This document shows, piece by piece, positions 1 to 34,990 of a stretch of DNA of 34,990 nt (positions are counted from its first letter, which is position 1; every line of letters starts with the position of its first letter). Below the pieces are notes generated by a model that saw nothing but the letters and a program-made list of their open reading frames with translations, was not told the origin of the DNA and did not search any database. Made by a program: the position numbers and the translations under genes. Source of the stretch: Candidatus Zhuqueibacterota bacterium (lineage in GTDB: Bacteria; Zhuqueibacterota; Zhuqueibacteria; Oceanimicrobiales; Oceanimicrobiaceae); assembly GCA_029262005.1 (NCBI GenBank), contig JAJDAG010000136.1:1-34990 (forward strand). The letters run 5' to 3'.

Positions 1-878
1 CACTTTAAGGTTGTTTGAAAATTGCGTTTTCACACAGTCTGGTCATCTCCTTTTGTGTGATTGGTTTAAGCATTTATGAGTTAGCCTTATTTGTCGGACG
101 GAATGCAGAACACTTTAGTCCACAGCGTATTTTGGGCATAAACTTCTTTTGATAATGATGCGCACCGATTAGAAAAAGGCGCACACGCTACAGAATTTGG
201 TGTATACGCCACAGGATTAAGTGAACATACCAGAGAAATTGGTGAACACACCGCAGGATTGGATGCATACGCCACAGAATCAGGTAAATACACCACAGGA
301 ACAGGTGCACACGCCGCGAGAAGGATTGTTACCCGGCATACGCAGTTATGCACAGCGGTGAGGAATGGATGCGCCTCAGGGCAAAAGCGGTGTGTAAGCT
401 GCGTCACTCAAAGGGCTTTTTCTTTTGACATTGTTAATTGGTTGATTTATATTAACCCCACACACTTTCCATTTTCCCACTCTTCTGCCTCCGGGTGTTC
501 GCAATACTACCATGATGGTGGGAAGAGCAAATTAGGTATGCAAGAGATGACTGCACTTGATTCCATAGTAGATTGGGGGGATCAGATTTGCCGGACTGGC
601 AATGTATTCGGACGAAGCACCCAATAACTCATATAGTACAACAATGTTCAGGGAAAGGTGGGGTTCTACGCTCTATCATCCACTTGCTCAGGTCAGAACA
701 CAAATGGACAACGGATTCGAAATGACATTTGGGGTAAGAATGCAGTTCGTGATTCATTGGTGGCGCGGGTAACGTCGCGCTGAAGCGTGCATACCGTACT
801 TTACCGGGCGCGAGAGACTTGACTGAATACCGAACAAGGATTAACGATTGTTGATTTTAGAAGTGCAACCTTGGCCCC
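1..878. other. Stretch without a supported gene, containing a tandem repeat
   Basis: No reading frame here matches a family I recognise. Two overlapping open frames cover the repeat, one on the minus strand (407 to 87, 106 codons) and one on the plus strand (259 to 627, 122 codons). Both are open across the repeat largely because the repeat length is a multiple of three. Neither has a good ribosome binding site or a recognisable domain. From 410 to 878 I see no gene, RNA or strong hairpin. The stretch lies downstream of polA, which ends at 879 on the minus strand. Confidence 0.5.
160..327. repeat. 21-bp tandem repeat, eight degenerate copies
   Basis: Eight consecutive 21-base units start at 160, 181, 202, 223, 244, 265, 286 and 307, with no length variation. 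The rough consensus is gcacacgccacaggattaggt. Read on the plus strand in the frame starting at 160, each unit encodes a heptapeptide of the type A-H/Y-A/T-T-E/G-x-G (for example AHATEFG, AYATESG, KYTTGTG). Within that frame the codon-2 variants are only CAC, CAT and TAC, while the sixth codon is free. The frame is open from 142 but has no ATG before 259. It could be a relic of a repeat-protein gene or a non-coding minisatellite. Confidence 0.85.
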
Positions 879-3623
879 CTAATGCGCCTCCAGCCAGTTT
901 GCGCCAACGCCAATATCCGCCCTGATCGGCACATCCAACTTCAATGCAGTTTCCATTTCTTCTTTGACCATTTTTTGCACTGCATCCACTTCGGTTTTTG
1001 GCGCTTCAAAAACCAACTCATCATGCACCTGCATGATCATCCGTGTTTTTAACCCCTGTTCTTTTAGCTTGCGCCAGATGTTGAGCATTGCCACTTTGAT
1101 CAACTCAGCCGCGGTGCCTTGAATGGGAGTGTTCACAGCCGTGCGCTTGGCAAATTCGCGAATGTTGTTATTTTTGCTTCGGATTTCCGGCAAATAACGG
1201 CGACGATTCAACACGGTGGTTACGTAACCATCTGCCTCGACCTGCGCGTGCATTTTGTTGATAAACTCCAGGACTTTATGGTACTGGGCAAAATAGCTGG
1301 TGATAAAGTCACGCGCTTCCTCATTGGATATATTCAAGCGCGAGGCCAGGCCGTAGGAACCCATGCCGTACATGATGCCGAAATTGATCTCTTTGGCACG
1401 GCGCCTGTGCTCCTGTGTCAATTCCGCCGCATCAACCTGAAAAACAAGGCAGGCTGTTTTCGAATGAATATCTTCCTCGTTGCGGAAGGATTCCAGCAGA
1501 ACCGGGTCCTGTGAAAGATGCGCCATCACACGCAACTCAACTTGTGAATAATCCGCATCAAGGATTACATGTTCACTATCCCGAGGCACAAACGCCCGCC
1601 GGATTTCCCGGCCAAGTTCAGTGCGGATTGGAATGTTCTGCAAATTCGGGTCGCTGGAAGAGAGCCGACCTGTTGCTGCAACCGTTTGATTGTAAGACGT
1701 GTGCAAACGTCCTGTTTCTGCATTTACAAGGCTGGGCAGCGTATCGACATAAGTAGATTTCAATTTGGTCAACTCACGATATTCGAGCAACTTGCGCGGC
1801 AGTTCATGTATTCTAGCCAGTTCCTCAAGCACTTTCGCATCTGTGGAATAGCCCGTCTTCGTGCGCCTTTTTGTGGGGAATTTAAGCTTTTCAAACAGAA
1901 TAACACCAAGTTGCTTGGTTGAATTAATGTTGAACTCTTCGCCGGCCATGTCATAGATTTGGCCAACAAGATTGTCAAGCTGTTTGCCGATTTTACCGGA
2001 CATGTCCGCAAGATAGGCCACATCCAGCGAAACCCCTTCTTTCTCCACATCCATGAGCACATGGACGAGCGGCAATTCAACTTGCTCAAACAAATCTACC
2101 AGATTGCTTTTCTTTAACTTCGGCTTAAAAATTTCGGTTAACTTGAACGTGACATCCGTGTCCTCACAGGCATACTCAGCCACCTTTTTGACTTCTACAT
2201 CAGCAAAACTCACCTGCTTTTGCCCTTTACCAATCAGATCTGTGGTTGCGATTTTGGTGAAATCCAGATGCTCAAGAGCCAGCGCGTCAAGGTTATGTTG
2301 TCGAAACGTCGGGTTGATTAAATAAGAAGCGATCATCGTGTCAAAAGCCACGCCCTGCAGGTTTATGCCATGGCGAGACAGCACCAACATGTCATATTTA
2401 ATGTTATGCCCGGATTTCTTGATTTCTGTATTTTCCAGAACAGGCTTTAATAGTTCATTAAGCGGCGCCCCGCCAAATAAATCCCCTTCCGTCAGCAGGA
2501 GCATCTGTCGCACAGGGCAACCGTTGGCATCGGTGGTTGCGGTTTTCTCTACTTTAACCGGTATATAAAATCCTTTGTCCGGTTGCATGGAAAAGGCAAT
2601 GCCAACCACATCGGCTTGCATTGGATCAATATTGGTTGTTTCAAGATCAATGACAAAATATGAAGCTTTTCGCAAAGCAGCCAGCAGGTGTTGCACATCC
2701 TCAATGCTTTGAACCACCGCAAATTCCATTTTAGCAGCAGCAGTTGGCAGGGTATTGCCAAACCGGTTGGCCAGACTGGTAAACTCATGTTCTCTGAGCA
2801 AAGAAATAATTTTCTGATGATCAGGTGGCTGGTACTTGAACGCTGCAATTTCCGTGTTGGTTTTAACGTTCACATCAATGGTAACCAACTTTTTTGAAAG
2901 CAAAGCAACCTCACGGCTGGTTAACAAATTCTCGCGTACGTTGGTGCGGCTGACTTTCTCTGCATTCTCAAGCGCGCCTTCCAGGCTGCCGAACTCAAGA
3001 ATCAGCTTGACAGCGGTTTTACTGCCAATACCCCGCACGCCCGGCACATTGTCCGAGGTATCCCCCATCAAACCAAGGTAATCAACAATCTTTTCCGGTG
3101 GCAGCCCGACCTTCTCTTCTACCCCTTTTGCGTCAAGAATTTCAACCCCTTCAGTTGACCGCTTGGGGTTATAAAGGCGAATATGTTTGTCAACAAGCTG
3201 CATAAAATCCTTATCACCGCTAACAAGAAAAGCTTCAAGCCCTTCTGCCTGCGCCTTCTTCGCCAAAGTGCCAATGACATCATCCGCCTCAAAACCAGGG
3301 ACTTCAATGCGGGAAATATTAAGCGCATCAATGGCAGCATGAATCAAAGGAATCTGCTCGCGCATGTCATCCGGCATCTTCTGCCGGGTCGCTTTATATT
3401 CTTTGTATGCCTCATGTCGAAAAGTCGGCCCCTTCGGATCGAACACCACAGCCAGGTAGTCTGGCCTTTCCGTATCCTGAATCATAAAAAGAAAACGCAA
3501 AAACCCGTAAACCGCGCTGACATTCTCCCCCCTGGAATTGGTCAGCGGGTTTTTGATAAAGGCAAAATAGGAGCGGTAAGCAATGGCAAAGCCATCGATT
3601 AAAAACAATTTTTTTCTGGACAT
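879..3623 (-). CDS. polA: DNA polymerase I
   Basis: A 914-residue family A DNA polymerase used in Okazaki fragment processing and excision repair. The 5'-3' flap nuclease is residues 1-290, with D10, the FEADD acidic cluster near 111-115 and GDTSDNVPGV near 187-196. The 3'-5' exonuclease is about 305-495 and looks active, with D326/E328 (exo I), N407/D411 (exo II) and Y484/D488 (exo III). The polymerase is about 530-914: motif A DYSQVELR with D691, motif B with K744, F748 and Y752, and motif C QVHDEL with H867/D868. The phenylalanine at 748 is the residue associated with ddNTP discrimination in this family. The length matches E. coli Pol I (928). It begins at ATG 3623 with only a weak GAAG-type site upstream. 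It stands alone on the minus strand with no evident operon partner. Confidence 0.97.
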   Translation of the reverse strand: MSRKKLFLIDGFAIAYRSYFAFIKNPLTNSRGENVSAVYGFLRFLFMIQDTERPDYLAVVFDPKGPTFRHEAYKEYKATRQKMPDDMREQIPLIHAAIDALNISRIEVPGFEADDVIGTLAKKAQAEGLEAFLVSGDKDFMQLVDKHIRLYNPKRSTEGVEILDAKGVEEKVGLPPEKIVDYLGLMGDTSDNVPGVRGIGSKTAVKLILEFGSLEGALENAEKVSRTNVRENLLTSREVALLSKKLVTIDVNVKTNTEIAAFKYQPPDHQKIISLLREHEFTSLANRFGNTLPTAAAKMEFAVVQSIEDVQHLLAALRKASYFVIDLETTNIDPMQADVVGIAFSMQPDKGFYIPVKVEKTATTDANGCPVRQMLLLTEGDLFGGAPLNELLKPVLENTEIKKSGHNIKYDMLVLSRHGINLQGVAFDTMIASYLINPTFRQHNLDALALEHLDFTKIATTDLIGKGQKQVSFADVEVKKVAEYACEDTDVTFKLTEIFKPKLKKSNLVDLFEQVELPLVHVLMDVEKEGVSLDVAYLADMSGKIGKQLDNLVGQIYDMAGEEFNINSTKQLGVILFEKLKFPTKRRTKTGYSTDAKVLEELARIHELPRKLLEYRELTKLKSTYVDTLPSLVNAETGRLHTSYNQTVAATGRLSSSDPNLQNIPIRTELGREIRRAFVPRDSEHVILDADYSQVELRVMAHLSQDPVLLESFRNEEDIHSKTACLVFQVDAAELTQEHRRRAKEINFGIMYGMGSYGLASRLNISNEEARDFITSYFAQYHKVLEFINKMHAQVEADGYVTTVLNRRRYLPEIRSKNNNIREFAKRTAVNTPIQGTAAELIKVAMLNIWRKLKEQGLKTRMIMQVHDELVFEAPKTEVDAVQKMVKEEMETALKLDVPIRADIGVGANWLEAH

Positions 3624-3831
3624 AAGCTTCTTTTACTTTTCTTATTTGTTGGTAATTTGTCGCATTTAAACGCCGCTGATTGCAACAAAAATATGTAAGA
3701 TGGAAATGCTATTGACCATCCAGGCCACGACAAAGCCACGTAAAAATCCACCGCAAAGACAAAAGATTGTTTAACGGACCCGCGCCCGCCAAAATTCCGG
3801 GCATGAAGACAATATAAAGCAAAATCGACTC

Positions 3832-3862
3832 AGAATCAAACCCTTACTTTTGGTTTGATTCT
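3832..3862. promoter_or_regulatory. Perfect 11-bp inverted repeat upstream of the DUF3467 gene
   Basis: The arms agaatcaaacc (3832-3842) and ggtttgattct (3852-3862) are perfectly complementary around a 9-base loop. The hairpin ends 70 bases before the ATG of the DUF3467 gene in the otherwise featureless 309-base gap 3624-3932. It could be a leader hairpin, an operator palindrome or the end of an unseen short transcript. No U-run of normal length follows on the plus strand. I see nothing else in this gap. Confidence 0.5.
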
Positions 3863-3932
3863 TTGCAGAATTCTTTGTATCATTCGCAACAGAAACTGCT
3901 ACTATTTATTATCTCTCTATTTGGAAAAAACA

Positions 3933-4253
3933 ATGAATCCCAATCAACCCAATCAGCAAATCAATGTTGAACTTGGCGAAAAAGAAGCTGAAGGCATTTA
4001 CTCAAATCTAGCGCTTATTTCACATTCTCCGGCTGAGTTCGTTCTGGATTTCACCCGCATGCTTCCCGGCGTGCCCAAAACCAAAGTGTATGCCCGCATT
4101 ATCATGACACCACAACATGCAAAATCATTTCACAAAGCATTAGAAGACAACATCGGAAAATATGAAAAGCAATTCGGTGAAATCAAAATACATGGTGACG
4201 CGCAGAATATGCAACAGCAAATGGGGTTTACGCCACTGCAAGACAAAAAATAA
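3933..4253 (+). CDS. DUF3467 domain protein
   Basis: A small soluble protein of 106 residues. The body from INVELGEKEAEGIYSNLA through FVLDF and the P-G-V-P-K-T-K-V-Y-A-R-I segment matches the DUF3467 family as I recall it, which is widespread and has no assigned function. The open frame extends 26 codons upstream of the chosen start, but that extension is low-complexity and hydrophobic. The ATG at 3933 follows ggaaaaaaca and begins the Asn/Gln/Pro-rich N-terminus usual for the family. The gene is monocistronic, with a hairpin upstream and two palindromes just downstream. The family call is fairly sure; the role is unknown. Confidence 0.85.
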   Translation: MNPNQPNQQINVELGEKEAEGIYSNLALISHSPAEFVLDFTRMLPGVPKTKVYARIIMTPQHAKSFHKALEDNIGKYEKQFGEIKIHGDAQNMQQQMGFTPLQDKK

Positions 4254-4254
4254 G

Positions 4255-4288
4255 GGCCGGAAGTCGATTCTTGTAATCGATTCCAGCC
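4255..4288 (+). terminator. Hairpin just after the DUF3467 gene, possible terminator
   Basis: The arms ggccggaagtcgatt (4255-4269) and aatcgattccagcc (4275-4288) pair with one bulged base and one G-T pair around a 5-base loop. It starts one base after the stop codon region of the DUF3467 gene. Only a short T run (ttta) follows, so termination is likely but not certain. Confidence 0.55.
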
Positions 4289-4297
4289 TTTAACATT

Positions 4298-4361
4298 GGA
4301 GTGCAACGCTTTAGCGTTGTGATTATCATTCAAACAAAGCAAAACTAAAGTTTTGCACTCC
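4298..4361. repeat. Nested palindromic element (outer inverted repeat plus two hairpins)
   Basis: An outer 9-bp perfect inverted repeat, ggagtgcaa (4298-4306) and ttgcactcc (4353-4361), encloses two hairpins that share bases with it. The first is caacgc/gcgttg (4304-4309 and 4314-4319, loop ttta). The second is gcaaaact/agttttgc (4339-4346 and 4349-4356). It can fold either as one long stem or as two short stems. The layout resembles REP-like or very small MITE-like extragenic elements. It lies between the convergent DUF3467 and plsC genes, so it might also terminate both. Confidence 0.6.
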
Positions 4362-4385
4362 CAGTCTCCAACACCCTCTTCTTAG

Positions 4386-5090
4386 TTAACCTTCCACCAA
4401 CGCTGCAATCCGCTCCCGCACCAACTGCCGCAGCTCTTTGTTCGACAAAGCAGTGATGGTTGCAACGGGAATGACTTCACCAAACTTGATTGTGATTGGA
4501 GTCGGCGTAATCAGCCGGCTTCCTTTGCGCTTTAAATTGAAGAGTCCGGAAAGACCAATTGGCACAATGGGCACAGCCGCTTTTTGCGCCACATAAAACG
4601 GTAGCTTTTTAAAGGGCTGCAATTTACCATCGAGTGTGCGGCCCCCTTCCGGTAGAATGATGAGTGAAGTGCCCGCCTGCAATGCCTTTTCTGCCTGGCG
4701 AATGCTTTTGATAGAACTGTGAATGCTCTCCCGCTCAATACCGATATTGCCATAGCGCCGTACAAACCAACCATAAAGCGGCCAGTTAAACTGGTAACTC
4801 GCCTCAACGCCGCGAAAGAAGACTGGAATAAAGCCGACAAACAATGGCAAATCAAACAAACTCACATGGTTGGCCATGAAAAGGTAAGTCGTTTCCGGCT
4901 CCAACTCGGAGCTACCAGCAACCGTGACCGGCGTGCGAATAAGTTTAAACAAAAAACGCATCATTGCCTTAAGCCATGGGTCGTAGGTTCTGGGTTGAAA
5001 GATAAAGGTAAAGAGCAGGCCGAGCAGAAGGAAGCAGCCGAAGTAAAGCACGCCAATGCACCATAACCAAATGGACAAAAGGTATTTCAT
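4386..5090 (-). CDS. plsC: 1-acyl-sn-glycerol-3-phosphate acyltransferase (PlsC family)
   Basis: A 234-residue membrane acyltransferase that adds the second acyl chain to lysophosphatidate to form phosphatidate. An N-terminal hydrophobic segment (about 5-32) anchors it. The acyltransferase motif I is NHVSLFD, with catalytic H75 and D80. Motif III is LPEGGR (146-151), where many relatives read FPEGTR. Motif IV is VPIVPIGLSG. The length is typical. It lies 95 bases after the lipid kinase gene on the same strand and is probably co-transcribed with it and with the TPR-parvulin gene. The neighbouring plsY makes its substrate, so context supports a true PlsC, although lyso-ornithine-lipid acyltransferases share these motifs. 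Confidence 0.88.
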   Translation of the reverse strand: MKYLLSIWLWCIGVLYFGCFLLLGLLFTFIFQPRTYDPWLKAMMRFLFKLIRTPVTVAGSSELEPETTYLFMANHVSLFDLPLFVGFIPVFFRGVEASYQFNWPLYGWFVRRYGNIGIERESIHSSIKSIRQAEKALQAGTSLIILPEGGRTLDGKLQPFKKLPFYVAQKAAVPIVPIGLSGLFNLKRKGSRLITPTPITIKFGEVIPVATITALSNKELRQLVRERIAALVEG

Positions 5091-5185
5091 CGCGTGAATA
5101 ACTTTTTCATGACAGGTAATGGAGTTAAAATCTATGCAAAAAGCCCTGGGGTTGATTTACCGGTGAATCCCGGGATTCAATGGAG

Positions 5186-6097
5186 CTAACCAAAAACTTC
5201 AATTGCGCCGGGAAGGCAGACAATTTCAACCGGTGTCCGGCCCCGTATTTCGCCATCGGGTCCAAGCTTGAGTGGCTTGTCCGAATGAATCCTGATGCGT
5301 TTTACTTGGAATGTTTCAATCTCATCCTCCTCAACGTGTTGGCCGCTGAAGACCTTGCGAAAAAGGGATAACAGTCGGACACGTGAAACATTTGCGCCAA
5401 GCGTAACATCGAGAAAACCATCATCGAATTGAGCGCTGGGTGCCATAAGGAAATTGCGAGCCGTGTAGCGTGTGTTGGAAATTTCAATGAGCGCAACGGA
5501 GCGTTTTACTTTTTTTTCATCAAGCTCAAGTTGCACTGCATAGGCCTTCAAGGAGAATAGTTGCAATAACACACCCAGCGTGTAAGCAATGTTGCCCAGC
5601 CCTTTAAATCGGACAGCGGCCTCTTGAACATCTGTGACAAAACCAAGCCCCATAATATTGACGAAATAAAATGTTTCCTGCCCTGTACTGCACTGCGCAA
5701 CATCTACCTTTCGCGGCTGATTCAGACAAATCCGGTCGATTGCCTCACGCCACTGATTTGCCTCCAGGCCCAGATCTTTAACAAAAGAATTACCCGTGCC
5801 AACCGGCAGAATACCAATTGGCAGTTTTCCCTTGCCTGCGTTTTGAAAACAACCGTTAACAACTTCAAACAAAGTGCCATCACCACCGGCGGCCACCAGA
5901 GCAACAAATTTGCTGAAATCCGTTTCAGCAGAAATCTCAACCGCATGACCGGGATACTCAGTCACTCGCGTTTCGATATCAATTTGTTTTAACCTGAAAT
6001 ACGCCTTAATTTCCGGTAGCAACCGTTTTGCCCGGCCATGTCCGGCATTGGGATTGTAAATGAGAAGGACTTTTCCGGCCACAGGCGAGCGAGTCAT
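5186..6097 (-). CDS. Diacylglycerol kinase-family lipid kinase (YegS/DagK-like)
   Basis: A 303-residue member of the diacylglycerol/sphingosine kinase fold, expected to phosphorylate diacylglycerol or another lipid alcohol with ATP at the inner membrane face. An N-terminal YNPNAGHGRAK nucleotide-site segment (14-24) is followed by the hallmark GGDGT (71-75), then ILPVGTGNSF. The C-terminal DGE motif is in the sequence GPDGEIRG. There are no membrane helices, as usual for this family. Its start lies four bases from the stop of the upstream TPR-parvulin gene, which implies translational coupling. It could recycle diacylglycerol to phosphatidate for the neighbouring lipid genes. The exact substrate cannot be read from sequence. 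Confidence 0.9.
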   Translation of the reverse strand: MTRSPVAGKVLLIYNPNAGHGRAKRLLPEIKAYFRLKQIDIETRVTEYPGHAVEISAETDFSKFVALVAAGGDGTLFEVVNGCFQNAGKGKLPIGILPVGTGNSFVKDLGLEANQWREAIDRICLNQPRKVDVAQCSTGQETFYFVNIMGLGFVTDVQEAAVRFKGLGNIAYTLGVLLQLFSLKAYAVQLELDEKKVKRSVALIEISNTRYTARNFLMAPSAQFDDGFLDVTLGANVSRVRLLSLFRKVFSGQHVEEDEIETFQVKRIRIHSDKPLKLGPDGEIRGRTPVEIVCLPGAIEVFG

Positions 6098-6101
6098 AAG
6101 C

Positions 6102-7307
6102 CTACTTCAGTCTCTCAAAGATATGAAATCCCAATTTTGTTTCCAGCACAGCGCTCAACTTACCGACGGGTGTATTGAGAATAGCCTGCTCAAATTCAGC
6201 CGACATGTCGCCTTTCTTAAAATAACCCAAATCGCCACCTCGGGAAGCTGAGTTTTTATCCAATGACTGTTCCTTTGCCAAATTTGAAAACCCGGCGCCC
6301 TCGCTGAGTTTAGAAATAATGGCATCAGCCTCGGCCCGCGTTTTGACAAGAATATGCCGCGCCCGCAAATACTCCGGATCGAGCGCTTTGCCAAGATCTT
6401 CTAAATATTGCTCACTAATTTTCAAGCCATGACGTTCTGCTGCTTTGGCATGTTGCATGGCCATGCTGTAATTTAGCATGGTGTAATACGCGTAAGAAAT
6501 ATTGTTATGCGCCACAGCATAATTCGGAGCAACCGCAAGGGCCTTCCCGAACCATTTAAGGGCATCCTCAGTGTTCCCTTTGTTCATCACAGACAATCCA
6601 AGATTGTTGTAGGATTCGACATTCAAAGTATCAATAGCGATGGCTTTTTCATGTGCCTGAATGCTTTGGTCATATTTACCTTGTGAACGATATAGGCTAC
6701 CCAGATTGTTGATGACAGTAACTGCTTGAGGTGAAAGCTCGAGCGCCTTCTTGAAATCTGCTTCAGCCTTGGCAAATTCACCTTTTCCGCCCTGTGCCAT
6801 GCCGCGATTGTTGTAAGCGCCGGCAGATTGCGGTTTTAACTTTAAGGCCTCCTCAGCCTCTTCAAGTGCGAGGTCAAAAGCCCCGGCCTGGTTAAGCGCA
6901 AATGAAAGATTGTTGTGCGCTTCCGCATAGTCCGGCCTGATTTGAATGGCCAATTTGTATTCATAAATAGCACGCCGCAAGTCACCGGCGGCCAACAGGG
7001 TTGCCCCCATGTTGTTGTGTGCCTGAGCGTTTTCAGGTTCAAGCTGTAACGCTTTGGCGTAGAGCGAAGCAGCCTGTTGCAACAAATTATTGGAGTAATA
7101 AATGAAACCAAGGTTGATATAGGAAACGGCAAAGGTCGAATCCATTGCAATTGCCTTCTTCAACATTTCGATGCCCTCGTTCACTTTGCCGGATGCAATT
7201 TGCTCCACAGCCTGCTGATTTAGCTCCTCGGCAGTTTGTGAATAAACACGGCCGGCGAACAGGCCCCCAAGCACAAAAATTAACACAACAAAAACGAAAC
7301 GGTTCAT
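6102..7307 (-). CDS. Secreted TPR protein with C-terminal PpiC parvulin domain
   Basis: A 401-residue exported protein. I chose ATG 7307 because AGGAGA lies just upstream and it opens a clean signal peptide (MNRFVFVVLIFVLGGLFAGRVYSQ). The open frame runs 44 codons further but adds nothing recognisable. Residues about 28-300 are a run of roughly eight TPR units with the Y/N-N-x-G-x-x and A-x-x-P patterns. Residues about 311-401 are a parvulin-type peptidyl-prolyl isomerase (ARHILVK, GGDLGYFKKGDM, FEQAI, LGFHIFE). Parvulins are usually joined to a SurA/PrsA-type chaperone region, not to TPRs, so this is an unusual fusion. A role in folding or assembly of envelope proteins is an inference. It leads an apparent operon with the lipid kinase and plsC. 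Confidence 0.85.
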   Translation of the reverse strand: MNRFVFVVLIFVLGGLFAGRVYSQTAEELNQQAVEQIASGKVNEGIEMLKKAIAMDSTFAVSYINLGFIYYSNNLLQQAASLYAKALQLEPENAQAHNNMGATLLAAGDLRRAIYEYKLAIQIRPDYAEAHNNLSFALNQAGAFDLALEEAEEALKLKPQSAGAYNNRGMAQGGKGEFAKAEADFKKALELSPQAVTVINNLGSLYRSQGKYDQSIQAHEKAIAIDTLNVESYNNLGLSVMNKGNTEDALKWFGKALAVAPNYAVAHNNISYAYYTMLNYSMAMQHAKAAERHGLKISEQYLEDLGKALDPEYLRARHILVKTRAEADAIISKLSEGAGFSNLAKEQSLDKNSASRGGDLGYFKKGDMSAEFEQAILNTPVGKLSAVLETKLGFHIFERLK

Positions 7308-7541
7308 GACTTCTCCTGTGGAGTTCAGTAGCAATTTAATAATAAAGGTTGTATCGAGTGGCGAGCATCCTGCTGAGAGCGCCCGAAAAGAGGCTTCGCT
7401 AAACGCATCAAACATAATATTTTTTTGCCAAATAAGCAAGCAGAAACAGATGCATTGCCCCGGTGATTTTCACTTGCATTTTAGGCCGATTGCTTGTACA
7501 TTAATCATCGATCTGCCAACCTGGAATCGCCTGAGGCTCCC

Positions 7542-9332
7542 ATGAAAATTAAATATCTTGATGGCCCTGGATTAAAACAGGCAGTCATTGCGGCTTCCAG
7601 ACGCGTGATTCTAATGCAGGAGAAGCTAAACCGAATCAACGTTTTTCCAGTGCCGGACAACGATACAGGCACAAACATGGCTCTGACCATGCAGAGTATT
7701 GCCGAAGGGGCCATCAGTTGTCATGATAAAACCGTGGCAGGTATGAGCCGGTGTATGGCTGATTCCGCGCTCACGGGTGCACGCGGAAATTCCGGTGCAA
7801 TTCTGGCGCAATTTTTTCAAGGATTGGCCGAGCGCTTCCAGGGCGAACATCGCGTGACAGCAATTCAATTTGGTGACGCCGTTATTCAGGCTCGAAATTC
7901 GTCTTATGACGCAATCGCCGAGCCAGAAGAAGGCACCATCTTAACTGTTATTCACGATTGGGCTGTGTTAATTAAGGGGCGTTGCCACGAGTCGCCGGAT
8001 TTCAAGGCGCTGTTTAGAGAAGGACTCAGGGCGGCACGCATCTCCTTAAAAGAAACGCCTGAAAAATTAAAATTGCTGGCAAAAGCGGAAGTAGTGGATG
8101 CCGGCGCCCAGGGTTTTGTTCACATGCTGGAAGGGGTGTACCATTTTATTCATTCGGGCAAGCTTGAAAAAGCCGTTGGCATTGGCGACGCAGAGACAAA
8201 GCCCGCCAAGATAGAATATGCGCCGCAAGAGATCACTTTTCAGTACTGCACTGAATGTTTTATTGCTGGCAAAGAGATAAACAGAAGACAACTGCGGACG
8301 CAACTGAAGAGTCTGGGAAATTCACTCATTGTAGCTGGTTCTGCGGAAAAAGTGAGGGTGCACATCCACACAAATGAACCGAAAGTCGTGTTCAGAATTG
8401 CCGGTGATTACGGCAAAGTAAGCAAACAAAAAATCGATGACATGCGCAGGCAACATGCGCAGGCCCGGGAGCAACGCAATACAGCCCAAATCGCTCTGGT
8501 GACCGATTCATCCTGCGATCTGCCATCAGATTTTTTTATTCGGCATAACATTCAGATGGTACCGGTGCAAATAGCATTCGGTACAGACAGTTTCATCGAC
8601 AAGATCACCATTACACCACAGGAGTTCTACCGGCTGCTCGAGCGCTCGAAACATGAACCCAAAACTTCACAGCCAAGTCCGGGAGAATTTCTTACTGCTT
8701 ATGAAGAAACACTGGCGCACTACCAGCACGTGGTTGCAATTCACTTGTCCGGTGCCTTAAGTGGAACACTACAGGCAGCTCAGGTAGCTTCCAGAGCAAC
8801 ACCTGCAAAAAGCCTGCAGGTTATCGACTCCAAAAACGTCAGCGTTGGCCTCGGGTTAATTGTTGCAGAAGCAGCTCACGCAATTGAAGAAGGCGCAGGA
8901 ATTGAAGAAGTGCTTGAGCGCGTCCGCTGGGCCCGTGACAATGTCAAATTCTACATCTATTTTGACACCATTGAATATTTGATTCGCGGGGGACGCCTGC
9001 ATAAAGCCAAAGGGCTGGTTGCCGAAAAACTACACGTAAAGCCAATTCTTGCTATTGATGGCAAGGGTGAGGCTGAAACCATCATGCACGCGGTTGGAGA
9101 AAAACTCGCACTGCGAAATATTATGAAACTCGTCAGACAGGACATCGTAGGAAAACGAAATCTGAGATTTGCAGTTGCACATGCCAATGCGCCCAAAAAG
9201 GCGGAGTGGCTTTGCAAACAGATTCAAAATGACTTTGAAGGTGAAAATACAATGGTTGTAGACGTTTCCCCGGCGCTTGGTGCGCACGCTGGACCAGGGG
9301 CCGCCGGCGTCGCATTCCTGGGAGAATCATAA
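7542..9332 (+). CDS. Fatty acid kinase fusion: FakA-type DhaL/DAK2 + middle domain fused to FakB-type DegV
   Basis: A 596-residue protein joining the two halves of the fatty-acid kinase system, which phosphorylates fatty acids bound by FakB to acyl-phosphate. Residues 1-200 are a DhaL/DAK2 kinase domain with the Mg-binding VPDNDTGTN (38-45) and GARGNSG (79-85). Residues 230-300 match the FakA middle domain, including its putative zinc ligands C236 (QYCTE) and H274/H276 (VHIHTNEP). Residues 316-596 are a full DegV/FakB domain: TDSSCDLP (321-328), TSQPSPGEF (375-383), SGALSGT (403-409), RGGR (482-485) and HAGPGA (582-587). This domain sits where ordinary FakA has its own C-terminal domain. The start at 7542 is preferred over 7494 because GAGG lies five bases ahead and the family N-terminus begins there. 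The stop overlaps the plsY start (TAATG). Confidence 0.88.
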   Translation: MKIKYLDGPGLKQAVIAASRRVILMQEKLNRINVFPVPDNDTGTNMALTMQSIAEGAISCHDKTVAGMSRCMADSALTGARGNSGAILAQFFQGLAERFQGEHRVTAIQFGDAVIQARNSSYDAIAEPEEGTILTVIHDWAVLIKGRCHESPDFKALFREGLRAARISLKETPEKLKLLAKAEVVDAGAQGFVHMLEGVYHFIHSGKLEKAVGIGDAETKPAKIEYAPQEITFQYCTECFIAGKEINRRQLRTQLKSLGNSLIVAGSAEKVRVHIHTNEPKVVFRIAGDYGKVSKQKIDDMRRQHAQAREQRNTAQIALVTDSSCDLPSDFFIRHNIQMVPVQIAFGTDSFIDKITITPQEFYRLLERSKHEPKTSQPSPGEFLTAYEETLAHYQHVVAIHLSGALSGTLQAAQVASRATPAKSLQVIDSKNVSVGLGLIVAEAAHAIEEGAGIEEVLERVRWARDNVKFYIYFDTIEYLIRGGRLHKAKGLVAEKLHVKPILAIDGKGEAETIMHAVGEKLALRNIMKLVRQDIVGKRNLRFAVAHANAPKKAEWLCKQIQNDFEGENTMVVDVSPALGAHAGPGAAGVAFLGES

Positions 9333-9982
9333 TGTACTCTTTGATTTTGATCGTTCTGCTTTCTTACCTAGTAGGCTCTTTCCCCACCAGCATCGTTTGG
9401 GGACGCATGACACGACGCGTCGATATCCGCGAACACGGCAGTCGCAATGCCGGCGGCACAAACGCGTTTCGTGTTTTCGGCTGGCAAGCCGGACTTGTAG
9501 TCGGCCTTGTGGATGTCGGCAAAGGTTTTCTAGCAACAGCCCTGCTCGCCAAAATTCGCATAGATCCGCTGACACTCGATCATGAATTGGTGCAAATTAT
9601 CGCCGGCAGTTCTGCTATTATTGGCCACATCTGGACGGTGCTGGCCAAATTCAAAGGTGGAAAAGGCGTTGCAACCGCCGGCGGCATGCTCATTGCTATT
9701 TCCCCGTGGGCGGCGCTGGTTTGCATACTGATTTTCCTGGCGACCGTAACAACAACCCGTTATGTGTCAGTCAGTTCAATCGCTGCCACCTCATCGCTAC
9801 CCCTTGTTCTACTCACACTTGACCGTGTGTTTGACAACACCGTTTCCAACACATTTTTGGTTTCCAGTGTCTTCATCGGTGGACTTATCGCCTTTACACA
9901 TCGCTCTAACATCCGCCGCCTGATGCAAGGAACTGAAAACCGTTTCAGACAAAACCCCTTGCAGGAAAAACATGACTATTAA
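9332..9982 (+). CDS. plsY: Glycerol-3-phosphate acyltransferase PlsY
   Basis: A 216-residue integral membrane enzyme that transfers an acyl chain from acyl-phosphate to glycerol-3-phosphate, giving lysophosphatidate. The three conserved cytosolic motifs are present: GSFPTS (15-20) leading to GSRNAGGTNAFRVFG, then the GHIWTV...KFKGGKGVAT loop, and FTHRSNIRRLMQGTENRF near the end. Five hydrophobic segments are evident. Its ATG shares one base with the upstream stop codon, so it is translationally coupled to the fatty-acid kinase fusion, whose product is exactly its acyl donor. PlsC encoded nearby performs the next step. The identification is secure. Confidence 0.96.
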   Translation: MYSLILIVLLSYLVGSFPTSIVWGRMTRRVDIREHGSRNAGGTNAFRVFGWQAGLVVGLVDVGKGFLATALLAKIRIDPLTLDHELVQIIAGSSAIIGHIWTVLAKFKGGKGVATAGGMLIAISPWAALVCILIFLATVTTTRYVSVSSIAATSSLPLVLLTLDRVFDNTVSNTFLVSSVFIGGLIAFTHRSNIRRLMQGTENRFRQNPLQEKHDY

Positions 9983-10109
9983 TTTGAATAGCTATGAATC
10001 GTCAAAATAGTACGTTGAAAGGTCAACAGGAAACAACATGGCTGCGCCGATGTATTTCGTGTTTTGCCAAAACAGTAAATCCTGCTTCGACTGAAAATAA
10101 AACAAAATA

Positions 10110-10952
10110 ATGCACGAACTCGACTCAAAAGTTAACGCTTTGATAACGCTTCTTGGCGATGAAAATCCAGACGTGCGGAAGATCGCCAGAGACAAGCTAC
10201 TTAATTCCGGGGATCATGTTTTCCCTGTGCTGCGGAGTATTGCCGACATCGACTCCGAAGGGCGGATTCGCATTGAGGCCCGAATTATTCTTGAAGAAAA
10301 TCGACTCCAACGCTTAACGGCACAATTCAAGACACTTAACGATACAGAAGAATTGGATCTTGAGCAGGCCGCCTTTATCCTCGCTCAAATCGAATACCCG
10401 GAACTTGATGTAAAACATTATGTTAATATCATTGATGAGTTCGCCGAGGACGTGGATAAAAAGCTGCTTCACAACTGTTCACCGCTTGAAAAAATTGAAA
10501 AAATAAGTCAGTACTTATTTACTGAAAGAGGCTTCAAAGGCAGCCTGGGCTCTTATTATGATCCGGAAAACAGCTTTATCAATCGCGTGCTCGACAGACT
10601 GGTGGGCATTCCAATAAGCTTATCTGCTATCTACCTGTTTATTGCATCGCGCCTTGACCTCCCAATTGATGGGGTCGGCTTTCCAGGCCACTTCCTGCTG
10701 AAATATGGCGAGGACTCAAACCTGTTTTTTATCGATGCTTTCAACAGTGGGCAAATACTAACACGCGATGACTGTGAAGTTTTCTTAAACAAAATGGGTT
10801 ATCGATTTCACGACTTTTATTTACATCGGGCCACTGCCAGAGATATTCTTTCAAGAATGATTCGTAACCTTGTACTGGTCTACTTAGAAAACAATCAATC
10901 AAAAAAAATAGCAACTTTGGAGAGAATCTTCAACAATTTCATTATGGATTAG
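10110..10952 (+). CDS. SirB1/transglutaminase-like core-2 protein
   Basis: A 280-residue cytoplasmic protein of the SirB1 family (transglutaminase-like core 2). Residues 1-75 are helical and HEAT-like (LLGDENPDVRKIARDKLL). The core follows from about 95: the NSFINRVLDRLVGIPISLSAIYL segment region (154-176), then GVGFPGHFLLKY with H194, and FFIDAFNSGQILT with D209. The nucleophilic cysteine of true transglutaminases is absent at the GIPISLS position, as I recall is usual for this subfamily, so a structural or regulatory role is possible. There is no clear ribosome binding site before ATG 10110. It is 11 bases upstream of, and probably co-transcribed with, the zinc-ribbon TPR gene. Its function is unknown. 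Confidence 0.8.
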   Translation: MHELDSKVNALITLLGDENPDVRKIARDKLLNSGDHVFPVLRSIADIDSEGRIRIEARIILEENRLQRLTAQFKTLNDTEELDLEQAAFILAQIEYPELDVKHYVNIIDEFAEDVDKKLLHNCSPLEKIEKISQYLFTERGFKGSLGSYYDPENSFINRVLDRLVGIPISLSAIYLFIASRLDLPIDGVGFPGHFLLKYGEDSNLFFIDAFNSGQILTRDDCEVFLNKMGYRFHDFYLHRATARDILSRMIRNLVLVYLENNQSKKIATLERIFNNFIMD

Positions 10953-10963
10953 AGGGAGGATCA

Positions 10964-11662
10964 ATGTACTGTTCAAACTGTGGTGCACAACGAAAGACAA
11001 ATGCTAAATTCTGCCATCAGTGTGGCACGGCAATCGGCGGCGCTAACCGTGTCTCCAAAGCCACACAGCCGAAAGCCGATGACACAAGAAATTGGCTCAA
11101 TTCATTCGGCGCATTTCTTTTTATTCCGTTGTTCGCAATTATTGTTCTGCTCCTGTTTTGGAGTAATCGTGAGCCTGAGCCAATCAATGCAGCCAATGGA
11201 AATACCGTCTCACAAAACGCGGCGCCCAATGAAGCTATGATGGGAGATATACACGATACGCTGCAGCGACTCAAAGACAATGTTAACGACGATCCCAAAG
11301 ACCTGGTCTCTATCGACAGTCTTGCAGTCATGTACGCCATTGCCGGCAATTATCAAACATCCAAAGAATACTATGGCATGCATCTGGAAGTTGAGCCGGA
11401 CAATAAAGACATCCTTATTGCGATGGCCTTGACTGAGCACAATCTCAAGAACGATGCAAAAGCCATGGAGTTACTGCAGCAAGTTCTGGATAAAGAACCT
11501 ACTTACGCATTTGCTCTACACTACATGGCTGAGCTTCAAGATACGATGCACAAACACGATGAAGCGAAAGAGAACTGGCAAAAAATTATCGACATCTACC
11601 CGGGCACAGAGTTTGCCAAGATGGCGTCGAAACGGATGCAGGAGATAGAAACGCACGAATAG
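10964..11662 (+). CDS. Zinc-ribbon, single-pass membrane, TPR protein
   Basis: A 232-residue protein with an N-terminal zinc ribbon (C3, C6, C17, C20), a linker, one transmembrane helix (about 48-66) and two to three TPR units (about 85-225). The ribbon should be cytosolic and the TPR part outside the membrane, if the usual orientation of such proteins holds. A strong GGAGG site sits six bases before the ATG. This architecture is common in FCB bacteria and usually unassigned; a scaffolding role is a guess. No close functional partner is apparent beyond the SirB1-like gene just upstream. Confidence 0.8.
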   Translation: MYCSNCGAQRKTNAKFCHQCGTAIGGANRVSKATQPKADDTRNWLNSFGAFLFIPLFAIIVLLLFWSNREPEPINAANGNTVSQNAAPNEAMMGDIHDTLQRLKDNVNDDPKDLVSIDSLAVMYAIAGNYQTSKEYYGMHLEVEPDNKDILIAMALTEHNLKNDAKAMELLQQVLDKEPTYAFALHYMAELQDTMHKHDEAKENWQKIIDIYPGTEFAKMASKRMQEIETHE

Positions 11663-11805
11663 TTAGTGCGACAAGGCAGGCCGCAGCAATTCAAATATTC
11701 ACTTTTTGTTTTGTTCAGGGACTGAAGATAACACTTTTTTTAAATGGAAGTGTGCAAAGGCAAAAAACAAACACTGCTACATAAACGAACCCGGAGGGTA
11801 TGAAT

Positions 11806-12222
11806 ATGCCATCAGTTGAATTCCAGGAAGCCAAGGTCACTTGCACCGCTGAAGAAGGTGCGGATCTAAGAAAAATCGCTCACAAAAACAAAGTGTCGGT
11901 GCATGGCGGTATAAACAAAGTGTTGAATTGCCATGGCTTCGGTTTGTGCGGCAGTGATCGTATCAAAGTAGAGCCAAAGAATTGTGTCTCGGCTATGACC
12001 TGGAAAGAAAAACTGCATGTTGAAGAAAAAGGCGGTGTACGGTTGGCTTGCCAGGCACGTCTGCTAGCGGATGCGACTGTGAGCATTGCACCTGCGCTCG
12101 ATTATGGTGTGCAAACCAAAGAAGATGCAATGGTACTTGCAGCTAGCCTAACCTTTGGCCTGGGCACATTATTCTTCGTCGTTTATATGGTACTTGAACT
12201 GATTGGAAAGCCGCTTTTTTAA
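11806..12222 (+). CDS. Tail-anchored [2Fe-2S] ferredoxin-like protein lacking one cluster cysteine
   Basis: A 138-residue protein with a plant/adrenodoxin-type ferredoxin fold (residues 1-100) and a C-terminal transmembrane helix (about 109-131). Canonical relatives bind the cluster with C-x5-C-x2-C and a distant LACQ cysteine. Here C42 and C48 (NCHGFGLCG) and C82 (LACQAR) are present, but the third ligand position is D51 (CGSD instead of CGxC). C13 and C60 are extra cysteines that might substitute. I chose the second ATG (11806) because GGAGGG lies eight bases ahead; the ATG at 11800 would be only two bases from it. A hairpin terminator overlaps its stop codon, so it is transcribed alone or last. 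It may carry a modified cluster or none. Confidence 0.75.
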   Translation: MPSVEFQEAKVTCTAEEGADLRKIAHKNKVSVHGGINKVLNCHGFGLCGSDRIKVEPKNCVSAMTWKEKLHVEEKGGVRLACQARLLADATVSIAPALDYGVQTKEDAMVLAASLTFGLGTLFFVVYMVLELIGKPLF

Positions 12223-12233
12223 AAGCGGCTTTC
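12206..12233 (+). terminator. Rho-independent terminator overlapping the ferredoxin-like gene stop
   Basis: The arms gaaagccgctttt (12206-12218) and aaaagcggctttc (12221-12233) form a perfect 13-bp stem around two T residues. The stop codon TAA (12220-12222) lies inside the hairpin. The internal run of T after the GC-rich part acts as the U-tract. It closes the plus-strand unit that begins at the SirB1-like gene or at the ferredoxin-like gene. Confidence 0.85.
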
Positions 12234-12401
12234 TCCTTCCTCAAACCAACTATCCAGCGCACCAGCAACAAACTTCCACCGAACAAAGCCAAAACGGTAA
12301 ATCCCTTGCGCTTTAAAACGCGTTCCACAAGTTAATTTGCATGCCTTTTGTTTTGCGGCTTTATACCTGCGCACCTTTGTAATTTCATAAGTTCGTTCAG
12401 A

Positions 12402-15400
12402 CTATCTCAGCATGATCAACTTACGGACCGCTACAAATTCTCCTATTTTCAATTCGTAAAAATAGACACCGCTGGCCACTCTGGAGCCTGCGCTTGTTCG
12501 ACCGTCCCAGACGACCCGATAATAACCCGGCTTCTTATCTTCATTGACCAGGGTGGCAACGGTCTGTCCGAGTACATCAAAAATAATAAGAGAGACGGCC
12601 GCTTGTCCTTTGGCGGCTACCTGGTACTCAATGTGTGTCGTCGGATTAAAAGGATTGGGATAGTTTTGCGACAGGCCGTGCACTTCGGGTAGCTGCAAAT
12701 CACCAACCACTGCATCGATGGTGCCGTCATAAGTCAATTTGTAATAAAGCGGGGCGGCGCCCAGCACTGTTTTATTCAAATCAAACGTAATATAATCTGG
12801 TGTAACAGTAGACGAAACATCGTGGCCGGCACCAGCGGTCAAAACTGCGGACACGCGAACCCCTGCTTCGTTTTCCCAGTCATTGGGCCGGGCAATCCGA
12901 AGCGGCGTGTTTTCACCGAGAGGATGCCGGACCACAATGCTGTCCACGTTGGTATGAACCACCAGATGGTGCTCACCCGCTTCCAGGCTCGCACCATTGA
13001 ACGCGGTGAAAATACCGGCAACAAGGTCGCCACTGGCACTGTTTACCGCAGCGCCGGCCGTAGCAATGGTGTGCATTCCATCCTGAAAGGGCGAACTCCT
13101 GTTATTGCGGGTAACCGAAATGTCCTCAAATGTACTACGCGTGGCGCCTGTGGTGACCTCTTCATAGTCAGTCAAACGCTTCCCTGCAATTCGAGAAATA
13201 ACATGTTGCTGAAAATCTGCAAGAACCTGAATCCACGGGCTTGCAGGATGGCGCTCCGGCACCCCTGCATCGGGCCAGAAATTGAGCATGCAGCCAAATG
13301 CCAGATTCCAGGATAGAATGTGATTATCCAATACGCTACGCGGCCAGAACTGATAAGTCAACACTTTATCATGATACAAAGCAGGCGCCGTGGGGTAATG
13401 CTCCCAAGTGTCTTCGCCAAAACTGAAATTCAATTCCGACTCTTCTTCATCCGGGTTGAAATAGGATGTACCCATAAATCCAACCGCAGTTTCCGCCATG
13501 CGATCATAACCTCTTTCTACAATCAGCAACGAATCCTTGTAGAGCTGCGTGTGCTCCAACCAGCCCTGATTATAATCCATAGGAGAAGGCGCAGCCGGAT
13601 TGAAGTCATAGTTTGATGCACGGGCGGCTATCACGTCCTCATACAGCAAATCCCCGCCCACTGTGCCTTTCATCTCGTCCATCATCTGTGCCAGGCGGGT
13701 CTGAACAAATGGATGATGCGGAGACACAAAATAGCCGCCATCGCCTTCCCACTCGTGAAACACCGGCTGGCCGTCGTGCCCGATTTGGGCAATATCATCC
13801 AGGCCCGGTGTGGTCAAACCACTTACGGATGGAGACTGCTCATGCCACCATGTCGGTAAGGTGAACGGCATCACCAGCTTCCCTTGTGCCTTAATATCGG
13901 AAACCATCTGAACCAAATCAGCAGTCGTGCCCCATTGCGGGTCAGGTGGCAGATAATCCGGGTGGTGACCGTGAAATCCGCCAGTGTAATAATTTGAAAG
14001 CATGATAAGCGATGGGCTTGGTAGTTGCTCTGTAAACGTCGGAACCTGACTGAATGGCACCGACAACGACTCACCGAAAGAAGCATAAAATATGGGAGAT
14101 CTAAGCGTGGTTGCATACCGGCTGCCTAACTTGGTTTCAAGCGATGCAAAGGTGTCCAGTTTGTTATCGAGCCTACATCCATTTAGGCCATCCTCATAGC
14201 TCCCATCGAAACGGATTCGCAGCTTCGGGCTTGTCCAACTCTCGCCATTTTCCACCCAAACCGGATAAGAGCGCTTGATAAACACATTGCTATTCTGCTG
14301 GGGATTGTCCTCGTACATGATCCCGAGCTGCACCATTCGAACCGGCTCATCATGATGCAACCCGTACATTGAAATGATCCGATCCTGAGTTCGAAATGCC
14401 GAAAAGTCAGCATGAAAATCACCGGGGTAGGTGCCTTCTGTTGAGAGCATTTGATCAAAAAAACTGGTTTTGAGTCGAATCCCGGGATAAGAAACCGGCA
14501 GAAGTGCCTCGGCCCCCTCGGCCATATCGAGCAGTAAATTATTCGGGAATGAAACCCCTTCCATTGCGTACCCCCAGTGGTTGAACAAGGTAATCTGCAC
14601 GTCAAAATAAGGGCCGTCCGCCATGACAAATGTGACTTCTGCACCCAGCCACTCTGTGAAAATTATCGGGTCCGGAACATAAGACAAAGTGAGCGTACGG
14701 TTTTGGGCGTCCCAGGAGTGACGAAAATCATTCGGCCCCCCAGGCCAGTAATCGATCATGGTGCCGGGACCGACGTTCGGGTTTGGTGCTTCCGGAAAAC
14801 TGGCAAGCCAGAGCCGCCACCACTGCACGCCGTTGATTAAAGTATCGCCAGTGGTTTTATCCAGAACATAGTTGAGCGCACCGTTTTGTTTGCCCAGGTT
14901 GATTTCAATATAATCCCGATTTCCAAGAAGCATGACTTCAGAATCATAATCATTAAAAAATGCCGTCCATTCCGGTTGTGGTGGTGCGGACGAGTTTATT
15001 ACTTTATAATAAGTCACGTGCTGGCCTTGCCTGTTCTGCTGATAAATGAAGGTAATACCACTGGCAGAAAGCGTGGGTGAAATGACATCAATGAGTCCAT
15101 CTTCAGCATCATAAGCCAATAGCCAAATCGGATCGGTTTGGCTCCAGTTGGACAAAAAATTGAGCGTAAGCGGCGTGTCAGTGCCCAATGGTTGGTGCAC
15201 AATAATGTCCTGTGCACCGCGTTGTTCAATCAAAAAATGTTCTCCAGCACTCAGGGGATCCCCATTAAATGCACTGAATGTTCCTGCCACAAGATCGCCG
15301 GCGGCGCTGGTTACCAGCACACCTTCTGCAGGCAGTGTGTGCTCGCCAACCATCTGAGGTAAAAAGACGTTACGATTGGCAATGACTGAAATCGTTTCAT

Positions 15401-17267
15401 AATCGCATTGCAGCACATCGCCGCCCGAGAGTTCGGTGAAGTTAATGAGTCGCTCGTCGGCATAACGCGAAACCACATACTTCTGAAAATATTCATTCAC
15501 ATCCTGCCACGGATCACCAATAGGCTTATAAGCTCCGGAAGCAATGGTTTGCAAGGGAAAGTTGAGCATGTAGCCGAATAACAGATTCCAGCTCAGCGAG
15601 CCACGCGTTGTATTTGGAAAAGCCCAGTAGTGGTAAAAAAGCACTTTGTCGTGCATGAGCAACCCAGACAGAGGAAAAGGCCGGGAAAAGAATACCGGCG
15701 AATCCTGCCAATCCGGAATCCAGCCACCACCAAGAAAACCGACCTCTGTTTCAGCCAGATGGTCATAACCGGTTTCGGTCATGAGCAGACGGTCGCTGTA
15801 GGTGCGTGTATGTTCGATCCAGCCTTCCGTGTCAAACACGCCGGCAGCATGGGGGCTGAAATCCGGTTCGTAATCTCTGGCGCCAAGAACATCCTCGTAG
15901 ATTAAATCAAAGTCAAGCGTGTCCTTCATCTCGCGGATAAATTCATCCAACCGCTGCAACGCATAGGGCGCACGCGGCGAAATGTTGTACCCCCAGTCCA
16001 CTCTGCCGGCAAGCTCCCAGAAAAAATAATCTGGATTTCCTGACACATCGAGTATTGCGACATCCGTGAGTGGTACCGGCAGATTTAATATTGTTGAAGA
16101 ACTTTCATGCCACCAGACCGGCAAAGTCATAGGCATGACCAGCATGCCCAGATCGTGAGCCGCAGCCACGGCTGCCTGCAACTCTGCTGTTGTCCCATAT
16201 TGCGCATCCGGTGGAACATAGTCAGGGTGATGACCGTGGAAATCACCTGTCCAGAAATTGGACAGCATCAAAATTGATGGCGTCGGCAGTTGGCTAAACA
16301 TATCCGGCCACTGAGCAAACCCCTTGCCGACCCAGGTTGGATCCAGATGCAGCATCGGGGATTGCAGAACTGCTTCATATTTTACCCCCAACTTATCCTG
16401 CACCGAGTCAAATGTGTCCAGGGCATTGTCCAAACGATAAGACAACGCCGTTGCAACAAAGTCCTGTGAAATACGAATACGCACAGCCGGGCTCGTCCAG
16501 GTGGCGCCATCTATTTCCCACATATCAAAATCATGAACAAGCAAAACTGTATCTCCTGTTCCTTGCTCAAAGCCAAGCTCCGTTTGGCGAATGGGACCAG
16601 GCGTCCAAATTGAGTAGAGGGACAGATTGCCGGACAAAGCTTCTACCGCAAGATAGTCTGCCACCGCGGGCGGGTGCGGCATCAGGTATTCCCCAAGTGA
16701 AGGCAGGATTGAAGAAAAGAAATCCGGCTCCAAAATCGTCCCGGGTTTGTCCGGGAACAAAGCCTCGTCAATGTCTGCTCCTTTTATTTTCAAACGCTGG
16801 GGAAACTTCATTTTTACCAAGGTTTTACCGGATTGATTGGTAAAAGTCAACTGCAAATCAAAAAAGGCATCCTCTGAAAGTGCCAAACTTACAACGACCG
16901 CCAGCTTAGCGGCAGAGGGCGCATAATTAAGCAGCAGCGTTGATGTCGCGCTTTGCCAGTCGTAAGAAAATGTGTCGGTTCCGGCTGAAGCAAAGTCATT
17001 TCCGCCCAATATGGTGGCATCAGAGAAAACCGCTTGCCACAAAGCGTTGCCCAGCGAGCCACTTGTCACATTCACACCGGCAACTTTGTCCTGTAGATAA
17101 ATCAAGCCACCATTGCTTTTCAGCAAAGCGATTTCGTAAGTCGCATTGCCAAGCAAAAGCCTGTCCGCATTTGATTCATCGAAATAAATCGTCTGGGCAA
17201 AAGCCGCAGAGCTGCACCAGGCCAGCCGCAGTAAAACGCCTGCCAAAACCAGGGATTTGAGCTTCAT
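12402..17267 (-). CDS. Large secreted protein of two tandem glycosidase-like halves with FlgD-like/T9SS sorting domain
   Basis: About 1621 residues. ATG 17267 (second of two close ATGs) has the better-spaced GAGGA site and opens a signal peptide ending near AFAQ. Two homologous halves follow, about 28-760 and 770-1525 (numbering from the alternative ATG 17273). Each has a beta-rich front part, then a likely alpha/beta barrel. Shared landmarks are L-P-S/T-P-S-L/I, F-H-G-H-H-P-D-Y (about 344 and 1100), L-P-x-W-W-H-E, Y-E-D (459-461 and 1211-1213), G-W-I/L-E-H-T, and T-E/V-E-x-G-Y-D (E500 and E1253). The conserved acids are plausible catalytic residues and the layout suggests a carbohydrate-active enzyme, possibly related to DUF6259-type proteins; no GH family can be named safely. 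Residues about 1530-1623 are a YPNPFNPTT sorting domain ending in KLIMLR, indicating outer-membrane secretion. It is monocistronic. Confidence 0.8.
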   Translation of the reverse strand: MKLKSLVLAGVLLRLAWCSSAAFAQTIYFDESNADRLLLGNATYEIALLKSNGGLIYLQDKVAGVNVTSGSLGNALWQAVFSDATILGGNDFASAGTDTFSYDWQSATSTLLLNYAPSAAKLAVVVSLALSEDAFFDLQLTFTNQSGKTLVKMKFPQRLKIKGADIDEALFPDKPGTILEPDFFSSILPSLGEYLMPHPPAVADYLAVEALSGNLSLYSIWTPGPIRQTELGFEQGTGDTVLLVHDFDMWEIDGATWTSPAVRIRISQDFVATALSYRLDNALDTFDSVQDKLGVKYEAVLQSPMLHLDPTWVGKGFAQWPDMFSQLPTPSILMLSNFWTGDFHGHHPDYVPPDAQYGTTAELQAAVAAAHDLGMLVMPMTLPVWWHESSSTILNLPVPLTDVAILDVSGNPDYFFWELAGRVDWGYNISPRAPYALQRLDEFIREMKDTLDFDLIYEDVLGARDYEPDFSPHAAGVFDTEGWIEHTRTYSDRLLMTETGYDHLAETEVGFLGGGWIPDWQDSPVFFSRPFPLSGLLMHDKVLFYHYWAFPNTTRGSLSWNLLFGYMLNFPLQTIASGAYKPIGDPWQDVNEYFQKYVVSRYADERLINFTELSGGDVLQCDYETISVIANRNVFLPQMVGEHTLPAEGVLVTSAAGDLVAGTFSAFNGDPLSAGEHFLIEQRGAQDIIVHQPLGTDTPLTLNFLSNWSQTDPIWLLAYDAEDGLIDVISPTLSASGITFIYQQNRQGQHVTYYKVINSSAPPQPEWTAFFNDYDSEVMLLGNRDYIEINLGKQNGALNYVLDKTTGDTLINGVQWWRLWLASFPEAPNPNVGPGTMIDYWPGGPNDFRHSWDAQNRTLTLSYVPDPIIFTEWLGAEVTFVMADGPYFDVQITLFNHWGYAMEGVSFPNNLLLDMAEGAEALLPVSYPGIRLKTSFFDQMLSTEGTYPGDFHADFSAFRTQDRIISMYGLHHDEPVRMVQLGIMYEDNPQQNSNVFIKRSYPVWVENGESWTSPKLRIRFDGSYEDGLNGCRLDNKLDTFASLETKLGSRYATTLRSPIFYASFGESLSVPFSQVPTFTEQLPSPSLIMLSNYYTGGFHGHHPDYLPPDPQWGTTADLVQMVSDIKAQGKLVMPFTLPTWWHEQSPSVSGLTTPGLDDIAQIGHDGQPVFHEWEGDGGYFVSPHHPFVQTRLAQMMDEMKGTVGGDLLYEDVIAARASNYDFNPAAPSPMDYNQGWLEHTQLYKDSLLIVERGYDRMAETAVGFMGTSYFNPDEEESELNFSFGEDTWEHYPTAPALYHDKVLTYQFWPRSVLDNHILSWNLAFGCMLNFWPDAGVPERHPASPWIQVLADFQQHVISRIAGKRLTDYEEVTTGATRSTFEDISVTRNNRSSPFQDGMHTIATAGAAVNSASGDLVAGIFTAFNGASLEAGEHHLVVHTNVDSIVVRHPLGENTPLRIARPNDWENEAGVRVSAVLTAGAGHDVSSTVTPDYITFDLNKTVLGAAPLYYKLTYDGTIDAVVGDLQLPEVHGLSQNYPNPFNPTTHIEYQVAAKGQAAVSLIIFDVLGQTVATLVNEDKKPGYYRVVWDGRTSAGSRVASGVYFYELKIGEFVAVRKLIMLR

Positions 17268-17718
17268 AATCATGTTCCTCTAAATACTTTTAACGAAATC
17301 TTTTCACCACACTCTCGCAGTGAATCAGCAACCCGCCAAACTGAATTGAAACCGAAGGCGCCCATTTACCAGAATATCACTTTGGATTTTTTTATAGACA
17401 AACGCTTCCCGGCTTCATCTGAAATGTCGGCAAAAACACGAGTTTACGTCAATTAAGTTTTGGCAACATGCAATGCTCTTCCGGGTGAACTAAACGTGAG
17501 CATTAAAAGTGTGGGAAGACTTATTTATAAACCGAGCGAGGCCTTAACTGAAACAGTCTACTGCAGAAATTATTTGATCAGACAACACAAAGCAGATAGG
17601 ACGGTGGGATTAGACCGGGGATTTCAGACTGACGGTTTACAATTGGGGAATTTGGCTGGACGGGACTCAAACAGCGAAAATACGAGAGGAGATTACCTTC
17701 TCTGAATCTTCACGCTTT
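17268..17718. other. Intergenic region between the large secreted protein and the oxidase cluster
   Basis: About 450 bases with no convincing gene. A short plus-strand open frame (17460-17705) has no ribosome binding site and no recognisable domain. The region should hold the promoter of the large secreted protein (transcribed leftwards from 17267) and the 3' end of the oxidase operon. I see no strong hairpin, only a weak imperfect one near 17685-17702. Confidence 0.5.
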
Positions 17719-17955
17719 TTAGTCTGCATTTGGGGGATTGGCATTATTACTACTGCTGGACCGTACCACCAGGACAATCATTGCAATTACTCCAAATGGC
17801 AGGAGCGACAAGAAAAGCGCACTCAGGTAGTAAGTGTTTAACACATGCTTACTGACTGACCCAAAACAAGTTGGACAAGCAAGAGCCAACTCGGGGAGCA
17901 ACATAACCTGGCACATAATCACCAGCACAAACAAATATAACGTAGTACGCAGCAT
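17719..17955 (-). CDS. Small CPTC membrane protein at the end of the oxidase cluster
   Basis: A 78-residue protein from ATG 17955; the open frame starts 22 codons earlier, but this ATG opens a clean signal-like segment (MLRTTLYLFVLVIMCQ). After the cleavage region comes ACPTCFGS, then a second hydrophobic helix and a short hydrophilic Ser/Asn-rich tail. The CPxCF motif just after the first helix would face the periplasm and could bind copper or exchange disulfides. Short proteins of this type sit near oxidase genes in other bacteria as far as I recall. It lies about 210 bases after the second subunit III gene, on the same strand. A role in copper delivery or oxidase assembly is an inference from place and motif only. 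Confidence 0.65.
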   Translation of the reverse strand: MLRTTLYLFVLVIMCQVMLLPELALACPTCFGSVSKHVLNTYYLSALFLSLLPFGVIAMIVLVVRSSSSNNANPPNAD

Positions 17956-18165
17956 GAGACACGAGCCTTTGCTTAAAAAATCGGTTAGCCTGCATTTTTC
18001 ATAAACTTTGTCACAGAGCATACTGAGAATGCAGAACTTCGAACAAATGCCCTCAATAAAGAAAAGTTTTAAGAGCGAATGAGGGTTCTTACATTTATTC
18101 AGGCTTTAATTGTCTGTCTTTTAAAACTCTGTGCCTGATGCATAATTCAGGATAGAAGCAAACTC

Positions 18166-18795
18166 TCAATTAAGATAAACCAAAACGAAGAGGATCGGCC
18201 AAATCGCAACGACAAAAAACCAGTATGCACTACACATTTCCACACCCGTGCGGTTTGAAGAGGAATAAGTAGTACCCCGGACGCTTTTATAAAGCACCCT
18301 CAGAAGCGCAATCATGGCACCCAAAACGTGCAAACCATGGCAACCGATGAGTGTGTAAAACGTTCCACCATACGTGCTCGATGAAATTGTCAAACCAAAA
18401 CTGATGAGGCGCACCCACTCCGAACCTTGTACAGCCAGAAATATCGCACCCAACAGAGCTGTGAGCCCCAACCAGCGAGTCAGTGCTTTGGTGTTATTGT
18501 GGCCGATGGCTTTACGTGCAAGGTACATAGTAAAGCCACTCACGAGCAAGAAAATAGTATTGATCGTGGTGATGCCCACCGGAAGCAATGGTTGTCCCGC
18601 TGGTGGCCAGGTATCAGTACCTGCCCGAATGATCATGAAAACGCTGATCAGTCCAGCAAAAAACATGATCTCAGTGCCGATAAAAATGAGCAGGCCAAAA
18701 AGAGAGCTATTAATTACTAATTCCTGCCGCTGCCCGGCAAACATGCCCTTGCCATTTTTTTGAAGAGGCTGCGGAACGGCTGCGATATCACTCAT
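18166..18795 (-). CDS. Cytochrome c oxidase subunit III, second copy
   Basis: A 209-residue five-helix subunit III with the conserved GTEIMFF glutamate (E42) and the GCHGLHVLGAM helix. It is clearly homologous to the product of 19144-19737 but divergent from it, with a longer N-terminus (PLQKNGKGMFAGQRQE) and a different C-terminus (YWFFVVAIWPILFVLVYL). A strong GGGAGG site precedes ATG 18795. It follows the subunit IV gene by 33 bases in the same operon. It may be a second structural subunit in the same complex or an alternative subunit. Subunit III supports proton uptake into the D pathway of subunit I. Confidence 0.88.
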   Translation of the reverse strand: MSDIAAVPQPLQKNGKGMFAGQRQELVINSSLFGLLIFIGTEIMFFAGLISVFMIIRAGTDTWPPAGQPLLPVGITTINTIFLLVSGFTMYLARKAIGHNNTKALTRWLGLTALLGAIFLAVQGSEWVRLISFGLTISSSTYGGTFYTLIGCHGLHVLGAMIALLRVLYKSVRGTTYSSSNRTGVEMCSAYWFFVVAIWPILFVLVYLN

Positions 18796-18828
18796 GATTA
18801 ATCCTCCCGAGCAACAACTGTCAACTTT

Positions 18829-19110
18829 CTATCGATTATAAACGGTATCCGGAATTAAAGAAACCAGCATAATTAAAAAAAGAATGACTGGCACAATTGC
18901 AATATACCGGACTAGCCTCTCTTCGAATTTCAAATGCATAAAATACATGCCAACCATCCCGGCCTTAACAGCCGCAACGATGAAGATAAAAGACACCGTC
19001 AGCCCTTGCGAAAAAGGCAGATAAACCGCTATCACACTGACAAATAATAGTAAAAGTAACCAGGCCCAGATGGCCACATAATTCGGATGTTCGTGATGAT
19101 TATCACCCAT
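18829..19110 (-). CDS. Cytochrome c oxidase subunit IV (prokaryotic type)
   Basis: A 93-residue protein with three hydrophobic helices and the family signature KAGMVGMYFMHLKFE (about 49-63). I chose ATG 19110, which has AAGGA eight bases ahead; a TTG nine codons upstream also keeps the frame open but has no site. It begins with a His/Asp-rich segment (MGDNHHEHPNY). It lies between the two subunit III genes with short gaps. Subunit IV is a small stabilising subunit of aa3-type oxidases. Confidence 0.88.
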   Translation of the reverse strand: MGDNHHEHPNYVAIWAWLLLLLFVSVIAVYLPFSQGLTVSFIFIVAAVKAGMVGMYFMHLKFEERLVRYIAIVPVILFLIMLVSLIPDTVYNR

Positions 19111-19143
19111 TATCCTGTTCCTTTTGAATGAAGTCAAGGTTAA

Positions 19144-19737
19144 CTAGTAGGACAAATATAGTAAAGGGAAAAGGAAAATCCAGATGACATCGACAAGATG
19201 CCAATAAAGTCCGGCAAATTCCACTCGCCCTTGACAATTTTTAGACCACAAAGTACCGCGTACAGCCATAATATACAGGCAGAAGTTTGCAATAATACCT
19301 GCCAAAACATGTAAGCCGTGCAGCCCGGTAAGCACGTAGTAAAAAGACCAGAAACTACCGGAGAGCGGTGTAAACCCCATGGATATTTCATGGGAATACT
19401 CAAACCCTTTAACACATAGAAAGGCAACACCCAAAAGTACCGTAATCAAAAGATAATTACGCGCCTTATCTCTGGCATCTTTATCAACTGCCTCAAATGC
19501 CTTCACCATAGTCAAGCTACTTGTCAGCAAAACAACGGTATTAAAAGTACCGATAGGTGCACTGACATGCTCAGCCATTGCTGCCCATGCGCCATGGCTG
19601 GCCATACGGTACAGGATGTACACGGCGAGAAAACCACCAAACACCATAATCTCAGAAGCCAGGAACCACCATACTCCCATTCGACCGGGAACAGTGTGGG
19701 TGGCTTGATATTCAGTAACTGTTGACGCTCCACTCAT
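19144..19737 (-). CDS. ctaE: Cytochrome c oxidase subunit III, first copy
   Basis: A 197-residue five-helix subunit III. It carries the [14 protein letters not shown] helix with the conserved glutamate E29, the [11 protein letters not shown] loop, and the [11 protein letters not shown] helix, ending in [18 protein letters not shown] as in canonical subunits III. AAGGAG precedes ATG 19737 at good spacing. It follows ctaD by 40 bases. Of the two subunit III genes this one is closer to the canonical sequence, so it is the better candidate for the standard subunit. Confidence 0.92.
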
Positions 19738-19777
19738 TGACTTGTCTCCTTCGTAATTACTCTCGCTTGCATGCTAA

Positions 19778-21511
19778 CTAGGCAACGGCCGCGGGTTCTT
19801 TTTCCAGATGTTGTGGTTGCCAGTCTTCATTCTGGTTTGGCAAACTGTAATCGTAAGGGCCGTGATAGACTGTTGGTATCGTATCAAAGTTTTCATGTGG
19901 AACCGGTGTCGTCGTTGCCCATTCCAGCGTATTCGCATTCCATGGATTATCCCCGGCCTTCTTACCGCCGAACATGCTCCAGAAGAAATTGACTATGAAT
20001 GGAATTTGACCAAGCAAGAGCAAAATAGCAGAATAGGTAATAAACTGGTTGATCCCCTGCATCGGCTTTAAAAAATCGTACTGCATCGGATTGTAAATTC
20101 TGCGCATGTGCCCACCCATTCCCAGCACGAACATAGGTATAAAAACGAGATTAAAACAAATCATTGTCCACCAAAAATGGATTTTCCCAAGGGTTTCGTT
20201 CATCATTTTGCCAAACATCTTCGGAAACCAAAAATAAAGAGCTGCGAAACCACCCAGAAAGACGGAAGGAAACAGGGTAAAGTGGAAATGTGAAACGACA
20301 AAATAAGTATCGTGAATAAAAATATCCACCGGAGGAGAACCATTAAAAATACCGGTCACGCCACCAATGATAAAAGTCGTCACTGTGCCAATGGCATAAA
20401 GCATGGGCGTCTTAAATTCTATGGAGCCGCCCCACAAGGTTGCCATGAATGCAAAAATAATAACGGCAAAAGGCACTGAAATCAAAATAGTTGTAATACT
20501 AAATGGCATGACAAGATTTGGATCCATACCGCTTACATACATGTGATGCGCCCAAACCAGGAAGCTGAGAACACCTGCAACCATCGTAGACCAAATAATG
20601 GTTCGGTAACCGAAGATCGGCTTGCGTGAGAAAACCGGCAGGATCTCCATGACAGCACCAATGCCCGGTAGCAACACAACATAGACCTCAGGGTGTCCAA
20701 AAAACCAAAAGAGATGCTGCCAGAGCAAAGGGTCTCCGCCTTTTCCAGGTAGAAAAAAACCGGTGCCAACGGTTCGGTCCAGCAACAACAAAATAGCGCC
20801 GGCAACTAATGGGCCAACGCTCAACATAAAAAGAACGGCTGCGGTGATTTGCATCCAGACCATGAGCGGAAGCCGCAACATAGTCATACCCGGCGCGCGC
20901 ATGGTCACTGTTGTTGTGAGAAAATTGATACCGCCCATCAGGAACGAAGTAAATTCAAGGGCCAGTCCGATTATCCATAGGTTCAGGCCCCAGGTGACGC
21001 CCGTGTAAATGGGGTCTGCAGATAAAGGCGCATAACCAGTCCAGCCGGCAGCAGCCGAACCTCCTTCGACAAAAAAGGAGGCTATCATGCACAAAGAAGC
21101 AGTAAAAATCGTCCAGAAAGACATCATGTTAAGTCTGGGGAAGGCCATGTCTCTTGCCCCCACCATCAATGGAAGCAGGTAATTGCCAAAAGCGCCGAGA
21201 AGCAAAGGCATTCCCACAAAAAACACCATAATCGTGCCATGCATGGTGACCAGAGCGTTGTAAAATTCCGGCGGAATGATCCCTGAAAAAGCGGTTGGCT
21301 CGGGAATCCAGCCAGCGCCCGGGACTGCCGTTTCAGGCCAGGCCAGTTGCCAGCGAACATAATAAGCCATCGTTCCAGCCACAAGAGCCATAAACAATGA
21401 CAAAAACAAATACTGCTTACCAATGACCTTGTGGTCAACGGAAAAAATGTACTTACGAACAAAACTCATTTGTTCAGTATGTTGCACTTCAGATGTTGCT
21501 TGTTCAGCCAT
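19778..21511 (-). CDS. ctaD: Cytochrome c oxidase subunit I (aa3-type) without the K-channel lysine
   Basis: A 577-residue haem-copper oxidase catalytic subunit with 12 expected helices. Haem and CuB ligands are present: H91 (MHGTIMVF), H273 and Y277 in HPEVY (the cross-linked His-Tyr), H322/H323, H408 and H410. The D-channel set is intact: N110, D121 (GARDMAFPR), N128 and E275. In the helix that normally reads P-T-G-x-K, this protein reads VPFAVIIFAF. The segment aligns without gaps with the Paracoccus enzyme as I remember it, placing F348 at the Thr position and I351 at the Lys position. A GGAGGAGG site precedes ATG 21511. It follows ctaC by about 56 bases. Proton-pumping terminal oxidase function is expected, with the K pathway altered. 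Confidence 0.95.
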   Translation of the reverse strand: MAEQATSEVQHTEQMSFVRKYIFSVDHKVIGKQYLFLSLFMALVAGTMAYYVRWQLAWPETAVPGAGWIPEPTAFSGIIPPEFYNALVTMHGTIMVFFVGMPLLLGAFGNYLLPLMVGARDMAFPRLNMMSFWTIFTASLCMIASFFVEGGSAAAGWTGYAPLSADPIYTGVTWGLNLWIIGLALEFTSFLMGGINFLTTTVTMRAPGMTMLRLPLMVWMQITAAVLFMLSVGPLVAGAILLLLDRTVGTGFFLPGKGGDPLLWQHLFWFFGHPEVYVVLLPGIGAVMEILPVFSRKPIFGYRTIIWSTMVAGVLSFLVWAHHMYVSGMDPNLVMPFSITTILISVPFAVIIFAFMATLWGGSIEFKTPMLYAIGTVTTFIIGGVTGIFNGSPPVDIFIHDTYFVVSHFHFTLFPSVFLGGFAALYFWFPKMFGKMMNETLGKIHFWWTMICFNLVFIPMFVLGMGGHMRRIYNPMQYDFLKPMQGINQFITYSAILLLLGQIPFIVNFFWSMFGGKKAGDNPWNANTLEWATTTPVPHENFDTIPTVYHGPYDYSLPNQNEDWQPQHLEKEPAAVA

Positions 21512-21567
21512 ATCCTCCTCCAGCAGTTTTCAGAATATGTAAGTATAACTCACGAAAATTAAGAGAC

Positions 21568-22239
21568 TTATTCAGCGGGCCAGATTTGGGCTAACCAGGC
21601 GGCATATTCCTCTTCGGAATGGATATGCAAAAATCCACGCATGGTATAATGTCCGTAACCACAAAGTTCAGCGCAGGCGATTTCATACTTACCGGTTTCA
21701 GTTGCCTCAAACCAGACATCCGTGGTACGCCCGGGCAGAATATCTTGCTTTAATCTCAAAACCGGCACAAAAAAACTGTGTATCACATCCTGAGATTTCA
21801 AGACGACTTTAATCACTTTGTTGACAGGGACGTGCAGATCATTTTCTTTAGTAATGTCATCGGCGGTTGCAAAAACGCCATCCGGCCCCGGATAGGTGAT
21901 AATCCAGTTATATTGCTTGCTGGAAACTTCAACAATCACATCGTGAACAGGCATCTCACCTTTCACAGCATCATAGGCCTTGGCGCCGGCAAAATCAATC
22001 CACAAATCCAGAAAAAGCACAAGAACAGTTGGGATGAGGATCCAACCAAGCTGGGGCCATTTATCGCCGCTGATATATTTTGCTTTTTGACCATCGCGCC
22101 GGCGAAACTGCACAACAAAAAAGAGAATAGCCAACTCACCCAGAAGGAAGCCGATGCCTACAATGTAAAAAATGAGTTTAAAAACATAATCAATATCACC
22201 ACCGAATGTGGAAATATTCTTGGGGAACCAATCGAACAT
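21568..22239 (-). CDS. ctaC: Cytochrome c oxidase subunit II
   Basis: A 223-residue subunit that receives electrons from cytochrome c. Two N-terminal helices (about 18-44 and 65-84) are followed by a periplasmic cupredoxin domain with the complete CuA site: H154, C189, E191, C193, H197 and M200 (in CAELCGYGHYTM). There is no lipoprotein signal and no fused cytochrome c domain, so a separate electron donor is needed; none is encoded in this window. An inserted GPDGVFATADD loop (118-128) has the look of an acidic metal-binding turn. The ATG at 22239 follows GGAGGAGG. It is the first gene of the oxidase operon. Confidence 0.95.
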   Translation of the reverse strand: MFDWFPKNISTFGGDIDYVFKLIFYIVGIGFLLGELAILFFVVQFRRRDGQKAKYISGDKWPQLGWILIPTVLVLFLDLWIDFAGAKAYDAVKGEMPVHDVIVEVSSKQYNWIITYPGPDGVFATADDITKENDLHVPVNKVIKVVLKSQDVIHSFFVPVLRLKQDILPGRTTDVWFEATETGKYEIACAELCGYGHYTMRGFLHIHSEEEYAAWLAQIWPAE

Positions 22240-23075
22240 GACGCCTCCTCCTTCATGATATAGATTTAAGTATCTGCGAAGTCAGATATTCTTCAAGACT
22301 TGAATCAAGACTGCGTATCTAACGCCTCATATTGGCCTGAATTCACAGACTTCTATCGAGTCGATTTTACTACACGAGATGATGGCAATCGGTTTAGCCG
22401 GTAAACAAAAAGGCGAGGTACCAAAACAAATGTAACAGAGCTAAAATAAGAAATTTCTGTTTCAATTGTCAAGTGTTTTTCATTTTTTTCTGACTTTCTG
22501 AAAAAATAAACCTCGGGAATTACCTCCACACTACAGTCTGTTTTCCAATATTCTATTCACATAAAGAATAGAAAAACTGACAGTTATGACAAAGTCAGTA
22601 CAGCCATAATTTATTACTTGAACGCGTTTCAGCCATTTTGCAGATCGCATTGACCACCATCGGTTCATGGCAGCAATACGATAAACCGGCACCGTTTACA
22701 ACCAACCTGAATAATTCTCAGCGCCCTTGCCACTCAGGAGGAATCTTGTTAATTTACAGCAGTTTGCCAAGCTTACAAAGCGCCTCCTGAGTGACAATCC
22801 GCTGCATGACGTTTGACCTTAATTTGTGAATTTAGGAAGTAATCAGGCTAATACGGCGTTCGGGCACATTCTTGAACAATTCAGGTTCTTAGTAAGAAGA
22901 ATTCCCACATCCTTTTTTTTAACTGTAAGAATTCAAAGCCAATGACGCCGTCGCAAGACATACAATTAATATATTATAAATTAATGACTTAATCGCTCTG
23001 TCTGCGTTTTCGGTTTAGCAACTTGTGGTGGCATAATTTTTTCTTCTAATTGCTCGAACCAACAAGGAGCTTGCC
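22240..23075. other. Long divergent intergenic region between oxidase and 2-oxoacid oxidoreductase operons
   Basis: About 836 bases without a gene, AT-rich in parts (22430-22600 and 22900-23050). It must hold the promoters of both divergent operons. It contains one copy of the 147-bp MITE-like element (22704-22850). A weaker match to that element's terminus (ggcctgaattcacag, about 22334-22348) may be a degraded end. A small inverted repeat, ttctatt/aatagaa, lies around 22550-22572. I recognise no riboswitch or operator. The arrangement would allow shared redox or oxygen control of the two operons, but nothing seen proves it. Confidence 0.55.
22704..22850. mobile_element. MITE-like element, copy 1 (147 bp)
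   Basis: This copy runs from aacctgaataattc to aatcaggcta and matches the copy at 31527-31673 over the same length, with best identity at both ends and the centre (tgttaatttacag, tttgacctta, taatcaggcta). The ends are imperfect inverted repeats of each other. Internally, ccactcaggagg and cctcctgagtg form a stem. There is no reading frame, so any movement would need a transposase from elsewhere. It sits in the promoter region of the 2-oxoacid oxidoreductase operon, about 225 bases before its first gene. Confidence 0.7.
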
Positions 23076-23408
23076 ATGGCAATATTAGAAACCGGTATTC
23101 GTAATTCGGATGGAAACTCAAAAAAACGTTTAAGCGATGCGCGAATGAACTCAACCGAAACGAACTCCTATTCAGTAAAATACAAAGACAAAAAACATGG
23201 GCATGTTGAGGTTAAGGCAGATTTATGTAAAGGCTGCCTACTTTGTATTGAGGCGTGTCCACCCGGAGTGCTTGTGGTTGCCAAAAGTTTAAATCAAATG
23301 GGATACCGTCCGGCAGAGTACATCGGCGAACGCTGCACCGGATGTGGTGTCTGTTTTTATATCTGCCCTGAACCGGATTCGATTCGGGTTATTAAACGAA
23401 AAAAGTAG
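23076..23408 (+). CDS. 2-oxoacid:ferredoxin oxidoreductase, delta (2x[4Fe-4S]) subunit
   Basis: A 110-residue dicluster ferredoxin-type subunit. Two C-x2-C-x2-C-x3-C motifs, C51/54/57/61 and C87/90/93/97, bind two [4Fe-4S] clusters that pass electrons from the catalytic subunit to free ferredoxin. About 48 residues precede the clusters and look unstructured, longer than in compact KorD proteins. AAGGAG precedes ATG 23076. It is the first gene of the operon, 22 bases before the alpha subunit. The family is KorD/VorD/PorD-like; which 2-oxoacid is used cannot be read from it. Confidence 0.92.
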
Positions 23409-23430
23409 ACTTTAATAGGGAGTGAGTACA

Positions 23431-24495
23431 ATGGCTCGCGTATTTGTAAAAGGAAACGAAGCTGTAATTAAAGGCGCTATTCTCGCGGGTTGCAGGGCAT
23501 TCTATGGTTACCCGATCACACCGGCCAGTGAAATTGCCGAGGCTGCCGCACTGTTGTTTCCAAAAGTGGGCGGCACATTCTTGCAAGCAGAGAGCGAAAT
23601 AGCTGCAATTAACATGGTCTATGGCGCTGCAGCCACCGGGGAACGCGTGATGACCGCTTCGTCAAGCCCGGGCATCAGCTTAAAACAAGAAGGAATTTCC
23701 TATGCTGCGGGTTCTGAACTACCGATGGTCGTTATTGATGTCATGCGAGGCGGCCCGGGTTTGGGCAATATTGCACCGGAGCAATCCGATTATCATCAAA
23801 TCGTAAAAGGTGGCGGACATGGAAATTACAAGGTCTTGGTGCTCGCACCAAATTGTGCACAGGAGATGTGCGATTTAACCGCACTGGCTTTTGAGTTGGC
23901 CGATAAATACCGCAACCCTGTCATTATTTTGACCGACGGGTTTGTTGGGCAAATGATGGAGCCTGTTGAGCTTCCAGAGCCGATAACGGAATTGCCCGCA
24001 AAACCTTGGGCAGTTGCCGCAACGGCAGAAACATCAGGCAACTTAATTTCATCCATTTATTTGGAGCCAAACGAACTCGAATTGCACAACAAGAATCTTC
24101 AGGAAAAATTTAGCAATATTACAAAAGAAGAAGTTCGCTATGAAGAAATTATGACTCGGGATGCAGACTTGATTGTTGTGGGATATGGCATTGTCTCCCG
24201 AATTCTGCAGACGGCAGTCGAAGAGGCCAGAGCAGAAGGAAAACGAGTCGGCTTACTCAGGCCGATTTCTTTATGGCCCTTTCCCAGCACGCCATTGCAA
24301 GACTTAGCACAAACCGCCAAGGCATTTCTGGTTGTTGAATTGAGTAATGGGCAAATGGTTGAAGATGTTAAATTATCTCTGAATGGGCGCAGACCGACTC
24401 ACTTTTACGGAAGAATGGGCGGCGTGGTGCCCACAACCAAAGAATTGCGCGAAGTGATTGATGGTCTGCTGGAAAAAACAGAAGCATTTAGTTGA
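23431..24495 (+). CDS. 2-oxoacid:ferredoxin oxidoreductase, alpha subunit (VorB/KorA-like)
   Basis: A 354-residue subunit holding the pyrimidine-binding half of the thiamin diphosphate enzyme that oxidatively decarboxylates a 2-oxoacid to acyl-CoA. Markers are [14 protein letters not shown] at the start, [13 protein letters not shown], the ESEIAA glutamate region, [11 protein letters not shown] and [17 protein letters not shown]. The C-terminal domain contains [10 protein letters not shown] and [10 protein letters not shown] use ATG 23431, with AGGGAG eight bases ahead; a GTG three codons earlier overlaps that site. It resembles the VorB proteins annotated in FCB bacteria, but 2-oxoglutarate and branched-chain substrates are both possible. 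Confidence 0.92.
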
Positions 24496-24587
24496 AACCC
24501 ATGTTTCATGCTTGATAAAGTAATTAGTTTTCCATAAAAAATGGCCTTTTTTTTTGAGAAATAATACAATAGATTGCGGGGTTAATC

Positions 24588-26054
24588 ATGGTCAAAGAAG
24601 TTCTGCAAAAGCCCGACTCATTTTATGATGAATTTGTCCGCAAGCCCGGGACGAACCCTTATTCAACCCACTACTGCCCTGGCTGTGGGCACGGCGTGGT
24701 ACACAAAATCATTGCCGAGGCAATGGATGATCTCGGGATTCGTGAAAAGACCGTTTTTGTAAGTCCCGTTGGATGTGCGGTTTTTGGCTACTATTATTTT
24801 AAGTGCGGAAATATTCAAGTGCCGCATGGACGGGCGCCGGCCGCTGCAACAGGCATTAAAAGGGCCTTGCCTCACTCAATCGTGCTCAGTTACCAGGGGG
24901 ATGGTGATTTAGCAGCCATCGGCGGCAACAACATTCTCCAGGCGGCAAATCGTGGTGAAAATATCACGGTTATTTTTGTCAACAATGCCATTTACGGCAT
25001 GACTGGCGCGCAAATGGCGCCAACCACGCTTATTGGCCAAAAAACGACAACAACGCCACTCGGGCGTTCTGCTGAAAACGAAGGTTACCCCTTGCGCGTG
25101 AGCGAACTGCTGGCAACTCTGGAGGCGCCCGTTTACATTGAACGGGTGGCGATCACCGATGCCAAGCACGTCATGAAGGCGCGTAAGGCTATCCGGCGTG
25201 CAATTCAAAATCAGGTGGAAGGCCGCGGTTTTTCCTTTGTGGAAATTCTTGCCGCCTGCCCCACCGGCTGGAAAATGCTGCCGGTAGATGCCAACAAATG
25301 GATCAACGATGTTCTCATGGACTATTTCCGCTTAGGAATGCTCAAGGATAAGAATGGGGCGGCAAAGCCTGCTGAAGCGGTAAAAAAGGAAAGTCTTTCC
25401 ACACCAACTCCTGAGACTATTATTGGCATTCTCGGCGAAAAGCAAGGCCCGCAAGATGCTTATTCGCAACCCGTTACTGATGCCAATTTTCATAATCCGC
25501 GACTGAAAATATCCGGATTCGGCGGTCAGGGAATTCTTTTGCTGGGGCAGCTACTCGCACAAAGCGCCATGCTCTCAAACTACTGCTCGACCTGGCTGCC
25601 GAGTTACGGCCCGGAAATGCGGGGCGGCACTGCCAACTGTCACGTTATTATTTCTGACAAGCATATTGGTTCGCCCATGGTAGCCGAAACAGATGTTCTC
25701 ATAGCTATGAATCTGCCTTCTCTGGACAAGTTTGAGCATGACGTACGCAAAGACGGGGTCATTTTTGTCAACAGTTCGCTTATCGAGCGAAAAGTTGCAC
25801 GCAATGATGTGGAAGTTGTTGCAGTTCCGGCAACGGAAATCGCTGATGAACTCGACGAGCCAAAAGTAGCCAACGTTGTAATGTTAGGCGCATACATTGG
25901 CTATACAGGTCTTCTATCTGCAGAAAGTGTTCTCGCAGCCGCAAGCAGAGTGGTCAAACGCAAAGAATTTATGGACATTAATAAGAAAGCGCTAACCCGT
26001 GGCATGCACTACGCTCAGAAACATAAACCGCAGATAGTTGAGGTCACTGCATAA
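24588..26054 (+). CDS. 2-oxoacid:ferredoxin oxidoreductase, fused beta-gamma subunit
   Basis: A 488-residue fusion. Residues about 20-270 are the beta subunit, with the C-P-G-C-G-H motif (C30, C33), and the thiamin diphosphate/Mg motif GDGDLAAIGG...NN (104-107 to N132/N133). Residues about 303-485 are the gamma domain, opening with SGFGGQGILLLGQLL and the conserved YGPEMRGGTANC segment. These two subunits are often separate genes; together with the alpha and delta genes upstream they form a complete enzyme. A spacer of 92 bases lies before this gene and the ribosome site is weak (GCGGGG). The enzyme would supply acyl-CoA and reduced ferredoxin, or run in the reductive direction. Confidence 0.92.
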   Translation: MVKEVLQKPDSFYDEFVRKPGTNPYSTHYCPGCGHGVVHKIIAEAMDDLGIREKTVFVSPVGCAVFGYYYFKCGNIQVPHGRAPAAATGIKRALPHSIVLSYQGDGDLAAIGGNNILQAANRGENITVIFVNNAIYGMTGAQMAPTTLIGQKTTTTPLGRSAENEGYPLRVSELLATLEAPVYIERVAITDAKHVMKARKAIRRAIQNQVEGRGFSFVEILAACPTGWKMLPVDANKWINDVLMDYFRLGMLKDKNGAAKPAEAVKKESLSTPTPETIIGILGEKQGPQDAYSQPVTDANFHNPRLKISGFGGQGILLLGQLLAQSAMLSNYCSTWLPSYGPEMRGGTANCHVIISDKHIGSPMVAETDVLIAMNLPSLDKFEHDVRKDGVIFVNSSLIERKVARNDVEVVAVPATEIADELDEPKVANVVMLGAYIGYTGLLSAESVLAAASRVVKRKEFMDINKKALTRGMHYAQKHKPQIVEVTA

Positions 26055-26068
26055 ATCTCAAGGAGTAA

Positions 26069-26833
26069 ATGAAAGAATTACTACAGCTACAAAATGACAT
26101 TCTGTACGGCCCCTTAAATTCAAGGAGACTTGGACGATCACTTGGTCTGAATCTACTGCCAACAACATTTAAGTTATGTTCAATGAATTGTTGCTATTGC
26201 CAATACGGCTGGACAACAGAACTTACCGCTAAAACCGCTGACGCCGGTGAGTTACCCACTGCAAACGAAGTAGCGGCGGCACTCAAGTCGGTGTTGCAAA
26301 CCGGCGAAACATTCGATTATTTGACTTTCTCAGGCAACGGTGAAGCAACGCTACATCCTGAATTTACCCAAATCGTGGATATTATTCTGGAAATGAGACT
26401 GGCTTTCAAGGCTAACTTTAAACTGGCATTGCTTTCCAATGGCACAACAGCCGGAGACCCGGCCCTGCGACATGCATTTGATAAGATAGATCTACCCATT
26501 ATTAAGCTAGACGCCGGCAACGAAAAAACTTTCAAACGAGTTAATCATGGTGTGCCGCCCATTAAATTGGCTGACATCCTTTCCGGGATAAAAACGCTGA
26601 AGAATATTGTCATTCAAACCATGTTTGTGCAGGGCAGCATTGATAACAGCACAGATAAAGAGGTGAGCACCTGGATCGAACGTCTACAGGAAATCAGGCC
26701 ACGCTGGGTGCAAATCTACAGTCTCGACCGGGGCACGGCTGACAAAAATTTACAGGTCGTGGAACAACAGAGACTCCAACAAATTGCCGATATGTTAGAA
26801 AGCAGGACCGGCATCATATCCGAAGTCTATTAA
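26069..26833 (+). CDS. Radical SAM protein (COG0731-like)
   Basis: A 254-residue radical S-adenosylmethionine enzyme. The cluster motif C-x3-C-x2-C is C37, C41 and C44 (LCSMNCCYCQYG). The preceding YGPLNSRRLGRSLGLNLLP and the following TFSGNGEATLHPEF (the GGE-like region) place it in the COG0731 group of Fe-S oxidoreductases, related to wybutosine enzymes but of unknown role in bacteria. An AAGGAG lies very near its ATG (three bases), 14 bases after the oxidoreductase gene, so it is in that operon. It could modify a substrate linked to that enzyme, but nothing in the sequence shows this. Confidence 0.88.
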   Translation: MKELLQLQNDILYGPLNSRRLGRSLGLNLLPTTFKLCSMNCCYCQYGWTTELTAKTADAGELPTANEVAAALKSVLQTGETFDYLTFSGNGEATLHPEFTQIVDIILEMRLAFKANFKLALLSNGTTAGDPALRHAFDKIDLPIIKLDAGNEKTFKRVNHGVPPIKLADILSGIKTLKNIVIQTMFVQGSIDNSTDKEVSTWIERLQEIRPRWVQIYSLDRGTADKNLQVVEQQRLQQIADMLESRTGIISEVY

Positions 26834-26857
26834 CCGGGCAGCGAAAGGAGCTTAAAA

Positions 26858-27430
26858 ATGGAAACAATAAGCGGGCAGGACATGCTACTGAAGATTTTCG
26901 AAAATCAGAGCAAAGGGGACAGTTGGGAGGCGATGAAGCTCCTGAAAGATCTGGCGCATTCACATCCGGAAAATGCCTTCTATCAAAAGCTATTGGGTAA
27001 CACTTATTTCCACATGGGCTTGCTGGACTGGGCAATTGACTACTACTGTTTAGCAGTAGAACTTGCCGACGACTATATCGACGCTCACTATGATTTGGGC
27101 GTAGCTTACTACCATCGTGGCCGCATCAATGAGGCAATTGCAGAATACCGGAAAGTGCTTGCAATCGACTCAAATTACCATAGTGCGCACTACCGGATCG
27201 GCATCTGCTACCACCATATCAATGAACTGGACAAGGCTGTTGACCATTTTCTAGAGTCTATTGTAATCACACCTGAGTACCTCATGGCGCATTATCATCT
27301 TGGCTTGATCCACTACAAACGAGGCAATTTTGAACAAGCACAACTCGAATTCGAGCGAATTTTGGAGCAAGATCCGGAAGACGCAGCCAGCAGAAAATAT
27401 CTTGAGTTAATCTCAGAAATGGAGGTATGA
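26858..27430 (+). CDS. TPR protein
   Basis: A 190-residue protein made almost wholly of TPR helices, about five units from residue 20 on (for example A-H-Y-D-L-G-V-A-Y-Y-H-R-G-R-I-N-E-A-I-A). No signal peptide or membrane helix is seen, so it should act as a cytosolic protein-binding scaffold. AAAGGAG precedes its ATG. It is 24 bases after the radical SAM gene and appears to be the last gene of the operon. The partner is unknown. Confidence 0.85.
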   Translation: METISGQDMLLKIFENQSKGDSWEAMKLLKDLAHSHPENAFYQKLLGNTYFHMGLLDWAIDYYCLAVELADDYIDAHYDLGVAYYHRGRINEAIAEYRKVLAIDSNYHSAHYRIGICYHHINELDKAVDHFLESIVITPEYLMAHYHLGLIHYKRGNFEQAQLEFERILEQDPEDAASRKYLELISEMEV

Positions 27431-27534
27431 ACAACGCAGCCCAATAAAAGCAGGACTCTGAATATCAGGATTGGAAACTCAACGAATCATCAGTGAAAAA
27501 CTAAGTATCATTTTGGGTGAAGATATAAAAACAA

Positions 27535-27561
27535 TTTTGGCTCGTTTAAGCAAAGCCAAAA
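27535..27561 (-). terminator. Probable terminator of the YiiX-like gene
   Basis: The 8-bp arms ttttggct (27535-27542) and agccaaaa (27554-27561) pair around an 11-base loop. On the minus strand the stem is followed by a T-rich stretch (ttgtttttatat), as a terminator needs. It lies about 63 bases beyond the stop of the minus-strand gene at 27624. It could also serve the converging plus-strand operon. Confidence 0.45.
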
Positions 27562-27623
27562 GATGAGTCGTTACAAAGCACCACACTGCATTTCAACGGA
27601 TTTTAAAAAGAAACCCGTTTTTT

Positions 27624-28439
27624 TCACCCGGTCTTTGCCACTTCTTTCCGCAAACCAGCCATTTTCTTTTTGTCAACAGATTGACTTTGCCATGACAGTT
27701 GCAGTTTTGGGCTGACCAGAGCATCCGGTGTCAAAACTTCTTTTTCAAAAATAAAAAACCGTTTTTTCTTTGGGCCCAATTCATGGTACAGTTCCAGGGA
27801 TTTAAAGACAAAACAAACCAACTCCGTACACGAAAGATTGTTAAAATTGGAAAAATTAAACTGAAAATCATACGGTTTGCCCACCTGACTGAGCGCAACC
27901 TTGAATAAACTTTTGTAAGCTTCTGCAAAGACAACCGGGTTACCGCTCTTCAGCGAATCAAAAATCTTCCTCTCCCCAGCGGTAAAATCACCCGGCTTGA
28001 GACTTTCAGCAACAACGTCCTGCGCTGCTTCAAGTGTATCCGGAAAGCGCAAAATTGCCATGTAGTCGCAACGGCAAAAGTTGATCAAATCCTCCATAAA
28101 CACACCTTCAGCCATCGAATGCACAACCATCTGCTCCCCAGTCTTAAAATGCGCCTCCGCATCTTTAGATGCCAGGTAACGCTTGTCTGCATCCGTCACC
28201 TTGCCAAGATAAAGCCCGGCATGGCTAAAATAGCCTGGAATGAAATAGCCGTCCAGATATTTCCGGTATCCTCTAACCAGAATATCCCCGGGCCGAACGA
28301 CGTTGATTGCCTCGCGAACATCCTCACCCTTAACCATGTACCCACTCGGATCGTAAATAAGAAAAAACGGCCACCTGAAAATCTTGATGTCACCAAACAC
28401 TTTTAAAAAGCCGTTCATTAATTTTTTGCCAATCATCAT
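27624..28439 (-). CDS. YiiX/YebB-like permuted papain-fold (NlpC/P60 superfamily) protein
   Basis: A 271-residue protein. I use ATG 28439, with AAGGA four bases ahead; the longer frame adds 14 residues without a site. The core has the permuted order of the YiiX/poxvirus G6R group: R-P-G-D-I-L-V (49-55), YFSHAGLYLG with H73, then VGKPYDFQFNF and NLSCTELVCFVFKSL with C204 and E206. The histidine comes before the cysteine, as expected for the permutation. Relatives are proposed to act as lipid or peptide hydrolases/acyltransferases. There is no signal peptide. It stands alone, convergent with the TPR gene. Confidence 0.8.
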   Translation of the reverse strand: MMIGKKLMNGFLKVFGDIKIFRWPFFLIYDPSGYMVKGEDVREAINVVRPGDILVRGYRKYLDGYFIPGYFSHAGLYLGKVTDADKRYLASKDAEAHFKTGEQMVVHSMAEGVFMEDLINFCRCDYMAILRFPDTLEAAQDVVAESLKPGDFTAGERKIFDSLKSGNPVVFAEAYKSLFKVALSQVGKPYDFQFNFSNFNNLSCTELVCFVFKSLELYHELGPKKKRFFIFEKEVLTPDALVSPKLQLSWQSQSVDKKKMAGLRKEVAKTG

Positions 28440-28520
28440 ATTTTCCTTTGTGAAATGATTGCCCCTGGCAATGGTAAGCAAAATACTGCCCCGACACCAA
28501 CTCCGTAAGCGATTCGGCTA

Positions 28521-29276
28521 TCAGCTTTTTTTGTGGGACCTGTTTCTTTTGTTTTTCAAATAGACTGCTTTGGAAGGCCCATCACCCACTATCTTTTCAT
28601 CAATATGGAATAGCTTTGTGGCGGCGACCAGTTCCCCCAACTTTCTGTAACCATAATTACGAGGATCAAACTCTGATGCCTGCTTGGCAATGTTACCACC
28701 CACCGATGCAAGATGCGCCCAGCCGCTGTCGTCGGAAGAAGCATCCACAGCATTCCTGAGCAAATTGGCGAGTTTCCGATCGTTCTTCAGTTCATTGCTT
28801 GTCATTCGAGTGATTTTTTCGCCCGGGTCATCTTTGAAACGCAGGACCTCGGTGAAAATAAATTTATCACAAGCAGATACAAATGCTTTTGGTGTTTTTT
28901 TCTCCCCGAAACCATAAACAAAAAGACCAGACTCCCTTATTCGTGAAGCCAGCCGGGTAAAGTCGCTATCACTGGAAACAATACAAAAGCCATCAAACTT
29001 GCCGGTGTAAAGCAGATCCATCGCGTCAATTATCAAGGCGCTGTCCGTGGCATTTTTCCCGGAAGTGTAGCCAAATTGTTGAATCGGTTGAATTGAATGC
29101 TGCAAGAGAATCTCTTTCCACCCCTTCAGACGCGGCATCGTCCAGTCACCGTAGATCCTTTTCACATTTGCCGTTCCAAACTTTGTGACTTCAGCCAGCA
29201 GTCCATCAACAATGGCAGGCTGCGCATTGTCTGCATCGATGAGCACAGCCAGTCTTTCAATTTTTTCTTCAGTCAT
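28521..29276 (-). CDS. NYN-domain putative ribonuclease with OST-HTH/LOTUS-like domain
   Basis: A 251-residue protein. Residues 1-145 are a NYN (PIN-like, LabA/DUF88) nuclease domain with the acidic metal site: D14, D16 and N17 in VLIDADN, TDSALIIDAMDLL, and SSDSDFTRLASRIRESG. Residues about 165-245 look like an OST-HTH/LOTUS RNA-binding domain (LLRNAV...GWAHLASVGGNIA...FDPRNYGYRKLGELVA). The tail is basic. This pairing is common in bacteria, and an RNA-processing or decay role is expected from the domains. AGGA precedes ATG 29276 at longer than usual spacing. Confidence 0.87.
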   Translation of the reverse strand: MTEEKIERLAVLIDADNAQPAIVDGLLAEVTKFGTANVKRIYGDWTMPRLKGWKEILLQHSIQPIQQFGYTSGKNATDSALIIDAMDLLYTGKFDGFCIVSSDSDFTRLASRIRESGLFVYGFGEKKTPKAFVSACDKFIFTEVLRFKDDPGEKITRMTSNELKNDRKLANLLRNAVDASSDDSGWAHLASVGGNIAKQASEFDPRNYGYRKLGELVAATKLFHIDEKIVGDGPSKAVYLKNKRNRSHKKS

Positions 29277-29914
29277 GTTCTTCTTTCCTGGTTATTACAT
29301 TCATTTCCGGCCATGCGACGGTCTTTGTGACTTTGCAGACGATTTTGCTTTTCTTCTTCAGTGGCAAATTGCCCTTCCCGGATTTAGGGTTTGCGTCATG
29401 CCAATGATTAATCTGCAAAAAATAAAGAACAAAGTCAAATGTCACTACGGCTACAAGCAAATAAATCTCAATTGCGAATTTTGAATTTTACAAACTCACC
29501 ATCAAGAACCGTGGCTCTGAAAAGCCGGAAGAGGTTACATAAGGCAATATCGAATCCAACCAGCTGCGCTTCCTGCCTTTCAAGGAAATCCACAAAGTCC
29601 ACAATGGCGTCGACTATGCACAGGACTTCGCGAACCTGAGCAAGCAGCCCGGCATTGGGATTGGGTCGAAATTTTTTGTTGCTTTGCGTGGCAAATGTTA
29701 TTATTGTATTCTTCACCTGGATTATTCATGGAATCCAAAATTCGTAGTCAATCTGTTACCCAGAGGTTTATTGCATAATGAATCAACAGCGAATACGAAA
29801 TGGTTCTTTCACATTTACAAAACCGGCGGTCAAGTACTTCCCATGTGATTTGGAAAAATCTTTGACCTGAAAGTAATACTCACCAAACGGAAGAGATTAT
29901 CGAAAGGATATATC
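29277..29914. other. Intergenic stretch with only weak open frames
   Basis: About 640 bases between the divergent NYN and amidase genes. A minus-strand frame (29468-29716, 82 codons, ending LDGEFVKFKIRN) and an overlapping plus-strand frame without a start codon (about 29540-29800) are both open and contain protein-like sequence. Neither has a family I recognise or a good ribosome site. They may be remnants of a lost gene. No strong hairpin or RNA gene is visible. Confidence 0.4.
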
Positions 29915-31495
29915 ATGAAAATATTTCAATTTGTACTTCCCACGTTTTTATTGGCAGCTTTTTTTCTTTCTTGCCAGGTAAAAGACTCGCCAAACAAAGT
30001 TCGTCCATTTCAACTGGATGAAATTACCATTGCAAAAATCCAGCAGGGATATAAAGACGGCACCTATTCCGTTAGACAAATTACTCAGCTTTACATGGAT
30101 CGTATTGAGGAGATTGATAAAAATGGCCCCATGATTAATTCCATCATCATGGTTAATCCCGATGCATTGCAAATTGCAGATTCGCTGGACCAGGAACTTG
30201 CTGCCGGCAAAAACCGCGGACCACTGCACGGCATCCCGGTTATTCTAAAAGACAATATTGATACGCACGATAAAATGCCCACCACAGCCGGGTCAAGAAT
30301 TCTAAAAGACTCCTACCCGCTGCAGGATAGCTGGGTTGCACAAAAATTAAGAGAAGCCGGCGCGGTTATCCTGGCGAAAGCCAACCTGAGTGAATGGGCA
30401 AATTATCGTGGCTCTTTTTCCTCAAGCGGTTGGAGTGGCGTCGGGGGTCAGACCAATAACCCGTATGTGCTGGACCGGAATCCTTGCGGTTCGAGTGCGG
30501 GCTCTGCAGTGGCGGTATCTGCAAATTTATGCGCCGTTGCCGTCGGCACCGAAACCTGGGGTTCCATTATGTGCCCCTCCAATGCGAATGGCATTGTCGG
30601 CATTAAACCAACGGTCGGTCTCTGGGGCCGCTCGGGTATCGTGCCGATTAGCGATACGCAGGATACGGCAGGCCCCATGGCGCGCACCGTCAGCGATGCT
30701 GCAATTTTGTTGGGGGCTGTTATCGGGGTTGATCCCGGCGATAAGAAAACATTGGCCGGCAAAGGAAACTCACACAGCGATTATACGCAATTCTTAAAGC
30801 AAGACGGTTTGCAGGGCAAACGCATCGGCTACCTCAAAACTGAAGAAGGAACACGTCACAAGGTAGACAGGCTGATGCACCGGGCCGTGCGATTTTTAAA
30901 GAGCCAGGGCGCTGAGATTATTGAATTGGAGAAGCTGGTTGAAGGCACCCCCTGGACTAATTCAAGAGAAGTTTTGGCTTTTGAGTTTAAAGATGGACTC
31001 AAAAAGTATTTCGCCAGACTTGGGGAAGATGCGCCGGTGACCGACCTGGAAGGCGCCATCGCTGCCACGCTGGCCGATAGCCTTGAAATGCTTTATTTTA
31101 ATCTTGGCAGGATGGAAAATGCGCAGGCCAAAGGCAGCCTTGACTCAAGAGAATACAAAAAGGCTCGCCGGGACATGCTGATTGCCTACCGTGATGACGG
31201 CATAGACCAGGCGATGGACGACCACCATCTGGACGCAATTATAGCCCCTACCGGCGGCCCGGCCTGGAAAACGGATATGATCAACGGTGATAATTTTGTG
31301 CTGTCCACTTCTGTTAATGCAGCGCTTTCCGGTTACCCCAATATTAATGTGCCCATGGGTTTTATTGGCGAAGTGCCGGTGGGTATTTCCTTCTTTGGCA
31401 AAGCCTGGAGTGAACCCGTTTTACTTGAAATCGCCTTTGCCTATGAACAGGGAACACAGCACAGGCAAGCGCCAAAATTTCTTTCGACGGATTGA
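29915..31495 (+). CDS. Amidase-signature family lipoprotein
   Basis: A 526-residue amidase (GatA/FAAH/peptide-amidase superfamily) that hydrolyses C-N amide bonds. The N-terminus MKIFQFVLPTFLLAAFFLSC has a lipobox-like end at C20, so it is probably a lipoprotein facing the periplasm. The Ser-cisSer-Lys triad is present: K112 (VILKDNID), S193/S194 (CGSSAGSA) and S217 (GTETWGSIMCPS). The residue before the GS of the nucleophile motif is W215, where relatives normally have Gly or Asp (GTDTGGS, GTETDGS). AAGGA precedes the ATG. It is monocistronic. The substrate is unknown; export excludes a role in Gln-tRNA synthesis. Confidence 0.9.
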   Translation: MKIFQFVLPTFLLAAFFLSCQVKDSPNKVRPFQLDEITIAKIQQGYKDGTYSVRQITQLYMDRIEEIDKNGPMINSIIMVNPDALQIADSLDQELAAGKNRGPLHGIPVILKDNIDTHDKMPTTAGSRILKDSYPLQDSWVAQKLREAGAVILAKANLSEWANYRGSFSSSGWSGVGGQTNNPYVLDRNPCGSSAGSAVAVSANLCAVAVGTETWGSIMCPSNANGIVGIKPTVGLWGRSGIVPISDTQDTAGPMARTVSDAAILLGAVIGVDPGDKKTLAGKGNSHSDYTQFLKQDGLQGKRIGYLKTEEGTRHKVDRLMHRAVRFLKSQGAEIIELEKLVEGTPWTNSREVLAFEFKDGLKKYFARLGEDAPVTDLEGAIAATLADSLEMLYFNLGRMENAQAKGSLDSREYKKARRDMLIAYRDDGIDQAMDDHHLDAIIAPTGGPAWKTDMINGDNFVLSTSVNAALSGYPNINVPMGFIGEVPVGISFFGKAWSEPVLLEIAFAYEQGTQHRQAPKFLSTD

Positions 31496-31525
31496 GTTAG
31501 GACGTTCTTAAATATAAAAATGAAC

Positions 31526-31673
31526 TAACCTAAATAATTCACAACACCTTTGTCATTCCGGAGGAATATTGTTAATTTACAGATATTTAACAGGCGAACA
31601 AGACTCCTCCGGAGTGACATCTGGATTTTTGACTTTTGACCTTAAACTGTAAATTTGTGAATTAATCAGGCTA
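31526..31673. mobile_element. MITE-like element, copy 2 (148 bp with terminal TA)
   Basis: The left end taacctaaataattcacaa matches the reverse complement of the right end (tagcctgattaattcacaa) at 16 of 19 positions, so the element has terminal inverted repeats, each beginning with TA. Inside, gtcattccggagga (31552-31565) and tcctccggagtgac (about 31606-31619) form a 14-bp stem with one G-T or mismatch. Compared with copy 1, one pair in this stem changes from A-T to C-G with pairing kept. There is no reading frame. It sits between the amidase and DUF1223 genes. Confidence 0.72.
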
Positions 31674-31765
31674 AAAACACGGAATAAAAATCGGCGCTAA
31701 ATGATTTTAAGTTGAACGAGTGAAGTGTCGCAATTGATAACCCTTTTGAAAAACATCTGCCGGCC

Positions 31766-32503
31766 ATGATAAAAACTACTTTTTCATTCTTCCTTATTTT
31801 TGCTGTCGTCTTACTTTTTAGCAATCAAAGTTCTTCTACAAATAACCGTGATGTTGTTTTTTCCAGTGGTGACAAACAGGTTGTCCTGATTGAGCTTTAT
31901 ACATCCCAGGGCTGCAGCAGTTGCCCGCCGGCAGAGCGATGGTTTAACCAACTTCTGGAGCATCCGAAGTTGTGGCGCGACTATGTGCCGGTTGCCTTTC
32001 ATGTTGACTATTGGGATCGACTCGGTTGGCTCGATCCTTTTGCCTCCAAAGCCAATACCCGGCGTCAGTATCAGTATAATCGCGAGGGGGATATTGGCTC
32101 GGTTTATACACCTTGTTTCGTGGCCAACGGCCAGGAGTGGCGCGGATGGTACCAGGGAGACAAACTGCCGGCAACGGCGGGGCGTGCCCCCGAGCTTACT
32201 GGAAAACTTAGGGGCAATATTATCAATGTCGATTATTCCGGAACAACTGAGGAGTTGGAGCTGAATGTGGTGGTCTTGGGGGTTGGATTGACAACCAGGG
32301 TCAAAAAAGGTGAAAACAGGAAAAAGACACTTACACAGGACTTTGTTGCCCTGAGCCATGAAATTCACAAATCCTCAAGCGGACATTGGCGCGTTTCCCT
32401 GCCTAAATTTGACCCTGAGCGGGCGCAGAAATTCGGGCTTGCCATTTGGGTTAACAAACCTGGTGATTTGACGCCGTTGCAGGCTGCCGGCGGATGGCTG
32501 TGA
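31766..32503 (+). CDS. DUF1223 thioredoxin-fold secreted protein
   Basis: A 245-residue exported protein with a signal sequence (about 1-25). The DUF1223 hallmarks are clear: V-L-I-E-L-Y-T-S-Q-G-C-S-S-C-P-P-A-E near 39-56 with a C-x2-C pair, then FHVDYWDRLGWLDPF and YTPCFVANGQEWRG. The family has a thioredoxin-like fold and is thought to act in the periplasm, but its reaction is not known. There is no obvious ribosome binding site before the ATG. A long antisense frame (31811-32368) is a shadow of this gene. It is not clearly in an operon. Confidence 0.88.
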   Translation: MIKTTFSFFLIFAVVLLFSNQSSSTNNRDVVFSSGDKQVVLIELYTSQGCSSCPPAERWFNQLLEHPKLWRDYVPVAFHVDYWDRLGWLDPFASKANTRRQYQYNREGDIGSVYTPCFVANGQEWRGWYQGDKLPATAGRAPELTGKLRGNIINVDYSGTTEELELNVVVLGVGLTTRVKKGENRKKTLTQDFVALSHEIHKSSSGHWRVSLPKFDPERAQKFGLAIWVNKPGDLTPLQAAGGWL

Positions 32504-32828
32504 GCTTGAAAAAAACTTAAGAAAATTCCCGACAGCACCATTCTCTCGATTTTGGCGGTTGTTGCCGTATTGTCCGGACTTTTTTTCATTCTATCACCAT
32601 TTCGGAAAATGTCCCCGAGCATTCAAATTGTGAGATCGCTCTCAGTCTGGTCAAAAAATTGGCGCAGGCACCCTGGAATTCACTGCAAGTACAAGTCAAC
32701 AATACCTTGGTCACTAAAACGGAGTTTATCCGTCCCAGGTTATATTTGAAGAGGTTTAGTTGAAAATAGTTTTGTCGCACTTTAACTTGAATCCAAGATT
32801 TCAAAATATTAACAAAAAGGAGAAAAAA
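32504..32828. other. Intergenic stretch, possible frameshifted gene remnant
   Basis: About 325 bases between the DUF1223 and peroxiredoxin-like genes. One plus-strand frame encodes a membrane-helix-like segment (AVVAVLSGLFFILSPF, about 32555-32602). A second overlapping frame then continues with a plausible soluble sequence ending RPRLYLKRFS near 32761. The switch between them looks like a frameshift in a decayed short gene, but neither part is recognised. A promoter for the next gene must also be here. Confidence 0.35.
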
Positions 32829-33476
32829 ATGAGCCTACTGGCGCAAATTCAAGAGATGCAGAAAGAGTTTATGAAACAGGTGTCTGAAGAAGACGTGAAA
32901 GTGCTGCAGAGCGCAACTGCAAAACTAATAGAGTCGGATATTGCTGCAAGATGCCTCAAACAAGGTGATAAGATGCCGGCTTTTTCTTTACCAAATGCGA
33001 TAAACGAAACAATATCTTCAAACATTATGCTTAATAAAGGCCCACTCGTAATCAACTTTTATCGCGGTGGCTGGTGTCCCTATTGTAATCTTGAACTTAA
33101 AGCTTTTCAGGAGGCACTTCCTGAAATTGTAGACCTTGGCGCACAATTGGTGGCAATTTCTCCTAATTTACCGGACAAATCACTTTCATCCATTGAAAAA
33201 CACGCTTTAACCTTTGAGGTGTTGACTGATATCGGCAATCAAATATCGCGTCAATTTGGGCTTGTCTTTACTCTTGATGCGCAACTACAACCTCTGTACA
33301 AACAATTTGGCATTGACATACCGAGCTTTAACGGTGATGAAAGTTATGAGTTGCCCATACCTGCCACTTACGTAGTCAACTCCGATGGAATTATTAAATT
33401 CGCTTTTGTCGATGCGGATTACACAAGACGCCTGGAGCCTGATAAAGTGATTGAAGCGTTAAAAAATTTAACATAG
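32829..33476 (+). CDS. Peroxiredoxin-like protein (AhpC/TSA family)
   Basis: A 215-residue thioredoxin-fold protein. I use ATG 32829, with AAGGAG eight bases ahead; the frame is open 23 codons further without a site. A helical N-terminal segment (1-45) precedes the AhpC/TSA core: GDKMPAFSLP, then VINFYRGGWCPYCNLEL with C83 and C86, and later PATYVVNSDGIIKFAFVDADYTRR. The C-P-Y-C pair is thioredoxin-like, in place of the peroxiredoxin P-x3-T-x2-C site. It likely reduces peroxides or disulfides in the cytosol. A strong hairpin terminator follows, so it is transcribed alone. Confidence 0.88.
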   Translation: MSLLAQIQEMQKEFMKQVSEEDVKVLQSATAKLIESDIAARCLKQGDKMPAFSLPNAINETISSNIMLNKGPLVINFYRGGWCPYCNLELKAFQEALPEIVDLGAQLVAISPNLPDKSLSSIEKHALTFEVLTDIGNQISRQFGLVFTLDAQLQPLYKQFGIDIPSFNGDESYELPIPATYVVNSDGIIKFAFVDADYTRRLEPDKVIEALKNLT

Positions 33477-33481
33477 AAAAT

Positions 33482-33524
33482 GTTCAGGGCAATCAAATCG
33501 CCAAACAATTTGATTGCCCTGAAC
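33482..33524 (+). terminator. Strong hairpin terminator after the peroxiredoxin-like gene
   Basis: A perfect 17-bp stem pairs 33482-33498 (gttcagggcaatcaaat) with 33508-33524 around a 9-base loop. It begins five bases after the stop codon. A short T run (gtgatttt) follows. The stem is long for a simple terminator and could also act as an mRNA-protecting end. Confidence 0.75.
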
Positions 33525-33712
33525 GTGATTTTCCAAAGCTTATCAATGAATTAAAAATGCCTGCCTTTGACTGCTCACAATATCTGGACTAACCCAGGGG
33601 CGCGCGGTCTCACTTAAGAAGCAAGGGCAACAAGCCTTGCAAACAAATAGATGTTGATACATCTCTGCAGGGTGCAAATCACAGTTAGCATATTATCTAT
33701 GGGAAATGAGCG

Positions 33713-34240
33713 ATGAGCAAATTCAACCTGAATCAGTCTATTCAGATTCTTCGAAATACTCCGGCGGTGTTACGAATACTCTTATGCGATTTATCAGAGG
33801 ATTGGATAACTCAGAATGAAGGCGGAGAATCCTGGAGCCCTTATGATATTGTCGGCCACTTCATTCATGGTGAAAAAACAGACTGGGTGCAACGGGCAAA
33901 AATAATTTTGGAGTTTGGGAAAAGCAAGCCGTTCACACCTTTTGACAGATTTGCACAAGTAAGAGATTCTGCCGGTAAAGGAATCAAAGTGTTATTAGAT
34001 GAATTTGAATTATTGCGTTCAGAGAATCTAAATGTTTTGAGCATGATGAAACTTCAAGATAACGATTTGAAGAAGGAAGGAATCCACCCGGAACTGGGAA
34101 TTGTGACATTGAAACAGCTTATTGCTACCTGGGTGATTCATGACTTGAGTCATATCCGACAGATTTCGCGTGTTATGGCCAAAAACTATAAAGATGAAAT
34201 CGGGCCCTGGCAAGAATATCTTCCAGTGGTGAATGAATAG
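33713..34240 (+). CDS. DinB-like four-helix protein
   Basis: A 175-residue protein of the DinB/YfiT-like metal-binding four-helix fold. The three histidine ligands are visible: one in VGHFIHGE (about H48-H52) and two in WVIHDLSHIRQISR (H143 and H147). The W-S-P-Y-D-I-V-G-H segment is typical. Relatives include bacillithiol/mycothiol S-transferases and many proteins of unknown role. It has no signal peptide. Upstream, 33525-33712 holds nothing I recognise. Confident in fold, not in function. Confidence 0.85.
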   Translation: MSKFNLNQSIQILRNTPAVLRILLCDLSEDWITQNEGGESWSPYDIVGHFIHGEKTDWVQRAKIILEFGKSKPFTPFDRFAQVRDSAGKGIKVLLDEFELLRSENLNVLSMMKLQDNDLKKEGIHPELGIVTLKQLIATWVIHDLSHIRQISRVMAKNYKDEIGPWQEYLPVVNE

Positions 34241-34439
34241 TTGTAAAATGTAAAGCAGTTAACTTACTGTTTTTCTAAAGAATATCGCCGAACCGAAATG
34301 AGGCCTATTTGCATTGCTCGTGTAACTACAGTCTTTGCAGCCAGTTGAATAGCTCTATAAAGCCTGTACTCGTGTGCTGTTTTTCAGGTAGCTTCAATCG
34401 ATGGGCAGAATATTGCAAGCCAATCAAAGGCAATCTATA

Positions 34440-34862
34440 ATGAAAATAGCAATGTGTGTTTTTGTGGTTCTGTTTTTGGTTGCTTGTCAATCAAGCAACC
34501 ATGTTAAACTGATTTACCCTGATAAAATTTATCAACAGACGAAGTGGACAGAAGACGAACTTAAAAAAAATATCGCCATTCGTCACCTTCATCGCGGCAC
34601 CGCTGCAAGCACGCATTTAATTCGTTTAAAAGGAAATGAGTTTCCACATTATCATGACCGACATGACCTGAATGTATCCGTCCTGTCTGGAAAAAGTACG
34701 ATTCATTTTAAGGATCATGCGGTTGTCTTAGTGCCGGGAGATGTCATCTTTATCCCAAAAGGAACATTCCATTGGGCTGAGAATACTGATTCCGTAGCCA
34801 GTGTTGTTTTTGCGGTATTTTCACCCGCTTTTGATGGTAAGGATAGACGTAAAGCGGAGTAA
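34440..34862 (+). CDS. Cupin-domain lipoprotein
   Basis: A 140-residue protein. I use ATG 34440, which opens a lipoprotein signal (MKIAMCVFVVLFLVAC, cysteine 16); the longer frame from 34401 would bury it behind a charged segment. The single cupin domain (about 55-130) carries the metal-site pattern HYHDRHDLNVSVLSG and VPGDVIFIPKGTFHWAEN, giving the His/Glu-type ligands in the two cupin motifs. Small periplasmic cupins may bind sugars or small ligands; none can be assigned. No partner gene is adjacent. Confidence 0.82.
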   Translation: MKIAMCVFVVLFLVACQSSNHVKLIYPDKIYQQTKWTEDELKKNIAIRHLHRGTAASTHLIRLKGNEFPHYHDRHDLNVSVLSGKSTIHFKDHAVVLVPGDVIFIPKGTFHWAENTDSVASVVFAVFSPAFDGKDRRKAE

Positions 34863-34876
34863 AATCCTAATCGGTA

Positions 34877-34990
34877 ACGGCGGGCGGGTTTCTCCTTCGC
34901 CCCTACCACAACACCCGGCATGCGGGTCCGCACCGGGCGTTTCGAGAAGTTGAGGTCATGAGAGCCGGGGTAATCCTAAACGATCAAAGT
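34877..34990. other. Sequence resembling that next to group II intron maturase genes (partial, at window end)
   Basis: The last ~110 bases are more GC-rich than the preceding genes. They include a compact hairpin, cccgg-ca-tgcg(ggtc)cgca-ccggg, at 34914-34937, followed by gcgtttcgagaagttgaggt. From memory, the string accacaacacccggcatgcg and what follows recurs beside group II intron reverse transcriptase genes. No reverse transcriptase is in the window, so it would lie beyond the right edge. Memory-based and not verified. Confidence 0.35.

Follow-up and report, generated by a model that had tools for sequence, protein, structure and literature searches.

The window analysed here, a stretch of 34,990 nucleotides from contig JAJDAG010000136.1 of Candidatus Zhuqueibacterota bacterium, carries on its forward strand (positions 7542-9332) a gene for a predicted fused fatty acid kinase of 596 amino acids plus stop codon, recognised by Pfam and NCBIfam profiles and by an AlphaFold2 model. 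Residues 1-311 correspond to a FakA kinase (Dak2) with its zinc-type middle domain, and residues 316-593 to a full-length DegV/FakB. The ATP-binding FakA_N domain (residues ~1-211; 7542-8174), delimited by residue conservation and structure match, is hit by Dak2 at residues 36-200 (116.6 bits); the middle, zinc/dimerisation domain (residues ~232-311; 8235-8474) by FakA-like_M (PF21645) at residues 232-307 (82.5 bits); and the fatty-acid-binding FakB domain (residues 316-596; 8487-9329) by DegV (PF02645) at residues 317-593 (270.6 bits), over model positions 2-278 of 280. All these matches exceed the cut-offs, and the FakA N and M domains are complete, as the first-pass annotation had proposed. 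The linkers measure ~28 residues between the N and M domains and ~9 between the middle domain and FakB. Scores with the NCBIfam models for the FakA equivalog (181.6 bits against a curated score of 975) and the YloV subfamily (305.6 against 396.1) fall below the curated values.

The next gene on the same strand (9332-9982) encodes PlsY, an acyl-phosphate:glycerol-3-phosphate acyltransferase of 216 amino acids (PF02660, 167.7 bits; NCBIfam equivalog TIGR00023, 164.8 bits, above the cut-off of 137.2). At the junction (9318-9334, forward strand) a GGGAG-like ribosome site within the end of the fusion gene precedes the stop/start overlap TAATG, in which the ATG of plsY shares one base with the fusion stop codon, exactly as had been noted before. 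Upstream, on the reverse strand, lie genes for a PlsC-like acyltransferase (PF01553) and a YegS/BmrU-type lipid kinase (4386-5090 and 5186-6097), forming a lipid gene neighbourhood, and a TPR protein (6102-7439) whose end is formed by a parvulin-type peptidyl-prolyl isomerase domain; several relatives have similar proteins upstream of their fusion genes. A SirB1-like Transglut_core2 protein (10110-10952) follows PlsY, in several relatives as well, and a protein of 1623 amino acids, in which only DUF6259 and a FlgD-Ig domain at the end were recognised, is encoded at 12402-17273 on the reverse strand.

The fusion is neither a chance product nor an assembly artefact, because relatives with 35-63% identity are encoded by one full-length open reading frame; the single-chain FakA-FakB arrangement is therefore confirmed. 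Its AlphaFold2 model (pLDDT 89.1, pTM 0.85) bears out the domain assignment also at the level of the fold. The modelled N-terminus superimposes on S. aureus FakA_N with a TM score of 0.96 (rmsd 0.8 A), and the modelled C-terminal domain matches FakB structures over its whole length with TM scores of 0.87-0.93, including those of the fatty-acid-binding DegV protein of T. thermophilus (2dt8; 0.93) and palmitate-loaded S. aureus FakB1 (5uto; 0.88). The whole model gives a long alignment with the S. suis FakA-FakB2 crystal structure at a TM score of only 0.33, which indicates that the arrangement of the domains differs.

The identity of the C-terminal domain required particular attention, since FakA_C of S. 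aureus itself has a FakB-like fold lacking the tunnel (PMC9136124). With a profile built from stand-alone FakBs, the fused domains reached a median score of 257 bits (257-349 bits across FakB models), while a profile of 23 canonical FakA_C domains gave them a median of 0.8 bits. Pfam FakA-like_C (PF13684) matches the fusion weakly (27.4 bits, over half of the model), and ordinary stand-alone FakBs are hit just as weakly (~19-38 bits), so this match was rejected as background of the shared fold; neither the FakA_C profile nor PF13684 revealed a FakA_C docking domain in the fusion. The C-terminal domain is a FakB and not a FakA_C, and the claim that a complete FakB takes the place of FakA_C stands. 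We also considered a derivation of FakA_C from a fused FakB. It is unsupported: the hhalign probability is 79 for fused and 92 for stand-alone FakBs, and HMM scores are near zero for both.

The fold of FakA_C and the presence of the DegV domain at the same place in the chain might suggest that the fused DegV serves only for docking, the fatty acid being brought by a separate FakB. We consider this very improbable, as the tunnel-forming segments that FakA_C lacks are present in the full DegV fold of the fusion (by profile and structure comparison), together with the pocket residues. Moreover, this genome (5.77 Mb in 205 contigs, 98.7% complete) contains one Dak2, one DegV and one PlsY, all at the fusion locus, and no second DegV was found in it; as the sole DegV is the fused one, there is no separate FakB to serve the fusion. 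Nor did the phylum sample of 53 genomes contain a DegV of clearly stand-alone form: DegV occurs in 36 of them, nearly always fused, with frames of fusion length save for a few shorter or partial ones (441, 346 and 309 aa). PlsX is encoded in one copy elsewhere in the genome, which also carries two FadL-family porins, a combination that fits the use of outside fatty acids.

Residues known to be important in both S. aureus proteins are found in the fusion. N33, D39, D41, T42, N83 and D186 are equivalent to FakA N32, D38, D40, T41, N82 and D185, which bind ATP and two Mg ions, and are invariant or nearly so (100-101 of 101 fusions). C236, H274 and H276 correspond to C240, H282 and H284 of the Cys-His-His site of the FakA middle domain, to which a zinc role is ascribed (PMC11617999), and are kept in 101, 101 and 100 of 101 fusions, respectively. 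The lipid-pocket (carboxylate/latch) residues T375, S407, R485 and H582, the presence of which the first-pass annotation had treated as decisive, are all there; they are equivalent to FakB1 T62, S95, R173 and H270, whose roles are taken from PMC8892158 and whose numbering was mapped through S. aureus FakB2, by motif and spacing, and not through the FakB1 sequence itself. The S95 and R173 equivalents occur in 103 of 103 fusions and the T62 equivalent is always T or S; the H270 equivalent is His in 79 of the 103, and the other residues found there in about a quarter count against a fatty acid kinase. Position 300, Asp in 101/101 fusions and Asn in 25/25 canonical FakA proteins, is a second mark of the clade. 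The divergent Dak2-M-DegV fusions L190-L194, from the phylum sample of Nitratidesulfovibrio, carry Thr in place of Ser95 and are basic at position 205.

A dihydroxyacetone kinase (DhaK/DhaL) likewise pairs a Dak2 domain with an EDD-type partner, and fused K-L dihydroxyacetone kinases exist. However, no Dak1/DhaK domain was found in the fusion with Pfam or NCBIfam, and its match to the dihydroxyacetone kinase family is weak (28 bits, cut-off 492).

To regard the fusion as a curiosity of one genome proved too narrow. The closest named relatives are from candidate division KSB1 and Caldithrix MAGs, and a scan of GTDB genomes yielded at least 566 relatives, among which the 80 best were examined for source. 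Nearly all of these 80 cover almost the whole query, and they derive from Marinimicrobia, Bacteroidota, Chlorobiota, Acidobacteria, Aminicenantes, Atribacterota, Thermotogota, Synergistales, Cloacimonadota, Gemmatimonadota, Spirochaetes, Bipolaricaulota, Proteobacteria, Desulfovibrionaceae and Clostridia. The same fusion is thus found in about fifteen phyla; MAG titles can mislead, but the records of Nitratidesulfovibrio, Listeria innocua and Enterococcus raffinosus are those of named strains. In the genomes of 35 relatives the fusion is usually the sole DegV. DegV was detected in 8 of 61 genomes of a Bacteroidota sample (7 copies fused, 5 stand-alone) and in 6 of 59 genomes around Nitratidesulfovibrio, all fused. 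Stand-alone DegV predominates in a Bacillota-type sample. The earlier statement that the systems described in Firmicutes use separate fakA and fakB genes is too narrow, as Listeria, Enterococcus raffinosus and Acetoanaerobium also carry the fusion. In two class relatives (G022:C515 and G028:C24) the fusion match is broken into two parts, one of which contains a TGA; this may reflect a frameshift or a real split gene.

Gene order was surveyed in 96 relatives, a set that includes a few near-duplicates and some contigs ending too early to reveal the neighbour. PlsY lies directly downstream on the same strand in 45 of them, in 25 of these within 9 nt or overlapping; the gaps range from overlap to ~260 nt, and the exact TAATG overlap is common to few. 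In Nitratidesulfovibrio PlsY does not adjoin the fusion. A DUF1295 membrane protein, akin to the steroid 5-alpha-reductase and phospholipid methyltransferase families, replaces PlsY in 16 of the 96 (e.g. L134, positions 5246-6016; L062, L064, L075, L076, L082, L099, L103 and others), and the two never occur together. The idea that fatty-acid capture, activation and transfer are encoded as one unit applies to this genome, where the genes overlap, and to only about half of the relatives; the absence of an adjacent PlsY from the other half counts against an explanation built on the kinase and PlsY together. The link with PlsY is real but lineage-specific and, given the frequencies of PlsY and DUF1295, the fusion is often tied to membrane lipid genes and not to PlsY alone. 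The DUF1295 protein is a possible candidate for a lipid enzyme working with FakB-bound lipid.

Such replacement, present also in Listeria, raises the question of whether the fused DegV has a different lipid as its cargo or works for a different membrane enzyme, phospholipid synthesis through PlsY being the use made of it by one lineage. We regard this as unlikely: in the lineage of the window PlsY lies directly downstream in 16 of the 19 class relatives checked, and the residues that would bind the carboxylate are those of fatty-acid-loaded FakBs. A difficulty for the reading as a fatty acid kinase concerns Arg205 of FakB1, reported to be completely conserved, to dock FakA and to contact the membrane (PMC8892158, PMC9136124), and required for membrane binding of the S. 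aureus protein (PMC8892158). Its equivalent in the fusion is V518, not a basic residue. In a first set of stand-alone FakBs the position is basic in 50 of 50 (45 R, 3 K and 2 H), paralogues sharing genomes with fusions included, while it is basic in only 5 of 103 fusions, the others having mainly F (62), L (13) or I (11). A naive Fisher test gives p = 8e-35, but the sequences are not independent, and nearly all fusions form one clade. AU tests did not reject a single clade for all fusions (p 0.77 and 0.63) and lend no support to independent origins, so that the association can draw on three independent contrasts at the most, too few for significance.

The loss of Arg205 may accordingly reflect the history of one clade. 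It could be unrelated to tethering, if the fused FakBs constitute a single ancient DegV subfamily in which the arginine either was absent from the outset or was lost at some point; we give this only slightly less than an even chance. The gathering of nearly all fusions in one unrejected clade speaks for it, as does the retention of R, K or H at 205 by the five divergent Desulfobacterota fusions L190-L194 and by one fusion from Bacteroidota. It is harder to reconcile with the uniformly basic residue of the first stand-alone set, in which even the paralogues from fusion genomes conform (beyond that set, one stand-alone FakB has F), and with the Phe in a fusion of another build from Fusobacterium vincentii. 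In the latter (L137, positions 2468-5032, a frame of 854 residues) kinase and FakB are likewise joined in one chain, but a full FakA_C is kept between the middle domain and FakB. Judged from sequence, the change at 205 fits relief from docking on FakA_C, although it is not proof of it.

In our opinion the protein is probably a single-chain fatty acid kinase that feeds PlsY, with the covalent tether standing in for the docking that FakA_C provides where kinase and carrier are two proteins. In this single-chain kinase, the FakB domain would draw a free fatty acid out of the inner membrane and hold it in its tunnel; with Val at the Arg205 position, membrane loading would have to work differently or more weakly. 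The zinc-type middle domain should make the protein dimeric. The loaded FakB domain would close onto the tethered kinase domain, FakA_N would phosphorylate the fatty acid from ATP while the acid sits in FakB, and the acyl-phosphate would be released at the membrane to PlsY for conversion to lysophosphatidic acid; the channelling to PlsY suggested earlier is a possibility. S. aureus FakA_NL remains active without FakA_C, with an 11-fold higher KM for FakB1 (0.99 vs 0.09 uM; PMC9136124), a defect that implies a need for more FakB, which a tether would cure. More tentatively, and with clearly less than an even chance, the fusions might represent a second, widely distributed type of fatty acid kinase that dispenses with hand-over to FakA_C, in which phosphorylation would take place in FakB, a hydrophobic contact, made either inside the chain or with the membrane interior, would have replaced docking through Arg205, and the product would pass directly to PlsY.

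The fusion shares with the FakA/FakB system of S. aureus and other Firmicutes the Dak2 kinase, the zinc-type middle domain, the DegV fatty-acid carrier, the catalytic and pocket residues and PlsY as acceptor in the pathway, and differs in being one chain instead of two, in lacking FakA_C, and in having Val (in most relatives a hydrophobic residue) in place of Arg205. The parts and the pathway are known, and the one-chain form is present only piecemeal in database annotation: WP_207577344.1 of Listeria innocua, a "DegV family protein" in RefSeq, has the same Dak2-M-DegV order, with DUF1295 downstream instead of PlsY, in an organism that also has a separate DAK2 protein. We found no description of the fusion, nor of a function for proteins annotated in this way, in the open-licence literature, and it may have been described elsewhere. 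The near-absence of the basic residue at 205 from fusions, as opposed to stand-alone FakBs, is new.

Fatty acid kinase has been described as a two-protein system, mainly of Gram-positive bacteria, and the bacteria studied divide the holding and the activating of the fatty acid between proteins. In many phyla of Gram-negative type and candidate phyla, the one-chain form is as a rule the sole copy, its host here belonging to the little-studied group KSB1. Two conflicting models, one with FakA_N acting on a FakB-held fatty acid and the other with FakB passing the acid to a pocket formed with FakA_C, are attributed to Subramanian et al. and Shi et al. in PMC11617999. As it comes from an organism without FakA_C, the fusion bears on this dispute; a natural enzyme lacking that domain would provide a direct test of the two models and thereby a clean route to the mechanism of the enzyme. 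As of 2024 nobody had solved the structure of the active complex of a fatty acid kinase (PMC11617999), for which the tethered complex may be a better target.
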